Below are positions 1-64,000 of a stretch of 64,000 nucleotides of DNA, piece by piece. This DNA comes from Rhodobacter sp. NTK016B (lineage in GTDB: Bacteria > Pseudomonadota > Alphaproteobacteria > Rhodobacterales > Rhodobacteraceae), in assembly GCF_017303295.1 (NCBI RefSeq), contig NZ_JAFKOK010000001.1:372001-436000 (forward strand), in the 5' to 3' direction. The notes under the pieces are model-generated. The model had not been told where the DNA came from. It saw only the letters and a program-made list of their open reading frames with translations, and made no database searches. Each line of letters begins with the position of its first letter. The first letter of the stretch is position 1. Position numbers and translations under genes: made by a program.

Positions 1-170
1 CGTCGGCCTCGGCGCTGGTCGCCTCGCTCGCCGCCGCGCCCTATCTGTGGTTTGTCGGCCCGCGCAGCATGATCGTGCTGGCGCTGGCACTGGCCGCGCT
101 GGTCTGGATCCGGCATGCGGGGAATATCGGGCGTATCCTGAACGGCACAGAGCCCCGCGTCGGGCGCTGA
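1..170 (+). CDS. plsY: Glycerol-3-phosphate acyltransferase PlsY, C-terminal part
   Basis: Only the last 55 codons are inside the window, read from base 3 to a TGA at 168-170. The fragment has a hydrophobic membrane segment followed by IRHAGNIGRILNGTEPRVGR, which matches the conserved cytoplasmic end of PlsY (R-x2-NI-x-R-[IL]-x2-G-x-E). PlsY is an integral membrane enzyme that transfers the acyl group from acyl-phosphate to glycerol-3-phosphate, the first step of phospholipid synthesis. The rest of the gene lies upstream of the window. The assignment rests on this short tail, so it is likely but not certain. Confidence 0.75.
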   Translation, partial: SASALVASLAAAPYLWFVGPRSMIVLALALAALVWIRHAGNIGRILNGTEPRVGR

Positions 171-186
171 GCCCAGAGGTGCGGAA

Positions 187-253
187 GGGGGCTGTCTGCC
201 CCCTCTTGGCCTGCGGCCAATTCACCCCCGAGGATATTTTCGGATTAAAGATG
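187..253 (+). repeat. Intergenic repeat element, copy A (hairpin + GAGGATATTT core)
   Basis: A hairpin GGGGGC-TGTCT-GCCCCC (187-203) is followed by a conserved core at 225-253, CCCCCGAGGATATTT-N4-ATTAAAGATG. It lies between the convergent ends of plsY and the helicase gene. The same arrangement recurs at 2844-2910, 2934-2988 (reverse), 10571-10638 (reverse), 17703-17793 and 29354-29452. The hairpin may terminate plsY transcription; the role of the core is unknown. Confidence 0.8.
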
Positions 254-377
254 ACGGGCGCTGCACCGGCATGACGCCACAAATGCCTGACATTCAGGCC
301 AGTGACATCAAAATCGGATAAGTGACATCAAACCAAGCGGCCCGCGCGAAAAGCAGCGGGCCGGGGTTGGAAAAGTG

Positions 378-1769
378 TCATTCGCCGCCACGCCGCACGG
401 GTTTCTTGCGGAACCGGCGCGGTTTCTGGCCGCGCTCGTCTGCAAGCGCCTCGGCCAGCGCGGGATGAGGACGCGCCTTGCGGGGACGGGCGGGTTTCGC
501 CGCATCGCCGGGCGCTTTCGCGGCGCCGGGTTTGGACTTGGCGGCCCCCCCCTGTTTCGGCTTCTGGCCCTGCGGTCGGCCGCCCCGTCCCTGCCCGGCC
601 GCAGCACGGGCCTTGGTGCGGGCCTCTTCAGCCATGCGCTCGGGCCAAGGGTCGCCGCCGATCACCTCGATCGGCTGCTTGGTCAGCTTCTCGATCGCGC
701 GCAGATCGGCCATCTCGGCCGGCGCGCAGAAGGCCACCGCGCGTCCCTCGCGCCCAGCGCGCGCGGTGCGGCCGATGCGGTGGACGTAGTTCTCAGGCAC
801 GTTGGGCAGGTCGAAATTGTAGACATGCATGACCTGCGGGATATCGAGGCCGCGCGCCGCAACATCGGTTGCCACCAGCACCTTGGTTTCGCCCGCGCGG
901 AAGGCCGCGAGCGTGCGCTCGCGCTGGCCCTGGCTTTTGTTGCCGTGAATCGCGCCGACCGAGAACCCCCATTTGTCGAGGAGCCGCGACAGCTTTTCAG
1001 AGCCATGCTTGGTGCGCCCGAACACGAGCGCCAGCTCATCGGGATGCTTGGCCAGATATTCCTGCAAAAGCGCCGCCTTGTCGCCCTGCGCCACATAATG
1101 CACCGCCTGTTCGACGCGGTCGGCGGTCTTGCCTGGCGGCGAGACCTGAACGCGGACGGGCCGGTCGAGATAGGTATCGGCGATTTCCGACATGTCCTTG
1201 GGCATCGTCGCCGAGAACAGCATCGTCTGGCGCTCTTTGGGCAGGTGCCGGGCGATCTGCCGCAGCGCGTGGATGAAGCCAAGGTCCAGCATCTGGTCGG
1301 CTTCGTCGAGCACCAGCATCTGCACCTTACCCAGCGATACCGCCTTGCGCTCGAGCAGGTCGATCAGCCGCCCCGGCGTCGCCACCAGCACGTCGCAGCC
1401 CCGCACCAGCCGGTCGGTCTGCCGGTTGATCGAGGCGCCACCGACGACGGTGACGATCGATGTGGGCAGTCCTTGCGCCAGTTCGGTCAGCGAGGCGGCA
1501 ATCTGCTGCACCAGCTCGCGCGTGGGTGCCAGGATCAGCGTGCGCGCGGATTTCGGCGCGGGTTTGCCCTGCCCCTGCAGCCGGTGCAGGATCGGCAGGC
1601 CGAAAGCCAGCGTCTTGCCGGTCCCGGTCTGGGCCAGGCCCATCAGATCGCGCCCTTCCAGAAGCGGTGGAATCGCCCGTGCCTGAATTGGCGTGGGTTC
1701 GGTCTTGCCGGTCCGCTCAAGCGCCGACAGCAGCGTCGGGGCGAGGTCCAGCATCGAGAAATCGGTCAT
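378..1769 (-). CDS. DEAD-box ATP-dependent RNA helicase (RhlE-type)
   Basis: A 463-residue SF2 RNA helicase. All core motifs are visible: Q motif around residues 24-30 (TPIQ), Walker A AQTGTGKT at 46-53, PTREL at 82-86, TPGR at 131-134, DEAD at 155-158, SAT at 186-188, and in the second RecA domain ARGLDIP and HRIGRTARAGR. From about residue 380 the tail is rich in Lys, Arg, Gly and Pro, typical of RhlE-like proteins and likely used for RNA binding. It unwinds short RNA duplexes in ribosome assembly or RNA decay. The start has a good ribosome binding site (GAAAGGA). The gene is divergent from a cold-shock protein gene, which suggests a shared role in RNA handling in the cold. Which RhlE paralogue it is cannot be told. 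Confidence 0.93.
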   Translation of the reverse strand: MTDFSMLDLAPTLLSALERTGKTEPTPIQARAIPPLLEGRDLMGLAQTGTGKTLAFGLPILHRLQGQGKPAPKSARTLILAPTRELVQQIAASLTELAQGLPTSIVTVVGGASINRQTDRLVRGCDVLVATPGRLIDLLERKAVSLGKVQMLVLDEADQMLDLGFIHALRQIARHLPKERQTMLFSATMPKDMSEIADTYLDRPVRVQVSPPGKTADRVEQAVHYVAQGDKAALLQEYLAKHPDELALVFGRTKHGSEKLSRLLDKWGFSVGAIHGNKSQGQRERTLAAFRAGETKVLVATDVAARGLDIPQVMHVYNFDLPNVPENYVHRIGRTARAGREGRAVAFCAPAEMADLRAIEKLTKQPIEVIGGDPWPERMAEEARTKARAAAGQGRGGRPQGQKPKQGGAAKSKPGAAKAPGDAAKPARPRKARPHPALAEALADERGQKPRRFRKKPVRRGGE

Positions 1770-2106
1770 TCAAGTCCTTTCGGAGCCGGCATTCAGACCG
1801 GCGAAAACGCGGAAAAGATCCGGGAGGGCGCGCAGCACGACCGCAACGGGGTCACGCGCAGCCTACACGCCTGCCAGATGGTCCCGCAGTGGCGCGAAGT
1901 CAAGCATTCCGTGCTTCAGCCCCGCCCGGATGGGCGTGAAACGGCAACAGAACCCTTGATTTGCTGACGATTCGTGTCATCCTCGGGGTGTGACAACAGA
2001 CTTCCTGCGTCCGCCCGCCTGCTCAGGCAGCCCGCACGATCCGAAGGCCTGGCTGCACGGCCCGATGACAATCCTGTCGCGGGAAACTGAGAGGATGGAT
2101 ACAGAT
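1770..2106. other. Noncoding divergent region between helicase and cold-shock gene
   Basis: These 337 bases separate the helicase start from the cold-shock gene start. They must hold both promoters and probably a long 5' leader for the cold-shock mRNA, as is common in that family. I see no convincing -35/-10 pair and no conserved ORF here. Confidence 0.5.
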
Positions 2107-2313
2107 ATGGCCACTGGCACTGTCAAATGGTTCAACACGACGAAAGGGTACGGCTTCATTGCACCCGACGGGGGCGGCAAGGACGTCTTCGTCCACATCT
2201 CGGCCGTCGAACGCGCCGGGCTGACCGGCCTTCAGGACAACCAGAAGATCAGCTTCGAATTGCAATCGGGCCGCGACGGGCGCTCGTCGGCATCGGATCT
2301 CAAGCTGCTCTGA
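2107..2313 (+). CDS. Cold-shock domain protein (CspA family)
   Basis: A 68-residue single cold-shock domain, the usual length of the family. The protein opens [18 protein letters not shown] and carries both nucleic-acid binding motifs, RNP1 (KGYGFIAP) and RNP2 (DVFVHISAV). It binds single-stranded RNA and DNA and acts as an RNA chaperone in the cytoplasm. The ATG at 2107 is chosen because it gives the standard family N-terminus; an in-frame ATG at 2095 would add four residues. An intrinsic terminator follows at 2398-2430, so the gene is probably monocistronic. Confidence 0.95.
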
Positions 2314-2397
2314 TCTGGAACCGATCCGGTACGACCGGCCCTTGCCGGGCCGCCTCGGGATAGACCCGACGCCAGCCCGCAGACGCCACCTGCCCCG

Positions 2398-2430
2398 ACC
2401 CGCCGCCCTTCGCGGCGGGTTTATGTTTTC
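2398..2430 (+). terminator. Intrinsic terminator of the cold-shock gene
   Basis: Perfect 9-bp stem ACCCGCCGC (2398-2406) / GCGGCGGGT (2412-2420) with loop CCTTC, followed by TTATGTTTTC. It lies 85 bases past the stop codon of the cold-shock gene. Confidence 0.85.
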
Positions 2431-2472
2431 CAGCGCTCACAGGACGGCGCCCCGGCCCTGAAGCGCGCGGGC

Positions 2473-2796
2473 TCACACCGTTCCGAGCGCCGTGCGCACG
2501 GCGGGCGTCCAACCCAGATACCATGTGCCCTCGGCGCGGATCACCGGGCGCTTCATCAGCGCCGGGTTTTCGGCCAGAAGCTGCGCCGGCGGCAGCGCCC
2601 GCGCCGCGTCGTCAAGCCCGCGCCATGTGGTCGATGCGCGGTTTACCAGCTTGTCACCGAACTCGCCCAGCAAGAGCGCGATCTCGGCATCGGTCAGCGG
2701 CGTCTCGCGGATGTCGCGGAATTCGGCCTCGGGCAGCGCCTTGCGCGCCTTGCGGCAGGTATCGCAGGTCTTCAGGCCCCAGATGGCGATGGTCAT
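2473..2796 (-). CDS. ArsC/Spx-family thioredoxin-fold protein (YffB-like)
   Basis: A 107-residue protein of the ArsC/Spx superfamily. It starts MTIAIWGLKTCDTCRKARKA with a CxxC pair at C11 and C14, and contains the conserved FGDKLVNRAS-TTWR and LMKRPVI blocks of the YffB/Spx-like branch. Such proteins have a thioredoxin fold and act as glutathione- or thioredoxin-dependent reductases. True arsenate reduction is not shown, and there are no other ars genes nearby. The ATG at 2796 is preceded by GGAAAGGA; longer upstream reading frame lacks family similarity. It lies 224 bases downstream of cueR on the same strand, separated from it by a pair of inverted repeats. Confidence 0.85.
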   Translation of the reverse strand: MTIAIWGLKTCDTCRKARKALPEAEFRDIRETPLTDAEIALLLGEFGDKLVNRASTTWRGLDDAARALPPAQLLAENPALMKRPVIRAEGTWYLGWTPAVRTALGTV

Positions 2797-2843
2797 GGCG
2801 GCGTCCTTTCCGGTGGTGTCGCGCGAGAGGTAGCCGAAACAAC

Positions 2844-2910
2844 GGGGGCTGTCTGCCCCCTCTTGGCCTGCGGCCAATTCACCCCCGAGGATATTTGACG
2901 ATCAAAGATG
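2844..2910 (+). repeat. Intergenic repeat element, copy B
   Basis: Hairpin GGGGGC-TGTCT-GCCCCC at 2844-2860 and core CCCCCGAGGATATTT-N4-ATCAAAGATG at 2882-2910. The bases between (TCTTGGCCTGCGGCCAATTCA) are the same as in copy A. It faces copy C, and unlike the other copies it does not follow a gene on its own strand. Confidence 0.8.
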
Positions 2911-2933
2911 CAGGATTAACAAGACCTTTCGCA

Positions 2934-2988
2934 CATCTTTGATCCATAAATATCCTCGGGGGGATCCAAGGGGGGCAGACAGCCCCCC
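2934..2988 (-). repeat. Intergenic repeat element, copy C (inverted relative to B)
   Basis: On the minus strand a hairpin GGGGGGC-TGTCT-GCCCCCC (2988-2970) precedes the core (2962-2934). It lies 33 bases beyond the cueR stop codon, so the hairpin could terminate the copA-cueR transcript. With copy B it makes a large imperfect inverted repeat, 2844-2988. Confidence 0.8.
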
Positions 2989-3020
2989 TGGCCCCGGCCT
3001 GCCAAACCCGGGCCGTCGGA

Positions 3021-3461
3021 TCAATTGCGCCTGCGCGGCGCATGGCGGCAGAGCGGACCGGCGGCGAGATCATCGAGGATCGGGCAATCCGGGCGGCCGT
3101 CGCCCGCGCAGCTTTCGACCAGCCCGGCGACGGTGGCGCGCATTTCCTGCAATTCGGCGATGCGGGCGTCGATCCGGTCGAGATGTTCCGCCGCCAGCCG
3201 TTTCACATCTTCCGACGCGCGCGAGGCGTCGTCGTAGAGGCTAACAAGCGCGCGGCAATCCTCGATCGAGAAGCCCAGCCCGCGCGCGCGGTTGAGAAAG
3301 GCGAGACGGTGGATCTCGGCTTCGGAAAAGCTGCGATAGCCGTTGGAATCGCGTTGCGGGGCGATCAGGCCGATATCTTCGTAATACCGGATGGTCTTGG
3401 CGGGCAGGCCCGATGCCGTTGCCGCCTGCCCGATATTCAGACCGTTCGTCGTGCTACTCAT
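3021..3461 (-). CDS. cueR: Copper-responsive MerR-family regulator CueR/HmrR
   Basis: A 146-residue MerR-family activator. The N-terminal winged helix-turn-helix (residues 8-70, IRYYEDIGLI) is followed by a dimerisation helix and a metal-binding loop with C118 and C126. This C-x7-C spacing, followed by PIL, equals the Cu(I) site of E. coli CueR (C112, C120). It would bind Cu(I), Ag(I) or Au(I) in the cytoplasm and distort the target promoter to switch it on. The start codon overlaps the copA stop codon (TGATG), so the two are translationally coupled in one operon driven by the CueR-type promoter at 5965-5995; cueR is therefore probably autoregulated through the copA promoter. Confidence 0.93.
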   Translation of the reverse strand: MSSTTNGLNIGQAATASGLPAKTIRYYEDIGLIAPQRDSNGYRSFSEAEIHRLAFLNRARGLGFSIEDCRALVSLYDDASRASEDVKRLAAEHLDRIDARIAELQEMRATVAGLVESCAGDGRPDCPILDDLAAGPLCRHAPRRRN

Positions 3462-5938
3462 CAGACAGCTGCCTCCAGCCTTGGGCGCAGAGCCTTGAGG
3501 CGCAGCGCGTTGGTGAGAACAAAGAGCGAGGACAGCGCCATAGCGCCCGCGCCCAGCATCGGCGACAGGGTCAGGCCGAAAGCCGGGTACAGTGCCCCCG
3601 CCGCAACCGGAATGAGCGCGGAGTTATAGGCGAAGGCCCAGAACAGGTTCTGGCGGATATTGCGCATCACCGCGCGCGACAGGTGCAGCGCGTTCACCAC
3701 GCCGCGCAGGTCGCCCGACATCAGCACCACTTCCGCGGCTTCGACGGCGACATCGGTGCCGGTGCCGATGGCAAGCCCGACATCTGCTGCCGCGAGCGCC
3801 GGGGCGTCGTTGATCCCGTCGCCCACGAACGCCACTTTCGCGCCGCCCTGCCGCAGGGCATCCAGCGCCGCGACCTTGCCGTCGGGCAGGATTTCGGCCT
3901 CGACCCGGTCGATACCCAGAGCGCCCGCGATAGCCTTCGCGGTGGGCCCCGCATCGCCGGTGATCATCGCCGTGCCGATCCCCATCGCGTGCAGCGCATC
4001 GATGGCCGGTCTGGTCGTGGGTTTGACCCTGTCGGCAACCAGAAACAGCGCGAGCAGCCGACCGTCGGCGGCAAGAAACAGCGGCGTCTGCCCCTGGCCC
4101 GCCTGCGTTTCTGCGAGCGCAGCCAGATCGCCGGTGGCGATCCCCTCGCGTGCCATCAACCGGGCGGCGCCCAGCAACACCGCGCGATCGCCTGCCTGAG
4201 CCTGCAGCCCGAAACCCGGGATCGCCGCGACGCCGTTGGCGGGTGTCACGCTCAGGCCGCGCGCCTCGGCGGCGCGCAGGATGGCGCCCGCGATCGGGTG
4301 TTCCGAACCGCTCTCGGCCGCGGCGGCGAGCGCCAGCGCGTCGGCCTCATCCACCCCCGGCGCGGTGTGGATGGCGACGAGGTCGGGGCGCCCCTCGGTC
4401 AGGGTGCCGGTTTTGTCGAAGGCCACGACATCGACATCGTGCAGCGCCTGCAACGCGTCGCCGCGCCGGAACAGCACGCCCAGTTCGGCGCCGCGCCCGG
4501 TGCCCACCATGATCGAGGTGGGCGTCGCCAGCCCCATCGCGCAGGGACAGGCGATGATCAGCACGGCCACGGCGGCGACTACGGCCTCGCCCAGCCCCGG
4601 GCCCCAGATCATCCACGCAGCGAAAGTCAGCGCCGCGATGCCCATAACCACCGGCACGAAAACCCGCGTCACCCGGTCGACGGCGGCCTGGATCGGGAGC
4701 TTTGCGCCCTGTGCCTCTTCGACCATGCGGATGATCCGCGCAAGCATCGTGTCGCCACCCACCCGCTCGGCGCGGTAGGTCAGCGCCGCCTGCCCGTTGA
4801 CCGTGCCCGCCGTCAGCGGCGCACCATCCGATTTCTCGACCGGTACGGGCTCGCCCGTGAGCATGCTTTCATCGAGCCACGAATGCCCCGAGATGACGGT
4901 GCCGTCGACCGCCACCCGCTCACCGGGGCGCAGATGCAGCAGGTCGCCGGGCCGGATCTCTGCAATCGGCCGGTCCACGGTCACGCCGTCGCGTTCGACC
5001 CGCGCGGTGCGGGGCTGCAGGCCCACAAGCTTGGCGATGGCCGCGCCGGTCCGGCCCTTGGCGCGCGCTTCCAGATAGCGGCCCAGCAGGATCAGCGTGA
5101 CGATGACGGCGGCGGCCTCGAAATAGACCGCGCGCGAGGCTTCGGGCAACAGCGACGGTGCGAAGGTGGCGATGGTCGAATAGCCCCAAGCCGCGCTCGC
5201 GCCCATCACCACCAACGAATTCATGTCGGGCGCGCCGTGCAGCAGCGCCGGAACGCCCGCGCGGAAGAAGCGCCAGCCCGGCCCGAACAGCACCAGAGTG
5301 GTCAGCACGAACTGGCCCAGCCACAGCGCTTGCTGCCCCACAAGCCCGTGCAGCCAGTGGTGGAAGGGCGGATAGAGATGCCCGCCCATCTCGGCCACGA
5401 AGACCGGCAGTGTCAGCAGCGCCGCAAGCAGCACGGCGCGGGCCAGCTGGTGTATCGCTTCTTCTTTATGCGCCGCCAGATCCTCGCGGCTGGTTTCGGT
5501 GGCGATGCGGGCCTCGTACCCGGCCGCGCGCACCGCCTCGACCATGCGCTCGGGCAGGCCCGCCAGCGCGTAATGGCGCACCATCGCGGTTTCATCGGCA
5601 AGGTTGACGCTGGCCTGCGTGACCCCCGGCAGCGCCTGAAGGACACGCTCGACCCGGCCCACGCAGCTGGCGCAGGTCATGCCCGTGATGGCCAGCCGTG
5701 TGACATCCTCGGCGGCGGTGAAGCCCAAAGCGGTGAGTCGTTCAGCCAGCTTGGCGGGTTCGGCGGCGCCATCCACCGCGACCATGCCGGTCATCAGGTT
5801 GGCGCGCACGCCGCTCACGCCCTCTTCGCGCGCGAGCATGCGCTCGACGCGGCCGGTACAGGCGGCGCAGGTCATGCCCTCGACGCGCAGCGTCTGGGTC
5901 TGAAGCGGGTTTGGGGCGGTTAACTGGGTCGGGCTCAT
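3461..5938 (-). CDS. copA: Cu(I)-exporting P1B-type ATPase CopA
   Basis: An 825-residue inner-membrane pump that exports Cu(I) from the cytoplasm using ATP. It has two N-terminal heavy-metal-associated domains with GMTCAAC (C24, C27) and GMTCASC (C89, C92). The transmembrane metal site is CPC at 464-466. The phosphorylation site is DKTGT at 508-512, and the hinge GDGIND lies near residue 700. The A-domain TGE loop is at 361-363. This is the full domain set of CopA. The ATG at 5938 is chosen because GGAGG lies 5 bases upstream; a TTG 12 bases earlier overlaps that site. cueR follows with a one-base overlap. The upstream promoter has the 19-bp spacer and dyad of CueR-regulated genes. Confidence 0.96.
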   Translation of the reverse strand: MSPTQLTAPNPLQTQTLRVEGMTCAACTGRVERMLAREEGVSGVRANLMTGMVAVDGAAEPAKLAERLTALGFTAAEDVTRLAITGMTCASCVGRVERVLQALPGVTQASVNLADETAMVRHYALAGLPERMVEAVRAAGYEARIATETSREDLAAHKEEAIHQLARAVLLAALLTLPVFVAEMGGHLYPPFHHWLHGLVGQQALWLGQFVLTTLVLFGPGWRFFRAGVPALLHGAPDMNSLVVMGASAAWGYSTIATFAPSLLPEASRAVYFEAAAVIVTLILLGRYLEARAKGRTGAAIAKLVGLQPRTARVERDGVTVDRPIAEIRPGDLLHLRPGERVAVDGTVISGHSWLDESMLTGEPVPVEKSDGAPLTAGTVNGQAALTYRAERVGGDTMLARIIRMVEEAQGAKLPIQAAVDRVTRVFVPVVMGIAALTFAAWMIWGPGLGEAVVAAVAVLIIACPCAMGLATPTSIMVGTGRGAELGVLFRRGDALQALHDVDVVAFDKTGTLTEGRPDLVAIHTAPGVDEADALALAAAAESGSEHPIAGAILRAAEARGLSVTPANGVAAIPGFGLQAQAGDRAVLLGAARLMAREGIATGDLAALAETQAGQGQTPLFLAADGRLLALFLVADRVKPTTRPAIDALHAMGIGTAMITGDAGPTAKAIAGALGIDRVEAEILPDGKVAALDALRQGGAKVAFVGDGINDAPALAAADVGLAIGTGTDVAVEAAEVVLMSGDLRGVVNALHLSRAVMRNIRQNLFWAFAYNSALIPVAAGALYPAFGLTLSPMLGAGAMALSSLFVLTNALRLKALRPRLEAAV

Positions 5939-5964
5939 CGGGACCTCCAATCTCGGTCCTTAGG

Positions 5965-5995
5965 CATATGATGCTTCCAGCTAGTGGAAGGTCAA
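5965..5995 (-). promoter_or_regulatory. CueR-type promoter/operator of copA
   Basis: Read on the minus strand: -35 TTGACC (5995-5990), a 19-bp spacer, then a weak -10 CATATG (5970-5965). The spacer holds the dyad CTTCCACTAGCTGGAAG, nearly identical in layout to the E. coli copA operator. The over-long 19-bp spacer is the hallmark of MerR-family promoters. The distance to the copA ATG is 27 bases. Confidence 0.85.
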
Positions 5996-6025
5996 GGGCC
6001 AGTCCGACAGAAGAAGCCCGAAAAG

Positions 6026-6541
6026 TCAGATCGCCGCATGCGCCTGCGCACGTGCCCAGTCGAGCAGCGCCTCGGGCCGGGGCGGAAGGGCGTCGGCCAT
6101 GCCCTGCGCGAAGGCCTCAAAACCCGGCATGTTCAGGGGCTTGACACCCAATAACACTGGGATACCGCGCGCCAGCGCGTCACCGATCAGGGCGCGAAAT
6201 CCGCGCCCCTCGATCTCGGCCTTGCCGAATTTGTTGAGGATCAGCAGACGCGGCGTTTGCGCCAGAGTCTGCTCGACAAGCGCCACGGCGGTTTCCAGCC
6301 CCTCGGGGTCCAGCCGGCAGCCCGAGGATTCGGCTCCCAGATTCTGGCTGATACGGATCACCTCGGGGCGGCCCAGCACGCGCAGGTCCATGTCGCAATC
6401 TTTGCGCCCCGGGCGGTCGGTATTCAGCTGCACCACGCCCGCCAGCGCCCAGCCCTCGGCCCCCAGCGTGTCGGCGGTCTGGGCCAGCAGGCGGTCGGTC
6501 TGACCGCGCTCGGTTCCGGAAACATAAGCGAGCGATGACAT
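6026..6541 (-). CDS. DUF2478 family protein, probable nucleotide-binding, molybdenum-linked
   Basis: A 171-residue protein that I place in DUF2478 from its opening LAYVSGTERGQTDRLLAQ, the middle CDMDLRVLG and RISQNLG blocks, and the NKFGKAEIEGRGFR motif. The family has a P-loop-like fold and usually sits beside molybdate uptake or molybdenum-cofactor genes. Its function is not established. Here it is divergent from mobA with 64 bases between the two start codons, which supports a link with molybdenum cofactor. No membrane segment or signal peptide is visible. Confidence 0.75.
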   Translation of the reverse strand: MSSLAYVSGTERGQTDRLLAQTADTLGAEGWALAGVVQLNTDRPGRKDCDMDLRVLGRPEVIRISQNLGAESSGCRLDPEGLETAVALVEQTLAQTPRLLILNKFGKAEIEGRGFRALIGDALARGIPVLLGVKPLNMPGFEAFAQGMADALPPRPEALLDWARAQAHAAI

Positions 6542-6605
6542 AGGCGCCTCTTGTTAAGGGACGATACCCTGATAGCCTGCACGCGTCACAGGGGAAAGGG
6601 AGAGG

Positions 6606-7172
6606 ATGGTCGCAGCGGTAATCCTTGCAGGCGGACAGGCCAACCGTATGGGCGGCGGCGACAAACCGCTTCTGATGCTCAGCGGGCAGAGCCTGCTGGC
6701 ACGCGTCATCGCCCGCATCGCGCCGCAGGTCGCGGCGCTGGCGCTCAACGCCAATGGCGACCCGGCGCGGTTTGCGGAATTCCGCCTGCCGGTCCTTCCC
6801 GACAGCCTGCCCGATCAGCCCGGCCCGTTGGCGGGGATCCTTGCCGGCCTCGACTGGGCGGCGGCGCAGGGCCATACGCAGCTTCTGAGCGTGCCGGGCG
6901 ATACGCCCTTCCTGCCCGATGACCTCGTCACAAGGCTAAGCGCAGCCCCCGCCGCCATCGCGGCCAGCGGCGGCCGGGCGCATCCGGTGGTCGGCCTCTG
7001 GCCCACGGAGGCGCGCCACGCCCTGCGCGCGCAGCTTGCGCAGGACGAACGCCGGGCGATGCGCTTCGCGGCTTCGCAGAACGCGGTCGAGATCGCCTTC
7101 GACGCCACGCCCGATCCGTTCTTCAACGTCAACACCCCGGCGGATCTGCGTCAGGCCGAGATATGGACGTGA
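6606..7172 (+). CDS. mobA: Molybdenum cofactor guanylyltransferase MobA
   Basis: A 188-residue enzyme that joins GMP from GTP to molybdopterin-Mo to give the MGD cofactor used by DMSO-reductase-family enzymes. The N-terminal nucleotide-binding signature LAGGQANRMGGGDKPLL is at residues 7-23, the DQPGPLAGI block near 71-79, SVPGDTPFLP near 98-107, and the C-terminal FFNVNTPADL motif near residue 176. Length fits the family. The start follows GGGAGAGG. It probably forms an operon with the next gene, 24 bases downstream. Confidence 0.93.
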   Translation: MVAAVILAGGQANRMGGGDKPLLMLSGQSLLARVIARIAPQVAALALNANGDPARFAEFRLPVLPDSLPDQPGPLAGILAGLDWAAAQGHTQLLSVPGDTPFLPDDLVTRLSAAPAAIAASGGRAHPVVGLWPTEARHALRAQLAQDERRAMRFAASQNAVEIAFDATPDPFFNVNTPADLRQAEIWT

Positions 7173-7176
7173 CACC

Positions 7177-7204
7177 CGCGCCATGAAACCCGCGCCATGA
7201 AACC
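7177..7204 (+). repeat. 14-bp tandem duplication over a start codon
   Basis: CGCGCCATGAAACC occurs twice with no gap, at 7177-7190 and 7191-7204. The second copy contains the start codon of the next gene (7197). The first copy supplies an extra ATG (7183) whose frame ends after five codons at a TGA overlapping the real ATG (ATGA). Confidence 0.95.
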
Positions 7205-8060
7205 TGACCGCATCGCGATTCTGGACTGGTCCGCCGCGAACAGGCCCCGGACGGGCAAGGATTCGATCTGGCTGGGGCACGAGGATGGCCGCGCGCAGAA
7301 CCTGCCCACCCGGCAGGCCGCGTTCGAGGCCTGCGCCGCGCTGATCGACGACACGCTGGCACAGGGCAAGACGCTGCTGATCGGCGCCGATTTCCCCTTT
7401 GCCTATCCGGTGGGGTTCGCCCGCGCGCTGACCGGGCGCGACGATCCTCTGGCGATCTGGGACTGGCTGGTGCGCCACCTGCAGGACGGGCCCGACAACC
7501 GCTCGAACCGCTTCGCGCTGGGGGATGCGATCAATGCGCGGCTTCCCGGCACTGGCCCGTTCTGGTTCAACGCCACGCGCGAGCCTCTCGCCCATCTGCC
7601 GCGCAAGGGCCGCGCCCGTGACGGCCATGGCTTTGCCGAACACCGGCTCTGCGACGGGCAAGCCAAGGGGGCGCAGTCGCCCTGGAAACTCGGCGGCGCG
7701 GGATCGGTCGGCTCGCAGGCGCTGACCGGCATTCCCATGCTCGAACGGTTGCGCGTGGCTTTTCCCGACCGCATCGCCGTCTGGCCGTTCGAGCCGCTCA
7801 CCAAGCCCGTGATTCTGGCCGAGGTTTTTCCCTCGCTGCTGGCCGCCGAGGTGGCCGAGCGCATGGCGCCGGGCCGGGTCAAGGATCAGGTGCAGGTCAC
7901 GGCTCTGGCCCGCGCCCTTTCAGCGCTGCCCTCGCTGTCGCCCTTGTTGGAAACCCCCGACGAGGCGCGCATTGCCGAAGAGGGCTGGATCCTCGGCCTC
8001 GGCCACGAACCTGCCCTGCGCGAGGCACTCAGGCGGGTCTGGCCTCGCCCCGGCGGATGA
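7197..8060 (+). CDS. Protein of unknown function following mobA, possible RNase H-like fold
   Basis: A 287-residue soluble protein. The start MKPDRIAILDWSAAN and the later IGADFPFAYPVG and EVFPSLL blocks, with a short beta strand ending in Asp, resemble RNase H-like (DUF429-type) proteins, but I cannot place it firmly. It contains the ordered blocks RSNRFALGDAINARL and GSVGSQALTGIP. Similar proteins next to mobA in this bacterial family are sometimes labelled molybdopterin-guanine dinucleotide synthesis proteins; it has no P-loop of a MobB, so that label is not supported by sequence. Its context suggests a role near molybdenum-cofactor metabolism. The 3' end overlaps the convergent tusA-like gene by 32 bases. 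Confidence 0.7.
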   Translation: MKPDRIAILDWSAANRPRTGKDSIWLGHEDGRAQNLPTRQAAFEACAALIDDTLAQGKTLLIGADFPFAYPVGFARALTGRDDPLAIWDWLVRHLQDGPDNRSNRFALGDAINARLPGTGPFWFNATREPLAHLPRKGRARDGHGFAEHRLCDGQAKGAQSPWKLGGAGSVGSQALTGIPMLERLRVAFPDRIAVWPFEPLTKPVILAEVFPSLLAAEVAERMAPGRVKDQVQVTALARALSALPSLSPLLETPDEARIAEEGWILGLGHEPALREALRRVWPRPGG

Positions 8061-8271
8061 TATGCGCCAGCGTGTCGCCCATCTCGTCGCAGCCCAGATA
8101 GGTATGGCCTTCCTGCGTGCAGAAATGCGGCATGTCGATGACCGAGGCCCGGTCCGTCGCCACCACGCGCAAAACCGCCCCCGGCGCCATCGACATCAGC
8201 CGCTTGCGCGCCTTGAGCACCGGCAGCGGGCACAAAAGCCCCTGCGCATCGAGTTCGTCATCCCAATCCAT
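8029..8271 (-). CDS. TusA-family sulfurtransferase
   Basis: An 80-residue protein with the family signature LDAQGLLCPLPVLKARK; the catalytic cysteine is C14 in CPxP. TusA-like proteins carry persulfide sulfur to partners in tRNA thiolation, molybdenum-cofactor enzyme maturation or sulfur oxidation. Extra residues at H49 and C51 (PHFC) are not part of the core motif. The gene overlaps the 3' end of the convergent upstream gene. Adjacent molybdenum-cofactor genes make a role in Mo-enzyme sulfuration possible, but this is inference. Confidence 0.9.
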   Translation of the reverse strand: MDWDDELDAQGLLCPLPVLKARKRLMSMAPGAVLRVVATDRASVIDMPHFCTQEGHTYLGCDEMGDTLAHIIRRGEARPA

Positions 8272-8293
8272 GCCGCGCCTTTAGCGCGCGCGC

Positions 8294-8596
8294 TCAGCGC
8301 TGTCGAGCGCGACGTTTGGTCGGCACGCGCGACAGGAAACCGGGCGGGCGTTTCGACACCCAGGCGATGAACGTGGCCAGCCTCGGATGCGCGCGCAGGG
8401 CCTCGATATTGGCATAGTCCCGCGCCAGTTCGGCCTCGCTCAGCGTGGCGTGGATTTCTTTGTGACAGACATGGTGCAGCAACACCGTGGGCCCGTTCCG
8501 GCCGCCCTTCAGCTTCGGGATCAGATGGTGCAGCGATTGAGGCACATCCTCGGGGATCGGTCGCCCACACAGGGGGCAGATCGGCGGCCCGGTCAT
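8294..8596 (-). CDS. HNH endonuclease-domain protein
   Basis: A 100-residue protein with a compact HNH/zinc motif: CPLC (C7, C10), HHLIPKLKGG (H23, H24) and a second half HHVCHKEIHA (41-50). This matches small HNH domains with a zinc site and a beta-beta-alpha metal fold. Stand-alone proteins of this type are common and mostly uncharacterised; some are nicking enzymes. The ATG at 8596 lies five bases after the stop codon of the upstream gene on the same strand, so it is probably co-transcribed with the two paralogues at 8602-9704. The C-terminal 30 residues are basic. Confidence 0.85.
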   Translation of the reverse strand: MTGPPICPLCGRPIPEDVPQSLHHLIPKLKGGRNGPTVLLHHVCHKEIHATLSEAELARDYANIEALRAHPRLATFIAWVSKRPPGFLSRVPTKRRARQR

Positions 8597-8601
8597 GCCC
8601 G

Positions 8602-9138
8602 TCAGCGCATCCGGTAGACGCGCAGAAGCGACAGCAACACCCGGCCGTCCGCGCCCAGCTTCACCCCGCCCGCAATGCGCGAGGCCCCGTCGCGCGCCGG
8701 ATCGACCGGCAGCCCGCCCTTTGCCAGCACGCCCGGCAGATCCCAGCCGATCCCGTCGCATGACAGCGTCGCCCCGCGCCCGGCCAGCCCGCGCAGATCG
8801 CCCACATGCGCGATCAGGGTCTGCGCGGCGGGCGCGATCTTGGAATGGCCGATATGCACGCCCTCGGCCCAGCGCGCCTTGAAGGGTTTGCGAAACAGCC
8901 CCGGCGCCGCACCCAGATCCGACAGATCCGCCCGCTCTTCGTCATGCAACAAAAACGGCCCGTTCCAGTCGAGCGACAGCGACACCGCGCCGTCGGTCAT
9001 AACCAGATGCGCGATCTCACAGATTTCACCGTCGTAATGCGCCTGAACCGGCGCCCGCGTGCCGCGCGCCAGAAGCCGCGCCCGTGCGGCGCGCGCGGCT
9101 TCCTCCTCCGGATCGGGCCTGCCCCTGCGTTGCTCCAT
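8602..9138 (-). CDS. Uncharacterised protein, cytoplasmic paralogue of the next gene upstream
   Basis: A 178-residue protein without signal peptide; the first 30 residues are Arg/Ala/Glu rich. From residue 48 it aligns with the product of 9153-9704: TDGA, a L-x-L-x-W strand, DLS, G-x-FR-x-PF-x2-RW-x-E, L-x-GRG-x-TL, WDLPG and LG-x-DGRVL-x2-L are shared in the same order. The two genes are therefore tandem duplicates. Function is unknown; I recognise no named domain. The start at 9138 has GAGGGA upstream. The stop is five bases before the HNH gene start. Confidence 0.8.
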   Translation of the reverse strand: MEQRRGRPDPEEEAARAARARLLARGTRAPVQAHYDGEICEIAHLVMTDGAVSLSLDWNGPFLLHDEERADLSDLGAAPGLFRKPFKARWAEGVHIGHSKIAPAAQTLIAHVGDLRGLAGRGATLSCDGIGWDLPGVLAKGGLPVDPARDGASRIAGGVKLGADGRVLLSLLRVYRMR

Positions 9139-9152
9139 CCGGTCCCTCGGTA

Positions 9153-9704
9153 TCAGGTCAGCGCGTACATCTGCGGCAGATGGACCAGCACCCGGCCATC
9201 CGTTCCCAACCGCATCGCGCCGACATCGCGCGCGGCGATCCGGGGCATCATCGGCGGCGTGCCGGGCCGCAACGCGCCGGGCAGATCCCAGCTAACATCC
9301 TCGGCACCCAGCGTGACCCCGCGCCCGCTCAGCGCCGACAGGTCCACGACCCGCGCCATCAACAACCCGACCTGCGCGATCATGCTGACGGATGCCAGCG
9401 GCTGCGCCTCGACCCAGCGGGTCCGGAACGGTGTGCGGAAGACCCCGCCGACCCCCGGAACGCCCGACAGATCGACCCGGTCCTCGGGATAGAGCAGCCC
9501 GCCCGAGGGCCAGTTCAGCACCAGCGCCGAGGCGCCGTCAGTGACCAGCATCTGCGTCAGAAGCGCGGTCTCGCCGCCCTCGCGCACCCGGACGGGATTG
9601 CGCTCGCCGATCCGCTCCCGAAGATTACCCTGGGCCTGCAGCGCGCCCGCGCCCAGCCCGATACCCGCGCCCGTCAGCGCGGTGATGAAAGTGCGACGAT
9701 CCAT
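9153..9704 (-). CDS. Uncharacterised exported protein with Tat-like signal, paralogue of 8602-9138
   Basis: A 183-residue protein. It begins MDRRTFITALTGAGIGLGAG, a twin-arginine-type signal (RRTFI) followed by a hydrophobic stretch ending ALQAQG, so the mature part is probably periplasmic. The body is homologous to the neighbouring gene 8602-9138 over about 130 residues (see that entry for shared motifs). The ATG at 9704 is preceded by GAGG; an in-frame ATG at 9731 would place nine polar residues before the signal. No known domain is recognised. One copy exported and one cytoplasmic is unusual for such a close pair. Confidence 0.8.
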   Translation of the reverse strand: MDRRTFITALTGAGIGLGAGALQAQGNLRERIGERNPVRVREGGETALLTQMLVTDGASALVLNWPSGGLLYPEDRVDLSGVPGVGGVFRTPFRTRWVEAQPLASVSMIAQVGLLMARVVDLSALSGRGVTLGAEDVSWDLPGALRPGTPPMMPRIAARDVGAMRLGTDGRVLVHLPQMYALT

Positions 9705-9770
9705 GTCTGCCTCGCGATTGCTTTGCGCCATCCTAACACGCTCCGCATGGCTGCGCAGGTCAAGCCCGCG

Positions 9771-10454
9771 TTAACCGCAGATCCCGCGCCGCTCGACCCC
9801 GTCCCACGGCAGATAGACGGGAATATCGGGCAAGTCGCCCGGCGCCATCGCCTGCGCCAGAAGCCCGCGCAGCCGCGCGGTCCGCGCCCCCTCGGGATCG
9901 AGCGCCTGACAACAGACATATTCCTCGACCAGACTCGCCTGCTGCTCGTAGCCGTAATCCAGAAACCGCGTCTCGGCCCCGACCTGCGGTTCGGCATCGA
10001 ACAGATACGGATCCTCCAGCGCCACATGCTCGCGCCCCACCCGCAACAACGAATAGCCGGTGCGTGCGCGGTTCTGATGCTGCCAGACATGCGTCAGCTC
10101 GTGGGCGAGGAACATCGCCGCGCCCAGCGACAGACCGTCGCCGTCTTCGCGCCGCGCATAATCCTCGCGCCACAGATCGGGGCGGATCTGCATCCGGTTG
10201 CCCAGCACCACCCCCGCGCCGCGCGCTTCTGAGACCGGCCCCTCGACCGGCGGCAGGATGCGTTCGCGGCAGGTGGTGCGGGGCCGGACCGGGAAGCTGT
10301 GACTGCGCAGCCCTACCAGCCCATTCTCGACCACCCGCACCGGCGCCGGGTCCAGCCCCGCACCGAAAAGCCGGGCCGCCAGATCGGCCTCGTGCACCGT
10401 CAGCGGACGACCGCAGGCGGCAAGCAGGACACAGAAAAGCAAAAGCGCGCGCAT
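9771..10454 (-). CDS. Putative zinc-metallopeptidase-like lipoprotein (HELTH motif)
   Basis: A 227-residue predicted lipoprotein. The N-terminus MRALLLFCVLLAACGRPLT has a lipobox LAAC with C14 as the lipid-modified residue. Residues 118-122 read HELTH, in the context FLAHELTHVWQHQ, which fits the HEXXH zinc site and resembles the DUF4157-type motif. Downstream acidic residues (about 60 residues later, EQQASLVEEY) could give the third metal ligand. Proteolysis is not shown. The ATG at 10454 is chosen because it starts the signal peptide; the frame is open much further upstream without similarity. Confidence 0.75.
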   Translation of the reverse strand: MRALLLFCVLLAACGRPLTVHEADLAARLFGAGLDPAPVRVVENGLVGLRSHSFPVRPRTTCRERILPPVEGPVSEARGAGVVLGNRMQIRPDLWREDYARREDGDGLSLGAAMFLAHELTHVWQHQNRARTGYSLLRVGREHVALEDPYLFDAEPQVGAETRFLDYGYEQQASLVEEYVCCQALDPEGARTARLRGLLAQAMAPGDLPDIPVYLPWDGVERRGICG

Positions 10455-10570
10455 ACCTTTATCCGAGGCCGCGCGCCGCTTACCGTCAAGCCTTTTCGCG
10501 CGCCCTGAAGGGTTCGTGAAGCCGCGCGCAAGCAAAAGACGCGGCCTCCCGCCGGAAGACCGCGCCCAGT

Positions 10571-10638
10571 CATCTTTAATCCGGAAATATCCTCGGGGGG
10601 TGAGGCGCATCCGCGCCGAGGGGGGCAGACAGCCCCCC
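10571..10638 (-). repeat. Intergenic repeat element, copy D
   Basis: Minus-strand copy just past the fabD stop codon: hairpin GGGGGGC-TGTCT-GCCCCCC (10638-10620) followed by core CCCCCGAGGATATTT-N4-ATTAAAGATG (10599-10571). The hairpin probably contributes to fabD transcript termination. Confidence 0.8.
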
Positions 10639-10646
10639 TTCGCCGC

Positions 10647-11576
10647 TCAGCCCTTCAGCGCGGCGATATCGGCGGGGGTGCCGACAGCGGCCAGCGTGGC
10701 GCTGCGCTCGATGCGCTTGATCATGCCCGACAGCGCCTTGCCCGCGCCCACTTCCCAGAACGTGTCGACGCCCTGCGCCAGCATCCAGACAACCGATTCC
10801 CGCCAGCGGACCGAGCCGGTCACCTGCTCGATCAGCAGCGCACGGATCGTGTCGGGATCGCTCACCGCATCGGCGCGGACATTGGCCACCAGCGGCACCG
10901 CAGGCGCGGCGATGCTCACACCTGCCAGCGCCTCGGCCATCGCGTCGGCGGCGGGCTGCATCAGCGCGCAGTGGAACGGGGCCGAGACCGGCAGCATCAC
11001 CGCGCGTTTCGCGCCACGCGCCTTGGCCAGCTCCACCGCGCGTTCGACGGCGGCCTTGTGGCCCGAGACGACGACCTGCGCGGGATCGTTGTCATTGGCG
11101 GCCTGACAGATCTCGCCCTGCGCGGCTTCCGAGGCGACCTCGGTCGCGGTGGCGAAGTCGAGCCCCAGCAGCGCGGCCATGGCGCCGATGCCCACCGGCA
11201 CCGCCGATTGCATCGCCTCGCCCCGGATCCGCAGCAGCCGCGCGGTATCGGCGACGCTCAGCGCGCCCGCCGCGGCGAGCGCCGAATATTCGCCAAGGCT
11301 GTGGCCCGCGACATAGGCCGAGTCGGTGACCGCGAAGCCCTCGGCTTCGAGCGCGCGCATCGCGGCAAGCGAGGTCGCCATCAGCGCGGGCTGAGCATTG
11401 GCGGTGAGCGTCAGCTCGGCCGCGTCCCCTTCCCAGATCAGCAACGACAGCGACTGACCCAGCGCGTCGTCGACCTCGTCGAACACCGCTTTCGCCGCCG
11501 GATAGGCCGCAGCCAGATCCTTGCCCATACCGATGGACTGCGCCCCTTGGCCCGGAAAGACGAGGGCTTTGCTCAT
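10647..11576 (-). CDS. fabD: Malonyl-CoA:ACP transacylase FabD
   Basis: A 309-residue enzyme that moves malonyl groups from CoA to acyl carrier protein for fatty acid synthesis. Shown by the FPGQGAQ start (residues 7-13), the nucleophile elbow GHSLGE (S93), and the catalytic His in VSAPFHCALM near residue 200. Length matches the family. It is not next to other fab genes here, except that the fatty-acid-modifying cfa lies upstream on the same strand, with 86 bases between them. The start at 11576 has AGGTTTCC upstream. Confidence 0.96.
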   Translation of the reverse strand: MSKALVFPGQGAQSIGMGKDLAAAYPAAKAVFDEVDDALGQSLSLLIWEGDAAELTLTANAQPALMATSLAAMRALEAEGFAVTDSAYVAGHSLGEYSALAAAGALSVADTARLLRIRGEAMQSAVPVGIGAMAALLGLDFATATEVASEAAQGEICQAANDNDPAQVVVSGHKAAVERAVELAKARGAKRAVMLPVSAPFHCALMQPAADAMAEALAGVSIAAPAVPLVANVRADAVSDPDTIRALLIEQVTGSVRWRESVVWMLAQGVDTFWEVGAGKALSGMIKRIERSATLAAVGTPADIAALKG

Positions 11577-11662
11577 TGGAAACCTCCCTTAAACGCTTGG
11601 GCCATCGCATAACGATGCCAAGGCGCCAGCGCAACGCTGCGTTGGACGGCAGGGGGCGGCGG

Positions 11663-12913
11663 TTACTCTGCCGGTTCGCCCTGCGGCAGCCGCGTGGCAG
11701 CATTCGTCGCCTGTCCCGCGAGGTAATCGCGCGTCAGCGGTACCGCCTGCTGATCGCGCGCGATCTGCAGCTGGAACACGCCCTGCCCGTACCAGCGGAA
11801 GCTCTGCTCGCTCGCCACCAGATAGAACCGCCACATCCGCACGAACCGCTCGTCATAGAGCGCCGCCGCCTCGTCGCGCCGGGCCATGAAGCGATCGTGC
11901 CAGTTGCGCAGCGTATAGGCATAATGCATCCGCCAGACCTCGACATCCGTGGGCACCAGATCGAGCTTCTCGACCGGTTCCATGATTTCCGAGAGCGCCG
12001 GAATATGACCGCCGGGGAAGATGTACTTGGTGATCCACGGATTGCTTGCACCGGGGGGCGTGAAGCGGCCAATCGTATGGATCAGCGCCACGCCGTCGGG
12101 CTTGAGCAGGTCGCGCACCTTGGCAAAATACGTGGTGTAATGGGCCGCGCCGACATGTTCGAACATGCCCACCGAGACGATGCGGTCGAACTGCCCGGTC
12201 ACCGCGCGGTAATCCATCAGCTCGAAGCGCACGCGGTCCTCAAGACCGGCCTCGCGCGCGCGGGCGCGCGCGATTTTGAGCTGTTCCTCGGACAATGTGA
12301 CGCCCAGCACCTCGGCGCCGTGATCGCGCGCCAGCGTCAGCGCCATGCCGCCCCAGCCACAGCCGATATCCAGCACCTTCATGCCCGGCTTAAGCAGCAG
12401 TTTGGCCGCGATATGCGCCTTTTTCTGGCGTTGTGCCACGTCCAGACTGTCATCAGGCGACAGAAAATAGCCGCAGGAATACTGCCGGTCTTCGTCGAGG
12501 AACAGATCGTACAGCGCCCCCGACAGGTCGTAGTGATGGGCGACATTCTCTTTCGACTTGGCTATCGGATTGCGCCGGATCGCCGTCGTCAGCGCCGAGC
12601 GCACGGCGCCCTGCAGCCGGTTCAGCGCCGAATCCGCCCCCGCCGAGATGTTGCGCATCGCCAGTTCCAGAAGCCCGTGCAGGTCGTCGCCGTCGATGAC
12701 CAGCGTCTGGTCCATATAGGCTTCGCCCAGCGTTAGATGCGGGTTGAGAGCCAGCGAGCGCAGCGTCGCTTCATCCTTGATGGTAACGGTGACATCGGGC
12801 GCCCCGTCGCCCCCCGGCCCGTAGCGATAGCTCAGCCCGTCGGGCAGGCGCAGGGTCAGCGCGCCGATCCGCACCAACGACTTCAGATAGGTATCGAGCA
12901 TACGTGTCCACAT
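11663..12913 (-). CDS. cfa: Cyclopropane-fatty-acyl-phospholipid synthase
   Basis: A 416-residue SAM-dependent methyltransferase that adds a methylene bridge to unsaturated acyl chains of membrane phospholipids. The SAM-binding glycine motif VLDIGCGWGGMAL is near residue 190, preceded by the family block HYDLSG-x2-Y-x-LFLD and followed by GMFEHVG and KYIFPGGHIP. The start at 12913 (MWTRMLDTYL) is chosen because GGGGG lies 7 bases upstream; ATG codons at 12937 and 12901 are alternatives. A sigma-70-like promoter with a palindrome over its -10 lies at 12957-12990. Confidence 0.94.
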   Translation of the reverse strand: MWTRMLDTYLKSLVRIGALTLRLPDGLSYRYGPGGDGAPDVTVTIKDEATLRSLALNPHLTLGEAYMDQTLVIDGDDLHGLLELAMRNISAGADSALNRLQGAVRSALTTAIRRNPIAKSKENVAHHYDLSGALYDLFLDEDRQYSCGYFLSPDDSLDVAQRQKKAHIAAKLLLKPGMKVLDIGCGWGGMALTLARDHGAEVLGVTLSEEQLKIARARAREAGLEDRVRFELMDYRAVTGQFDRIVSVGMFEHVGAAHYTTYFAKVRDLLKPDGVALIHTIGRFTPPGASNPWITKYIFPGGHIPALSEIMEPVEKLDLVPTDVEVWRMHYAYTLRNWHDRFMARRDEAAALYDERFVRMWRFYLVASEQSFRWYGQGVFQLQIARDQQAVPLTRDYLAGQATNAATRLPQGEPAE

Positions 12914-12956
12914 GATGGACCCCCACAATCCGTCCATGATCGCTGTTGAATGCTAT

Positions 12957-12990
12957 GGTTAATATTTAACCCGTAAAGCTTATCGGTCAA
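12957..12990 (-). promoter_or_regulatory. Probable cfa promoter with palindromic operator
   Basis: Minus strand: -35 TTGACC (12990-12985), 16-17 bp spacer, -10 TAAATA/AAATAT (12968-12962). A perfect palindrome GGTTAA-TAT-TTAACC (12957-12971) covers the -10. The transcription start would fall about 40 bases upstream of the cfa ATG. The palindrome is a candidate repressor site; the protein is unknown. Confidence 0.5.
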
Positions 12991-13073
12991 GAGACTCGCA
13001 CAGCCCAGCCGGACACTGTTCCGGGCCCTGTTCCGGGGCCCGTTCTCATGCCCTTGGCCGATCGCGTCCGGGG

Positions 13074-13101
13074 TTGCGTCGGACGGCAATCCGGCTATAA
13101 G
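13074..13101 (+). promoter_or_regulatory. Probable promoter of the rpsF operon
   Basis: -35 TTGCGT (13074-13079), 16-bp spacer, -10 TATAAG (13096-13101). It is the best match to a housekeeping promoter in the 297-base cfa-rpsF gap and would give a leader of about 100 bases. Confidence 0.5.
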
Positions 13102-13107
13102 GCCCCA

Positions 13108-13180
13108 TCCTGCTGCATCCACGATTCCGGCGCAGACTCTCGTGGGCGGGCCGCGGCAGGGTATCACATGCCCGCCTTAT
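13108..13180 (+). promoter_or_regulatory. Candidate S6:S18 ribosomal-protein leader
   Basis: The rpsF leader folds into a stem GGCGGGC (13145-13151) / GCCCGCC (13170-13176) enclosing CCGCGGCAGGG, after a smaller CACGA/TCGTG stem. Many bacteria have an RNA element in this place that binds the S6:S18 complex and represses the operon. The position and a CCG in the loop fit, but I could not check the conserved bulge. Confidence 0.3.
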
Positions 13181-13210
13181 GAAATGCGCCCTGATAGAAA
13201 TGGAGCACGC

Positions 13211-13567
13211 ATGCCTCTCTACGAGCATGTCATGATCGCGCGTCAGGATCTGTCCAACGCGCAGGCGGAAGGCCTGATCGAGCATTTCTCGACCGTGGTC
13301 TCCGACAACGGCGGCAGCATCGTCGGCACCGAATACTGGGGTGTCAAAACGATGGCCTACAAGATCAACAAGAACCGCAAGGGCCACTACATGTACCTGC
13401 GCACCGACGCCCCGTCGGCCGCGATTCAGGAGATGGAGCGTCTGGCCCGCCTGCACGACGACGTCATGCGTGTCCTGTCGATCAAGGTCGACAAGCACGA
13501 AGACGGCCCCACCGCGCAGATGCAGAAGCGTGACGACCGCGGTGACCGCGGCGACCGTCGCCGTTGA
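13211..13567 (+). CDS. rpsF: 30S ribosomal protein S6
   Basis: A 118-residue protein starting MPLYEHVMIARQDLS, followed by VVSDNGGSI, YWGVKTMAYKINKNRKGHY and VLSIKVDKHE, all diagnostic of bacterial S6. It forms a heterodimer with S18 on the 30S platform. The C-terminal tail is rich in Asp and Arg. It is first in an operon with rpsR and rplI, the usual order. The ATG at 13211 gives the family N-terminus. Confidence 0.97.
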   Translation: MPLYEHVMIARQDLSNAQAEGLIEHFSTVVSDNGGSIVGTEYWGVKTMAYKINKNRKGHYMYLRTDAPSAAIQEMERLARLHDDVMRVLSIKVDKHEDGPTAQMQKRDDRGDRGDRRR

Positions 13568-13593
13568 TTCAGGTCAGACAGGAGTAACACCCC

Positions 13594-13821
13594 ATGGCCA
13601 CCAAGCCGTTCTTCCGCCGCCGCAAGGTTTGCCCGTTCTCGGGCGATAACGCGCCCGCGATCGATTACAAGGACACCCGTCTTCTGCAGCGCTACATCTC
13701 TGAGCGCGGCAAGATCGTCCCCGCCCGCATCACCGCCGTTTCGGCGAAGAAGCAGCGTGAACTGGCCCGCGCCATCAAGCGCGCGCGCTTTCTCGCCCTG
13801 CTGCCCTACGCCGTGAAGTGA
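13594..13821 (+). CDS. rpsR: 30S ribosomal protein S18
   Basis: A 75-residue protein with [12 protein letters not shown] at its start, [19 protein letters not shown] in the middle and [17 protein letters not shown] at the end region, all typical of S18. The N-terminal Cys belongs to the motif VCPF seen in many alphaproteobacterial S18 proteins. It lies 26 bases after rpsF with an AGGAG ribosome binding site and 10 bases before rplI. Confidence 0.97.
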
Positions 13822-13831
13822 GGATCCCACC

Positions 13832-14410
13832 ATGCAAGTGATTCTGCTCGAACGTGTGGCCAAGCTGGGCCAGATGGGCGACGTCGTGAAGGTTCGCGAC
13901 GGTTTCGCCCGGAACTTCCTGCTGCCGCAGGGCAAGGCTCTTCGCGCCACCGAAGCCAACAAGGTTGCTTTCGAGGACCAGAAAGCGCAGCTCGAAGCGC
14001 GCAACCTGGAAACCAAGAAGGAAGCCGAAGCGCTGGCCGCGAAACTGGATGGCACGACCTACGTCATCATCCGCTCGGCCTCGGACAGCGGCGCGCTCTA
14101 CGGTTCGGTCACCCCGCGTGACGCCGCCGATGCCGCGACCGCCGAAGGCTTCTCGATCGACCGCCGTCAGGTCATTCTGACCGCGCCGATCAAGAACCTC
14201 GGCCTGCACACGCTGACCGTGGCGCTGCACCCGGAAGTCAACGCCGAGATCACCGTCAACGTCGCCCGCTCGCCCGAAGAGGCCGAGCTGCAGGCGTCGG
14301 GCAAGTCGATCCAGGAACTCGCCGCCGAGGAAGAAGCCGAGGCCGAATTCGAGATCCAGGAACTGTTCGACGAAATCGGTGCCGCTTCGGACGAAGACGA
14401 AGACGCCTGA
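13832..14410 (+). CDS. rplI: 50S ribosomal protein L9
   Basis: A 192-residue L9. The N-terminal rRNA-binding domain carries the signature [24 protein letters not shown] (residues 11-34 region), joined by a long helix to a C-terminal domain with [13 protein letters not shown]. It is about 40 residues longer than E. coli L9 because of an acidic Glu/Asp tail from residue 150 on, which is usual in this bacterial family. It is the last gene of the operon; a strong terminator follows. Confidence 0.97.
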
Positions 14411-14474
14411 TCCGGGCCGTGCCGCGTGTCGGGCCGCCCTGGCCCGGCATAAGGCCGCTCAAAAACTCAGCGAA

Positions 14475-14508
14475 GGGCGCACGGTGTTACACCTGTGCGC
14501 CCTTTTGC
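14475..14508 (+). terminator. Intrinsic terminator of rpsF-rpsR-rplI
   Basis: Long hairpin: GGGCGCAC (14475-14482) pairs with GTGCGCCC (14495-14502), with an inner GGTGT/ACACC helix, then TTTT at 14503-14506. It lies 65 bases past the rplI stop codon. Confidence 0.9.
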
Positions 14509-14598
14509 ATGTTAAAGACTTGCCGGATCGCGCTTGCGCCCCTATTTCTTTTGTACAAATCGCAATCCTTGCATCCAAAACTCACCGGAGTTGCGTGA

Positions 14599-15042
14599 AT
14601 GAGCACCGCTTCAAACGCAAACACGCTCGAAAACTCGAATACGTCGGAGATCATGAGCGTCAATCCGACCGACATGCCCGCAGGCACCGACTGCGCGCTG
14701 CGTCCGGTCGACGACATGGTCGAACAGGCGCAGGCCGCCGCCGCCTTTCTCAAGGCACTGGCGCATGAAGGGCGGCTGCTGATCCTGTGCTATCTCTCCT
14801 CGGGCGAGAAATCGGTGACCGAGCTTGAGCAGCTTCTGGGCTCGCGGCAGGCCGCCGTCAGCCAGCAACTGGCACGGCTCCGGCTGGAAGGTCTGGTGAC
14901 CTGCCGCCGCGAGGGCAAGACGATCTATTACACGCTGGGCGATCCGCGCGCGGCCCGCACGATCGGGCTGATGTACGACATGTTCTGCGGCGCCGACCCG
15001 ATGCCCGCGCCCGAGATTTCGCCCGCCCCCGACGAGGGCTGA
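14599..15042 (+). CDS. ArsR-family regulator, SqrR/BigR-like persulfide sensor
   Basis: A 147-residue winged helix-turn-helix repressor. The core ALAHEGRLLILCYLSSGEKSV and the recognition helix SRQAAVSQQLARLRLEGLV match the BigR/SqrR/YgaV branch of ArsR regulators. Three cysteines are present: C64, C102 and C130. C64 (in LILC) and C130 near the end are 66 residues apart, the same spacing as the two redox cysteines of SqrR (C41, C107), which form a polysulfide link on sulfide exposure. An N-terminal extension of about 40 residues is extra. The start at 14599 follows GGAG. No sulfide-oxidation gene is adjacent, so its targets are elsewhere. Confidence 0.85.
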   Translation: MSTASNANTLENSNTSEIMSVNPTDMPAGTDCALRPVDDMVEQAQAAAAFLKALAHEGRLLILCYLSSGEKSVTELEQLLGSRQAAVSQQLARLRLEGLVTCRREGKTIYYTLGDPRAARTIGLMYDMFCGADPMPAPEISPAPDEG

Positions 15043-15248
15043 ACGCCCCCTGAACAATCCCCCGGGTCCCCGCCGACCGAACCCCGCCACGCGCGCATCG
15101 CCGCGTCGCGGGGTTTCGTCGTCCTGCCCGATCAATGCAGAATCCTGTCACGCTTTCCCTTGCCTAAGTCGCGCGGGGGCGCAAAGCTTGCGCCATGTTC
15201 CACCGCATCCCGGCTGAACCGGGGGCCAACAGGGAGTCCGTGACCCAG

Positions 15249-16088
15249 ATGTCCGACCGCAGATCCGCTTTCCGCATGCTCGCCGCCGCCACGCTCGCCG
15301 CGCTGGCGCTAGCCCACCCCGCCATGGCGCAGGACACGACCGGCACGACCGACGACCCGCGCCTCGTCAATCCGGGCATGCTGACGGTCGGAACCTCGGA
15401 CCCGGTCTATCCGCCGTGGATGATGAACGACTCGCCCGAAAGCGGCGAAGGCTTCGAGAACGCGCTGGTCTACGCGCTGGCCGAGCAGATGGGCTTCGAG
15501 CACGATCAGGTGCAATGGGTCCGCATGACTTTCGAACAGATCATCGCACCCGGCGACAAACCCTTCGATTTCGCCATCAATCAGGTCTCGGTGACGCCCG
15601 CGCGGGCCGAGGTGGTGGGCTTCAGCCAAGTTTATTACCAATCCGACAAGGCGGTGATTGCGCTGCCCGGCTCGCCGGTGATCGGTGCCGAAAGCTTCGC
15701 CGATCTGCGGCAGGCGCGCTGGGGCGCGGCAATCGGCACCACCGATCTGGCCTATCTGGAAAACGTAATGGGGGTCGAAGACGTGATGGTCTATGACGAT
15801 CAGGTCGGCGTATTCCAGGCGATGCAGGCGGGCCAGATCGACGCCACCGTCGCCGCCATCCCCACCGCGCTGTTCGCCACCGCCGTGCAGATCCCCGAAG
15901 CCTCGATCACCGCGATCCTGCCGCCCGATGGCGGCGACGAAGGCCATGGCCTGCTGTTCGAACAGGGCAGCCCGCTGATCCCGTGGGTCGATGCGGCGCT
16001 GTCGGAAGTGATCGCGTCGGGCACCGTCGACGAACTGGTCCAGACATGGCTGCTGGCCGATCCCGACCTGCCGATGATCTCCGAATAA
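15249..16088 (+). CDS. Amino-acid ABC transporter substrate-binding protein
   Basis: A 279-residue periplasmic binding protein of the polar amino acid family (SBP_bac_3). It has an N-terminal signal peptide ending AHPAMAQ, then the domain start GTSDPVYPPWM, the family block GFENALVYALAEQMG, and the FDFAINQVSVTPARAEVVGFS block. It is the first gene of a three-gene importer operon with a permease and an ATPase. The ATG at 15249 is chosen because it begins the signal peptide; a GTG at 15240 is nearer to the GGGAG site and is possible. The substrate cannot be told from sequence. Confidence 0.92.
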   Translation: MSDRRSAFRMLAAATLAALALAHPAMAQDTTGTTDDPRLVNPGMLTVGTSDPVYPPWMMNDSPESGEGFENALVYALAEQMGFEHDQVQWVRMTFEQIIAPGDKPFDFAINQVSVTPARAEVVGFSQVYYQSDKAVIALPGSPVIGAESFADLRQARWGAAIGTTDLAYLENVMGVEDVMVYDDQVGVFQAMQAGQIDATVAAIPTALFATAVQIPEASITAILPPDGGDEGHGLLFEQGSPLIPWVDAALSEVIASGTVDELVQTWLLADPDLPMISE

Positions 16089-16106
16089 GCACGAAGCAGA
16101 GACCGG

Positions 16107-16967
16107 ATGATCCCCGAACAACCGACGACACCCCCGCCGCTACCCCGGCGGCGGGGCTTCGACTGGCGCCGCGCGCTGCTGCCGGGGATGATCAGCGCGG
16201 GCAGCATCCTTGCCGTCTTTGGCGGGCTGGCCTGGCTCATCGCGCAAAACGAGAACTGGCCGCGCATCCAGCGGCAATTCTTCTCGGTCGATCACATGCT
16301 GGCCGCCCTGCCCCGCGTCGCGCATGGCTTCCTGACCAACCTTCAGGTCTGGCTGATCGCCATGGCCTGCATCGCGGTCTGGGCGCTGGTTCTCGCCGTC
16401 ATACGCTCGCTGCGGGGGCCATGGTTCGCACCCTTCCGCTTGATGGTGATGCTGTATGTCGACCTGTTCCGGGGATTGCCCGCGCTCTTGCTGGTGATCC
16501 TGTTCGGCTTCGGCATCCCGGCCCTGCGCATCGCCGGCCTGCCCAATTCCGGCCTGTTCTGGGGCGGTGTGGCGATGGTGCTGAGCTATTCGGCCTATGT
16601 GTGCGAAATCTACCGCTCGGGCATCGACGCGGTGCATGAGGGCCAGCGCTCGGCCGCGCGCGCGCTGGGTCTGAACGAAGGACAGGTGATGCTGTACGCG
16701 ATCCTGCCGCAGGCCCTGCGCAACGCCGTGCCATCCCTGATGAATATCGTCGTCGCGCTGCAAAAGGACGTGGCGCTGCTCAGCGTGATCGGCGTGCGCG
16801 ACGCTGTGCGCGAGGCGCAGATCTATACCGCCAGCACGTTCAACTACTCGTCTCTGGTGGTGGCCGCGCTGCTGTTTCTGCTGGCCACCATCCCGATGGC
16901 CCGGCTGGCCGACTGGATCACCCATCGCGACCGCAAGCGCCGCCTGCAGATGGCCGAGGAAACATGA
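16107..16967 (+). CDS. Amino-acid ABC transporter permease
   Basis: A 286-residue inner-membrane permease of the HisM/GlnP family. After a Pro/Arg-rich cytoplasmic start it has one early helix (about 30-48), then the family's transmembrane core with VDLFRGLPALLLVILFGFG and the coupling-loop EAA motif near residues 188-210 (SAARALGLNEGQ then ILPQALRNAVPSLMN). It is the only permease gene in the operon, so it probably works as a homodimer. It overlaps the ATPase gene by four bases (ATGA). Confidence 0.92.
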   Translation: MIPEQPTTPPPLPRRRGFDWRRALLPGMISAGSILAVFGGLAWLIAQNENWPRIQRQFFSVDHMLAALPRVAHGFLTNLQVWLIAMACIAVWALVLAVIRSLRGPWFAPFRLMVMLYVDLFRGLPALLLVILFGFGIPALRIAGLPNSGLFWGGVAMVLSYSAYVCEIYRSGIDAVHEGQRSAARALGLNEGQVMLYAILPQALRNAVPSLMNIVVALQKDVALLSVIGVRDAVREAQIYTASTFNYSSLVVAALLFLLATIPMARLADWITHRDRKRRLQMAEET

Positions 16968-17701
16968 TCGAGATCCGCGAGCTGACCAAGTATTTCGGGC
17001 CGCATCTGGTGCTCGACCGCGTCACTCTCGACGTGGCCCGGCACGAGGTTGTCTGCCTGATCGGCGCCTCGGGGTCGGGGAAATCCACGCTTCTGCGCTG
17101 CATCAACCGGCTGATCGACCCCGATTGGGGCGAGATCCGCATTGACGGTCGCCCCGTCACCGATCCCAGCTGGGGCCGGACCGGGCTGCAACAGCGCGTC
17201 GGCATCGTCTTTCAGAGCTACAACCTGTTCCCGCATATGCGGGTGATCGACAACATCACCCTCGCGCCGCGCAAGGTGCTGCGCCTGCCCCGCGCGCAGG
17301 CCGAGGAACAGGCGATCGAGACGCTGGCGCTTTTCGGCATGGAACGCTTCGCGCGCGCCTATCCCGAACAGCTTTCGGGTGGCCAGCAACAGCGCGTGGC
17401 GCTGGCCCGCGCGCTGGCCGGTCAACCGGACGTGCTGTTGCTCGACGAGGTGACGGCGGCGCTGGACCCCGAACTGGTGGGCGAGGTGATGGATGCGATC
17501 CGGGGCCTGAAAGCGCGCGGGCTGACGATGGTGATCGTTACCCACGAAATGGGCTTCGCGCGCGATCTGGCGGACCGGGTGTGTTTCCTCGATGGCGGCC
17601 GGATCGTCGAAGAGGCCCCGCCCGCCCAGTTATTCAACGCGCCCGAACATCCGCGCACGCGACAATTTCTGGAGCGGCTGCTGGAGGCCGGGCGGCTTTA
17701 A
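16964..17701 (+). CDS. Amino-acid ABC transporter ATP-binding protein
   Basis: A 245-residue ABC ATPase of the GlnQ/HisP type. Walker A is GASGSGKST (residues 36-44), the Q-loop region FQSYNLFPHM follows near 85, the signature LSGGQQQRVALARAL is near residue 137, Walker B LLLDEVTAALD near 158, and the switch His in VTHEMGFA near 193. The Glu of Walker B is present (DE). It energises the importer encoded by the two preceding genes. Confidence 0.94.
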   Translation: MIEIRELTKYFGPHLVLDRVTLDVARHEVVCLIGASGSGKSTLLRCINRLIDPDWGEIRIDGRPVTDPSWGRTGLQQRVGIVFQSYNLFPHMRVIDNITLAPRKVLRLPRAQAEEQAIETLALFGMERFARAYPEQLSGGQQQRVALARALAGQPDVLLLDEVTAALDPELVGEVMDAIRGLKARGLTMVIVTHEMGFARDLADRVCFLDGGRIVEEAPPAQLFNAPEHPRTRQFLERLLEAGRL

Positions 17702-17702
17702 A

Positions 17703-17793
17703 GGGGGCTGCCGCCCCCCGGTGCCCCCCGCTTCAAGGAGGGTTTTCCACCCTCCTTGAAAATCCTCCCGAGGATATTTGCAGATTAAAGATG
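17703..17793 (+). repeat. Intergenic repeat element, copy E, with terminator hairpins
   Basis: Hairpin GGGGGC-TGCC-GCCCCC (17703-17718), then a 12-bp stem TTCAAGGAGGGT / ACCCTCCTTGAA (17732-17760, loop TTTCC), then core CCTCCCGAGGATATTT-N4-ATTAAAGATG (17764-17793). It fills the gap between the convergent ABC-transporter and amidase genes and probably stops transcription from both sides. Confidence 0.8.
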
Positions 17794-17799
17794 GGCGGA

Positions 17800-19227
17800 T
17801 CAGGCGCGATCCATGCGCGACCACAGGCGCGGCGCCATCGGGCCGATCCCGTCCTCGATCGCAGCCATCGCGCCGACGACCAGATCCTCGCGCCAGCGCC
17901 GCCCGACGATCTGCACACCGATAGGTTGCGCGCCGGTCTCCAACCCTGCCAGCCGGGCCGGAACGTTGCCCGCGGGCAAGCCAAGGAAATTCATCGAGGT
18001 CGACCAGATCGCCGACCCCAGCACCTCGGCCACGCCTTCGGGCCCCTGGGTATCGCGGCCCGGCGCAAAGAAGGGCTGCGGCAGGAAGGGGGTCAGCACC
18101 AGCGGATACTCTTCGAGCAAGAGCGACCAGCGACGCGCCAGCCCGGTGCGCGCGGCGACGGCCTGCAGGTATTCCTCGGGCTCATAGGGCGGGAAGGCCG
18201 CGAAATACTCGGCGAAGATACTCTTGATCGTATCCGAGCCCAACCGCTGAATATCGGGGCCGAGCATCGCCTCGGTCTCGGTCATCAGAGCGCGGAACGC
18301 GGTCTCGGCAAGCTGGCGCAGGCCCGGCGGGGTGATCTCTTCGACCGCGTAGCCCGCATCGATCAGCGCCTCGCGGGCATCGTCGAGCGCCGCTTCGACC
18401 TCGGGGTGGAGGGGGAAATCGAGCGTCTCCTTGGTGAAGCCCACCTTGATCTTGCCCTCGATCTGCGCGCCCTTCCACGGCAGCGGCACATGCCATGGAT
18501 CGCGCGCATCGGGACGGATCATCACCGGCATCGCCAGCGCCAGATCGCGCGCCGAGCGGGTGATCAGCCCCTGCACCGACATCGCCTGTGCAAGCATCCC
18601 GCGCTCGGCCTTCTGGCCCGGATTCCACGCGGCCACGCGGCCCAGACCCGGCTTTACCGTCACCGCACCGTTCGCCGCCGCCGGATAGCGCAGCGAGCCC
18701 GCGATATCGTTGCCATGCGCCAGCGCGCCGATCCCCGCCATGACCGAGGCCCCCGCCCCGCCCGACGAGCCGCCCGCCGACAGATGCGCGCCCCACGGGT
18801 TGTGGGTGCGCCCGAACAGCGGATTGTCAGTATCGACCCGGAAGGAGAATTCCGGCGTGTTGGTGCGGCCGATCACCACCGCGCCGGCTTCCTGCAGCGC
18901 GCGCACAAGCGGCGCGTCTTCGGCCGCGACCGCGTCTTTCAGCCCCGGCAGCCCGTTCGACGTCGCCTGCCCCGCCTGATCGACATTGATCTTGATGGTC
19001 ACCGGCACACCGTGCAGCGGCCCCTTGGGCGCGTCCGAGGCATCGAGCGCGCGCGCGCGCTTCAGCGCGGCCTCGGACAAGTCCACGACCACCGCGTTCA
19101 GCGCCGGGTTGACCGCCTGCATCCGTTCGATGGCCGCGCCCACCGCCTCTTCGGCGCCGACCTCGCCTGCGCGCGTCAGCGCCGACAGCTCGGTTGCCGT
19201 CAATTGCCAGAGAGGGGTATCGGTCAT
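17800..19227 (-). CDS. Amidase (amidase signature family)
   Basis: A 475-residue cytoplasmic hydrolase of the amidase-signature family. The Ser-cisSer-Lys triad can be placed: K79 in VPVTIKINVD, S154 in the glycine-rich SAGGSSGGAGAS, and nucleophile S178 in IAGSLRYPA. Members hydrolyse varied amides, or act as GatA; the absence of gatB/gatC nearby and overall divergence argue against GatA. The ATG at 19227 has GGAG six bases upstream. It lies 121 bases downstream of the bufferin operon on the same strand; I see no terminator between them, so read-through is possible. Confidence 0.93.
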   Translation of the reverse strand: MTDTPLWQLTATELSALTRAGEVGAEEAVGAAIERMQAVNPALNAVVVDLSEAALKRARALDASDAPKGPLHGVPVTIKINVDQAGQATSNGLPGLKDAVAAEDAPLVRALQEAGAVVIGRTNTPEFSFRVDTDNPLFGRTHNPWGAHLSAGGSSGGAGASVMAGIGALAHGNDIAGSLRYPAAANGAVTVKPGLGRVAAWNPGQKAERGMLAQAMSVQGLITRSARDLALAMPVMIRPDARDPWHVPLPWKGAQIEGKIKVGFTKETLDFPLHPEVEAALDDAREALIDAGYAVEEITPPGLRQLAETAFRALMTETEAMLGPDIQRLGSDTIKSIFAEYFAAFPPYEPEEYLQAVAARTGLARRWSLLLEEYPLVLTPFLPQPFFAPGRDTQGPEGVAEVLGSAIWSTSMNFLGLPAGNVPARLAGLETGAQPIGVQIVGRRWREDLVVGAMAAIEDGIGPMAPRLWSRMDRA

Positions 19228-19347
19228 GCGGTGCTCCATCGCGGTGAGCGCGCAGGTTAGGACCGCCGCCCCCTGCCGCGCAACCGGCAATCGGGCTTTC
19301 ATTCTGCCACAAATACTCATCCGCGACGCCCGCGAGGTAGTGCGCCG

Positions 19348-19827
19348 TCAGCGGTCGATCCGCAGCGCGCGGTCGAGCGACACGACACCACCACCCCGCG
19401 ACAGGACCAGCAACAGACAGGCCGCCCAGGTGCCGTGCAGGACCCAGGCTTCGGGGAAGACGAACAGCTGGATCACCGCCACCATCACCAGAAGCCCGGC
19501 GGCGGCAAAGCGGCTGGCCAGTCCAAGGATCAACAGCACCGACAGGGTATGCTCGCCGAGCGTCGCCGCCACCGCCGCCCAGTCCGACGGGATCAGCGGC
19601 AGGTCGTAGACGTTTTCGAACAGGAAATAGGTCTGCTCGCGGATCGAGAACCCCTCGACCTTGGTGCGCGCCGATTGCCAGAAGACGATGCCGACAGCCA
19701 GCCGTGCCGCAAGCTGGGCAAGATCCAGCGGCAGCAGACGGGCCGCGAGCGCGTTGAGCGCGCGCAGACGCGGGCGGAGACCGGTTTCGCGGCCTGTGCG
19801 GGAAGCGTTGCTTGCAGTGTCGGTCAT
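19348..19827 (-). CDS. DoxX-family membrane protein of the bufferin operon (HvfD/GigT-like)
   Basis: A 159-residue protein with four predicted transmembrane helices. The DoxX signature LAARLAVGIVFWQSARTKVEG and GLASRFAAAGLLVMVAVIQLFVFP are clear. In Haemophilus (hvf), Cupriavidus (gig) and Caulobacter operons, a DoxX gene follows the DUF692 and DUF2063 genes; its role is unclear, perhaps electron supply or membrane anchoring. The start overlaps the DUF2063 stop by four bases (ATGA). It is the last gene of the operon. Confidence 0.9.
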   Translation of the reverse strand: MTDTASNASRTGRETGLRPRLRALNALAARLLPLDLAQLAARLAVGIVFWQSARTKVEGFSIREQTYFLFENVYDLPLIPSDWAAVAATLGEHTLSVLLILGLASRFAAAGLLVMVAVIQLFVFPEAWVLHGTWAACLLLVLSRGGGVVSLDRALRIDR

Positions 19828-20558
19828 GGCCGGTCTCCGATTCGGGAAATGAGCTGATGGCGCAAAAGCAGCACCAGCAGCGGCGCAGGGTCGCGGGTTG
19901 CCGCCATGCCGAGGGGCTTGCCCTGCAGAAGCGCGTTGAGGATCGCGTGCGAGCCCGCGTCGAGCGGTTCTGTGACGATGGCGAAGTCCGGCCTGCGCGC
20001 GATCAGCGCGTGGTCGGGGCCGGACCCGGGCGGTGCGGGCGCCCGGCCCGGCTGGTTGGCCTGCCAGATCCGCAAAGCCGGATGGGCCGAGGCGAAGGCA
20101 TGGACCGAGGGCGCCAGCGTCAGCACCAGCCGCGCGGGATCGCCCGTGCTCAGCGCGGCAGTATCGGCGACCGGCGCATCGGCGGCGTGATAGGCCTGCC
20201 CGCGCAGGGCTTCGAGCCGGGCGACATCGGGCAGATAGGGCAGCCCCGCGACGGGCGGGAAGCCCGACAGGAAGGCCGGGAAATCGCCGCCCCATTCCGA
20301 CAGAACCGGCGTGACGGGCGGATGCGCGGCAGCGAAGACGCCCGCCATCGCGCTGAAGAATTCAGGCCCGACCAGCCGTTCGACCACCGGGAACCGGGCG
20401 GCCAGCGCCCGCGTCAGCCCGTGGCGGACATTGTTGCGATAGACCGCGAAGCGGCGCTCCAGCGCGTCGGCCGGGGCCAGCCCTTCGGGCGTGTCGGGCG
20501 ACCAGAGCGCGGCGTGGAAAGCGGCCTCGGTGGCGGCGTGGTCAGGCGACGGCGACAT
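19824..20558 (-). CDS. DUF2063 partner protein of the MNIO enzyme (HvfC-like)
   Basis: A 244-residue protein of the DUF2063 family, seen in the N-terminal FHAALWSPD, the [30 protein letters not shown] block and YLPDVARLE. These proteins form a complex with a DUF692 oxidase and are thought to bind the RiPP precursor and deliver it to the enzyme. The gene overlaps the DUF692 gene by 17 bases and the DoxX gene by four, so all three are translationally coupled. No signal peptide; modification occurs in the cytoplasm before export of the peptide. Confidence 0.9.
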
Positions 20559-21411
20559 GGCGCGCGCCCTCCATCACCCGGTCGGCGCGGCGCGCCTCGT
20601 CCGCGAGCACGGCAAAGGCGGGGACGTCGTTGTCCCATTCGATCAGCGTCGGCAGCGGCCCCGTGCGCGCGATCACCTCGGCATAAAGGGCCCAGACCGG
20701 GTCGGCCACGGGCCGCGAATGGCTGTCGATCAGCAGGGGGCCATCGGGCAAATCCTCGGCCTCGTGCCCGGCAAGATGGATCTCACCCACCGCCGCCAGC
20801 GGGAACTCAGCCAGATAGCCGCGCGGATCGCTGCGGTGATTGGTGGCCGAGACGAAGACGTTGTTGATATCCAGAAGCAGCCCGCAGCCGGTGCGCCGGA
20901 CGATCTCGCGCAGGAAATCGGTTTCGGACCACGTGCTGGCGGCGAAAGTGACATAGGTCGCGGGGTTCTCCAGCAGCATTGGGCGGCCCAGAGCCGACTG
21001 CACCGCGTCGATATGCGCGCAGATCCGCGCCAGCGTCTCGTCCGTGTAGGGCAAGGGCAGAAGGTCGTTGAGCCACGCCGCCCCGTGCGAGGACCACGCC
21101 AGATGTTCCGAGAAACTCTCGGGCTGATAGCGGTCGACCAGCGCCTTCACCCGCGCCAGATGCGCGCGGTCCAGAGGCCCGGCGCCGCCGATCGACAGGC
21201 CCACGCCGTGCACCGACAGCGCATGATCCGCGCGCAGCCGCGTCAGCATCGCATGCGGCGCGCCGCCGGCGCCGAGGTAATTCTCGGCATGGATTTCGTA
21301 AAAACCGACGGGCGCCGTCAGCGCATCGGCGAAATGCTCGGCCTTGAAGCCCAACCCTGCGCGCCGGGGCAAGGTGATGTCAGGCCTATGAAAATCGGGA
21401 TCGGGATGCAT
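20542..21411 (-). CDS. DUF692 multinuclear non-heme iron oxidase (HvfB/MbnB-like)
   Basis: A 289-residue TIM-barrel enzyme of the DUF692 (MNIO) family. Conserved metal-ligand blocks are present in order: [56 protein letters not shown] and IEWDNDVP. MNIOs bind two or three iron ions and convert precursor cysteines (or Asp) to oxazolone/thioamide or thiooxazole groups that bind copper. The upstream gene encodes the likely substrate, a DUF2282 peptide. GGAGG lies 7 bases before the ATG. A strong hairpin between the precursor gene and this one may set their expression ratio. Confidence 0.93.
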
Positions 21412-21431
21412 GGCAAATCCTCCGTCAGGCA

Positions 21432-21469
21432 GTCGCGGCCCCGGTCAATGCGATAACCGGGGCCGCGAC
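21432..21469 (-). promoter_or_regulatory. Hairpin between precursor and enzyme genes of the bufferin operon
   Basis: A perfect 14-bp stem GTCGCGGCCCCGGT (21432-21445) / ACCGGGGCCGCGAC (21456-21469) with a 10-base loop. No T-run follows on the minus strand, so it is not a classical terminator. It sits six bases after the precursor stop codon and could protect the precursor mRNA 3' end or partly block read-through. Confidence 0.75.
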
Positions 21470-21475
21470 GAGGGG

Positions 21476-21913
21476 TCAGCCCTCGTCCATCATCGTGTCG
21501 TCGGACATGTCGTCATGCATCATGTCGTCGCCCATCATGGCGGGCATGTAGGTGGCGACGATGGCGGGATCGAGGCTGGCGGGCAGATCGCGCGCGATAC
21601 CGGGACCGTAGCCGCCTTCTTCGAGCATTTCGGCGCTGACGCCCATCCGGGCATGGCCCATCCCGTCCTCGGGCAGCATCATCTCGGCGCAGGTGCCCGC
21701 CGGAACTAGGGTCCAGGCATTGCCCTGATAATCAAGCGTCGAGGTGCCCGCGCAGCTGGTGCCGGGACCGGCTGCGCAATCGTTCTCTCCCGCCATCGAC
21801 ACGCCGTAGCAGCGCTCTTGTTCCTGCGCCTGCGCGGCGCCCGCGGCCATGCCCAGCGCGGCGGCGATCGAAGCGGCAAGAAGGGGGGCGGCATTGTGTT
21901 TGGTCTTGGTCAT
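21476..21913 (-). CDS. Bufferin-type RiPP precursor (DUF2282, HvfA/GigP-like)
   Basis: A 145-residue precursor. Residues 1-30 are a signal peptide (Lys-rich start, hydrophobic core, AQAQ). The core has four cysteines in the DUF2282 pattern: C35 (ERCYGV), C46 (ENDCAAG), C54 (GTSCAGTS) and C75 (PAGTCAEM). In characterised bufferins these cysteines are enzymatically modified and bind copper in the periplasm. Unusually, 70 residues follow the last cysteine, ending in [16 protein letters not shown] and a further SDDTMMDEG: eight Met, seven Asp and one His in 25 residues. The ATG at 21913 follows GGGAGAG. An ECF-type promoter lies 50 bases upstream. It is the first gene of the precursor-MNIO-partner-DoxX operon. 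Confidence 0.92.
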
Positions 21914-21962
21914 CGGAACTCTCCCGTTGGAACGGCCCGCACCATGCGGTCCTGATCGCCAA

Positions 21963-21988
21963 GACGCTTGACCCACCGCAAGCGTTAC
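21963..21988 (-). promoter_or_regulatory. ECF sigma (SigF-type) promoter of the bufferin operon
   Basis: Minus strand: -35 GTAACG (21988-21983), 16-bp spacer, -10 CGTC (21966-21963). Layout and -35 match the Caulobacter SigF consensus GTAACC-N16-CGAA except for the last bases of each box. Expected transcription start near 21955, giving a leader of about 40 bases. Confidence 0.7.
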
Positions 21989-22046
21989 GCCCGCTCACGC
22001 AGCCGTGACATCGACGGAATTTTCGTCGAAATTGGCCGGGGGCGGT

Positions 22047-22072
22047 GTAACAACAGCCCCGCCGCCTGCGTA
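22047..22072 (+). promoter_or_regulatory. ECF sigma (SigF-type) promoter of the sigma/anti-sigma operon
   Basis: Plus strand: -35 GTAACA (22047-22052), 16-bp spacer, -10 CGTA (22069-22072). It is the same motif as the divergent promoter at 21963-21988, which suggests autoregulation. The -10 ends only 11 bases before the GTG start of the sigma gene, so the mRNA would be nearly leaderless from that codon. Confidence 0.65.
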
Positions 22073-22083
22073 ATGGAGCCTGA

Positions 22084-22632
22084 GTGAGACCGTCCGAGAG
22101 CCTGTCATGGGAAGCCCTGATGCACGCCGCCAATCGCGGCGATCAACAGGCCTATGCCCGGCTGCTGGGCGAGATCGCGCCCGTCGTGCGCGGCATCGTG
22201 CGGGCACGCGGCGGGGCGCTGGGGGCTGAGGGCTGCGAGGACGTGGTGCAGGAGGTTCTGCTGACGATCCATCTGAAGCGTCAGACATGGCGCGAGGATG
22301 CGCCGTTGCGTCCGTGGCTTTACGCGGTGACGCGCCACAAGGTGATCGACGCGCTGCGGGCGCGCGGCACGCGGGTCGAGATCCCGGTCGAGGACATGGC
22401 CGAGATCCTGCCCGCGCCCGAAGGCGCCGATCCGTTCGAGGCGCGCGACATGGCGCGGGTGCTCGACCAGCTCGAGCCGCGCGCGGCGCAGATCCTGCGG
22501 GCGATCGGCATCGACGGCGACAGCACCGCCGAGACGGGTGAGAAACTGGGCATGACCGAGGGGGCGGTCAGAGTGGCTTTGCACCGGGCCCTGAAATCGG
22601 TGGCCCGGCTGCGGGAAAGGATGATCGAATGA
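22084..22632 (+). CDS. sigF: ECF RNA polymerase sigma factor, SigF-like
   Basis: A 182-residue ECF sigma factor. Region 2 runs from about residue 15 to 95 (GDQQAYARLL, CEDVVQEVLLTIH, WLYAVTRHKVIDALR) and region 4 from about 125 to 180 (LGMTEGAVRVALHRALKSV). It is paired with a DUF1109 anti-sigma gene through a four-base overlap, as in Caulobacter sigF-nrsF, and is divergent from a bufferin operon like those controlled by SigF. The start is a GTG at 22084; because the promoter lies so close, an internal ATG at 22120 (preceded by GGAAG) is an alternative that would remove 12 residues. Confidence 0.92.
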   Translation: MRPSESLSWEALMHAANRGDQQAYARLLGEIAPVVRGIVRARGGALGAEGCEDVVQEVLLTIHLKRQTWREDAPLRPWLYAVTRHKVIDALRARGTRVEIPVEDMAEILPAPEGADPFEARDMARVLDQLEPRAAQILRAIGIDGDSTAETGEKLGMTEGAVRVALHRALKSVARLRERMIE

Positions 22633-23261
22633 AGACCGACGCGCTGATCGCGGCGCTTGCCGCCGACACCACGCCGCGCCCCTCGCCGGGCGCGCGGATG
22701 ATGCGCGTGCTGCCGCTGGCGGTTGCCTTGTCGCTGGCGGCGCTGTTGGCGGGTTGGCATGTTCGCCCCGATCTGGCCGCGACGCTGAGCTCGGTCGCCG
22801 TGTACAAGACGGCGGTGCCGGTGGCGCTGGCGCTGAGCGCGCTGTGGCTTGCGCGCGGCCTTGCCCGTCCGGAAGCACGGGCGCGCCGGGAATGGGCGTT
22901 GATCGGCGTGTTGATAGCGGCGCTGGCGCTGGCGCTGGTCTGGGGGCTGGCGGTGACGCCCGCGGCGCGCATTGCCGAGATCCTCGATACGCCCGATTAC
23001 ACGAATTGCCTGATCTCGGTCCCCACGCTGGCGGCGCTGCCGCTCGCTGCATCGCTCTGGGCGTTGCGCGCAGGCGCGCCGTTGCACCCGGCACGCGCAG
23101 GGGCGGCGGCAGGGCTGATCGCGGGCGGGGCCGGGGCGGCGATCTATTCGCTGCATTGCCCGCATGACCACCTGATGTATTTCTTCCCGGCTTATGGTGT
23201 GGCGATGGCGGCGGTGACGCTGGCGGGCGCCCTGATTGGCGCGCTGCTGCTGCGCTGGTGA
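22629..23261 (+). CDS. nrsF: NrsF-like anti-sigma factor (DUF1109)
   Basis: A 210-residue inner-membrane protein with six predicted helices after a short cytoplasmic N-terminus that would hold the sigma factor. It has exactly two cysteines, C127 (YTNCLIS) and C177 (SLHCPHDH), 50 residues apart. Caulobacter NrsF needs C131 and C181, also 50 apart, for release of SigF under metal stress. The match in family, cysteine spacing and neighbours is strong. Sensing is presumably of metals or oxidation at the membrane. A REP-like palindrome follows five bases after the stop. Confidence 0.92.
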   Translation: MKTDALIAALAADTTPRPSPGARMMRVLPLAVALSLAALLAGWHVRPDLAATLSSVAVYKTAVPVALALSALWLARGLARPEARARREWALIGVLIAALALALVWGLAVTPAARIAEILDTPDYTNCLISVPTLAALPLAASLWALRAGAPLHPARAGAAAGLIAGGAGAAIYSLHCPHDHLMYFFPAYGVAMAAVTLAGALIGALLLRW

Positions 23262-23266
23262 GGAGT

Positions 23267-23487
23267 GGTGCGTGCAGAGCACGCACCCTACAGCGTCGGA
23301 CAAGGGATGTCGGGCAAGCGCTGCTCCGTGGGATGGCGCTGCGACGGCGGATAGGGGCACTTTATAGGGCCAGATCCTCAAGACAGCGGTCCCGCGCGCG
23401 CGCCGGGCACAGGGCTTTGGCACGGGGCTTTGTCCTACCGCCACATAAAGCAGAGCCCGGCTGTAGGGTGCGTGCTCTGCACGCACC
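23267..23487. repeat. REP-like inverted pair of 27-bp palindromic units
   Basis: Two exact reverse-complement copies of a 27-base unit lie at 23267-23293 and 23461-23487. Each is itself a hairpin, GGTGCGTGC-AGA-GCACGCACC plus CTACAG. They enclose 167 bases with no ORF that I can support, between the convergent anti-sigma and pirin genes. Layout is that of a BIME/REP-type element and either arm could act as a bidirectional terminator. Confidence 0.85.
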
Positions 23488-23499
23488 ATGCGCCAGACC

Positions 23500-24432
23500 T
23501 CAATCCGGCAGCGGGATGTATTCCTGATCGTCCCCCGGCGGCAGGTCAAACTGGCCCTTGCCCCAGCGGCCCTGACGCCATTGTTCCTTGGCCTCCTCGA
23601 TCCGCTCTTTCGACGAACTCACGAAGTTCCACCACAGATAGCGCGGCCCGTTCAGCGTATCGCCGCCCAGCACAAGCAGCCGTGCGCCCGCCGCGCCCGC
23701 CTGCAGGGTAATCGCGTCGCCCGGACGGAACACCGCCATCTGCCCCGCGCTGATCTCCTGCCCGGCAACATGCACCGAGCCCGACAGGACGTGCAGCCCC
23801 CGATCCTCGTGCCCGTCGGGCATCGGCAGCTTGGCCTCGGCCTCGAGCCGGACATCGGCATAGAACACATCGCCAAAGGTCGATACCGGCGCCTGCGCGC
23901 CCCAGGCATGGCCCAGGATCACCCGTGCGCGCTTGCCCTCGGCATCGAGCAACGGCAGCACTTCCTTGCCGTGATGTTCGAAGGCCGGTTCCATTTCTTC
24001 CCGGTCCTCGGGCAGCGCCAGCCATGTCTGCACGCCGAACAGATCGTGGCGGCCCTGACGGCCCTGGGCATCGGTGCGCTCGGAATGGGTAATGCCGCGC
24101 CCCGCGATCATCCAGTTGACCTCGCCCGGATTGATCCGCTGATCCGTCCCGAGGCTGTCTTTATGGATGAAATGGCCGTCCAGCAGATAGGTCACCGTGC
24201 CCAGCCCGATATGCGGATGCGGGCGCACATCGATGCCCTCTCCGGTGATGAATTCGGCCGGTCCCATCTGATCGAAGAACACGAAAGGCCCCACCATGCG
24301 CCGGGCCGCCGCCGGAAGCGCGCGCCTGACCTCGAACCCGCCCAGATCGCGCGTTCGCGGGATGATCACGGTTTCAATCGCGTCGGGATCCGTGGTCAAC
24401 GGACCGGGGTCGAAGGTGGGGTTCCAGCTCAT
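23500..24432 (-). CDS. Pirin-family cupin protein
   Basis: A 310-residue protein with two cupin domains. The N-terminal metal site is visible in DVRPHPHIGLGTVTYLLDG (two His), HKDSLG and GRGITHSER (third His). Pirins bind Fe or Ni/Zn and can act as quercetinase-like dioxygenases or as regulators of central metabolism. The C-terminal cupin has PMPDGHEDRGLHVLSGSV and GARLLVLGG. The ATG at 24432 gives the standard start. It is convergent with the anti-sigma gene across the REP-like element and follows the rhomboid gene on the same strand after 98 bases. Confidence 0.92.
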   Translation of the reverse strand: MSWNPTFDPGPLTTDPDAIETVIIPRTRDLGGFEVRRALPAAARRMVGPFVFFDQMGPAEFITGEGIDVRPHPHIGLGTVTYLLDGHFIHKDSLGTDQRINPGEVNWMIAGRGITHSERTDAQGRQGRHDLFGVQTWLALPEDREEMEPAFEHHGKEVLPLLDAEGKRARVILGHAWGAQAPVSTFGDVFYADVRLEAEAKLPMPDGHEDRGLHVLSGSVHVAGQEISAGQMAVFRPGDAITLQAGAAGARLLVLGGDTLNGPRYLWWNFVSSSKERIEEAKEQWRQGRWGKGQFDLPPGDDQEYIPLPD

Positions 24433-24530
24433 CGTTGAGGCTCCTCTCTCGGGTCGTCTCCCTAAGATGGTGTTCCCGGCTTCGGCGGCAACAGATGCAG
24501 ACAAGACCTGCGCCGTTGCACAGAGCGGTA

Positions 24531-25301
24531 TCAGCGTCGGAACAGGCCGTTGGGCTGCGCGGGTGGCAAGGGCGCGGCGCCACGGCGGCGGACCACCGGG
24601 ATCACCACCTGTGCGCTGGGATGAGGTGGCACGCCCCCGAAACGGCGCCAGAAGATCCGCCCGCCGCGCAGCCGCCAGGTGCGCGAGCACAGCGCGACGC
24701 CCGCAAGGAAGCCGCCGACATGCGCCCAGAAGGCCACGCCGCCATCGGCGGGCGTGGTCATGCCGCCCGCGACCTGTACGACGAACCATGCCCCCAGAAG
24801 CGCCCAGGCCGGCACCGCGACCACGCGCAGGCCGACCACATACCAGACCACCATTTCGACCCGTGCGCGGGGGAACATCAGCAGATACCCCCCCATCACG
24901 CCCGCCACCGCGCCCGAGGCCCCTGCGATGGCCACCATGCTGGACGGTTCGGCCAGCACCTGCAGCGCGAAGGCGATGAGCCCGCAGGCGAGATAAAACA
25001 ACCCGAAGCGCAAAGACCCCAGCTCGGCTTCCAGATTGTCGCCGAAGACGCGCAGGAACAGCATGTTGAGCGCCAGATGAAACCAGCCGCCATGTACGAA
25101 CATCGCCGTAAACGGGGTCACAAGCCCCCTGCCGCTGAGAAACCGGTCCGGGATCAGGCCCCAATCGTGATAGATCCGCGCGATCGAGGCGTCCGTGCCG
25201 AGTGGATAGAACGCCGCAAAGACCAGCACATTGGCGATAATCACCGCCCAGGTCACATAGGGCACACACCCCGACGGGTTACGGTCACGAAACGGCAGCA
25301 T
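24531..25301 (-). CDS. Rhomboid-family intramembrane serine protease
   Basis: A 256-residue membrane protein with six or seven helices. The catalytic serine is in IAGASGAVAGVMGG, the catalytic histidine in AFWAHVGGFLAGV, and the family block FVHGGWFHLALNMLFLRVFGDNLE is present. Rhomboids cut transmembrane helices of membrane proteins. The ATG at 25301 gives MLPFRDRNPSGCVPYVTW, the usual family start; a TTG at 25337 overlapping the putA stop codon (TTGA) would add 12 residues. It lies directly downstream of putA on the same strand. Confidence 0.92.
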   Translation of the reverse strand: MLPFRDRNPSGCVPYVTWAVIIANVLVFAAFYPLGTDASIARIYHDWGLIPDRFLSGRGLVTPFTAMFVHGGWFHLALNMLFLRVFGDNLEAELGSLRFGLFYLACGLIAFALQVLAEPSSMVAIAGASGAVAGVMGGYLLMFPRARVEMVVWYVVGLRVVAVPAWALLGAWFVVQVAGGMTTPADGGVAFWAHVGGFLAGVALCSRTWRLRGGRIFWRRFGGVPPHPSAQVVIPVVRRRGAAPLPPAQPNGLFRR

Positions 25302-25333
25302 GGCAAAGGGGATGCGCGACGCGCGCGCATCCG

Positions 25334-28300
25334 TCAAGCCGCCGATGCGTCAACAAGCAGTTGCGCGTTTCCGCCCGATGCCGTCGTGTCGATGCACAGA
25401 TGCCGCTCGGTCAGGGCATGGGCCGCGTCGGGCATCGCTGTGATCAGCGGCAGGATCGCCCCTTTGCGCCGGGCCAGGGCCTGCGTATAGCCGCGCGCGG
25501 TGTCGTCATCGCCCCACCAGACAACGCCCGAGAATCCCTGCGCCGTCTCAAGCCACGCGGCCGGAACCGAGCCGCCCGCCTCGACCGCCGCGCCGCCCGC
25601 CGCACGGATCGCCGTCGCCTGCGCCGCTTCGGCTTGCGCCCCCGGCCCGAGGCACAGGACGGCCGCGCGCGAATGCAGGCTCAGCCGGTTGGATTCGCCC
25701 GTCGGTCCAGGCATGTCATGCACGGCAACCGGCTCTTGCGGGACCGGCGCGGCCAGCGCGCGTTCCAGCGCCTTCAGATCCGCCGCGCCCGTATCCGTGC
25801 CCATACCCGTGACCGTAGCGCCCGCCGGGGCCGCCAGTCGCGGCACATAATCCGGACCGCCCGCTTTCGGGCCGGTACCCGACAGCCCCTCGCCGCCGAA
25901 GGGCTGGCTGCCAACCACCGCGCCGATCTGGTTGCGGTTGACGTAGAGATTGCCCACGCGCATGGCCTCGACCACCTCCTGCACGCGGTTGTCGATCCGC
26001 GTGTGAAGCCCGAAGGTCAGCCCGTAGCCGCGCGCATTGACCGCCGCCATCACCTTTGGCAGATCGCGGCCCCTGAAGCGCGCGACATGCAGGACCGGGC
26101 CAAAGATCTCGCGCGGCAGATCGTCGATGCCGTTCACCTCGATCACCACCGGCGCCACGAAATGCCCCGAACCCGGCGCACGCAGCTCGTACAGGACGCG
26201 ACCCGCCTTGCGCGCCTCGGCGACATAGGCGCGGATCTCGCGCGCGGCATCGGCGTCGATCACCGGGCCCACATCGGTGGACAGGTGCCACGGATCGCCC
26301 ATCACCAGCGCCTCCATCGCGCCGCCCAGCATTTCCAGCATATGACCCGCCACGTCCTCTTGCACATAGAGGCAGCGCAGGGCCGAGCAGCGCTGGCCCG
26401 CCGACTGGAAGGCCGAGGCGACGATATCGCGCACCGCCTGTTCGGGCAGCGCTGTCGAATCCACCACCATCGCGTTCAGCCCGCCGGTTTCCGCGATCAG
26501 CGGCGCGCCGGGGGCCAGATTGTCGGCCATCGCCCGGCGGATCGCCTGCGCGGTGTCGGTCGAGCCGGTGAACACCACCCCGTCGACGCGCGGGTCCGAG
26601 GTCAGCGCGGCGCCCACCTCGGCGCCTTCGCCCGGCAGGAATTGCAGCACCTCGCGCGGCACGCCCGCTTCATGCATCAGCGCCACGGCATGGGCGGCGA
26701 TCAGCGGCGTCTGCTCGGCGGGTTTCGCCAGCACCGCGTTGCCCGCAGCCATCGCCCCGGCGATCTGGCCGGTGAAGATGGCCAGCGGGAAGTTCCACGG
26801 CGAGATGCAGACGACACGTCCGCGCGGTGCCATGTCCGAGGTGATGCAGGCGGCATAGTAATGCAGGAAATCGACCGCCTCGCGGACCTCGCCCACGCAA
26901 TCGAGATGGGTCTTGCCCGCCTCGCGCGCGAGCAGCGCGAAGAACCGACCGAAATCGCGCTCGTACAGCGTGGCTATGCGCACCAGCACTGCCGCGCGCT
27001 CTTCGGGCGAAGCGTCCCAGACCTTGGCGGCCCCCAAAGCGGCCTCGACGTCAGCACGGCTGGCCTGCGTCACGCGGCCCACCCGCTCGCCGGGCCGCGC
27101 CGGGTTCAGCGCATCGACCGCTGCGCCGCCCTGTGCGGGCACGGCGAGCAGCGGCGCGGCTTCGAAATGCTCGATCCCGAAGGGCTGGCGCGCGGCCTCG
27201 ATCGCAGCGAGATCCGGCGCGGCGGTCAGGTCCCAGCCGCGTGAATTGGCGCGCTCGGGGCGGAACAGGTCGGGCCCGGTGGTCAGCGCGAAGGGTTTGT
27301 GCGCGGCCAGCGGATCGGGGACCACATCCTCGGGCGGCACGCTGTCATCGACGATGCGGTTGACAAAGGAACTGTTCGCGCCGTTCTCAAGCAGGCGCCG
27401 CACCAGATAGGCCAGCAGGTCGCGATGCGCCCCCACGGGCGCATAGATCCGGCAGCGCGTGCGTTCGGCTTCCAGCACGATGTCATGCAGGCTTTCGCCC
27501 ATGCCGTGCAGGCGCTGGAACTCGAACGCGTCGCGCGGCAGGCCGTCAGCCATTTCCAGCACGGTGGCGACCGAATGCGCGTTATGGGTGGCGAATTGCG
27601 GATAGATGCGATCAGTCATGCCCAGAAGCTTGCGCGCATTCGCCATGTAGGAAATGTCGGTCGCGGTCTTGGCGGTGAAAACCGGGAAACCGGGCAGGCC
27701 CATCACCTGTGCGCGCTTGACCTCGGTATCCCAGTACGCGCCCTTGACCAGCCGCAGCATCAGGCGACGGTCGAGCCGCGTGGCCTCGGCATAGAGCCAG
27801 TCGATCATTGCGCCGGCGCGCGGCCCGTAGGCCTGCACGACGACGCCGAACCCGTCCCAGCCTTCGAGCGCCGGATCGGCCAGCACGGCGGCGATCACGT
27901 CGCGCGACAGGACCAGACGATCCTGTTCCTCGGCATCGATATTGAAGCCCATGCCGCGCTTGGCAGCCATGCGCGCCAGTTTCGTCACGCGCGGCACGAG
28001 GTCTTCCATCACCTGCTCGCGCTGCGCTTCCTCGTAGCGCGGATGCAGCGCCGACAGCTTGACCGAGATGCCCGGATTGGCCTTGACGTTCTGCCCCTTG
28101 CAGCCCTTGCCGATTGCCTCGATCGCGCGGGCATAGGCGTCGAGATAGCGCAGCGCGTCGGCCTCGGTGCGCGCGGCCTCGCCCAGCATGTCGTAGGAAT
28201 AGGCGTAGCCCCGCGCCTCCATCCCCTGCGCGCGGTTCATCGCCGACTGGATCGTCTCGCCCAGCACGAACTGACGGCCCATCTCCTTCATCGCCCGGCC

Positions 28301-28762
28301 CACCGCGGTGCGGATCACCGGCTCGCCCAGACGCTTCACGGCGCCCCGCAAATGCCCGGCAATGCCCGGCTCGCGTTCGTCGAGAACCCGGCCCGTCAGC
28401 ATCAGCGCCCAGGTCGAGGCATTGACCAGCGACGAGGCCGAATGTCCCAGATGCTTGCCCCAGTCCGAGGGCGCGATCTTGTCTTCGATCAGCGCATCCA
28501 TGGTGGCCGCATCGGGGACGCGCAGCAGCGCCTCGGCCAGACACATCAGCGCGATCCCCTCTTCCGTCGACAGGCCGTATTCGGCAAGGAAGACCTCCAT
28601 CAGGCCGGGCTTCGCGCCCTCACGGATCTCGCGCACCAGCGCCACGGCGCGGTCGTGAACCCGCGCGCGCGCCGCGTCGTCGAGCGCCATATCGGCGGCA
28701 AGACGGCTGACCAGCGTTTCTTCGTTGGATGGAATGGGGTCGAGAAGGGGATCCATGCTCAT
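25334..28762 (-). CDS. putA: Bifunctional proline dehydrogenase / P5C dehydrogenase PutA
   Basis: A 1142-residue enzyme that oxidises proline to glutamate. The FAD-dependent proline dehydrogenase barrel covers about residues 110-460 (GISVKLSALHPRYEEAQ, GFNIDAEEQDR, LMLRLVKGAYWD). The NAD-dependent aldehyde dehydrogenase covers about 540-1000, with the catalytic Cys in FQSAGQRCSALR and Glu in IAETGGLNAM. A further C-terminal domain of about 130 residues follows. There is no N-terminal ribbon-helix-helix, so it does not repress its own gene; the divergent Lrp-type putR takes that role. The start at 28762 begins MSMDPLLDPIP. Confidence 0.95.
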   Translation of the reverse strand: MSMDPLLDPIPSNEETLVSRLAADMALDDAARARVHDRAVALVREIREGAKPGLMEVFLAEYGLSTEEGIALMCLAEALLRVPDAATMDALIEDKIAPSDWGKHLGHSASSLVNASTWALMLTGRVLDEREPGIAGHLRGAVKRLGEPVIRTAVGRAMKEMGRQFVLGETIQSAMNRAQGMEARGYAYSYDMLGEAARTEADALRYLDAYARAIEAIGKGCKGQNVKANPGISVKLSALHPRYEEAQREQVMEDLVPRVTKLARMAAKRGMGFNIDAEEQDRLVLSRDVIAAVLADPALEGWDGFGVVVQAYGPRAGAMIDWLYAEATRLDRRLMLRLVKGAYWDTEVKRAQVMGLPGFPVFTAKTATDISYMANARKLLGMTDRIYPQFATHNAHSVATVLEMADGLPRDAFEFQRLHGMGESLHDIVLEAERTRCRIYAPVGAHRDLLAYLVRRLLENGANSSFVNRIVDDSVPPEDVVPDPLAAHKPFALTTGPDLFRPERANSRGWDLTAAPDLAAIEAARQPFGIEHFEAAPLLAVPAQGGAAVDALNPARPGERVGRVTQASRADVEAALGAAKVWDASPEERAAVLVRIATLYERDFGRFFALLAREAGKTHLDCVGEVREAVDFLHYYAACITSDMAPRGRVVCISPWNFPLAIFTGQIAGAMAAGNAVLAKPAEQTPLIAAHAVALMHEAGVPREVLQFLPGEGAEVGAALTSDPRVDGVVFTGSTDTAQAIRRAMADNLAPGAPLIAETGGLNAMVVDSTALPEQAVRDIVASAFQSAGQRCSALRCLYVQEDVAGHMLEMLGGAMEALVMGDPWHLSTDVGPVIDADAAREIRAYVAEARKAGRVLYELRAPGSGHFVAPVVIEVNGIDDLPREIFGPVLHVARFRGRDLPKVMAAVNARGYGLTFGLHTRIDNRVQEVVEAMRVGNLYVNRNQIGAVVGSQPFGGEGLSGTGPKAGGPDYVPRLAAPAGATVTGMGTDTGAADLKALERALAAPVPQEPVAVHDMPGPTGESNRLSLHSRAAVLCLGPGAQAEAAQATAIRAAGGAAVEAGGSVPAAWLETAQGFSGVVWWGDDDTARGYTQALARRKGAILPLITAMPDAAHALTERHLCIDTTASGGNAQLLVDASAA

Positions 28763-28789
28763 GGGACAACCTGCGTGAAATAAGGAAAA

Positions 28790-28809
28790 GGGCCAAGAGA
28801 CGTTGGCCC
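28790..28809. promoter_or_regulatory. Palindrome in the putA-putR divergent promoter region
   Basis: GGGCCAA-GAGACG-TTGGCCC, a perfect 7-bp inverted repeat in the 134-base gap between the divergent starts. It is a candidate PutR operator or mRNA hairpin in the putA leader. Confidence 0.4.
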
Positions 28810-28896
28810 CATAATATCGCGATTGCGGCTCGCGTTCTTCCCGAATACGGTCGCGCCGCAGGCAAATACGCCGATTTTCGGCAGAAAGGCGGGAAC

Positions 28897-29355
28897 ATGA
28901 ACCGCGACGATCTCGACAGTTTCGACCACGCAATCCTGCGGCTGATGCAGCAGCAGGGACGGATCAGCGTCACGGAACTGGCCAATCGAATCAGCCTGTC
29001 GAAATCGCCCACGCAGGCGCGGCTGCGGCGGCTTGAGCGCGAGGGATTCATTACCGGTTATCAGGCGCGGCTGGATCATCATCGGCTGGGACAGGCGCAT
29101 GTGGCCTTCGTCGAGGTGAAACTGTCCGATACCCGCGAGGCGGCGTTGACGGCCTTTAACAAGGCGGTGCTGCAAACGCCCGAGATCGAGGAATGCCACA
29201 TGATCGCAGGGGCGTTCGACTATCTGCTGAAGGTGCGCTCGCAGGATATCCTCGATTATCGCCGGACGCTGGCCGAACGGATCTCGGCGCTGCCGCATGT
29301 CTCGTCGACCTCGACGCATGTCGCGATGGAATCGGTCAAGGAAGGCGGGCGCTGA
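28897..29355 (+). CDS. putR: Lrp/AsnC-family regulator of proline utilisation PutR
   Basis: A 152-residue Lrp-family protein. The helix-turn-helix is at residues 10-60 (LDSFDHAILRLMQQQGRISV, LSKSPTQARLRRLEREGFI) and the ligand-binding RAM domain at 65-145 (VEVKLSD, CHMIAGAFDYLLKVRSQD). Divergent placement from putA is the standard arrangement for PutR, which activates putA in the presence of proline. The ATG at 28897 gives the usual MNRDDLDSFD start. Repeat copy F and the convergent recO gene follow. Confidence 0.93.
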   Translation: MNRDDLDSFDHAILRLMQQQGRISVTELANRISLSKSPTQARLRRLEREGFITGYQARLDHHRLGQAHVAFVEVKLSDTREAALTAFNKAVLQTPEIEECHMIAGAFDYLLKVRSQDILDYRRTLAERISALPHVSSTSTHVAMESVKEGGR

Positions 29356-29452
29356 GGGGCATCGAGCCCCTCGGCGCCCGGAGGGGACTCACGCGCCCCC
29401 TCCGGACCTCCCCCTCTGGACCTCCTCGGCGGATATTTGCGGATTAAAGATG
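29354..29452 (+). repeat. Intergenic repeat element, copy F
   Basis: Hairpin GAGGGGC-ATCGA-GCCCCTC (29354-29372, starting within the putR stop codon), a GC-rich stretch, and a variant core CCTCGGCGGATATTT-N4-ATTAAAGATG ending at 29452. It separates the convergent putR and recO genes. Confidence 0.75.
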
Positions 29453-29456
29453 CCGC

Positions 29457-30179
29457 TCAGCGATCAAAGCGGGCCGCGAGACGGTTGCGCGCTTCGGGCA
29501 AAGGTTTCGAGCCCAGCGCAGGCGCCAGCACGTCCCGCAGGAAATGGCCGGTGGTGCGCAGGCCCTGCGCCATCTGCGCGCGGTCCTCGGGCGCGGTGGC
29601 GTCGAGCAAAAGCGGCGGAAGCGGAAGCAGGCGGTCGGCGTAGTCGCCCGCACCTTCGCGCGTGACGGCCCGGCCGGTGCGGGGCGAGACATGGGTCAGC
29701 CCGTCCACCGCCCCCGTCACTGCACAGGCCGAGAAGTCGAGCCCGTAGCCCGTTTCCTCGAGCAGCGAACGTTCCCACAGAAGATAGGCGCCGAACCAGC
29801 GATCCCCCCCGGCCAGCCGGTCGAGCAGATGAGTGGTGAGCGCGTGCAGGCGCGGATGCGGATCGCGTTCGGGCAGCGCGAAGACCAGAAGCGCGCAGAG
29901 GGCGTTGAGCGCGGCGAGACGCTCGGCATCGGTCAGGATCGCCGCCGCCCGTTCGCGCGCGGGTTCGACGGTGAAATTGCCCAGATGATCGTCGAGCCGC
30001 GCGCGCCAGCTCAGCGCCAGCGTGTTGCCCGGCTGCAGGATCGGCGTCAGCTTGCGCGAGACGCCACCGCGCACGACGCCGCGATGCAGCCCTTGTTCGG
30101 CGGTGAAGACCTCGATGATCGCCGCGCTCTCGCCATGCAGGCGCGTGCCGAGCATAAGCCCTTCACCCGCCCAGTCCAT
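29457..30179 (-). CDS. recO: DNA repair protein RecO
   Basis: A 240-residue protein with the RecO N-terminal OB-fold start (MDWAGEGLMLGTRLHGESAAIIEVFT) and the conserved GLHRGVVRGGVSRK and helical C-terminal part (LLWERSLLEETGYGLDFSAC). With RecF and RecR it loads RecA on gapped DNA. No zinc-binding cysteine cluster is visible. The gene starts directly after the purD stop codon without a spacer, so the two are coupled. Confidence 0.94.
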   Translation of the reverse strand: MDWAGEGLMLGTRLHGESAAIIEVFTAEQGLHRGVVRGGVSRKLTPILQPGNTLALSWRARLDDHLGNFTVEPARERAAAILTDAERLAALNALCALLVFALPERDPHPRLHALTTHLLDRLAGGDRWFGAYLLWERSLLEETGYGLDFSACAVTGAVDGLTHVSPRTGRAVTREGAGDYADRLLPLPPLLLDATAPEDRAQMAQGLRTTGHFLRDVLAPALGSKPLPEARNRLAARFDR

Positions 30180-31442
30180 TCACAGCGCCCGCCAGCCGAT
30201 ATCGCGGCGGCAGAAGCCCTGCGGCCAGTCGATTGCATCGACCATCGCATAGGCCCGCTGATGCGCCTCGGCCAACGTCGCGCCGCGCGCGGTGACGTTG
30301 AGCACACGACCGCCATTGGCCACCACCCGCCCGTGATCGCCCCTCGTGCCCGCATGGAAGACCATGTTGAAGCTGTCCTCGGGCAGCGCGTCGAGGCCCT
30401 TGATCTCGGTGCCTTTCTCATAGCTGCCGGGATAGCCCCCGGCGGCCATGACCACGGTCATCGCGTGATCCCCGGCCCAGTTGACGCGGGCCTCGGACAG
30501 ACGCCCCTCGGCGCAGGCGAGCAGCAGGTCGAGCGCCTGCGCGCCCAGCCGCATCATCAGCACCTGACATTCCGGGTCGCCGAAGCGGACATTGTATTCC
30601 ACGAGCCGCGCGCGCCCGTCCTTGATCATCAGACCGGCATAGAGCACGCCCTGATAGGGCGCGCCGCGCCTGGCCATCTCGGCCATGGTCGGGCGCACGA
30701 TCTCGTCGAGCGCCTGCTGCGCGATGGCGTCGGTCAGAACCGGTGCGGGCGAATAGGCGCCCATGCCGCCGGTATTGGGGCCGGTATCGCCCTCGCCCAC
30801 GCGTTTGTGGTCCTGTGCGGTGCCGATGGGCAGACAGGTCTCGCCATCGACGAGGACGAAGAACGAGGCTTCCTCGCCCTCCATGAATTCCTCGATCACC
30901 ACTTCGGCGCCTGCGTCTCCGAAGGCCCCGCCAAAGATCTCGTCCAGACCGGCCAGCGCTTCATCGAGTGTCATCGCCACGATCACGCCCTTGCCCGCAG
31001 CCAGACCGTCGGCCTTGACGACAATGGGCGCGCCTTGCTCGCGTACATAGGCTTTCGCGGCCTCACGCTCGGTGAACCGCGCATAGCCCGCCGTGGGGGC
31101 ATTCGCCGCATCGCAGATTTCCTTGGTGAAGGCTTTCGAGGCTTCGAGCCGCGCCGCCGCGCCCGAGGGGCCGAAACACAGGATGCCCGCATCGCGCAGC
31201 GCGTCTGCGACACCGGCAGCCAGCGGGGCTTCGGGGCCGATCACCACGAAATCGATGGCGTTTTCCTCGCAGAAGGTCACCACGGCCGAGCCATCCTCGG
31301 CATCGAGCGTCGCGCATTCGGCAATCGCGGCGATACCCGCATTGCCCGGCGCGGCGATCAGCTTGTCGCATTTCGGGTTCTGCTTGATCGCCCAGGCCAG
31401 CGCGTGTTCGCGCCCGCCGCCGCCGAGGATGAGGATGTTCAT
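30180..31442 (-). CDS. purD: Phosphoribosylamine-glycine ligase PurD
   Basis: A 420-residue ATP-grasp enzyme that makes glycinamide ribonucleotide, the second step of purine synthesis. The N-terminal MNILILGGGGREHALAWAI, the ATP-grasp blocks PIVVKADGLAAGKGV and EVVIEEFMEGEE, and NTGGMGAYSPAPV and VEYNVRFGDPECQ are diagnostic. Length matches the family. recO follows with no gap. Divergent xseA starts 156 bases away. Confidence 0.97.
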   Translation of the reverse strand: MNILILGGGGREHALAWAIKQNPKCDKLIAAPGNAGIAAIAECATLDAEDGSAVVTFCEENAIDFVVIGPEAPLAAGVADALRDAGILCFGPSGAAARLEASKAFTKEICDAANAPTAGYARFTEREAAKAYVREQGAPIVVKADGLAAGKGVIVAMTLDEALAGLDEIFGGAFGDAGAEVVIEEFMEGEEASFFVLVDGETCLPIGTAQDHKRVGEGDTGPNTGGMGAYSPAPVLTDAIAQQALDEIVRPTMAEMARRGAPYQGVLYAGLMIKDGRARLVEYNVRFGDPECQVLMMRLGAQALDLLLACAEGRLSEARVNWAGDHAMTVVMAAGGYPGSYEKGTEIKGLDALPEDSFNMVFHAGTRGDHGRVVANGGRVLNVTARGATLAEAHQRAYAMVDAIDWPQGFCRRDIGWRAL

Positions 31443-31598
31443 GCCGCCCGCCTGTTCCTGTCGCGCCCGTAAAGACTGAAAGTCAGCGCGCTTGTAAGCG
31501 GGTTGCTTGCCTGTCTCAAGGCGTTTGCGCTTAAGCGGACGCGCGGCCCTCGCCCGTCCCGCCTTCCGCCCGCCGCTATGGCGCGCTAGATTGCCCGC

Positions 31599-33137
31599 AT
31601 GGATCTGATCGACGACGAAGAACCGACCCCGGGCGGTGCCTCAAACGCGCATGATTTCACCGTGTCCGAGCTGTCGGGCAAGGTGAAGCGCACGCTGGAA
31701 GACGAATTCGGCCGCATCCGGGTGCGTGGCGAGGTCGGACGCGTGGTTCTGGCGCGCACGGGTCACATGTACTTCGACCTGAAAGACGACCGTGCGGTGA
31801 TCGCCTCGGTTTCGTGGAAGGGGCAGGTCGCGCGCATGGCGGTGCGGCCCGAGGAAGGGATGGAGGTCATCGCCACCGGGCGGCTGACCACCTATGCGCC
31901 GCAATCCAAGTACCAGCTTCAGGTCGAGAATGTCGAACCGGCGGGCGCGGGCGCGCTGATGGCAATGCTGGAAGCGCGCCGCAAGAAGCTGGCCGCCGAG
32001 GGGCTGTTCGATACCGGCCGCAAGCGCCCGGTTCCCTTTCTGCCGCAGGTGATCGGTGTCATCACCTCGCCCTCGGGGGCGGTGATCCGCGACATCCTGC
32101 ACCGGCTGGCCGACCGTTTCCCGCGCCGGGTCATCGTCTGGCCGGTCGCCGTTCAGGGCGAGCGTTGCCCGGCGGATGTGGTCCGCGCCATCGAGGGATT
32201 CAACGCGCTCAAGCCCGGCGGCCCCGTGCCGCGCCCCGATGTGCTGATCGTCGCGCGCGGTGGGGGCTCGATCGAGGATCTGTGGGGTTTCAACGACGAG
32301 GCCGTGGTGCGCGCCGCCGCCGCATCGGATATTCCGCTGATCTCGGCTGTGGGGCACGAGACGGATACCACGCTGATCGACCATGCCGCCGATCTGCGCG
32401 CGCCCACGCCCACCGCGGCGGCGGAACTGGCGGTGCCGGTGCGCGCCGACCTGATGGCGCATGTGGCCAATCTGGGCGCGCGGCTGCACCGCGCGGGCAC
32501 CCATGCCACCCAGCAGCGCGCGCAGCGCCTGCGCGACCTTGCGCGCGCCCTGCCCCGCCCGGATGCGCTGATCGCTACGCCGGTGCAGCGGCTCGACCGG
32601 GCCTCGGACCGGTTCGCGGGCTCTTTGCGGGCGCTTGCGCAGCGCAAGGCGCTTGAGCTCAACCGCGCGGGCGCGGGCTTGCGCCCCGGCGCGCTGCGCG
32701 CCAAGCTTGACCAACGCGGCGAGCGGCTGGAGCAATCCGCAAGCCGCCTTGCCCCCGCGCTGACGCAAAGCGTCGCGCGCAAATCCGAGCGGCTGACGAC
32801 CCCGCGCTTTGCCCAGCGCGCGCGGGCTGCCGTGACCCGCCACGCCCGCGATGCCGCCGAGGCGCTGAAAGCGCTCGACCGGATGCACCGGTCGCTCAGC
32901 TACGAACAGACGCTGGCGCGGGGCTTTGCGGTAATCCGGGGGGCCGAGGGTGCGCCGTTGACCAGCGCCGAAACCGCCCGCGCACTGCCGCAGATCACCG
33001 TCGAGATGCGCGATGGCCGGTTCGAAGCCCTGCCGGTGGGCGATGCACCGAAGCCGAAGAAACCGCGCGCGCGGACGGCCGAGGCCGAGGCGCAGACGGG
33101 ACGCCCGAAACCGCCGAGCCAGGGCTCGCTGTTCTGA
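31599..33137 (+). CDS. xseA: Exodeoxyribonuclease VII large subunit XseA
   Basis: A 512-residue nuclease subunit. It has the N-terminal OB-fold (FGRIRVRGEVGRV, GHMYFDLKDDRAVI), the catalytic domain with GVITSPSGAVIRDILHRL, VLIVARGGGSIEDLW and SAVGHETDTTLIDHAADLRAPTP, and a long helical C-terminal half. It degrades single-stranded DNA with XseB, whose gene is not here. The C-terminal tail after residue 470 is basic and low complexity. Confidence 0.96.
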   Translation: MDLIDDEEPTPGGASNAHDFTVSELSGKVKRTLEDEFGRIRVRGEVGRVVLARTGHMYFDLKDDRAVIASVSWKGQVARMAVRPEEGMEVIATGRLTTYAPQSKYQLQVENVEPAGAGALMAMLEARRKKLAAEGLFDTGRKRPVPFLPQVIGVITSPSGAVIRDILHRLADRFPRRVIVWPVAVQGERCPADVVRAIEGFNALKPGGPVPRPDVLIVARGGGSIEDLWGFNDEAVVRAAAASDIPLISAVGHETDTTLIDHAADLRAPTPTAAAELAVPVRADLMAHVANLGARLHRAGTHATQQRAQRLRDLARALPRPDALIATPVQRLDRASDRFAGSLRALAQRKALELNRAGAGLRPGALRAKLDQRGERLEQSASRLAPALTQSVARKSERLTTPRFAQRARAAVTRHARDAAEALKALDRMHRSLSYEQTLARGFAVIRGAEGAPLTSAETARALPQITVEMRDGRFEALPVGDAPKPKKPRARTAEAEAQTGRPKPPSQGSLF

Positions 33138-33312
33138 GGCTGCGCCGGCGCGATCCCCCTCGCGCGGGCGCCCCTGATCCGCAAAATGCCCGAACTCTCA
33201 GCGCGAATGCCCATCGAAGCGGCACCGGGCCCTGCCCCGGGCGCGCGCCCCTTTACCCTTGTCGTCAAGACGTTACACTCGTCCCAAGCCGTTCAGGACC
33301 GGGAGAGACCCC

Positions 33313-35061
33313 ATTCCCAAAGCCGCCGCCACCAGCCTGCGCACGCGCGTGTACACCCTGCTCGCGCAGATCTATCCCGATCACGATGCCGGCGCGCTCA
33401 CCCGTGACGTGATCGCCGCTTTCTGGCCCGAGGGGCATCCCCGTCGCCAGCGTCCGCGCCGCCCGTCGAACAACCTGTGGTCCGAAGCCGACGCCATGGT
33501 CATCACCTATGGCAACACGATCTCGGATGGCAGCCACAAGCCGCTGGACCTGCTGCACGATTTCCTCGAACGGAATCTGAGCGGCGCGGTCAACGGCGTG
33601 CATATCCTGCCGTTCTTTCCCTATACCTCCGATGACGGCTTCGCGGTCACGGACTATTACAAGGTCGATGCCTCGCTGGGCGACTGGAGTGACATCCGCC
33701 GGATCGGCAAGGATTTCCACCTGATGTCGGACATGGTGCTGAACCATGTCAGCAGTCAGGGCACGTGGTTCAACGACTACCTGCAGGGCAAGGCGCCCTA
33801 TGACCGGTTCTTCAAGGAAGCCTCGCCCGAGGACGATCTGTCCGACGTCGTCCGCCCCCGCACCACGCCCCTGCTGCGCGAGGTCGAGACCGCGACCGGC
33901 CCGCGCCATGTCTGGTGCACCTTCAGCCACGATCAGGTCGATCTGGATTTCCACAACCCCGAGGTGCTGCTGGAGATCCTCCGCATCCTGCGCTTCCATA
34001 TCGATCAGGGCGTGCGCACGATCCGGCTGGATGCGGTGGCCTTCGTGTGGAAGGAAATCGGTTCGCCCTCGATCCACCTGCCGCAGACCCATGCGATCGT
34101 CAAACTGATGCGGGTGCTGGCCGATTTTGCGCAGGAGAAGGTCATCCTGCTGACCGAAACCAACGTCCCCAAGACCGAGAACCTGTCCTATTTCGGGCGC
34201 CGGGACGAAGCGCATATGGTCTATAACTTCCCGCTGCCGCCTCTGGTGCTGCATGCGCTTCTGTCGGGCAATGTGCGCTACCTGCGGCGCTGGCTGCGCT
34301 CAATGCCGCCCGCGCCGCTGGGTTGTGCGTATTTCAACTTCACCGCCTCGCATGACGGGATCGGGATGCGCCCGGTCGAAGGCATCCTGCCCGCCGAAGA
34401 GATCGCGCAGATCATCGACACGGTGGAAGAGGTCGGCGGCCTTGTGTCGATGCGCGCCCTCGCGGGTGGTGGGCAATCGGTCTACGAGATCAACTGCGCC
34501 TATTACGATGCGATGACCAAGACCTTCGGCGGCGAGACGGCGCTCAGGATCGAACGGTTCCTGTGTTCGCAAAGCATCGTCATGTCGCTTGAGGGGATGC
34601 CCGCTTTTTACCTGCATTCGATGATCGGCACGCCCAACGACCACGAGGCCGTGACCCGGCGCGGCATGAACCGGGCGATCAACCGCCACCGCTGGCATTA
34701 TCCCGCGCTGCAAGACCGGCTGGCCGATCCCGAAAGCGATCAGGCGCGGGTGCTGGGCGAATTGACGCGGCGGCTGAAGATCCGCGCGCGGCAGGCCGCG
34801 TTTCATCCCAATGCCACGCAGTTGACGCTGCAGCTTGATGACCAGCTTCTGGGCGTCTGGCGTCAGTCGCTGGATCGGCGGCAATCCATCTTCGCGCTGC
34901 ACAACGTCTCGGCCGAAGCGGTCGAGCTGGACGCCTATGCGCTCAACCTCATCGACGACGAGGAATGGTACGACCTGCTCTCGGGCGAGCCCATCGACGC
35001 CGATGGCATGATCCCGATGGCCCCCTATCAGGTCCGCTGGATCACCAACGACGCCGGTTGA
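33313..35061 (+). CDS. GH13_18 sugar phosphorylase, probable glucosylglycerate phosphorylase
   Basis: A protein of about 582 residues in the sucrose-phosphorylase subfamily of GH13. The catalytic residues can be placed: nucleophile D240 in TIRLDAVAF, acid/base E282 in LLTETNVPK, and D348 in FTASHDGIGMRP. Phosphorylases of this group release glucose-1-phosphate from a glucoside. The convergent neighbours encode glucosyl-3-phosphoglycerate synthase and phosphatase, so glucosylglycerate is the likely substrate rather than sucrose. The start is unusual: no ATG or GTG lies before the conserved LRTRVYTLLAQIYPD. The best ribosome binding site, GGGAGAG at 33301-33307, points to an ATT at 33313; a TTG at 33259 and a GTG at 33349 are alternatives. 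Confidence 0.88.
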   Translation: MPKAAATSLRTRVYTLLAQIYPDHDAGALTRDVIAAFWPEGHPRRQRPRRPSNNLWSEADAMVITYGNTISDGSHKPLDLLHDFLERNLSGAVNGVHILPFFPYTSDDGFAVTDYYKVDASLGDWSDIRRIGKDFHLMSDMVLNHVSSQGTWFNDYLQGKAPYDRFFKEASPEDDLSDVVRPRTTPLLREVETATGPRHVWCTFSHDQVDLDFHNPEVLLEILRILRFHIDQGVRTIRLDAVAFVWKEIGSPSIHLPQTHAIVKLMRVLADFAQEKVILLTETNVPKTENLSYFGRRDEAHMVYNFPLPPLVLHALLSGNVRYLRRWLRSMPPAPLGCAYFNFTASHDGIGMRPVEGILPAEEIAQIIDTVEEVGGLVSMRALAGGGQSVYEINCAYYDAMTKTFGGETALRIERFLCSQSIVMSLEGMPAFYLHSMIGTPNDHEAVTRRGMNRAINRHRWHYPALQDRLADPESDQARVLGELTRRLKIRARQAAFHPNATQLTLQLDDQLLGVWRQSLDRRQSIFALHNVSAEAVELDAYALNLIDDEEWYDLLSGEPIDADGMIPMAPYQVRWITNDAG

Positions 35062-35067
35062 GCCCGC

Positions 35068-36303
35068 TCAGACCGCGCGGTCCGGCTCGCTGTCGGCCAT
35101 GTCGGCAGCGACGGCGGTGCGGAAATCGCTCAGGAATGCCGGATCGGCGGCGTGGACGAGGTTCCAGTTCGGAATGAAGGGCAGTTCCTGCGGGTTCTCC
35201 AGAAAGATCTGCCCGGCCTGAACGATGTTCTCGGCAAAAAGCTGGATCGAACGTTCCTCGGCCGGACGGTCGAAATCCAGCCCGTTCATCTGCGCGTCGT
35301 GCGAATAGGTTTCCAGCAAATCCAGCGCGCGGCGGTAATAAGTGGCCTTGAGCGTCCGGAAGATGTTGGGCGACAGCACCTTCCCGTCCGCCGCCAGCTT
35401 GCGGAAGATCGCCTTGCAGATATCCAGCGACATGCGGTTCAGCCCGGTCACCGAATCCGCCGCCGACAGGTCCTGATGCTTGTGATCGTAGACATCGGCG
35501 ATTTCCACCTGACAGACCGCGCGCGGCCCCAGATTGCGCCAGGCTTCCGACAGAACCCCGATCTCCAGCCCCCAGTCCGAGGGCATCCGCAGATCGGGCA
35601 GCGACGCGGTGCGCATCGCGAATTCGCCCGATAGCGGATAGCGGAAGGCGCGCAGGTAATCGATATATTCGCTGTCCCCCAGCACTTTCTTCAGGGAAAT
35701 CAGCAGCGGGCTGACAAGGTTGCGCGTGACCCGCCCGCCCAGACGGTTATTGCCGATGCGCGGGTAGAAGCCCTTGGACATCTGATAGGGAAAGGCCGGA
35801 TGCGCCACCGGGAAGACCAGCCGCGACAGCATCTCGCGCTTGTAGGTGACGATGTCGCAATCATGGATCGCCATCACGGCGCTGTCGGCGCAGGCGATCA
35901 GATAGCCGATGCAGGTCCAGACATTGCGCCCCTTCCCCGGCTCGATCGGGCCCAGCCCGTGCGGCTCAAGCCGCTCCATCAGCGCCTTCATGCGCGGCCC
36001 GTCATTCCAGATCACGACGTGGTTTTGCGGCAGGCGGGCGAAGAATTGACGCGCATGGCGAAACTGCTCTTCGCTGGCGGCATCGAGGCCGATGATGATG
36101 CGGTGCAGGTATTTCACCTTAGACAGCTCATCGAGGATGTTCTGCAGCGCCGGACCTTCGAGTTCCGTGAACAGCGAGGGCAGGATCAGGCTGATCTTGC
36201 GTGTCTGCGCGAAAGTCGCCAGCCGGTACTCCAGCTCGTCGAGCGAGCGCGTGCGCAGGTTGTGAAACTGGGCGATATTGCCGTTCTGGTGAAAGTCAGC
36301 CAT
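35068..36303 (-). CDS. gpgS: Glucosyl-3-phosphoglycerate synthase (GT81-type glycosyltransferase)
   Basis: A 411-residue glycosyltransferase. It has the GT-A fold signs LILPSLFTELEG and GLDAASEEQFRHARQF, the metal-binding HDCDI, the acceptor region FPYQMSKGFYPRIGNNRLGGRVTR, and PLSGEFAMR, as in GpgS-type enzymes. These transfer glucose from NDP-glucose to 3-phosphoglycerate, making the precursor of the osmolyte glucosylglycerate. The start at 36303 (MADFHQNGN) overlaps the end of the phosphatase gene by eight bases. The 3' end is six bases from the convergent phosphorylase gene. A mannosyl specificity cannot be excluded. Confidence 0.87.
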   Translation of the reverse strand: MADFHQNGNIAQFHNLRTRSLDELEYRLATFAQTRKISLILPSLFTELEGPALQNILDELSKVKYLHRIIIGLDAASEEQFRHARQFFARLPQNHVVIWNDGPRMKALMERLEPHGLGPIEPGKGRNVWTCIGYLIACADSAVMAIHDCDIVTYKREMLSRLVFPVAHPAFPYQMSKGFYPRIGNNRLGGRVTRNLVSPLLISLKKVLGDSEYIDYLRAFRYPLSGEFAMRTASLPDLRMPSDWGLEIGVLSEAWRNLGPRAVCQVEIADVYDHKHQDLSAADSVTGLNRMSLDICKAIFRKLAADGKVLSPNIFRTLKATYYRRALDLLETYSHDAQMNGLDFDRPAEERSIQLFAENIVQAGQIFLENPQELPFIPNWNLVHAADPAFLSDFRTAVAADMADSEPDRAV

Positions 36304-37099
36304 CCGCCGCTCCTGATAGTTCCGGCCGCGCCAGAAGCCTGGCCATGCCTTCGGTCCATCCCGCCGGACCCTCGGCGCGCGTGCGCAGGATCCGGCCCTT
36401 TTCTTTCCCCGGCCCGTCTTCCGCCGCCCGGTCTTCCCCCGGCAAAGGCGGCAGCCCCGGCCCGTGATCGTTGCGCACGACGATGCCGTAATCGGCGCGC
36501 GCCAGCATCTCGGCATCGTTGGGCGCATCGCCCAGAGCCACCGTCACCTCGGGCGCATAGCGGTCGATCAGAGCCTCCATCTGTGCGGCCTTGGTGCCGC
36601 CGAAACTGAGCGTCAGGAACCGCCCGCCGCGCCGCGCCTGAATGCCGTGTTCGGCCAACGCCGACAGGAACCCGTCAAGTTGTGCTTCGGTTCCCTGCCA
36701 CAACCCCGGCTCGGAATGCGCACGTGTCCGGGCCTTTCTGGCCGCCCCGGGCGACAATCCGGTGACATCGGCGACGCCCGCGTCGTCCATGTCGCCGAAG
36801 CCCAGAAAGGGGGCGTTCAGCGTCTGCAGCACCGCGCGGATGCGCCGGTAATCGCGGTCGTCGAAGCTGCCGTCATACAAGGCGGCCCCGTTTTCGACGA
36901 TGGCGGGGCAATCGCCCAGTCCCAGCCGATCCTGCCATTCTGCGATTTCGGCCCCGGTCTTGGACGAGGCCAGAACCACCACCGCCCCCATCGCCCTGAG
37001 CCGCGCCAGCATCGGCAGTGCAGGCGTGTAATCGTAGGTCTGATGGTCCAGCAGCGTGCCGTCCAGATCGGTGAATATCAGGAATCTCAAAGGGTCCAC
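36296..37099 (-). CDS. Glucosyl/mannosyl-3-phosphoglycerate phosphatase (HAD family)
   Basis: A 267-residue HAD-IIB phosphatase. Motif I is FTDLDGTLLD (Asp nucleophile), motif II lies in VVLASSKTGAEI, and motif IV is ALGDAPNDAEML. The MPGP subgroup is indicated by ENGAALY and the C2-cap FLTLSFGGTKAAQM. It removes phosphate from glucosyl-3-phosphoglycerate to give glucosylglycerate, in line with the overlapping synthase gene downstream. The start is a GTG at 37099, close to motif I as in the family. From about residue 210 a Gly/Glu/Lys-rich insert is present. Confidence 0.87.
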   Translation of the reverse strand: MDPLRFLIFTDLDGTLLDHQTYDYTPALPMLARLRAMGAVVVLASSKTGAEIAEWQDRLGLGDCPAIVENGAALYDGSFDDRDYRRIRAVLQTLNAPFLGFGDMDDAGVADVTGLSPGAARKARTRAHSEPGLWQGTEAQLDGFLSALAEHGIQARRGGRFLTLSFGGTKAAQMEALIDRYAPEVTVALGDAPNDAEMLARADYGIVVRNDHGPGLPPLPGEDRAAEDGPGKEKGRILRTRAEGPAGWTEGMARLLARPELSGAADG

Positions 37100-37255
37100 C
37101 GTGATTGTGCAGGCCAGCCTATCGCCGGGCGGCGGGCGCGGGAAGCGCAGAACGGCAAAGGGGCGCCTGCGTCACCGTTCCTGCCCGCGCCGCAGGCAGC
37201 TGCGCGATTGCGCGGCAGGCTTCCTTCCCCCCGCCCCTTGGATTAGGGTCGCGCC

Positions 37256-38791
37256 ATGACAAACGCCTCTCCTGCCTTGACTTTCTCCGACGATCAGGCC
37301 GCCGCCTGGGATGCGCTGGCCGAGCTTCTGTCCAAGGCCGGGGTCGATCTGGCCGACGAAACCCTGATGCCCCCCGATCCCGATGGCGACGGCGCGGTGA
37401 TGGCGGTGCTGGGCAAGGCGGGGTCGGGCAAAACCATGCTGCTGGCCCAGTTGACCAAGGCGCTGTCTGCGGCGGGTGTGGAAACCGTCAGCGGCGATTA
37501 CGAGGGCAAGCGGCGCAAGGAACGGCGCACGCTGGCCATCCTTGCCCCCACCAACAAGGCGGCGTCCGTCCTGCGCAATCGCGGCGTGCCCGCGACGACG
37601 ATCCACCGCATTCTCTATACCCCGGTCTATGACCCGGAATACGAGAAGATCGCCGAATGGCTGGAAGGCAACGCGTCGAAGCCCGAGATCGAAGATCTGA
37701 CCGAAACCGCCCTCGACCGCGCCAAGGCGTTCTACGAGACGGTCAAGTCGATCCCCGGCGCGCTGGCCGCAGCCGGTCTGCGCGGATCGGATTTCATCAA
37801 GGGCTGGAAACGGCGCGAAGATCCGCTGGATATCGGTTTCGTCGACGAAAGCTCGATGCTGGATGCGCGGCAGATGGCAGATCTGCAGGAGATCTTCCAA
37901 ACCCTCGTCCTGTTCGGTGATCCCGCGCAGCTGGCGCCAGTGGGCCAGTCGGGCGAAATGGTCTTCGACACGCTGCCCGCAAAACAGAAGCTGGAACTGC
38001 ACCGCGTTCACCGGCAGGCCGATGACAACCCGATTCTGGACCTCGCCCATGCGCTGGCCGATCCCGATCTGAGTTTCGAGCAATTCGAGCGCATGATCGA
38101 AGACGCCGCGCAGCGCGATGACCGCGTCGTCTGGGCCGGGCGGGTCGAAAGCGCGCTGATGGCGCGTTCGCCGGTGCTGGTCTGGCGCAATGCCACGCGG
38201 ATCCGGCTGATCCACGCCTTTCGCGCCGCCCATGGCGCGCCCGAGACCGAGCTGTTGCCGGGCGAGCCGTTGATCTGCGATGGGCTGGAACTGCCGCTCA
38301 AGCACCGCAAGCGCCGGATCGATCTGGAAGCGCGCGGGCTGATCAAGGGCGCGCAGTGCATCTATCTTGGCCCCGGCTCGAAACCCGGCTTCTCGCGCTT
38401 GCATGTGATGGGGGCCGAGGAACCGCGCCTGTCGGCGGCGTCGATCGTGAAGATCGAGCGCGAGGGCGAGGAAGAACCCTTCATCCCCTTCGCCGCGACG
38501 ATGGGGGCTGCGTTCCTGCACGGGGCGGCGGTGACGATCCACAAGGCGCAGGGCAGCCAGTGGCGCGACGTGCAGGTTTTCGCACCCGATCTTTATGCGG
38601 CCGCGCGCGCGGGCCGCAACGAAGCCGGCATTCCGCTGTGGAAGCGGCTGGCCTATGTCGCCATCACCCGCGCCGAGCACCGGCTTCACTGGGTCGTGCG
38701 CAACCGGCTGGCGCGGCCCGACGGGCCCCTGCGAATCGATGACCTGGCCCAACCGGCGGCGCCCCTTACCCTGCAGGTCCAGGAACCGTAA
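37256..38791 (+). CDS. SF1B helicase / RecD-like ATPase
   Basis: A 511-residue helicase. Walker A is LGKAGSGKT (52-60), motif Ia is APTNKAASVLR, Walker B is IGFVDESSMLD, motif III LFGDPAQLAPVG, motif IV HRVHRQADDN, and the UvrD-like C-terminal motifs VTIHKAQGSQW and AYVAITRAEHRLHW. This set fits RecD2/Dda-type 5'-3' DNA helicases used in repair or replication restart. A linker domain between residues 140 and 190 is specific to this group. It is divergent from the phosphatase gene. No recB or recC is present. Confidence 0.9.
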   Translation: MTNASPALTFSDDQAAAWDALAELLSKAGVDLADETLMPPDPDGDGAVMAVLGKAGSGKTMLLAQLTKALSAAGVETVSGDYEGKRRKERRTLAILAPTNKAASVLRNRGVPATTIHRILYTPVYDPEYEKIAEWLEGNASKPEIEDLTETALDRAKAFYETVKSIPGALAAAGLRGSDFIKGWKRREDPLDIGFVDESSMLDARQMADLQEIFQTLVLFGDPAQLAPVGQSGEMVFDTLPAKQKLELHRVHRQADDNPILDLAHALADPDLSFEQFERMIEDAAQRDDRVVWAGRVESALMARSPVLVWRNATRIRLIHAFRAAHGAPETELLPGEPLICDGLELPLKHRKRRIDLEARGLIKGAQCIYLGPGSKPGFSRLHVMGAEEPRLSAASIVKIEREGEEEPFIPFAATMGAAFLHGAAVTIHKAQGSQWRDVQVFAPDLYAAARAGRNEAGIPLWKRLAYVAITRAEHRLHWVVRNRLARPDGPLRIDDLAQPAAPLTLQVQEP

Positions 38792-38942
38792 CCCCCTAAA
38801 GCAGTGTTCTGAAACCGACTTTTTTGGGCATTCATGTCGCTTTTGGGTTTCGGTAAGGTTAACGGACTTGTTACCCATGGGAAGAGCCGGCTGTGACATT
38901 CGACCGCAGTTGGCCCCAACCATGGCAAAAAGGAGGGACAAC

Positions 38943-39344
38943 ATGTTTTCAAGGATCATGGTCCCCGTGGACCTGACGCACCTTGAGCAACTGGAAAAGG
39001 CCCTGACCGTCAGCGAGGAACTCGCCCGGACCTATGGCGCCGAGATCGTCTACGTTTCGGTCACCGCCGAAATGCCCACGAAGATCGCCCACAATCCCAA
39101 AGAGTTCGCCCAAAAGCTTGAAGCTTTCTCGGCGGGCCGCCCGGGTAACAGCTCGACCAAGAGCTACGCGGCGCACGATCCGGCGATCGACATGGACAAG
39201 ACGCTGCTCAAGGCAATCGACGATACCGGCGCCGACCTTGTGGTTATGGCGTCGCACAAGCCCGGCATCGCCGATTTTTTCTGGGGATCGCATGGCGGCT
39301 CGCTGGCCGCGCATACCAGCGTGTCGGTCTTCGTCGTTCGCTGA
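38943..39344 (+). CDS. Universal stress protein, UspF/UspG-like
   Basis: A 133-residue single-domain USP with the opening FSRIMVPVDLTHLEQLEKAL and the end ADLVVMASHKPGIADFFWGS followed by HTSVSVFVVR. The loop ASHKPG...GS is of the UspF/UspG kind rather than the classic G-x2-G-x9-GS ATP site. A strong AGGAGG precedes the ATG. The next gene, 144 bases downstream on the same strand, is a BCCT transporter, and a second USP gene in this window (61619-62056) sits upstream of an AGCS transporter. USPs such as TeaD are known to regulate osmolyte uptake, so this one may control the BCCT carrier. Confidence 0.92.
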   Translation: MFSRIMVPVDLTHLEQLEKALTVSEELARTYGAEIVYVSVTAEMPTKIAHNPKEFAQKLEAFSAGRPGNSSTKSYAAHDPAIDMDKTLLKAIDDTGADLVVMASHKPGIADFFWGSHGGSLAAHTSVSVFVVR

Positions 39345-39488
39345 CTTCCCCCGTCCAGCGCGCGCCAAAAGGCCCGCGTAACGACCCAAACGACCCGTCT
39401 CACGGACCCGTCTTCAATACAGGACGTTCCCTTGCAACAGGCCGCATCCCGTATGCGGCGTATGATACAAAACAACAGGAGATCATGC

Positions 39489-41138
39489 ATGTCAGACAGT
39501 ACTGACAGCGAAGCGATCCCGGCTCCCGAGGGACCTTCGGATATCATCGACACCGATTACGAGATCGGTCAGAACAACATTCAACCTTTCGGTCTGGACA
39601 TCCACAACCCGGTCTTCCTGATCTCGGGACTGACGGTTGTGGCCTTCGTGATCGTCACGCTGGCCTTCCAGACGCAGGTCGAACCGGCTTTCTCGGCGAT
39701 GCGGGGCTTTCTGACCTCGAAGCTCGACTGGTTCTTCCTGATTGCGGGCAACATCTTCGTGCTCGTCTGCCTTGGCCTTCTGGTCTCGCCGCTGGGCAAG
39801 GTCCGCATCGGCGGCGTCGATGCCACCCCCGATTACGGCTATATCGGCTGGTTCGCGATGCTCTTCGCCGCAGGCATGGGCATCGGCCTGATGTTCTTCG
39901 GGGTGCTCGAGCCTGTTTACTACTTCGGCACGCCGTGGGGCGATCAGCCGCTGGGCAATGACCTTGGCATCGTGGACGGCGTGCTTGCCGATCCCGCGAC
40001 CGTCGAGGCTGCGCGCTCGATGGCGATGGCGTCGACCATGTACCACTGGGGCCTGCACCCGTGGGCAATGTATGCCGTGGTCGCACTGGCGCTGGCGCTC
40101 TTTGCCTTCAACAAGGGCCTGCCGCTGACCATGCGCTCGATCTTCTACCCGATCTTCGGCGAGCGGATCTGGGGCTGGCCGGGCCATATCATCGACATCC
40201 TCGCGGTTCTGGCCACGCTGTTCGGTCTGGCCACGTCGCTGGGCTTCGGTGCGCAACAGGCCTCGGCCGGTATCGGCTTCGTGTTCGGTGTCGACGGCAT
40301 CAACGACACGGTCACCGTTTCGGTCTTCCTGATAGCCGGCATCACCGCGATCGCGCTGATCTCGGTGCTGCGCGGGCTCGACGGCGGCGTGAAGCTGCTG
40401 TCCGAGATCAACATGGGCCTTGCTGCCGTGCTGCTGCTCTTCGTGATCTTCGTCGGTCCGACGATGACGCTGGTCAGCCAGTTCTTCAGCAATATCGGCG
40501 CCTATTTCGCCGACCTGATCCCGCTGTCGAACCCGATCGGGCGTGAAGACGACGGCTTCCGTCAGGGCTGGACCGCGTTCTACTGGGCGTGGTGGATCAG
40601 CTGGTCGCCGTTCGTCGGTATGTTCATTGCCCGCGTCAGCCGCGGCCGCACCGTGCGTGAGTTCATCACCTGCGTGCTGCTGATCCCGACGGCGGTGTCG
40701 ATGATCTGGATGACCACGTTCGGCGGCACCGCCATCGAACAGATCATCGAGCATGCGACGGACAGCGCCGTCTACGGCTATGTCATCGAGAACTACGTGC
40801 CCGAACTGTCGCTGTTCGGCATGCTCTCGGAACTGCCGCTGGCGCAGGTCACGTCGGTCATCGGCATCGTGCTGGTCATCGTGTTCTTCGTCACCTCGTC
40901 GGATTCCGGTTCGCTGGTGATCGACACGATCACCGCCGGCGGCAAGGTCGACGCCCCGGTCGCGCAGCGCGTGTTCTGGTGCGTGTTCGAAGGGCTGGTC
41001 GCGGCGGCACTGCTGATCGGTGGCGGCCTTGTGGCGCTACAGGCGATGGCGGTTTCCACGGGCTTCCCGTTCGCCATCGTGCTGCTGCTCGGGTGTTGGG
41101 CGCTGGTCAAGGGCCTGATGGCCGAGCCGCGCGGCTAA
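39489..41138 (+). CDS. BCCT-family betaine/choline/carnitine transporter
   Basis: A 549-residue inner-membrane carrier with 12 predicted helices. The family signatures are clear: AAGMGIGLMFFGVLEP in the substrate and sodium region, and the Trp-rich FYWAWWISWSPFVGMFIARVS. The MGIGL form is that of sodium-coupled betaine carriers such as BetP rather than the CaiT antiporter. The start at 39489 (MSDSTDSEAIPAP) follows AGGAG. The C-terminus is short, without the long sensor tail of BetP. It probably imports an osmolyte, consistent with the glucosylglycerate genes upstream. A bidirectional terminator follows. Confidence 0.94.
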   Translation: MSDSTDSEAIPAPEGPSDIIDTDYEIGQNNIQPFGLDIHNPVFLISGLTVVAFVIVTLAFQTQVEPAFSAMRGFLTSKLDWFFLIAGNIFVLVCLGLLVSPLGKVRIGGVDATPDYGYIGWFAMLFAAGMGIGLMFFGVLEPVYYFGTPWGDQPLGNDLGIVDGVLADPATVEAARSMAMASTMYHWGLHPWAMYAVVALALALFAFNKGLPLTMRSIFYPIFGERIWGWPGHIIDILAVLATLFGLATSLGFGAQQASAGIGFVFGVDGINDTVTVSVFLIAGITAIALISVLRGLDGGVKLLSEINMGLAAVLLLFVIFVGPTMTLVSQFFSNIGAYFADLIPLSNPIGREDDGFRQGWTAFYWAWWISWSPFVGMFIARVSRGRTVREFITCVLLIPTAVSMIWMTTFGGTAIEQIIEHATDSAVYGYVIENYVPELSLFGMLSELPLAQVTSVIGIVLVIVFFVTSSDSGSLVIDTITAGGKVDAPVAQRVFWCVFEGLVAAALLIGGGLVALQAMAVSTGFPFAIVLLLGCWALVKGLMAEPRG

Positions 41139-41164
41139 CGCGCCGACACTGGCACCATGAAAAG

Positions 41165-41198
41165 ACGGGGCGGCAGGATCACCTGCCGCCCCGTTTGC
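41165..41198. terminator. Bidirectional intrinsic terminator
   Basis: Perfect 13-bp stem ACGGGGCGGCAGG (41165-41177) / CCTGCCGCCCCGT (41182-41194) with loop ATCA; TTT follows on the plus side and CTTTT on the minus side. It serves the convergent BCCT and DUF6455 genes. Confidence 0.9.
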
Positions 41199-41200
41199 GT

Positions 41201-41572
41201 TCACGCCCCCAGCGCGTGGGCCAGTTCGTCAAAGGCTGCGCGGTTGGCGCAGAAGGTCAGCGTCGCGGTATCGACCGGCTCGTCGTGATCCTCGCGCGCC
41301 ATGAAGCGATGACAGGTTCCCAGATCCGTGCAGCCGTTGCAGCGGCCCAGAACCTCGTGCCAGACGCGGCGATCGGCCATCAGTTCGGACGAGGTCAGGC
41401 CGAACAGCCGCGCCATCTCGGTCACGCGGGCGGGCACGTCATCAGGCAGCGCAGCCAGTTGCAGAGCCTCGGTCCGGGTCACGCCCATATCCGCCAGATC
41501 GGCATCGCTCATCGCCTTGATGTCGTGCAGGTCGCGGCTCAGCCGGAACATGCGCAGGAAACCCTCGATCAT
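41201..41572 (-). CDS. DUF6455-like protein with four-cysteine cluster
   Basis: A 123-residue protein. The first part (MFRLSRDLHDIKAMSDADLADMGVTRTEAL) resembles DUF1127-like short helical proteins. The second part carries CNGCTDLGTCHRF and, 18 residues later, TFCANRAAF: a C-x2-C-x5-C...C pattern that could bind iron-sulfur or zinc. I assign it to DUF6455 by these features; the function is unknown. AGGAGG lies 6 bases before the ATG at 41572. It ends at the bidirectional terminator. Confidence 0.78.
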   Translation of the reverse strand: MIEGFLRMFRLSRDLHDIKAMSDADLADMGVTRTEALQLAALPDDVPARVTEMARLFGLTSSELMADRRVWHEVLGRCNGCTDLGTCHRFMAREDHDEPVDTATLTFCANRAAFDELAHALGA

Positions 41573-41716
41573 CGTTCTTCCTCCTTGATGGCCCTCCTTG
41601 GCCGTGACGCGATGCCCCACAGGTCTTTTGCCTGCCTGTTCTGCCTCGCCCGCAGCCTGCCCCGATGCGCCGCGCGATACCTTGATCTGGCGCAAATCCG
41701 GGGATAGCCCTTGGCG

Positions 41717-42259
41717 ATGATCCGTGCCTTTCTCGCCCTGCCGGTGCCCGACGACATCCGCCTGCGCCTGTCCGCGCTGCAACACCGGCTGCCCCTGCCC
41801 CGGCCCGTGCCGCTTGAGAACTTTCACATCACGCTGGTCTTTCTCGACAAACAGCCCGAGCCACTGCTCGAAGATCTGCATCACGCGATCGAAACCATGC
41901 GCCTTGCGGCACCACTTTTGCGGCTCGACGGGCTGGGCAGTTTCGGTGGCAACGAGCCGGACGCCGTCCATGCCTGCGTCGCGCCCGATGCACGGATGAG
42001 CGCGCTGCACACCAAGCTCAGCCGCGCCGCGCGCGAGGCCGGGATCCCGGTCAAGGCGCGCAAATTCGTGCCCCACATCACGCTGGGCCGCCTGCGCAAG
42101 CACGAGGTCGGCCCCGAAACGCTGGCCCGAGCGATAGGCGCGCTGGGCGAGGTCACGTCACAGCCGTGGCTGGCCGAGACGCTGGTGCTCTACCGCTCGA
42201 CCCTGCGCGCCGACGGGCCGGTCTACGATCCGCTGGCGGAATACCGGCTTGGGGGCTGA
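41717..42259 (+). CDS. thpR: RNA 2',3'-cyclic phosphodiesterase ThpR (2H family)
   Basis: A 180-residue 2H phosphoesterase. The two HxTx motifs are H37-T39 in ENFHITLVFL and H120-T122 in FVPHITLGRL. The start MIRAFLALPVPDDIR is typical of ThpR (formerly LigT). It hydrolyses 2',3'-cyclic phosphates on RNA. The ATG at 41717 is preferred over a TTG at 41711. Confidence 0.93.
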   Translation: MIRAFLALPVPDDIRLRLSALQHRLPLPRPVPLENFHITLVFLDKQPEPLLEDLHHAIETMRLAAPLLRLDGLGSFGGNEPDAVHACVAPDARMSALHTKLSRAAREAGIPVKARKFVPHITLGRLRKHEVGPETLARAIGALGEVTSQPWLAETLVLYRSTLRADGPVYDPLAEYRLGG

Positions 42260-42321
42260 GCCACCCGCTTGCGCCCACCCCGCCGCCCGGCCTAACCTGC
42301 GGCCAATCACAGGAGTCCCCC

Positions 42322-42558
42322 ATGAATTGCGTCTTCGTCCAGTTCCGCTGCACGCCCGGCAAGACCTACGAGGTCGCCACCGCGATCTACGACCGCGAGA
42401 TCGTATCCGAGCTGTTCTCGACCTCGGGCGACTGGGACCTGATCGCCAAGATCTACATCCCCGGCGACGCCGATGTCGGCCATTACCTGAGCGAGAAGCT
42501 GTTCGATGTCCCCGACATCGTGCGCACGCTCACCACCATGACCTTCAAGGCGTTCTGA
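42322..42558 (+). CDS. Stand-alone Lrp/AsnC ligand-binding (RAM) domain protein
   Basis: A 78-residue protein made only of the AsnC-type ligand-binding domain (FVQFRCTPGKTYEVATAIYD, STSGDWDLIAKIYIP, VRTLTTMTFKAF). No DNA-binding domain is present. Such small proteins form oligomers and may bind amino acids or modulate full-length Lrp proteins. AGGAG precedes the ATG. It ends four bases before an SDR gene on the same strand. Confidence 0.88.
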   Translation: MNCVFVQFRCTPGKTYEVATAIYDREIVSELFSTSGDWDLIAKIYIPGDADVGHYLSEKLFDVPDIVRTLTTMTFKAF

Positions 42559-42561
42559 GCG

Positions 42562-43296
42562 ATGCCGGTCATCGCCATCACCGGCGCCAGCGCCGGGATC
42601 GGGCGCGCGACGGCTGAACTGTTCCTGTCCAAAGGCTGGGAGGTCGCGCTGCTCGCCCGTCGCGCCGATGCGCTGGCCGAGGTTGCGGACGAGCATCAGA
42701 CCGCCCTTCCCCTGCCCTGCGACGTCACCGACGAAGACGCGGTCGCGTCGGCCTTTGACGCCATCGCCCGGCGTTTCGGGCGGCTCGATGTGCTGTTCAA
42801 CAATGCGGGCCGCATGTTGCCCGGCCAGCTGATCGACGAGATGTCAGTGGCCGACTGGCGCGGCATGGTCGACGTCAACCTGACCGGCATGTTCCTGTGC
42901 GCCCGCGCCGCTTTCGGCCAGATGCGGCGGCAGGACCCAATGGGCGGGCGGATCATCAACAACGGCTCGGTCAGCGCCCATGCGCCGCGTCCGGGCTCAG
43001 TCGCCTATACCGCGACCAAGCACGCGGTGACGGGACTGACCAAGACGCTGGCGCTGGATGGCCGCCCCTTCGACATCGCGGCGGGACAGATCGATATCGG
43101 CAATGTGCGCACCGAACTGGCCGCGCAGATCGCCAAGGGCATGCCGCAGGCCGACGGTTCGGTCCGCGCCGAGCCGATGATGGACCTGCCGCAGGTGGCC
43201 GAGGCCGTGCTGCACATGGCCAGCCAGCCCAAGGGCGCCAACATCCCCTTCCTGTCGATCATGGCCACCAACATGCCGTGGCTGGGCCGGGGCTGA
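42562..43296 (+). CDS. Short-chain dehydrogenase/reductase
   Basis: A 244-residue classical SDR. The NAD(P)-binding motif TGASAGIG is at 7-14, NNAG at 80-83, and the catalytic Ser-Tyr-Lys are S136, Y149 and K153 (YTATK). An Arg cluster after the second strand (LLARRADAL) suggests NADP preference. Substrate is unknown. It starts three bases after the stop of the preceding RAM-domain gene, so they are probably co-transcribed. Confidence 0.92.
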   Translation: MPVIAITGASAGIGRATAELFLSKGWEVALLARRADALAEVADEHQTALPLPCDVTDEDAVASAFDAIARRFGRLDVLFNNAGRMLPGQLIDEMSVADWRGMVDVNLTGMFLCARAAFGQMRRQDPMGGRIINNGSVSAHAPRPGSVAYTATKHAVTGLTKTLALDGRPFDIAAGQIDIGNVRTELAAQIAKGMPQADGSVRAEPMMDLPQVAEAVLHMASQPKGANIPFLSIMATNMPWLGRG

Positions 43297-43407
43297 CCTC
43301 AGCGCCGGAATAAAACGACGACGGGCGGCGACCAAATCCGCCCGCGCCGGGAACCGGACGGCCCCGAGACGGGTTATCCCTTCACACAATTCCCCGGAGT
43401 GACCGCC

Positions 43408-43548
43408 ATGAAACCGCTAATCCCGCTTCTCATCGTCGCCGCAGCGCTTCTGTCGGCCTGCGAAACCGTTCAGGGCGCCGGCCGCGACCTGCAATCCGCG
43501 GGCCACGCCGTCAGCAGCGGCGCGCAACAGGTCCAGAACGATCTGTAA
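43408..43548 (+). CDS. Entericidin-like small lipoprotein
   Basis: A 46-residue peptide: a lipoprotein signal MKPLIPLLIVAAALLSAC with C18 as lipidation site, followed by ETVQGAGRDLQSAG and a Gln/Ser/Gly-rich end. This is the EcnA/EcnB pattern (ACNTVxGxGxD-xQxAG). Entericidins are small outer-membrane lipoproteins linked to stress or cell lysis. CCGGAG lies eight bases upstream of the ATG. A modest terminator follows. Confidence 0.88.
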   Translation: MKPLIPLLIVAAALLSACETVQGAGRDLQSAGHAVSSGAQQVQNDL

Positions 43549-43588
43549 CAGGCGTTCCCGCGCTTTAAGCGATAACCAACCGACCCGC

Positions 43589-43625
43589 GCCGGCCCCCTT
43601 CGGGCCGGTGCTTGTCGTTCGGCAC
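43589..43625 (+). terminator. Probable terminator after the entericidin-like gene
   Basis: 7-bp stem CCGGCCC (43590-43596) / GGGCCGG (43602-43608) followed by TGCTTGTCGTT. The T-run is weak. Confidence 0.5.
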
Positions 43626-43637
43626 AGCCGTCAGGTT

Positions 43638-44432
43638 TTAGGATTGCCGGATCAGCCGGAACACGGCCGAGGCGCCCCAGCCCGCGATCAGCGCGATGAC
43701 CAGCGCCAGAACGCCGTAGACGAAGGGCTGTTCATAGGCCAGCTCATACAGCCAACGCTCCAGCCCGTCCTTGCGCACGAAAATCGCCGTGCGGTACTGG
43801 CTGACCACCTGTCCGCTTTGAACCAGATACATCCGTGTCGTATAGGCGCCCTCGGTCAGATTGGCCGGAAGCCGGACATTGGCGCGAAACAGGATGCCTT
43901 CATCGACATGGACGAAGCGGTCCAGCGTCATGAAATGCGCCGAGCGTTCGCGGATCCGCAGAAGCGCCTCGGCGAACAGCAGCGCTTCGGGCGAGCCATC
44001 GCCCGCCTGCTCGGCGCGGATCGCCTGCCGGGGCGAAATGCGATAGGTCTGGTCTTCTTCGGGCGTCAGGATCTCTTCAAGAGGCGCGCTGGTCGCCACC
44101 GCGTAGAAGGACGGCACCGAGGCCAGCAGCACCGAATCCACGTTCATCCAGATGCCTGCGACCCGGTCCTTGCGCCAGACCTCGGTCCGCTGGCGGGGGC
44201 CTTCGATCACCACAACGACGTCGAAATCCTCAAGCCCCGCCGCTTCGGCCTCGGCCTCGGCCAGAACCTCGTCGGCACTGCGGCGGATGGCGCCGAAGAT
44301 CAGGATCTCGGACCCCGAGAAATTCGCCGTCAGCGAGACCCGGTTCTGGCTGAGCGCACCGATGATTTCGCTCGCGCCCAGCGGCAGTGTGCCCAGCATC
44401 AACAACAATCCGGCCAGCAGCGCGCGTGCCAT
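43638..44432 (-). CDS. TIGR02186-type transmembrane protein (Alph_Pro_TM)
   Basis: A 264-residue protein with an N-terminal signal peptide (LLAGLLLMLGTLPLGAS) and a C-terminal transmembrane helix (FVYGVLALVIALIAGWGASAVF). The body has SLTANFSGSEILIFGAI and VVVIEGPRQRTEVWRK, which I recognise from the TIGR02186 family of alphaproteobacteria. The gene overlaps the stop codon of the TSUP gene by one base (TGATG), as commonly seen for this pair. The function is unknown; it may be an accessory to the exporter in sulfur compound transport. Confidence 0.87.
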   Translation of the reverse strand: MARALLAGLLLMLGTLPLGASEIIGALSQNRVSLTANFSGSEILIFGAIRRSADEVLAEAEAEAAGLEDFDVVVVIEGPRQRTEVWRKDRVAGIWMNVDSVLLASVPSFYAVATSAPLEEILTPEEDQTYRISPRQAIRAEQAGDGSPEALLFAEALLRIRERSAHFMTLDRFVHVDEGILFRANVRLPANLTEGAYTTRMYLVQSGQVVSQYRTAIFVRKDGLERWLYELAYEQPFVYGVLALVIALIAGWGASAVFRLIRQS

Positions 44433-45352
44433 CACAGGCCCCCCGCGATGGTGATCGAATACAGCTCGTCCGGGCGGATCAGCAGGTCGAGCGCGACCTT
44501 GATACAGACCATCAGCACCAGAAGCGCCAGCAGGATGCGCAATTGCTCGGCCTTCAGCCGCAGCCCGATCTGCGTGCCCAGCTGCGCGCCGATCACACCG
44601 CCCATGATCAGGAATGTGGCCAGCATGATATCGACGCTGTGCCCGGTCACGGCATGCATGATCGTCGTGTAGGCGGTGGTAAAGATGATCTGGAACAGCG
44701 ACGTGCCGACGACCACCTTGGTGGGCATCCCCAGCAGGTAGATCATCGCCGGCACCATGATGAAGCCGCCGCCCACACCCATCACGGCCGACAGTACGCC
44801 CACCGCCGCACCGACCAGAATCGGGGGAATGACGCTGATATACAGGCCCGAGACGCGGAATTTCATCTTGAAGGGCAGCGCGTGCACCCATGTGTGCTGG
44901 TGCAGCTTTCGCCGCTTCGCGCCAGCCTTCTTGGTGCGGTACCACGCGCGCAGGCTTTCTTGCAGCATCAGCGCGCCGACCACGCCCAGAAACAGCACGT
45001 AGCTGAGCTGCACGGCCAGATCGACCTGCCCCAGAGCGCTGAGCCAGCGAAACAGGATGATCCCGAGCGACGATCCGATGAGACCGCCAGCCAGCAACAC
45101 GCTTCCCATCTTCAGATCGACGGTCTTGCGCCGCAGATGCGCCAGCACGCCGGAGATGGACGAGGCCACGACCTGATTCGCTCCGGTTGCGACGGCCACG
45201 GCGGGCGGGATGCCGATGAAGAACAACAGGGGGGTGATCAGAAAGCCGCCGCCCACCCCGAACATGCCCGACAGCATGCCCACGCCCGCGCCAACCCCCA
45301 GAAGGGTAAAGAGGTTCGTCGAGACCTCGGCAATGGGCAGGTAGATCAACAT
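44432..45352 (-). CDS. TSUP-family (TauE/SafE) sulfite or organosulfur exporter
   Basis: A 306-residue membrane protein with two homologous halves, each with the TSUP repeat: GMLSGMFGVGGGFLITPLLF near residue 25 and GVLSAVMGVGGGFIMVPAMI near 200. Family members export sulfite, sulfoacetate or related anions. The start MLIYLPIAEVSTNLF matches the family. Oddly, there is no clear ribosome binding site, and a strong terminator hairpin ends 15 bases upstream of the ATG, so its own promoter is not obvious. Confidence 0.92.
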   Translation of the reverse strand: MLIYLPIAEVSTNLFTLLGVGAGVGMLSGMFGVGGGFLITPLLFFIGIPPAVAVATGANQVVASSISGVLAHLRRKTVDLKMGSVLLAGGLIGSSLGIILFRWLSALGQVDLAVQLSYVLFLGVVGALMLQESLRAWYRTKKAGAKRRKLHQHTWVHALPFKMKFRVSGLYISVIPPILVGAAVGVLSAVMGVGGGFIMVPAMIYLLGMPTKVVVGTSLFQIIFTTAYTTIMHAVTGHSVDIMLATFLIMGGVIGAQLGTQIGLRLKAEQLRILLALLVLMVCIKVALDLLIRPDELYSITIAGGL

Positions 45353-45367
45353 GGCTTTGAATAGGAT

Positions 45368-45394
45368 AAAGCCCCTGTCCTTAACAGGGGCTTT
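45368..45394 (-). terminator. Terminator between the nucleoside ABC operon and the TSUP gene
   Basis: Perfect 11-bp stem AAAGCCCCTGT (45368-45378) / ACAGGGGCTTT (45384-45394), loop CCTTA. On the minus strand it is followed by ATCCTAT after TTT. It lies 81 bases after the last permease gene. Confidence 0.85.
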
Positions 45395-45474
45395 TCCATG
45401 AAATTTAGGTATCGCGAATACAAATCTGTTATACCCCCCGCCCGCTGCATGATGTGCGGGCGGGAGAAGGACGC

Positions 45475-46440
45475 TCAGCGCTCCTTGACGTAGGGTTCGC
45501 CGCCGGCGCGAGGCGGGATCGCCTTGCCGACGAAACCGGCCAGAATGATCACCGTCAGGATATAGGGCAGCGCCGTCATGAACTGGTTGGGAAGCGTGAT
45601 GAAGCCCAGATCCAGGTTCGGCCAGCGGTTCGCGATCGCCTCGAGCGCGCCGAACAGCAGCACCGCGAACAGCGCCTGCCAGGGCCGCCACTTGGCGAAG
45701 ATCAGCGCCGCCAGCGCGATATAGCCCCGGCCTGCCGACATCTCGCGCACGAAACCCGCCGCAAGCGAGGTCGACAGATAGGACCCGCCGATACCGCACA
45801 GAACGCCCGCGATCAGGATGGCGTAATAGCGCAGCCGCACGACCGAGATGCCCGCGGTATCGACCGCCGCCGGGTTTTCTCCGACCGCGCGCATCCGCAG
45901 CCCGAAGCGCGAGCGGTAAAGCACCCACCACGTCGCCGGCACCGCCAGCAGACCCACGAAGACGAGGATCGAGTTGCCCGACAGGATCTGGCTGTAGAGC
46001 GGCCCCAGCACCGGTACATCCGCCACCGCATCGGCGAAAGGCAGTTGCAGCGGCGGGAAGCGCCCCTCGCCCATCAGCGACGGCGTGCGCCCGCCCTGCC
46101 GGAACCAGCTTTGCGCGATGACGACGCTCATCCCCGAGGCAAGGAAGTTGATCGCCACGCCCGAGATCAGCTGATTGCCCCGGAAGGTGATCGACGCGAT
46201 GCCGTGGATGAGCGAGAACACGACCGAGGCCGCGATCCCCGCCAACAGGCCCAGCCATGCCGAGCCGGTAACAAAAGCGATTGCAGCCGAGAAGAAGGCC
46301 GCGATCAGCAGTTTCCCTTCCAGACCGATATCGACGATGCCCGCGCGCTCGGAAAACAGCCCGGCGAGACAGGCGAACAGCAGGGGCGTCGCCAGCCGCA
46401 GCGTCGATTCAAGGATCTGGACGATGGTTGCAAGATCCAT
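45475..46440 (-). CDS. Nucleoside ABC transporter permease (second)
   Basis: A 321-residue permease of the branched-chain/nucleoside type with about 8-10 helices. The family blocks LFSERAGIVDIGLEGKLL, GNQLISGVAINFLASGMS and SAGRGYIALAALIFAKWRPW are present. It is the fourth and last gene of a BmpA-type operon and pairs with the larger permease upstream. It begins one base after that gene's end. Confidence 0.92.
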   Translation of the reverse strand: MDLATIVQILESTLRLATPLLFACLAGLFSERAGIVDIGLEGKLLIAAFFSAAIAFVTGSAWLGLLAGIAASVVFSLIHGIASITFRGNQLISGVAINFLASGMSVVIAQSWFRQGGRTPSLMGEGRFPPLQLPFADAVADVPVLGPLYSQILSGNSILVFVGLLAVPATWWVLYRSRFGLRMRAVGENPAAVDTAGISVVRLRYYAILIAGVLCGIGGSYLSTSLAAGFVREMSAGRGYIALAALIFAKWRPWQALFAVLLFGALEAIANRWPNLDLGFITLPNQFMTALPYILTVIILAGFVGKAIPPRAGGEPYVKER

Positions 46441-46441
46441 G

Positions 46442-47539
46442 TCAGCTCCTCCGCCGCATGCGCAGGAAGATCGCTTCCAGCGGTTGTCGGACCATGTTGT
46501 CCAAGGCCCCCGTGAACATGATGACCAGCGCCTGAATGACGATGATCATCTCGCGCGGAATGGTGGTCTCGATCGCCAGCTCGCCGCCGCCCTGATACAG
46601 GAAGCCGAACAACAGCGCCGGTGCGATGATACCGATCGGATGCGACCGGCCCATCAGCGCCACGGCGATGCCGATGAAGCCCGCGCCCTCGACCGCGTTC
46701 AGAACCAGCCGCTGCGGCCCGCCCATGACCGAGTTGACGGCCATCGTACCCGACAGCGCGCCCGAGATCAGCATCGCGACCATGATGATCTTGACGCCCG
46801 AGATCCCGGCGTAATGCGCCGCCGGTTCCGACTGCCCGAACGCCCGGATCTCGAAGCCAAGCCGGGTGCGCCACATCAGCATATAGGCCAGCCCGCAGAA
46901 CACGAGCGCCACGAACAGCATGATATTCGCCGGGCCCGAGCGCGAGAATTCGATCCCCACAAGGCCAAGAATGTCATGCAGACGCGGCAGCCGCAGCACG
47001 TCGTCGAACCGCGCCGTGGCCGGGTCCATCGCGGTCGGCGGGCGCAGAACATGGCTGAGCATGTAGTTCATCACCGAGGCGGCGATGAAATTGAACATGA
47101 TCGTGGTGATGACGATATGGCTGCCCCGCTTGGCCTGCAGAAAGGCCGGGATCGCCGCCCAGAGCGCGCCGAACGCGGCCGAGGCGAGGATCGCGGCGAT
47201 CATCGCCGTCCACCAGTTGGGCCACGGGATGAACAGACAGACCAGAGCGACGCCAAGGCCGCCGATCAGCGCCTGCCCCTCGCCCCCGATATTGAACAGC
47301 CGCGCCTGAAAGGCGATCGCCACGGCAAGGCCGGTCAGCAGGAAATTCGTCGTATAGTAAAGCGTGTAGCCCCAGCCATAGGTTGAGCCCAGCGAGCCGC
47401 GCACCATGATGACCAGCGCCTCGACCGGGTCTTCGCCGATGGCAAGGATCACCAGCGCCGAGATCGCGAAAGCGATCAGCAGCGAGAACAGCGGGACGAG
47501 CAGGACGTCGGCCCATTTCGGCATCCGTGTCGAACTCAT
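46442..47539 (-). CDS. Nucleoside ABC transporter permease (first)
   Basis: A 365-residue membrane protein. Blocks TTNFLLTGLAVAIAFQARLFNIGGEGQ and GFEIRAFGQSEPAAHYAGI are diagnostic of the YufP/NupP-type permeases. Its start overlaps the end of the ATPase gene by four bases. It forms the membrane channel with the second permease. Confidence 0.92.
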   Translation of the reverse strand: MSSTRMPKWADVLLVPLFSLLIAFAISALVILAIGEDPVEALVIMVRGSLGSTYGWGYTLYYTTNFLLTGLAVAIAFQARLFNIGGEGQALIGGLGVALVCLFIPWPNWWTAMIAAILASAAFGALWAAIPAFLQAKRGSHIVITTIMFNFIAASVMNYMLSHVLRPPTAMDPATARFDDVLRLPRLHDILGLVGIEFSRSGPANIMLFVALVFCGLAYMLMWRTRLGFEIRAFGQSEPAAHYAGISGVKIIMVAMLISGALSGTMAVNSVMGGPQRLVLNAVEGAGFIGIAVALMGRSHPIGIIAPALLFGFLYQGGGELAIETTIPREMIIVIQALVIMFTGALDNMVRQPLEAIFLRMRRRS

Positions 47540-49110
47540 GCCGCATCTCCCGTCACGCCGGCCATCAACAGGCCAAGCTCTTGCCTGTCGGTATTCTCGG
47601 GCGCCCGCTCACCCATGATCCGGCCATCGAACATCACCGCGATGCGGTCGGACAGGCCGAAGATCTCGTCCAGCTCGACCGAAACGAGCAGGATCGCCTT
47701 GCCCTGATCGCGCAACGCAATGAGCTGTTTGTGGATGAACTCGATGGCGCCGATATCGACGCCGCGCGTGGGCTGGCCCACCAGAAGCAGATCTGGATTG
47801 CGCTCGATCTCGCGCGCCAGAACGATCTTCTGCTGGTTGCCGCCCGAAAAGCTCTCGGCGGTCAGCATAGGATTGGGCGGACGCACGTCGAAACGCTCGA
47901 TCTTGCCCTTCGCGTCCTCAAGGATCGCGTGGTTGTCCATCAACAGCGCGTTCTTCTGGTATTCGGGCCGGTGGTGATGGCCAAAGGCGATGTTTTCCCA
48001 CGCCATGAAATCCAGAATGAGCCCGCAGCGATGGCGGTCCTCATGCACATGACCAACCGAATCCTCGCGCCGCGTGCGCGCATCGTCGTGCCTGAGCGAC
48101 AGGTCAAGCGACTTACCCAGAAGCGAGACCTCGCCCGTGCCGGGGATCATGCCCGCCAGCACTTCCAGAAGCTCGGACTGACCGTTCCCGGCGACCCCCG
48201 CAATGCCAAGGATCTCGCCACGGCGGATGTCCAGATCGATGCCGCGCAGCTTTTCGACGCCGTGCTTGTCCACGACTTTCAGGTTGCGCGCCGACAGGAC
48301 GACCTCGCCGGGCTGCGCCGGGGCCTTTTTCACGTCGAGCAGAACCTTGCGCCCGACCATCAGCTCGGCCAGCTCGGTCGGGCTGGTTTCGGCGGTCTTG
48401 ACCGTCGCCACCATTTCGCCGCGCCGCATCACGCTGACCTCGTCGGTCACATCCATGATCTCGCGCAGCTTGTGGGTGATCAGGATGATCGTCTTGCCCT
48501 GTTCCTTCAGGCCGTGAAGGATGCGGAACAGGTGATCGGCCTCGGCGGGCGTCAGCACACCCGTCGGCTCATCGAGGATCAGGATGTTGGCCTCGCGGTA
48601 CAGCGCCTTGAGAATCTCGACACGCTGCTGGTTGCCCACCCCCAGATCCTCGATCACCGCATCGGGATCGACGCTGAGCTCGTAATCCTCGGCAAGCTGC
48701 GTCAGCAATTTGCGCGCGCGGGCCTTGGACGGCTTGAGCAGCGCATTGCCTTCGGCGCCGAGAATGACATTCTCGAGCACGGTAAAGGTCTCGACCAGCT
48801 TGAAATGCTGGAAGACCATGCCGATGCCGGCGCTGATCGCGTCCTGGCTGTCAGAAATCTGCGTCGGCTTGCCGTCGATCAGGATCTCGCCGGAATCAGC
48901 TTTGTAAAAGCCGTACAGGATCGACATCAGCGTCGATTTCCCGGCGCCGTTCTCACCGATGATGCCGTGAATGGTGCCCTTGCGCACCCGGATGTTGATG
49001 TCCTTATTCGCCTGGACCGGGCCGAAGGCCTTCGAGATCCCGCGAAGCTCGATGGCGGGGGCAGCATCCGCTACCCCCGCCATGCCGGTGCCGGTCACGT
49101 CAGCGACCAT
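47536..49110 (-). CDS. Nucleoside ABC transporter ATP-binding protein (two ABC domains)
   Basis: A 524-residue protein with two fused ATPase domains. The first has Walker A GENGAGKST near residue 53, a VGNQQRVEILKAL signature and Walker B LILDEPTGVL. The second has a degenerate Walker A (GVAGNGQSEL), the signature SGGNQQKIVLAREI and LLLVGQPTRGVD in place of a canonical Walker B. One active and one degenerate site is usual in this YufO/RbsA-type group. It lies between the BmpA gene (12 bases upstream) and the permeases. Confidence 0.94.
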   Translation of the reverse strand: MVADVTGTGMAGVADAAPAIELRGISKAFGPVQANKDINIRVRKGTIHGIIGENGAGKSTLMSILYGFYKADSGEILIDGKPTQISDSQDAISAGIGMVFQHFKLVETFTVLENVILGAEGNALLKPSKARARKLLTQLAEDYELSVDPDAVIEDLGVGNQQRVEILKALYREANILILDEPTGVLTPAEADHLFRILHGLKEQGKTIILITHKLREIMDVTDEVSVMRRGEMVATVKTAETSPTELAELMVGRKVLLDVKKAPAQPGEVVLSARNLKVVDKHGVEKLRGIDLDIRRGEILGIAGVAGNGQSELLEVLAGMIPGTGEVSLLGKSLDLSLRHDDARTRREDSVGHVHEDRHRCGLILDFMAWENIAFGHHHRPEYQKNALLMDNHAILEDAKGKIERFDVRPPNPMLTAESFSGGNQQKIVLAREIERNPDLLLVGQPTRGVDIGAIEFIHKQLIALRDQGKAILLVSVELDEIFGLSDRIAVMFDGRIMGERAPENTDRQELGLLMAGVTGDAA

Positions 49111-49122
49111 CCTGAATCAGCC

Positions 49123-50118
49123 TTACTCGACCGAGACAGGGCAGGTGTTGTCCGACATGTAGTCGTGCACAACCGTCTCGCCCGACGCGATCGCGGCGGT
49201 GGCCGCGTCCAGCGCTTCCTGCATGTCGGCGGTCACCAGATCGGCGTTGTTGTCGTCGAGCGCGTAACCCACGCCACCCGCAGCCAGATCCATCACCACC
49301 AGACCGGTTTCCAGATCTTCCCCGGCGGTGAACGCGTCATAGACGGCGTTGTCGACGCGCTTGACCATCGAGGTCAGAACCTGACCCGGATGCAGGTGGT
49401 TCTGGTTCGAGTCGACGCCGATCGACAGGATGCCCGCATCGGCGGCGGTCTGCAGCACGCCCACGCCGGTACCGCCAGCCGCGGCGAAGACCACGTCCGA
49501 GCCCTGGCTGATCTGCGACGAGGTGATCTCACCGCCGCGCACCGGATCGTTCCACGCGGCGGGGGTGGTGCCGGTGTAGTTGACGATCACGTTGGCTTCC
49601 GGGTTCGCCGCGACGACGCCCTGCGCATAGCCACAGGCAAAGCGGCGGATGAGCGGGATGTCCATACCGCCGACGAAGCTGACGGTGCCCGTTTCCGAGG
49701 CCATGGCGGCCATCATGCCGACCAGATACGAGCCTTCCTGCTCGGTGAAGATCACCGAGCGGACGTTGGGCAGATCAACCACGCCGTCGATGATGACGAA
49801 GTTGGTGTCGGGGTAATCGGCGGCCACGGTTTCCAGCGGCGTCGCCATCGAGAAGCCGGTCATCACGACCGGGTTGTAGCCGGCTTCGGCGAAACGGCGG
49901 ATCGCCTGTTCGCGCTGCGCTTCCGACTGCATCTCGATGTCGCGATACTCGCCGCCGGTTTCGTCGGCCCAGCGCTGCGCACCACCGAAGGCGGCTTCGT
50001 TGAACGAGCGGTCGAACTTGCCGCCGAGATCGTAGATCAGCGCCGGATCGGCCCAGGCGACACCTGCCGTCAGCGCCAGGGTGGCAGTGGCGCCAAGAAA
50101 TGTGCGGGTCAGTTTCAT
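49123..50118 (-). CDS. BmpA-family nucleoside-binding protein
   Basis: A 331-residue periplasmic binding protein. The signal peptide ends GVAWA-DPAL; there is no lipobox, so it is soluble in the periplasm. Family blocks are LIYDLGGKFDRSFNEAAFGG, FVGGMDIPLIRRFACGYAQG, DVVFAAAGGTGVGVLQ and GVDSNQNHLHPGQVLTSMVK. Homologues bind purine nucleosides. It is the first gene of the four-gene importer operon. The ATG at 50118 starts the signal peptide. Confidence 0.92.
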   Translation of the reverse strand: MKLTRTFLGATATLALTAGVAWADPALIYDLGGKFDRSFNEAAFGGAQRWADETGGEYRDIEMQSEAQREQAIRRFAEAGYNPVVMTGFSMATPLETVAADYPDTNFVIIDGVVDLPNVRSVIFTEQEGSYLVGMMAAMASETGTVSFVGGMDIPLIRRFACGYAQGVVAANPEANVIVNYTGTTPAAWNDPVRGGEITSSQISQGSDVVFAAAGGTGVGVLQTAADAGILSIGVDSNQNHLHPGQVLTSMVKRVDNAVYDAFTAGEDLETGLVVMDLAAGGVGYALDDNNADLVTADMQEALDAATAAIASGETVVHDYMSDNTCPVSVE

Positions 50119-50215
50119 ATGATTTGTTCTCCCAGTTGGGTCGTCATGCCGCGGTAGCGGTCCGTCTATCGGCTGATCCGTCCGATCGCGGCGGATCAAT
50201 CCGGTCAGGGGTCAA

Positions 50216-50244
50216 GTTAGGTCCACGTCCTTGCAGCCCGTCAA
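50216..50244 (-). promoter_or_regulatory. Possible promoter of the nucleoside ABC operon
   Basis: Minus strand: -35 TTGACG (50244-50239), 17-bp spacer, -10 CCTAAC (50221-50216). The -10 is poor. A dyad TTACCA (50252-50257) ... TGGTAA (50281-50286) lies just upstream and may bind a regulator. Confidence 0.35.
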
Positions 50245-50301
50245 GCGAATTTTACCAAACGGACAAGTCAGGGAATCGTCTGGTAAGCTCAAGGTTAAAT
50301 C

Positions 50302-50721
50302 TCAGGCGAAGGACTTGCAAAGGATCAATGCCGCGACGCTCTGGCCAGTTGGCGCGACGTAATAGCCGGGCCTGCGCCCTTGCGCCGTCCAGCCACAGGC
50401 GCCGTAGAGAGCGCGCGCGGGGGCGTTGTCCTCGGCCACTTCGAGAAACGCGCTTTCGGCGCCGCGCGCACGGGCCTCGGCATCGAAGGTCTCGAGCCGG
50501 GCGCGCGCCAGTCCCTGCCGGCGCCGGTCGGGATCGGTGGCGAGGGTCAGCAGCTCGGCCTCGCCTGCAACGACGCGGCCCAACGCGAAGCTGTGGCCCC
50601 CGGGATCGGCGGTCAGGAAAACAAACGGGCTGTCGAGAAGCGCCGCGAAGCCGCTCGCGTGCCACGGCGCGGGTGTGGTGAAGGCGCGGGCATGAAGGGC
50701 GGCAAGCTGATCGGGTGTCAT
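50302..50721 (-). CDS. rimI: Ribosomal-protein-alanine N-acetyltransferase RimI
   Basis: A 139-residue GNAT acetyltransferase. The acetyl-CoA loop is DPDRRRQGLARARL and the motif B region is AFLEVAEDNAPARALYGACGW, typical of RimI, which acetylates ribosomal protein S18. The nearby tsaB gene (50887-51486), 165 bases upstream, supports RimI because the two are commonly linked. The 165-base gap holds only GC-rich inverted repeats. Confidence 0.88.
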   Translation of the reverse strand: MTPDQLAALHARAFTTPAPWHASGFAALLDSPFVFLTADPGGHSFALGRVVAGEAELLTLATDPDRRRQGLARARLETFDAEARARGAESAFLEVAEDNAPARALYGACGWTAQGRRPGYYVAPTGQSVAALILCKSFA

Positions 50722-50886
50722 GGCGCCGGGCTTACCGCGTCGCGCGGGCGGCGCCTAGAGGGGCGCGCGGATAAAGGCAACGGGGGAGCGGTTTCACCCT
50801 CGTCCGGCACGCCTCCGGCGCGCAGCCCTCGTGCGACCGGGCGCGGCGCTGCGCGCCGCGCAAAGCGCCTGCGGGGATCGGCGCGC

Positions 50887-51486
50887 TCAGTCCAGAAGCG
50901 CCGGCGGTCGTTCCGAAGGCGGAGCCGCGTCGGGCGCGCGGAGATAGGCGGGTGCGGGCCGGGGCTGCGGCGTATCCATCCGCGCGGCCGCGATCCGGGC
51001 AATCGCCACGGCGAGCGGATGCGCGGGGGGCGTTCCACCCTCGCCGATGTAAAACGCGGGTGGGCTGTCCGATTGTACAGGTGTGGCCTCGGGCGTCTCG
51101 CGGATCCAGACGGCGCCGCGCATCGCCGGAAGCACGACCGGCAGGTCCGGCCCGTCGAGCGCCAGCGCGGTGAAGCGGTCGACGCCGATGGCCGGGATAC
51201 CGAGCCCCAGCGCCAAGCCCCGGGCTGCCGACGTAGTGATGCGGATGCCGGTAAAGTTACCCGGCCCGGTGCCAGCGCCCAGCGCGTCGAGATCGGCCCA
51301 GCCAAGGCCCGCCTCATTCAGCAGCGTTTCGAGAAATCCTATCAGCGCCTCGCCCTGCCCCTTGGGCAGCGCCTGCTCGGCCTGAGCGCGCACTTGCCCG
51401 CCCTGCAGAACCGCGCCGCTCAGCCAGGGGCCGGACGTATCGAAGGCGATGATCGCAACCCCCGCCCGGTCTTTGTCAGACGGCAA
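50887..51486 (-). CDS. tsaB: tRNA threonylcarbamoyladenosine biosynthesis protein TsaB
   Basis: A 199-residue ASKHA-fold protein. The N-terminal AIIAFDTSGPWLSGAVLQGG, GTGPGNFTGIRITTSAARGLA and GVDRFTALAL are diagnostic. It is a partner of TsaD in forming t6A37 on tRNAs. The only start near the conserved beginning is a TTG at 51486, inside the end of nfuA (11-base overlap). The C-terminal part (after residue 150) is Pro/Ala rich and shorter than in E. coli. Confidence 0.9.
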   Translation of the reverse strand: MPSDKDRAGVAIIAFDTSGPWLSGAVLQGGQVRAQAEQALPKGQGEALIGFLETLLNEAGLGWADLDALGAGTGPGNFTGIRITTSAARGLALGLGIPAIGVDRFTALALDGPDLPVVLPAMRGAVWIRETPEATPVQSDSPPAFYIGEGGTPPAHPLAVAIARIAAARMDTPQPRPAPAYLRAPDAAPPSERPPALLD

Positions 51487-52033
51487 CCGGACGAACCTCG
51501 GTCACTTCGGGGATGTAGTGGCGCAGAAGGTTCTCGATACCCATCTTGAGCGTCATCGTCGACGAGGGGCAGCCCGCGCAGGCGCCCTTCATGTGCAGAT
51601 AGACGATGCCCCGGTCGAAACCGTGGAAGGTGATATCGCCGCCATCCTGCGCCACGGCGGGACGCACGCGGGTATCGAGCAACTCTTTGATCTGGCCGAC
51701 AACTTCGCCATCCGGGCCGTCTTGCGTGGCATGGGCGGCTTCGGTTTCACCTTCGATCGCCGGGCGGCCCGACTGGAAATGCTCAAGGATCGCGCCCAGC
51801 ACCGAGGGCTTCACATGCGACCAGTCGGCGCCGGCATCCTTGGTGACGGTGACAAAATCGGCGCCCAGAAAGACGGCCGTCACGCCCGGCGCGGCGAAGA
51901 TCGCCTGCGCCAGCGGCGAGGATGCGGCGCTGGCGGCATCGGGGAAATCGGCCGTGCCCTGACCGAGCACGTCTTGTCCGGGCAGGAATTTCAGCGTGGC
52001 GGGGTTCGGGGTGGATTCGGTCTGGATGAACAT
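51476..52033 (-). CDS. nfuA: NfuA/NifU-like iron-sulfur scaffold protein
   Basis: A 185-residue protein with an N-terminal Nfu_N domain (MFIQTESTPNPATLKFLPG) and a C-terminal NifU domain whose CxxC is C152 and C155 (GACAGCPSSTMTLK). It assembles and passes on [4Fe-4S] clusters. This domain order is the alphaproteobacterial/mitochondrial NFU1 type. The ATG at 52033 is the conserved start. tsaB overlaps its 3' end. Confidence 0.94.
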   Translation of the reverse strand: MFIQTESTPNPATLKFLPGQDVLGQGTADFPDAASAASSPLAQAIFAAPGVTAVFLGADFVTVTKDAGADWSHVKPSVLGAILEHFQSGRPAIEGETEAAHATQDGPDGEVVGQIKELLDTRVRPAVAQDGGDITFHGFDRGIVYLHMKGACAGCPSSTMTLKMGIENLLRHYIPEVTEVRPVAV

Positions 52034-52217
52034 GGCGGGCCTCCGTTTCACCGGGGATATGCGTATGACCGAACTGCAAGTCAAGGAACAGCCCATGGCC
52101 GACACGATGGGACGAAGCATGCGCTGCCCCATGCCCAGGCCCCTCGCACAGGGTATCCTTGACGGCCAACCACAGGGCCAGCCGCAATTCCCCGCCTGGC
52201 GGCTGCCCGATACCGCC

Positions 52218-52505
52218 CTAATACAGCCCCCGCGCGGCCAGGATCAGCGAGATATGATAGTCGGTCAGCGGCTCTTCGAACATCACCCCGCAGGTATCGT
52301 CGAAATGCCAGCGCACTTCAGCGCTCAGGCTCAGGCCCGCCGCGTGGATGGCAACCCAGTCGCTGATCCGCAGCATCCGGTCGGGCACCCCCAGAAGCCG
52401 GGCACCGCCCGGCGAGACATTTCCCAACGTGGCATCGAACGCGCCCATGGGGGCCCGGACCTGGACGAAGGCCCGCGTCGACAGCCGCAGCGCGCGATTC
52501 GGCAT
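52218..52505 (-). CDS. PilZ-like domain protein
   Basis: A 95-residue protein with RALRLSTRAF near the start and LGNVSPGGARLLG at residues 27-39, matching the RxxxR and [DN]xSxxG motifs of c-di-GMP-binding PilZ domains. The rest (VAIHAAGLSLSAEVRW, GVMFEEPL) fits the beta barrel. It may be a small c-di-GMP receptor; binding is not proven because the RxxxR spacing is loose. No other gene is clearly in its operon. Confidence 0.75.
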   Translation of the reverse strand: MPNRALRLSTRAFVQVRAPMGAFDATLGNVSPGGARLLGVPDRMLRISDWVAIHAAGLSLSAEVRWHFDDTCGVMFEEPLTDYHISLILAARGLY

Positions 52506-52676
52506 CTTCGTTCTCCCGATGGCTTTTTCTTCAGTTTCCGATCAAGAGGTTGCCGTGCCGTTAACAGCGCTCTTGATTGGTCCGAACCGATCCCCATTTA
52601 GGATCTGAGGCCCGCAAGAGGAACGCGCCGCAAAGGGCGTTCCGCGACAGCCGGGCGCTTTGATATGGAGAGTGCG

Positions 52677-55289
<2,613 letters not shown>

Positions 55290-55303
55290 TCCCGCGATCA
55301 CAG

Positions 55304-55331
55304 GGGCGCCGGGAAACCGGCGCCCTTTTCC
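55304..55331 (+). terminator. Intrinsic terminator of clpB
   Basis: 9-bp stem GGGCGCCGG (55304-55312) / CCGGCGCCC (55317-55325) with a GAAA tetraloop, then TTTT. Confidence 0.92.
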
Positions 55332-55566
55332 GTGGTGGCTCGGCTGCGGTGCCCCGCACCGGGATTTCCGGCGCCCTCGGGTTCCGCAAGGTCAACCGAA
55401 AAACCGCCTTGCGCGCCCTCCCCTGCGGCCCACGCAACCCCACCTTCCCGGCCAGCAAGGTGATGACGATGCTCTGAAAACGGCATCGCGCGATGCCGGG
55501 TGTCGCCTGTCGCCATGCATGTTAGACACGATGCCAGCGTAGTGTGTCGGTATCAGGAGTTGTGGA

Positions 55567-56478
55567 ATGGATAGGCTCGCAGCCGATCGGATGTTCATTG
55601 CGGTCATGGAGACCGGAAGTTTCGCCGCCGCCGCGCGCAAGCTGGGCACCAGCTCGGGTCAGGCGTCGAAACTTGTCTCCGCTCTTGAGGCCGAGCTGGG
55701 CACAAGGCTGATGAACCGCACCACCCGCGCGCTGGCGCCGACCGAGCTGGGCCAAACCTATTTCGCGCAGATCCGCAACATCGTCGGCGATCTCGACGCG
55801 CTGGACCAGACGCTACGCGACGCGGGCGAAGCGCCGCGCGGGAAGCTGCGGCTCTCGGCGCCGCTCTCGCTGGGCACGATGCAATTGTCCCGGGCGCTCA
55901 ACGACTTCGCGCTGGCCTATCCGGGGATCGAGATGGATGTCTCGTTCACCGACCGCTATGTCAGTCTGGTGGATGAAGGCTTCGACGCCGCGATCCGCGT
56001 GGGCACGCCCGCCGATTCCTCGCTGATCGCGCGCAAGCTGGGGCGGGTGCGGGTGATCACGCTGGCCAGCCCCGATTACCTTGCCCGGCATGGTCCGGTC
56101 GAAAGCCCCGACGCGCTGGCGCGGCACGAATGCATCCTCGACACAAATCTGCGCGAGCCGACGCATTGGCGCTTCACCGACCGCAGCGTGATCGTTTCGG
56201 GGCGGCTGCGCTATTCCAACGGGCTGGCCTGCCTTCTGGCCGCCGAACAGGGGCTGGGCATCGCCCGCGTGCCGGGATTCGCCGCGCTTCCCAGCATCGC
56301 CGCCGGTCGCGTCCGACCGCTGCTGACCGATTATGAACCTGCGCCGCTCGGTGTCTTCGCGATGTATCCCACCGGACGCCACCTGCCCCGCAAGGTGCGG
56401 CTGCTGATCGACTATCTGGGCGACGATTTCAGCCGGCATGACCCGATGCTGCCGGTGCCGAACGCCGTGGGGGCGTGA
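55567..56478 (+). CDS. LysR-family transcriptional regulator
   Basis: A 303-residue LysR regulator. The winged helix (residues 1-60) has MFIAVMETGSFAAAARKLG and SSGQASKLVSALEAELGTRL; the effector domain follows with GKLRLSAPLSLG and VDEGFDAAIRVG, as in the large CrgA/DsdC-like subgroup. The downstream DoxX and dioxygenase genes are on the same strand, 120 bases away, behind palindromes that could be its binding sites. The inducer is unknown, possibly a quinone or aromatic compound. Confidence 0.93.
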   Translation: MDRLAADRMFIAVMETGSFAAAARKLGTSSGQASKLVSALEAELGTRLMNRTTRALAPTELGQTYFAQIRNIVGDLDALDQTLRDAGEAPRGKLRLSAPLSLGTMQLSRALNDFALAYPGIEMDVSFTDRYVSLVDEGFDAAIRVGTPADSSLIARKLGRVRVITLASPDYLARHGPVESPDALARHECILDTNLREPTHWRFTDRSVIVSGRLRYSNGLACLLAAEQGLGIARVPGFAALPSIAAGRVRPLLTDYEPAPLGVFAMYPTGRHLPRKVRLLIDYLGDDFSRHDPMLPVPNAVGA

Positions 56479-56481
56479 TAG

Positions 56482-56530
56482 CTTCCAAAATGGAAGGAAT
56501 GACTTGCCTTTCGGTCGGATTACAATCCGA
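56482..56530 (+). promoter_or_regulatory. Promoter region of doxX-dioxygenase operon with two palindromes
   Basis: Two perfect palindromes, CTTCCA-AAA-TGGAAG (56482-56496) and TCGGAT-TACA-ATCCGA (56515-56530). The second contains a good -10, TACAAT (56521-56526), but no fitting -35 lies upstream, as expected for an activator-dependent promoter. The LysR protein encoded just upstream is the natural candidate. Confidence 0.45.
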
Positions 56531-56598
56531 TCAAGGCCATGCCATCTGAGGGTCACAAGGCGCAACGACGCCGCAACCAGACTTTGGAGACCCTTTCG

Positions 56599-57024
56599 AT
56601 GACTGCCACGACCGCGACCAACGCCTCCGCCACCCGGCTCGACAATGCCGAACTCGCCGCCCTGATCCTGCGGGTGTCGATGGGCGTTCTGTTCATCCTG
56701 CACGGCTGGATGAAGTACTCGGTGTTCACCCCCGCCGGCACCGCGCAATATTTCGCGGCGATCGGCCTGCCTGCCTTCCTTGGCTATGTTACCATCGCGG
56801 CCGAGATCGTCGGCGGCGCTGCGCTGATCGCGGGCCTGTGGACCCGCTGGGTGTCGCTCGCCTTCATTCCGCTGATGATCGGCGCGGGGTATTTCGGCCA
56901 TGGCGCCAACGGCTTCTTCTTCTCGAACGAAGGCGGCGGCTGGGAATACACGGCGTTCTGGACCGTCGCGCTGGTGGTGCAGGCGCTGCTGGGCGGCGGC
57001 GCCTGGGCGCTGCGCCGCAGCTGA
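56599..57024 (+). CDS. DoxX-family membrane protein
   Basis: A 141-residue protein with four helices and the DoxX signature LILRVSMGVLFILHGWMKYSVF and GYVTIAAEIVGGAALIAGLWTRWVSL. It is a different branch from the DoxX of the bufferin operon. Together with the following dioxygenase and the LysR gene it makes a cluster common in proteobacteria and linked to quinone or aromatic stress. The ATG at 56599 follows GGAG. Confidence 0.92.
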   Translation: MTATTATNASATRLDNAELAALILRVSMGVLFILHGWMKYSVFTPAGTAQYFAAIGLPAFLGYVTIAAEIVGGAALIAGLWTRWVSLAFIPLMIGAGYFGHGANGFFFSNEGGGWEYTAFWTVALVVQALLGGGAWALRRS

Positions 57025-57077
57025 GCGCAAGATCCGAGGGCGGCGCCCCCGCCGCCCTCTCCGTCAACAGGAGCCTG

Positions 57078-57875
57078 ATGATGACCCGTCTTCCCACCTA
57101 TTTCATCTCGCATGGCGGCGGCCCGTGGCCGTGGATCCCGCAGATGCGCGCGCAGTTCCACAATCTCGAGGCCAGCCTCAAGCAGATGGTCGCCGAGCTG
57201 CCCGAAAAGCCCAAGGCCGTGTTGTCGATTTCCGGGCATTGGGAAGGCGACAGCTTCGCCGTGATGGCCAATCCGAAGCCGCCGATGGTCTACGATTATT
57301 ACGGCTTCCCCAAGGAAACCTACGAGATCACCTATCCCGCCCCCGGCGCGCCCGAACTGGCGCAACGGACGATGGCGTTGCTTAAGGACGCGGGCCTGCC
57401 CACCCGGCTGGATACCGAGCAGGGCTTCGACCACGGCACCTTCGCGCCACTCTACGTCATGTACCCGCAAGCCGACATGCCGGTATATCAGGTGTCGCTG
57501 CGCAAGACTTATTCGCCCGAAGAGCATTTCGCGATGGGTCGCGCGCTGGCACCGCTGCGCGACGAAGGCGTGATGATCGTGGGTTCGGGGCTGAGCTTTC
57601 ACAACCTGCGGCTCTTTGGCCCGGGTGCCAAAGTCCCGTCCGAGGCGTTCGATGCTTGGCTGGGCCAGACGCTGGCCGGCGCGCCCGAGGCCCGGACCGA
57701 GGCGCTGTTGCACTGGGAAGACGCCCCCCATGCGCGCACCTGCCACGCGCAGGAAGACCATTTCGTGCCGCTTTTCGCGGCGCTGGGTGCGGCTGAGGGC
57801 GAGCCCGCCACGCGGATCTACCACGATGTCGACCTGATGGGCGGTGTCACCGCGTCGAGCTATCGCTTCGGCTGA
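57078..57875 (+). CDS. DODA-type extradiol aromatic-ring-opening dioxygenase
   Basis: A 265-residue class III (LigB-fold) dioxygenase. Metal-binding histidines are in YFISHGGGP (near residue 12) and SISGHWEG (near 54), followed by GFDHGTFAPL and GSGLSFHNLR. It probably opens catechol-type rings using Fe(II) or Zn(II); the substrate is unknown. AGGAG precedes two adjacent ATG codons (57078, 57081). It is the last gene of the operon, with a strong terminator behind. Confidence 0.92.
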   Translation: MMTRLPTYFISHGGGPWPWIPQMRAQFHNLEASLKQMVAELPEKPKAVLSISGHWEGDSFAVMANPKPPMVYDYYGFPKETYEITYPAPGAPELAQRTMALLKDAGLPTRLDTEQGFDHGTFAPLYVMYPQADMPVYQVSLRKTYSPEEHFAMGRALAPLRDEGVMIVGSGLSFHNLRLFGPGAKVPSEAFDAWLGQTLAGAPEARTEALLHWEDAPHARTCHAQEDHFVPLFAALGAAEGEPATRIYHDVDLMGGVTASSYRFG

Positions 57876-57901
57876 CCGGCCCCGGCCCCTGCTGCAGACA
57901 C

Positions 57902-57934
57902 AAACGGCCACCGGAACCCCGGTGGCCGTTTTTC
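57902..57934. terminator. Bidirectional intrinsic terminator
   Basis: 13-bp stem AAACGGCCACCGG (57902-57914) / CCGGTGGCCGTTT (57919-57931), loop AACC, then a T-run. It separates the convergent dioxygenase and DUF4139 genes. Confidence 0.92.
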
Positions 57935-57950
57935 TGTACTGCTGCGCCGG

Positions 57951-59894
57951 TTATTGGGCGCCGACGATCTCGCGGATCTGCGCGCGCAGAGTCTCGACCC
58001 GCTCGCCCGCCGCGTCGCTTGCCTCGCGCGCGTCGGTGATCTCGGTGTCGATCGTGTCGACCCGCGCGCGGCGCTCGCGGTTGGCCTGACTGTCGTCGCC
58101 CAGTTGCACGATCAGGCTGACCAAGCGCTGCTGTTCGCGCTCGAGCGCCTGAACCTCGCCCGCCAGCCGACGCTGCGCGTTCTCATTATCGAGCACCTCG
58201 CGCCGCAATTCGGCGATCCGGCCCAGCGTCTCGCGCACCTCGTCGCTGACCGCGCGGCCTTCCCAATAGGCGAGCGTGGCCACGTCCATGTCCAGCACGC
58301 CGACCCGCCGGGTGCGCGGCTGACGCTCGGTCACGACAAGCTGCGCGCGCTCGCCTGCCGGGACCTCGACCACCCAGCGCCAGGCATCGGGGCGCTCTTC
58401 GGGGCCCGTGGCGCTGCTGACGCGCCAACCCGCGCGGCGCGGATGGTCGATGGTGACCTCGCGCGCGTCATCGGCTGCGCCTTCGATCCGGTAGGTCACG
58501 CGGCGCTCCAGATCCTCGGACACGTGCAGCATCCCACCCGCGATCCGCATCTCGCGCACGGCCTCGGTGCTGGTGGTTTCCTCGCGCACCTCGACCGCCG
58601 TGTCGCGGGCGAAATCGACGATTTCGGTCGCGCCGGGCGCCAGTTCGGGGATCATCGCGTCGCCGGCATGGCCGCGCCCGTCCTCGTAAAGCGTCAGAAC
58701 CCCGGCAGGTAGCCGCAGCGGCAGCGGGTTTTCCAAGGACAGCGCGATCACCGGGTGACGATCCCCCTGCCCGCCGCGATACAGGACCAGCCGCGCATCG
58801 GGCAGGTCTTCGGACAGGAAGGGCACGCTCATCATCTGTCCCGCCGCCAGCGTCACCGGCGTATCCAGCGTGAAGCGGCTGAAACTGTCCCCGTCATCGG
58901 CACTGACCGAAACCGACGCCGCGCTTTCGGCCATGTCGGCCATCGTGGCCCCCCCGCCTGCTTGCGCCATCTCGGCGATGGCGCCCCGGAATTGCGGCGC
59001 TGCGGCGACCATCGGCGCGGGCGGCGGGATGTCGCCCGCCTGTTCGCGATGGGCATAGGTGCGCGCATAGAGCCGCGCTTCGATGGCGCGCACCGATCCG
59101 GTCGCCAGCGTCAGCTGGATATCGTCCCAGTCGATGCCGGTGGTGTTTTCGACCACCGCCCAGCCGATCAGCCGGATGCCGTCCTCGGTATCGACGGCGC
59201 GCCATGCGGTGCGCCAGAGCGGCGCGTCCTGCAGATAGACCAGCCCCACATCGCGCGGCGTGCGGTCGTCGCTGTCGAGCGACAGCTCAACCCGTCGCGG
59301 ATTGGCCGAGGCCCGCCACGCCCTCAGCGCATCGGTCAGCGTCGCCTGATCGGCGGCATCGGCAAAGCGCACGCCCAGCGCGTCGTCCATCTCGAAACTG
59401 TGCAGCGTGCCGTCCTCGGCCTGAAGGTTCAGCACATGGACGGTGCCGTGCTCGCCCTCGCGCCCGGTCACGCCCATATTGAGGCCCTGCCACTGCTCGC
59501 CGCGCCGCTCGACCAGCAGGGGCGCCCCCACCATCGTGCCGAACAGCCGCGCCGGATCGGTCACGTCATCGGGGGTGAAGGGGAAATGCGCGAAGGCATC
59601 CTCGAAACTGCCCGGCCCGGTCATCGTGACGAAGGGCACGGCGCCGGTGGGGTCGAGCACCCAGAGGCTCTTGAGGAAATCGTCGATATCGTCGCGCGCC
59701 ACGGACAGGGTGATCGGCTCGCGACCGAGCTGCCCCTCGGCCTCGATCATGGCGAGCCCCGCAGTCGACAGGGTCACGGCATTGATCGCGGTCTCGGCCT
59801 GCAGCGGCATCGCCAGAGCAAGACCGCTCAGCGACAGCACCACGGTATTGCGCAGGCGACGGCGAAGGCGGGTATGGGGCATTTGAAATAGCAT
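57951..59894 (-). CDS. DUF4139-domain exported protein
   Basis: A 647-residue protein. It has an N-terminal signal peptide (TVVLSLSGLALAMPLQA), a mixed central part, and the DUF4139 segment from about residue 200 on, with PLWRTAWRAVDTEDG, WAVVENTTGIDWDDI and, later, RVTYRIEGAADDAREVTIDHP. The last 100 residues form a coiled coil (LRREVLDNENAQRRLAGEVQ). It is likely periplasmic; function is unknown, and members are often listed as mucoidy-inhibitor-like. The ATG at 59894 follows GGAG. Confidence 0.87.
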   Translation of the reverse strand: MLFQMPHTRLRRRLRNTVVLSLSGLALAMPLQAETAINAVTLSTAGLAMIEAEGQLGREPITLSVARDDIDDFLKSLWVLDPTGAVPFVTMTGPGSFEDAFAHFPFTPDDVTDPARLFGTMVGAPLLVERRGEQWQGLNMGVTGREGEHGTVHVLNLQAEDGTLHSFEMDDALGVRFADAADQATLTDALRAWRASANPRRVELSLDSDDRTPRDVGLVYLQDAPLWRTAWRAVDTEDGIRLIGWAVVENTTGIDWDDIQLTLATGSVRAIEARLYARTYAHREQAGDIPPPAPMVAAAPQFRGAIAEMAQAGGGATMADMAESAASVSVSADDGDSFSRFTLDTPVTLAAGQMMSVPFLSEDLPDARLVLYRGGQGDRHPVIALSLENPLPLRLPAGVLTLYEDGRGHAGDAMIPELAPGATEIVDFARDTAVEVREETTSTEAVREMRIAGGMLHVSEDLERRVTYRIEGAADDAREVTIDHPRRAGWRVSSATGPEERPDAWRWVVEVPAGERAQLVVTERQPRTRRVGVLDMDVATLAYWEGRAVSDEVRETLGRIAELRREVLDNENAQRRLAGEVQALEREQQRLVSLIVQLGDDSQANRERRARVDTIDTEITDAREASDAAGERVETLRAQIREIVGAQ

Positions 59895-60011
59895 AAGGAA
59901 AACTCCGGGCGGACGATGATCGTCGCGCCAGAGTGCCCAATTGGCGGCCACAGGCCAAGGGGGAGAGCGATCACCACTGCGCCAGCAGAGCGTGTGCGGC
60001 GCGTGACAACA

Positions 60012-60041
60012 GACGGGCCCGGCACGATCGCCGGGCCCGTC
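60012..60041 (-). terminator. Terminator after the AGCS symporter gene
   Basis: 12-bp stem GACGGGCCCGGC (60012-60023) / GCCGGGCCCGTC (60030-60041) with a six-base loop; TGTTGTC follows on the minus strand. Confidence 0.75.
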
Positions 60042-60048
60042 CGGGGAG

Positions 60049-61602
60049 TTACTTGAACTTCTTGATTTCGCCCGACTTCAGACGTGCGCGGTAGCCGTTC
60101 AGCTCACGCTTGACGACCGGCATCAGGAAATACAGGCCGATGATGTTCACGACGCCCATCGCGAACAAAGCCGCGTCCGAGAAATCCAGCACCGCGCCAA
60201 GGCTCGACGCCGCGCCGACGATCACGAAGAAGCAGAACAACAGCTTGAAGACCAGTTCCTTGCCCTTGCCTTCGCCGAACAGGTAGGTCCACGCCTTGAG
60301 GCCGTAATAGCTCCACGAGATCATTGTCGAGAAGGCGAACAGGAAGACCGCGACGGCCAGCACATAGCCGAACCAGCCGAAGACCGAGCTGAACGCCGCC
60401 GCCGTCAGGGCCACGCCCGACGTGTCGCCGACCGTGGCGATCCCGCCGCTGTCGTTCAGGATGTAGAGACCGGTCTCAGGGTTCACCATCAACTGCCCGG
60501 TGATGATGATGACCAGCGAGGTCATCGTGCAGATCACCACGGTGTCGATGAACGGCTCGAGCAGCGACACGAAGCCTTCGGTGATCGGCTCTTTGGTGCG
60601 CACCGCCGAGTGGGCGATGGCTGCCGAGCCGATGCCCGCCTCGTTCGAGAAGGCTGCGCGGCGGAAGCCCTGGATCAGCGCGCCGATGATGCCGCCCGTC
60701 ACACCCAGCCCGGTGAACGCGCCCGCGACGATCTCGCGGAAAGCCTCGCCCACCATGTCGAGATTCATCGCAATGATGACCAGCGCCGACAGCACGTAGA
60801 GCACGCCCATGAACGGCACGACCTTTTCGGTCACCTGCGCGATCGACTTCAGGCCGCCGATGATGACGGCGAAGACCACGCCCGCCAGAATCACGCCGGT
60901 GATCCAGCCGGGATAATCCCCCACCACGCCGGAAATCGCCGCATGCGCCTGATTGGCCTGGAACATGTTGCCCCCGCCCATCGCGCCCAGCACGCAGAAG
61001 ATCGCGAACATCACTGCCATGAACTTGCCCAGCGGCAGGCCACGTTCCTTGAACCCTTTGTCGAGGTAGTACATCGGGCCGCCCGACACGCTGCCATCGG
61101 GATATTCGTTGCGGTACTTAACGCCCAGCGTGCATTCGGTGAACTTCGTGGCCATGCCCAGCAGACCCGCAAGGATCATCCAGAACGTGGCCCCGGCCCC
61201 ACCGATGCTGACCGCCACCGCGACACCCGCGATATTGCCCAGCCCCACGGTGCCCGACAAAGCGGTCGCCAGCGCCTGAAAGTGGCTGACCTCGCCTGCG
61301 TCGTTGGGATCGGAATAATCGCCCTTCACAAGCTGGATGGAATGCTTGAAGGCGCGGAACTGGATGAAGCCGAAATACAGCGAGAACACCGCCGCGGCTA
61401 TGACCAGCCAGCCGACGATCCAAGGCACAGTCGTGCCCGGCACATTGGCGAAGATCAGCGCCACGAACCAGCCAGTCGAGGCGGCGAAAATATCGTTGAT
61501 GGTGTCGCCGATGGTTGCGGCGGCTTCGTCCTGCGCCATCGCCATGGCGGGAAAAGCGGTGAGAAAGACGCCCAGAGCGGCGCGTTGACTAAATCGTTGC
61601 AT
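60049..61602 (-). CDS. AGCS-family sodium:amino acid symporter
   Basis: A 517-residue membrane carrier. It opens with a signal-peptide-like helix (ALGVFLTAFPAMAMAQ), then the AGCS core: SGTVGLGNIAGVAVAVSIGGAGATFWM, YPDGSVSGGPMYYL and FSNEAGIGSAAIAHS. Members import alanine or glycine with sodium. It starts 16 bases after a universal stress protein gene and is certainly co-transcribed with it. A terminator follows. Confidence 0.94.
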   Translation of the reverse strand: MQRFSQRAALGVFLTAFPAMAMAQDEAAATIGDTINDIFAASTGWFVALIFANVPGTTVPWIVGWLVIAAAVFSLYFGFIQFRAFKHSIQLVKGDYSDPNDAGEVSHFQALATALSGTVGLGNIAGVAVAVSIGGAGATFWMILAGLLGMATKFTECTLGVKYRNEYPDGSVSGGPMYYLDKGFKERGLPLGKFMAVMFAIFCVLGAMGGGNMFQANQAHAAISGVVGDYPGWITGVILAGVVFAVIIGGLKSIAQVTEKVVPFMGVLYVLSALVIIAMNLDMVGEAFREIVAGAFTGLGVTGGIIGALIQGFRRAAFSNEAGIGSAAIAHSAVRTKEPITEGFVSLLEPFIDTVVICTMTSLVIIITGQLMVNPETGLYILNDSGGIATVGDTSGVALTAAAFSSVFGWFGYVLAVAVFLFAFSTMISWSYYGLKAWTYLFGEGKGKELVFKLLFCFFVIVGAASSLGAVLDFSDAALFAMGVVNIIGLYFLMPVVKRELNGYRARLKSGEIKKFK

Positions 61603-61618
61603 GGGATACTCCGCTGGC

Positions 61619-62056
61619 TCAGGGCACAATGGTGACGGGGACGGTGGCGATCTGCGCCAGCGTGCCGGTGACCGAACCGAACAGCCGCGCGCCCAGCCCC
61701 GACGAACCGATCCGCCCGATGACGATCTGCGAGGCATTGCTCGCCTTGGCGATCTCGACCAGCGTTTCGGCGACATGGCCGAAGCGGATATCGCTCGAGA
61801 CGGACAAGCCCGCCGCTTGCAGCTTGGCCACGACCGGGCTGACCAGCGCCTGTTCGGCGCGCGTCATCTCTTCCTTTCGCCGCTTGTGTCGCTCTTCGAT
61901 CTCTTCCTTGGTGAGAAAGCTGTAGGGCGACCATTCCAGCACATGCGCCACGATCAGCGCCGCGCCGCTGCTTTCCGCAAAGGTCTGGGCCAACGTGACG
62001 GCGCGTTCTCCGGCACCGGATCCGTCGTAGGCCACGACGATCGGGGGTGTTGTCAT
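61619..62056 (-). CDS. Universal stress protein with ATP-binding motif
   Basis: A 145-residue USP. It starts TPPIVVAYDGSGAGERAVTL and ends with the complete ATP site GRIGSSGLGARLFGSVTG (G-x2-G-x9-GS) and VPVTIVP. The middle has a charged insert EEIEERHKRRKEEM. It precedes the AGCS symporter gene by 16 bases on the same strand, so it probably senses ATP or regulates that carrier. The ATG at 62056 follows GGAGAG. Confidence 0.94.
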   Translation of the reverse strand: MTTPPIVVAYDGSGAGERAVTLAQTFAESSGAALIVAHVLEWSPYSFLTKEEIEERHKRRKEEMTRAEQALVSPVVAKLQAAGLSVSSDIRFGHVAETLVEIAKASNASQIVIGRIGSSGLGARLFGSVTGTLAQIATVPVTIVP

Positions 62057-62393
62057 GTTCTCTCTCCACTGTTGCGCCCGTTGACACCGGGCTTCGACAA
62101 CCCTAGGCCGAGCAGAGCGGAATTTTCTCCGCAAACCCGGCCAGAGCTGAGGCCTTTGCGACAATTCTGTGGCAAATTGTCGCGCATTTGGGAGATTCTT
62201 CCAACAACGCGTATTTCCCGACCGCTCGCTGCACCGCGGCATCCCGCGCCCGGACCCGCGTTTCGCGGCTTCAGGCCCCGAAACGGCTGCGTCACAACGG
62301 CGCTGAGGCGCGCAATGCTTGCCCTGAAGGCGTGGGGCGCCTAAACGCGAAGTCCTTACACGACGACGGACAGGGCGGGATAAATGAGCGACG
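62057..62393. other. Noncoding divergent region with a long palindrome
   Basis: These 337 bases separate the divergent USP and ABC-exporter genes. They contain a perfect inverted repeat GCGACAATT (62158-62166) / AATTGTCGC (62175-62183) with an 8-base spacer, a candidate operator. I see no ORF with support and no clear promoter pair. Confidence 0.6.
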
Positions 62394-64000
62394 CATCGCA
62401 AACCCAACAGCGCGAAAGCTCGCGCCGGATCGCCGCGCTGGCCGGGCTCTGGCCCTTCCTGAGCGCCTATAAGGGCCTGCTCGCGGGGGCGCTGGTCGCG
62501 CTGGTGCTGACCGCCTCGGTCTCATTGACGCTGCCGCTGGCGGTGCGGCGGGTGGTCGACGGCTTCGGACAGGGCGCGCTGGAACTGCTCAACCAGTATT
62601 TCGGCGCGGCGCTGGGACTGGCGGCGTTGCTCGCGCTGGGTACGGGCCTGCGCTATTACATGGTCACGCGGTTGGGCGAACGCGTCGTCGCCGATATCCG
62701 CAAGGCGCTGTTTGCCCGCGTGATCGGCATGTCGCCCGCCTTTTTCGAGAAGATCATGTCGGGCGAGGTGCTGTCGCGCATCACCACCGACACCACGCTG
62801 ATCCAGTCGATCGTCGGCTCGTCGGTGTCGATCGCGCTCAGGAACCTGCTGATGCTGGTGGGCGGTCTGGCCATGCTGGCGCTGACCTCGCCCAAGCTCA
62901 CGGGCCTTGTGCTGCTGCTGGTGCCGGCGGTGATCGTCCCCATCGTAGTGCTGGGCCGCCGCCTGCGCCGTCTGTCGCGGGAAAATCAGGACTGGATCGC
63001 GCAATCCTCGGGCAACGCGTCGGAGGCTCTGGGCGCGGCGCAGACGGTGCAGGCCTTCACGCACGAAACCCGCTCGATCGCCACGTTCGACCGCGTGACC
63101 GAAAAAAGCTTCGACGTCGCCATGGTGCGCATCCTGACCCGCGCGGCGATGACCGTGGTGATCATCGCGCTGGTCTTCTCGGGCATTGTCGGCGTGTTGT
63201 GGATCGGCGCCATCGACGTGCGCGAGGGCACTATGACCATCGGCGAGCTGGTGCAGTTCGTCATCTACTCGGTGCTGGTCGCGGGCTCGGTCGGCGCGCT
63301 GTCGGAAATCTGGGGCGAGTTGCAGCGCGCGGCGGGCGCGACCGAGCGGCTGGTCGAACTGATGGACACCATCGACACGATTCAGGACCCCGAAACGCCG
63401 ACGACGCTGTCCGCCCCGGTGCGCGGCGCGGTGGCCTTCGAGAATGTGCGCTTCCACTATCCGTCGCGGCCCACGCAATCGGCGCTCGACGGGATCTCGC
63501 TTAGCGTGGCGCCTGGCGAGACCGTGGCGCTGGTCGGCCCCTCGGGCGCGGGGAAATCGACGATCATCCAGCTTCTGATGCGCTTCTACGATCCGCAACA
63601 GGGCCGCGTGACACTGGACGGCACCGATCTGCGCGACCTCAGCCGCACCCAGCTTCGGGGTTCCATGGCGCTGGTGCCGCAGGACCCTGTAATTTTCGCC
63701 ACCACCGCGCGCGAGAATATCCGCTTCGGCCGCCCCGAAGCCACCGATGACGAGATCGACGAGGCCGCGAAGGCCGCCGCCGCGCATGACTTCATCACCG
63801 CGCTGCCCGAGGGCTACGAGACCCAGCTGGGCGAACGCGGCGTAATGCTGTCGGGCGGGCAGAAACAGCGCATCGCCATCGCCCGCGCGATCCTGCGCGA
63901 CGCGCCGGTGCTTCTGCTGGACGAGGCGACCTCGGCGCTGGACGCGGAAAGCGAGCGGCTGGTGCAGCAGGCGGTGGAGCGTCTGAGCGCGGGCCGCACC
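62394..64000 (+). CDS. ABC exporter with fused membrane and ATPase domains (partial)
   Basis: The first 535 codons of an MsbA/ABCB-type exporter; the 3' end is outside the window. The transmembrane domain spans about residues 25-310, with RLGERVVADIRKALFARVI and TTDTTLIQSIVGSSVSIALRN in the family's coupling regions. The ATPase domain has Walker A GPSGAGKST, Q-loop VPQDPVIF, signature LSGGQKQRIAIARAIL and Walker B LLLDEATSALD. It works as a homodimer and exports a lipid or hydrophobic compound; the substrate is unknown. The ATG at 62394 follows AGGGCGGG. Confidence 0.93.

Follow-up and report, generated by a model that had tools for sequence, protein, structure and literature searches.

A six-gene Buf1-type bufferin operon, very likely self-switching, with a methionine-rich precursor tail and further conserved elements in its control region

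The six genes at positions 19348–23261 of the window (the whole stretch of 64,000 nucleotides that was analysed) form a Buf1-type bufferin (captophorin) operon, which is very likely self-switching and probably makes a modified copper-trapping peptide. The operon is mostly ordinary. Its gene set and layout are already known, since Buf1 clusters that include a sigma gene and nrsF are in print (PMC12452194; PMC3511200), and it shares gene content and bufABC order with the clusters in PMC12452194. The methionine-rich tail of the peptide is unusual, and the control region contains further conserved elements. Beyond the preliminary description of this DNA, we found an inverted repeat, a hairpin between bufA and bufB, an R-D-[LIM]-[PA] motif followed by a Met/Asp/His tail, and an apparent second promoter type in relatives; by a term search, the main text of PMC12452194 makes no mention of promoter, hairpin, terminator, Rhodobacter or Met-rich.

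Table 1. Features of the operon and its control region (positions in the window)
Feature	Position	Strand	Description
doxX	19348..19827	-	DoxX family membrane protein, 159 aa; PF07681, 59.5 bits (cut-off 23.6)
bufC	19824..20558	-	DUF2063 partner (PME-type 1), 244 aa; PF09836, 91.7 bits (cut-off 27.2)
bufB	20542..21411	-	MNIO maturase (DUF692), 289 aa; PF05114, 349.4 bits (cut-off 25)
bufA-bufB intercistronic hairpin	21432..21469	-	16-pair stem, 6-base loop, z = -5.7
bufA	21476..21913	-	Buf1/DUF2282 precursor, 145 aa; PF10048, 83 bits (cut-off 22.4)
BufA tail past RDLP	21479..21580	-	residues 112-145; 8 Met in 34
R-D-L-P motif of BufA	21581..21592	-	residues 108-111, near C-terminus
Predicted sigma-F promoter of bufABC-doxX	21963..21988	-	GTAACG-N16-CGTC
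Inverted repeat	21995..22008		TCACG-N4-CGTGA, 6 bases upstream of bufA -35 element
Predicted sigma-F promoter of sigF-nrsF	22047..22072	+	GTAACA-N16-CGTA
sigF	22084..22632	+	ECF16-type sigma factor, 182 aa from GTG
nrsF	22629..23261	+	DUF1109/NrsF anti-sigma, 210 aa; PF06532, 147.6 bits (cut-off 26.8)

The minus strand carries bufA (DUF2282), bufB (MNIO), bufC (DUF2063) and doxX, and the genes for the ECF16-type sigma factor and the NrsF anti-sigma factor diverge from them. This division into two divergent units, given in the preliminary description, was confirmed by all six reading frames and by Pfam scores far over the curated cut-offs; the overlaps of 17 (bufB/bufC), 4 (bufC/doxX) and 4 bases (sigF/nrsF) described there are real on recount of the coordinates, and family matches in both Pfam and NCBIfam agree with its gene identities and with its view of the operon as complete. 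bufA and bufB do not overlap, being separated by a 64-base gap with a strong hairpin inside. BufB exceeds its NCBIfam equivalog cut-off (NF050167 MNIO_BufB, 378.9 bits against 310) and aligns to 3bww (E 8.8e-41). SigF scores 213 bits against NF009165 (cut-off 198), and its sigma regions 2 and 4 match PF04542/PF08281 with 37.7 and 40 bits (cut-offs 24 and 25.7). The AlphaFold model of BufC has a pLDDT of 93.7, and its only PDB fold matches at E ≤0.001 are TglI (8hi7, 8hci) and NGO1945 (3dee), which are MNIO partners; with the PF09836 match, these folds place BufC, whose gene follows the MNIO gene, in the DUF2063 plus RRE partner type. Counting against the main reading, BufA, BufC, DoxX and NrsF all fall below the equivalog cut-offs of the named NCBIfam relatives that they match. 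BufA reaches 16.8 bits against BufA2 (Buf2, NF050166; cut-off 60) and has four cysteines where Buf2 has 6 or 12, BufC reaches 52 of 142 bits for HvfC, and DoxX 40.7 of 80 bits; NrsF, with 100.6 of the 300 bits of the Caulobacter-type NF042994, is a member of the Pfam family only. MNIO, DUF2282 and NrsF each have a single match in the genome, every one at the operon locus, which makes the operon a compact model of bufferin control.

The relatives compared were the 80 loci best matching the precursor of the window, from at least 574 confirmed candidates, and the window's own copy (L001). Because they are the best precursor matches, the counts describe close relatives, many of one clade and several from MAGs. 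Among twelve further stretches, L105, L107, L108, L111 and L112 share their precursor with L002, L003, L004, L063 and L041, respectively. The set of 86 precursors used for motif, cysteine and tail analysis includes G005, G008, G009, G012 and G013 in addition, and the hairpin set of 86 loci includes L104, L106, L110, L113 and L115. The sigF-nrsF pair is divergent from bufA in 13 of the 81 loci (the window's copy included) and lies downstream and co-directional in three, so the six-gene arrangement is not a matter of chance. The host bacterium is a relative of Pararhodobacter. Inspection of seven genus-mate regions around a pirin gene (five from genomes without bufA, two from genomes that have bufA at a different place or on a different contig) revealed no empty site; since amidase, rhomboid and PutA matches are absent beside that pirin in the five genomes without bufA, the region may not be the same place.

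That the operon stands under its own ECF sigma/anti-sigma pair, as proposed previously, is supported by the family matches and by predicted GTAAC promoters that face both ways and are conserved. Among the matches listed, GTAAC-N16/17-CG[T/A] occurs on the bufA side of all 17 divergent loci and, except in L041, on the sigma side too (16 of 17). The predicted promoters share the -35 element and spacing of the Caulobacter sigma-F box GTAACC-N16-CGAA (PMC3511200). NrsF itself is present in all 6 genomes of sigma type that were tested, and exceeds the cut-off in one of 28 genomes without an operon-adjacent sigma (28 of the 65 such loci listed; genome completeness not stated). By rarity the promoter pattern is weak, with three matches in the window where 0.84 are expected and 6 of 100 shuffles reaching three, and the case for the promoters rests on conservation among related loci. 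A genome-wide search for more sigma-F targets (CGTA/CGTC ends only) gave 30 matches against 160 for the reversed control; with no enrichment, the sigma-F regulon is unreadable from the motif.

The earlier term 'self-regulated' may nevertheless be incomplete, because a second conserved palindrome adjoins the predicted bufA promoter. A TCAC-N6-G[TC]GA box is found there at near-fixed spacing in 12 of the 13 divergent sigma-type loci among the matches listed (about 1% per locus in shuffles). Moreover, a double box precedes bufA in 57 of the 65 listed loci without an adjacent sigma gene and in 0 of the 16 sigma-type loci, as scored with a 37-base matrix that was refined on the same loci. These relatives thus seem to use a second promoter type that is mutually exclusive with the sigma type. 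Furthermore, the sigma-type loci L031 and L057, which keep one box, branch among loci that otherwise lack an adjacent sigma. It is a serious possibility, although we do not quite lean to it, that bufA is under dual control, by sigma-F and by a second DNA-binding regulator at TCAC-N6-GTGA upstream of the -35 element, with the related double box acting in the relatives without an adjacent sigma. However, two of the three co-directional loci listed (L021, L070) are without such a box at that place. The neighbouring genes have no regulator in common: none was seen by eye among the commonest neighbour clusters of the 65 listed sigma-less loci, which are buf genes, DoxX, antisense frames, a threonyl-tRNA synthetase end and an ArsC-like protein (the last two named by eye from N-termini). 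In 36 genomes the exact double box has 15 matches, 14 of them at buf operons; allowing one mismatch gives 101 matches (reversed control: 50), and a wider double-box regulon is therefore not visible. Through the comparison of loci, the switching of bufferin operons without sigma-F becomes a direct DNA-binding question.

The hairpin between bufA and bufB is conserved as well. A stem of at least 10, with G-U pairs and one mismatch allowed, is found in 75 of 86 loci among the matches listed, compared with 53 of 860 shuffled sequences and 64 of 846 random windows. An Rfam search of 19200-23600 gave no match at E up to 1. The hairpin probably keeps the precursor mRNA above the enzyme mRNA, and it predicts a measurable ratio between the two.

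The precursor BufA has an N-terminus (residues 1-29) of Sec-type signal appearance, judged by eye, and cysteines at 35, 46, 54 and 75; four cysteines are found in 86/86 precursors among the matches listed. By analogy with characterised relatives, envelope stress, most likely excess copper, would be sensed by the membrane protein NrsF via its two conserved cysteines, which would release the ECF16 sigma factor to fire both facing promoters, one ahead of sigF-nrsF and one ahead of bufABC-doxX. BufC would hand BufA over to BufB, an iron enzyme that would turn the central Cys 46 and 54 into thiooxazoles, and the outer pair, Cys 35 and 75, would form a disulfide. For BufA 30-145, with cleavage assumed after residue 29, the computed average mass before modification is 12124.4 Da; two thiooxazoles would lower it by about 8 Da (4 Da each, as for FonA) and the disulfide by 2 Da. 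The modified BufA would be exported by Sec and chelate copper in the periplasm. A response to copper or gold and modification of the cysteines, both put forward in the preliminary description, are likewise expected from homology. The disulfide finds no support in the BufA model, which is too poor for this (pLDDT 54.9).

Near the C-terminus, R-D-[LIM]-[PA] is found in all 86 precursors among the matches listed, and R108 and D109 are invariant in an alignment of 42 rows (A1). The final 20 residues of the tail beyond it comprise 7 Met, 7 Asp and 1 His. The full long tail occurs in two genomes, that of the window and its nearest relative G008, which keeps 7 of the 8 methionines; in L002/G015 it is shorter. 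Between the window and G008, the base differences in residues 122-145 are all non-synonymous (7, with 0 synonymous), while residues 33-79 have 7 synonymous differences and 1 non-synonymous one, and a strong constraint on the Met-rich tail is therefore not supported. Among the matches listed, methionine makes up 59 of 436 residues over 25 distinct tails, compared with 0.34% in the core, but 7 of the 25 tails are Met-free. Considering tail and promoters together, it is conceivable but rather doubtful that the bufferin cassettes of Rhodobacterales can be exchanged between two switches that exclude each other (sigma-F/NrsF or a regulator of the double CACG/GTGA box), and that the cassette of the window encodes a two-part metallophore, with a thiooxazole copper site and a Met/Asp/His tail that either binds Cu(I) as a second site or takes up oxidants.

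The methionine enrichment would also suit a switch driven by oxidants (peroxide, hypochlorite) more than by copper, with the tail as a sacrificial methionine sink, comparable to a Met-rich protein in a different ECF16 regulon. EcfF/OsrA answers H2O2 and controls Met-sulfoxide reductases (PMC3420878), and under HOCl BcrS, of the BcrS/AbcS pair, governs Msr genes together with a Met-rich protein (PMC8315932). Both systems share with the window an ECF16 sigma factor, a DUF1109 anti-sigma factor with two conserved cysteines and the promoter class, but their reported targets are Met-sulfoxide repair and a Met-rich protein instead of a bufferin. We consider this reading unlikely, in view of the Met-free tails and of the Caulobacter regulon, which is copper-induced in both media tested (PMC8224329) and whose sigma-F genes are reported not to be induced by reactive-oxygen-generating agents (PMC3511200). 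In addition, the msrPQ-like genes of the window's genome (L177, identified by a PF00174 match and beyond that named by eye) have no sigma-F motif in the 3.5 kb examined. The msrPQ link of Caulobacter was thus rejected here; in L176, the other PF00174 match, the motif is confined to the opposite strand. It is quite improbable that the bufferin-like peptide mainly serves a different thiophilic metal (gold, silver, cadmium) or sulfur chemistry and copper only secondarily, for although Cupriavidus gig operons answer gold and silver, and also copper (quoted in PMC8224329), and Caulobacter sigma-F genes are induced by chromate and cadmium (PMC3511200), the precursor has the four-Cys Buf1 core and the studied Caulobacter member of its family binds Cu(I) and Cu(II) (PMC12452194). 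Studied ECF16 systems also respond to chromate, cadmium, H2O2 or HOCl (PMC3511200, PMC3420878, PMC8315932).

Among the closest known counterparts of the operon is Caulobacter sigF-nrsF with CC3254-CC3257 (Buf1), where genes of all six families carry neighbouring locus numbers and the families are controlled by SigF (PMC3511200) and induced by copper (PMC8224329), with GTAAC-type promoters ahead of both units and two cysteines in the anti-sigma factor. The Caulobacter regulon adds a second DUF2282/DUF692/DUF2063 operon and msrPQ, whereas the window's genome has its single DUF2282, and the Caulobacter precursor has 93 aa, against 145 aa with RDLP and Met-rich tail here. The likeness to Haemophilus hvf genes drawn in the preliminary description holds for the enzymes but not for the precursor: hvf/oxazolin and fontiphorin systems (EGKCG captophorins) share the MNIO and the PME1 partner, with thiooxazole chemistry in their characterised cases, but their precursors, HvfA included, are of the EGKCG-repeat group and not DUF2282 (PMC13097082), and no EGKCG repeats (captophorin/oxazolin, hvfA type) were found in the window's BufA. 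NrsF of the window has two cysteines in all, 127 and 177, with the same spacing of 50 as reported for Caulobacter NrsF (131, 181) and OsrA (129, 179). The GTG start of sigF lies just 11 bases past the -10 element, and an alternative in-frame ATG at 22120 would give a protein of 170 aa; Bradyrhizobium EcfF was likewise shortened to 170 aa for a start too near the -10 element (PMC3420878).

The preliminary description had claimed six genes making up a complete, self-regulated bufferin operon. Reading frames and family matches bear out the position and family of every gene, and the operon is real and complete. It is of an already known kind, to which the window adds another member, and it is probably self-switching, judging from the sigma-F motifs kept on both the bufA side and the sigma side. 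In the genome (4.84 Mb, 86 contigs), the searches for MNIO, DUF2282 and NrsF gave one match each, all at the buf locus. BufB scores 378.9 bits and so passes the NCBIfam cut-off for bufferin maturases (310). It matches chains of 3bww, TglH and MbnB, and its HG, HL, EN, LDxNN, NH, IHxAGH and DxH stretches, which presumably hold the metal ligands, align with those of 3bww. The only fold-search hits at E ≤ 0.001 of a BufC model (built from 50 sequences, pLDDT 93.7) were TglI (twice) and NGO1945 (3dee), which argues that BufC, by its modelled fold, is a typical MNIO partner.

Features of the bufferin locus in the window
Feature	Position	Strand	Remark
Operon with sigF and nrsF	19348-23261
bufA, bufB, bufC, doxX		minus
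sigF, nrsF		plus	starting from a 170-base gap common to both units
sigF GTG to downstream ATG	22084-22120		-10 element only 11 bases 5' of GTG
ATG, possible sigF start	22120		170 aa
Inverted TCGACG/CGTCGA repeat	~22008-22033		between the two promoters
TAGGGTGCGTGCTCTGCACGCACC, 24-base repeat	23267-23290, 23464-23487		inverted copies bracketing a short stretch 3' of nrsF

Among the named genomes listed, the best four precursor matches come from two Pararhodobacter strains, a MAG and a record titled Novosphingobium sp. MW5. BufA was matched in 9 of 17 genus-mates and in 20 of 40 relatives searched, and DUF2282 is present in 65 of 190 alphaproteobacterial genomes; the distribution is patchy. Amidase and pirin genes flank the operon alike in the nearest relatives (loci L002, L004, L005 and L104, two of which are duplicated as L105 and L108), and only one of these neighbours is visible in other relatives, in part because of contig ends.

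Seventeen divergent loci (the window, seven genus-mates and nine others) were compared. The motif GTAAC-N16/17-CG[T/A], weak on rarity alone, lies on the bufA side in all 17, 58-79 bases 5' of the start codon used, and on the sigma side in 16. It corresponds to GTAACC-N16-CGAA, the sigma-F box of Caulobacter (PMC3511200), and also to the EcfF box of Bradyrhizobium (PMC3420878). The spacers between the promoter elements differ in all divergent loci except the closest pairs; the sigma-side spacer is identical in the window and its nearest relative G008, and L051 and L059 are nearly alike. Within the 81-locus set (the window plus the best 80 of at least 574 matches), the motif occurs in 16/16 loci with an adjacent sigma gene versus 1/65 without, and it is present in 12 of 30 other alphaproteobacterial loci. 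The true sigF start may be the ATG in the table, by analogy with EcfF, for which a later start has likewise been proposed in Bradyrhizobium (PMC3420878).

A double box, T[CGA]ACG-N4-CGTGATGCACG-N5-GTGAATGG, precedes bufA in most of the 65 sigma-less relatives (among the best 80 of at least 574 matches), standing where the sigma-F promoter would, about 200-270 bases 5' of the first bufA Cys codon (loci among L006-L081). Among the matches listed, its score exceeded all 1379 background windows in 57/65 sigma-less loci versus 0/16 sigma-type loci, the former being an in-sample count since the matrix was refined on the loci it scored; of the eight remaining sigma-less loci, L072, L074, L076 and L078 carry the box, by eye, shifted by one base. 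Read from motifs, the two predicted switches are mutually exclusive in relatives. NrsF was found in 6/6 sigma-type genomes searched, and a search of 28 sigma-less genomes gave none in 26, one weak match below the cut-off and one full match. The latter genome (G233, locus L065) has a buf operon with neither double box nor clear sigma-F motif. In G246 (locus L021) the NrsF match consists of two adjacent pieces, which may reflect a broken gene or a misassembly.

In a quick BufB tree (111 rows, LG+G4, SH-aLRT only), where many forks stay open and the outgroup branches are long, 17 of 21 sigma-type loci and the sigma-less L079 fall on a single supported branch. The sigma-type L031 and L057 are nested in a branch with support of 97, together with 64 rows that carry the sigma-less label, among them L141, labelled by family and box; L039 and L073, also sigma-type, are placed elsewhere. 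With these four outside the main branch, the predicted switch has probably changed hands more than once. BufB of L079 groups with that of sigma-type loci from Paracoccus, and its bufA is preceded by a motif resembling GTAAC...CG; NrsF was searched for in its genome and not found.

Moreover, a palindrome, TCAC-N6-G[TC]GA, adjoins the bufA -35 element and is kept in 12/13 divergent loci and, at the same spacing, in one of three co-directional loci among the matches listed. The short pattern also occurs in 16 of the 65 listed loci without adjacent sigma gene, where it mostly forms the left-hand part of the double box. It is present in six of the 30 other alphaproteobacterial loci too, only L134 having it at the bufA -35 place beside a sigma motif. 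In addition, a GC-rich hairpin directly 3' of the bufA stop recurs across loci with differing sequences. Stems of at least 10 pairs, with G-U and one mismatch allowed, were found in 75/86 loci among the matches listed, versus 53/860 shuffles and 64/846 random windows of the same loci. Folding energy against shuffles gave z < -2 in 54/86 (11/21 sigma-type and 43/65 sigma-less loci, again among the matches listed), and the window hairpin has a 16-pair stem (z -5.7). Its role may be to make bufA mRNA more stable or to lower the read-through into bufB.

All 86 precursors among the matches listed, selected for likeness to that of the window, carry four Cys and R-D-[LIM]-[PA] (RDLP) near the C-terminus. 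A similar ending was seen by eye in 4 of the 30 other alphaproteobacterial loci (L118, L125, L134, L136) and in L141, a locus of the same family. Among the same matches, the chain ends at most three residues past the motif in 60/86, and the remaining 26 represent 25 distinct tails of 10-34 residues. Met makes up 0.34% of the core, whereas the 25 tails together have 59 Met in 436 residues, seven tails containing none; the longest, 34 residues with 8 and 7 Met, are those of the window and G008. Several near relatives end at YMPxMM, so the last 18 residues of the window's BufA would be either an addition or a part lost elsewhere. Between the window and G008, residues 122-145 show seven non-synonymous and no synonymous base differences, and a function of the tail is therefore suggested by composition only.

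The palindrome, the exclusive double-box switch, the hairpin and the RDLP motif with Met-rich tail are added features that may deserve follow-up. In term searches, the main text of PMC12452194 gave no mention of promoter, hairpin or Rhodobacter, and that of PMC13097082 none of Met-rich or methionine; no recognisable report of a Met-rich bufferin was found in the literature with a term that also matches 'buffering'. As far as this coverage of main texts goes, these side features are likely, though not certain, to be new. Furthermore, CGACGAAAA from the TCGACG/CGTCGA repeat region is found again in several genus-mates, and the 24-base repeat 3' of nrsF has six exact copies in the genome.
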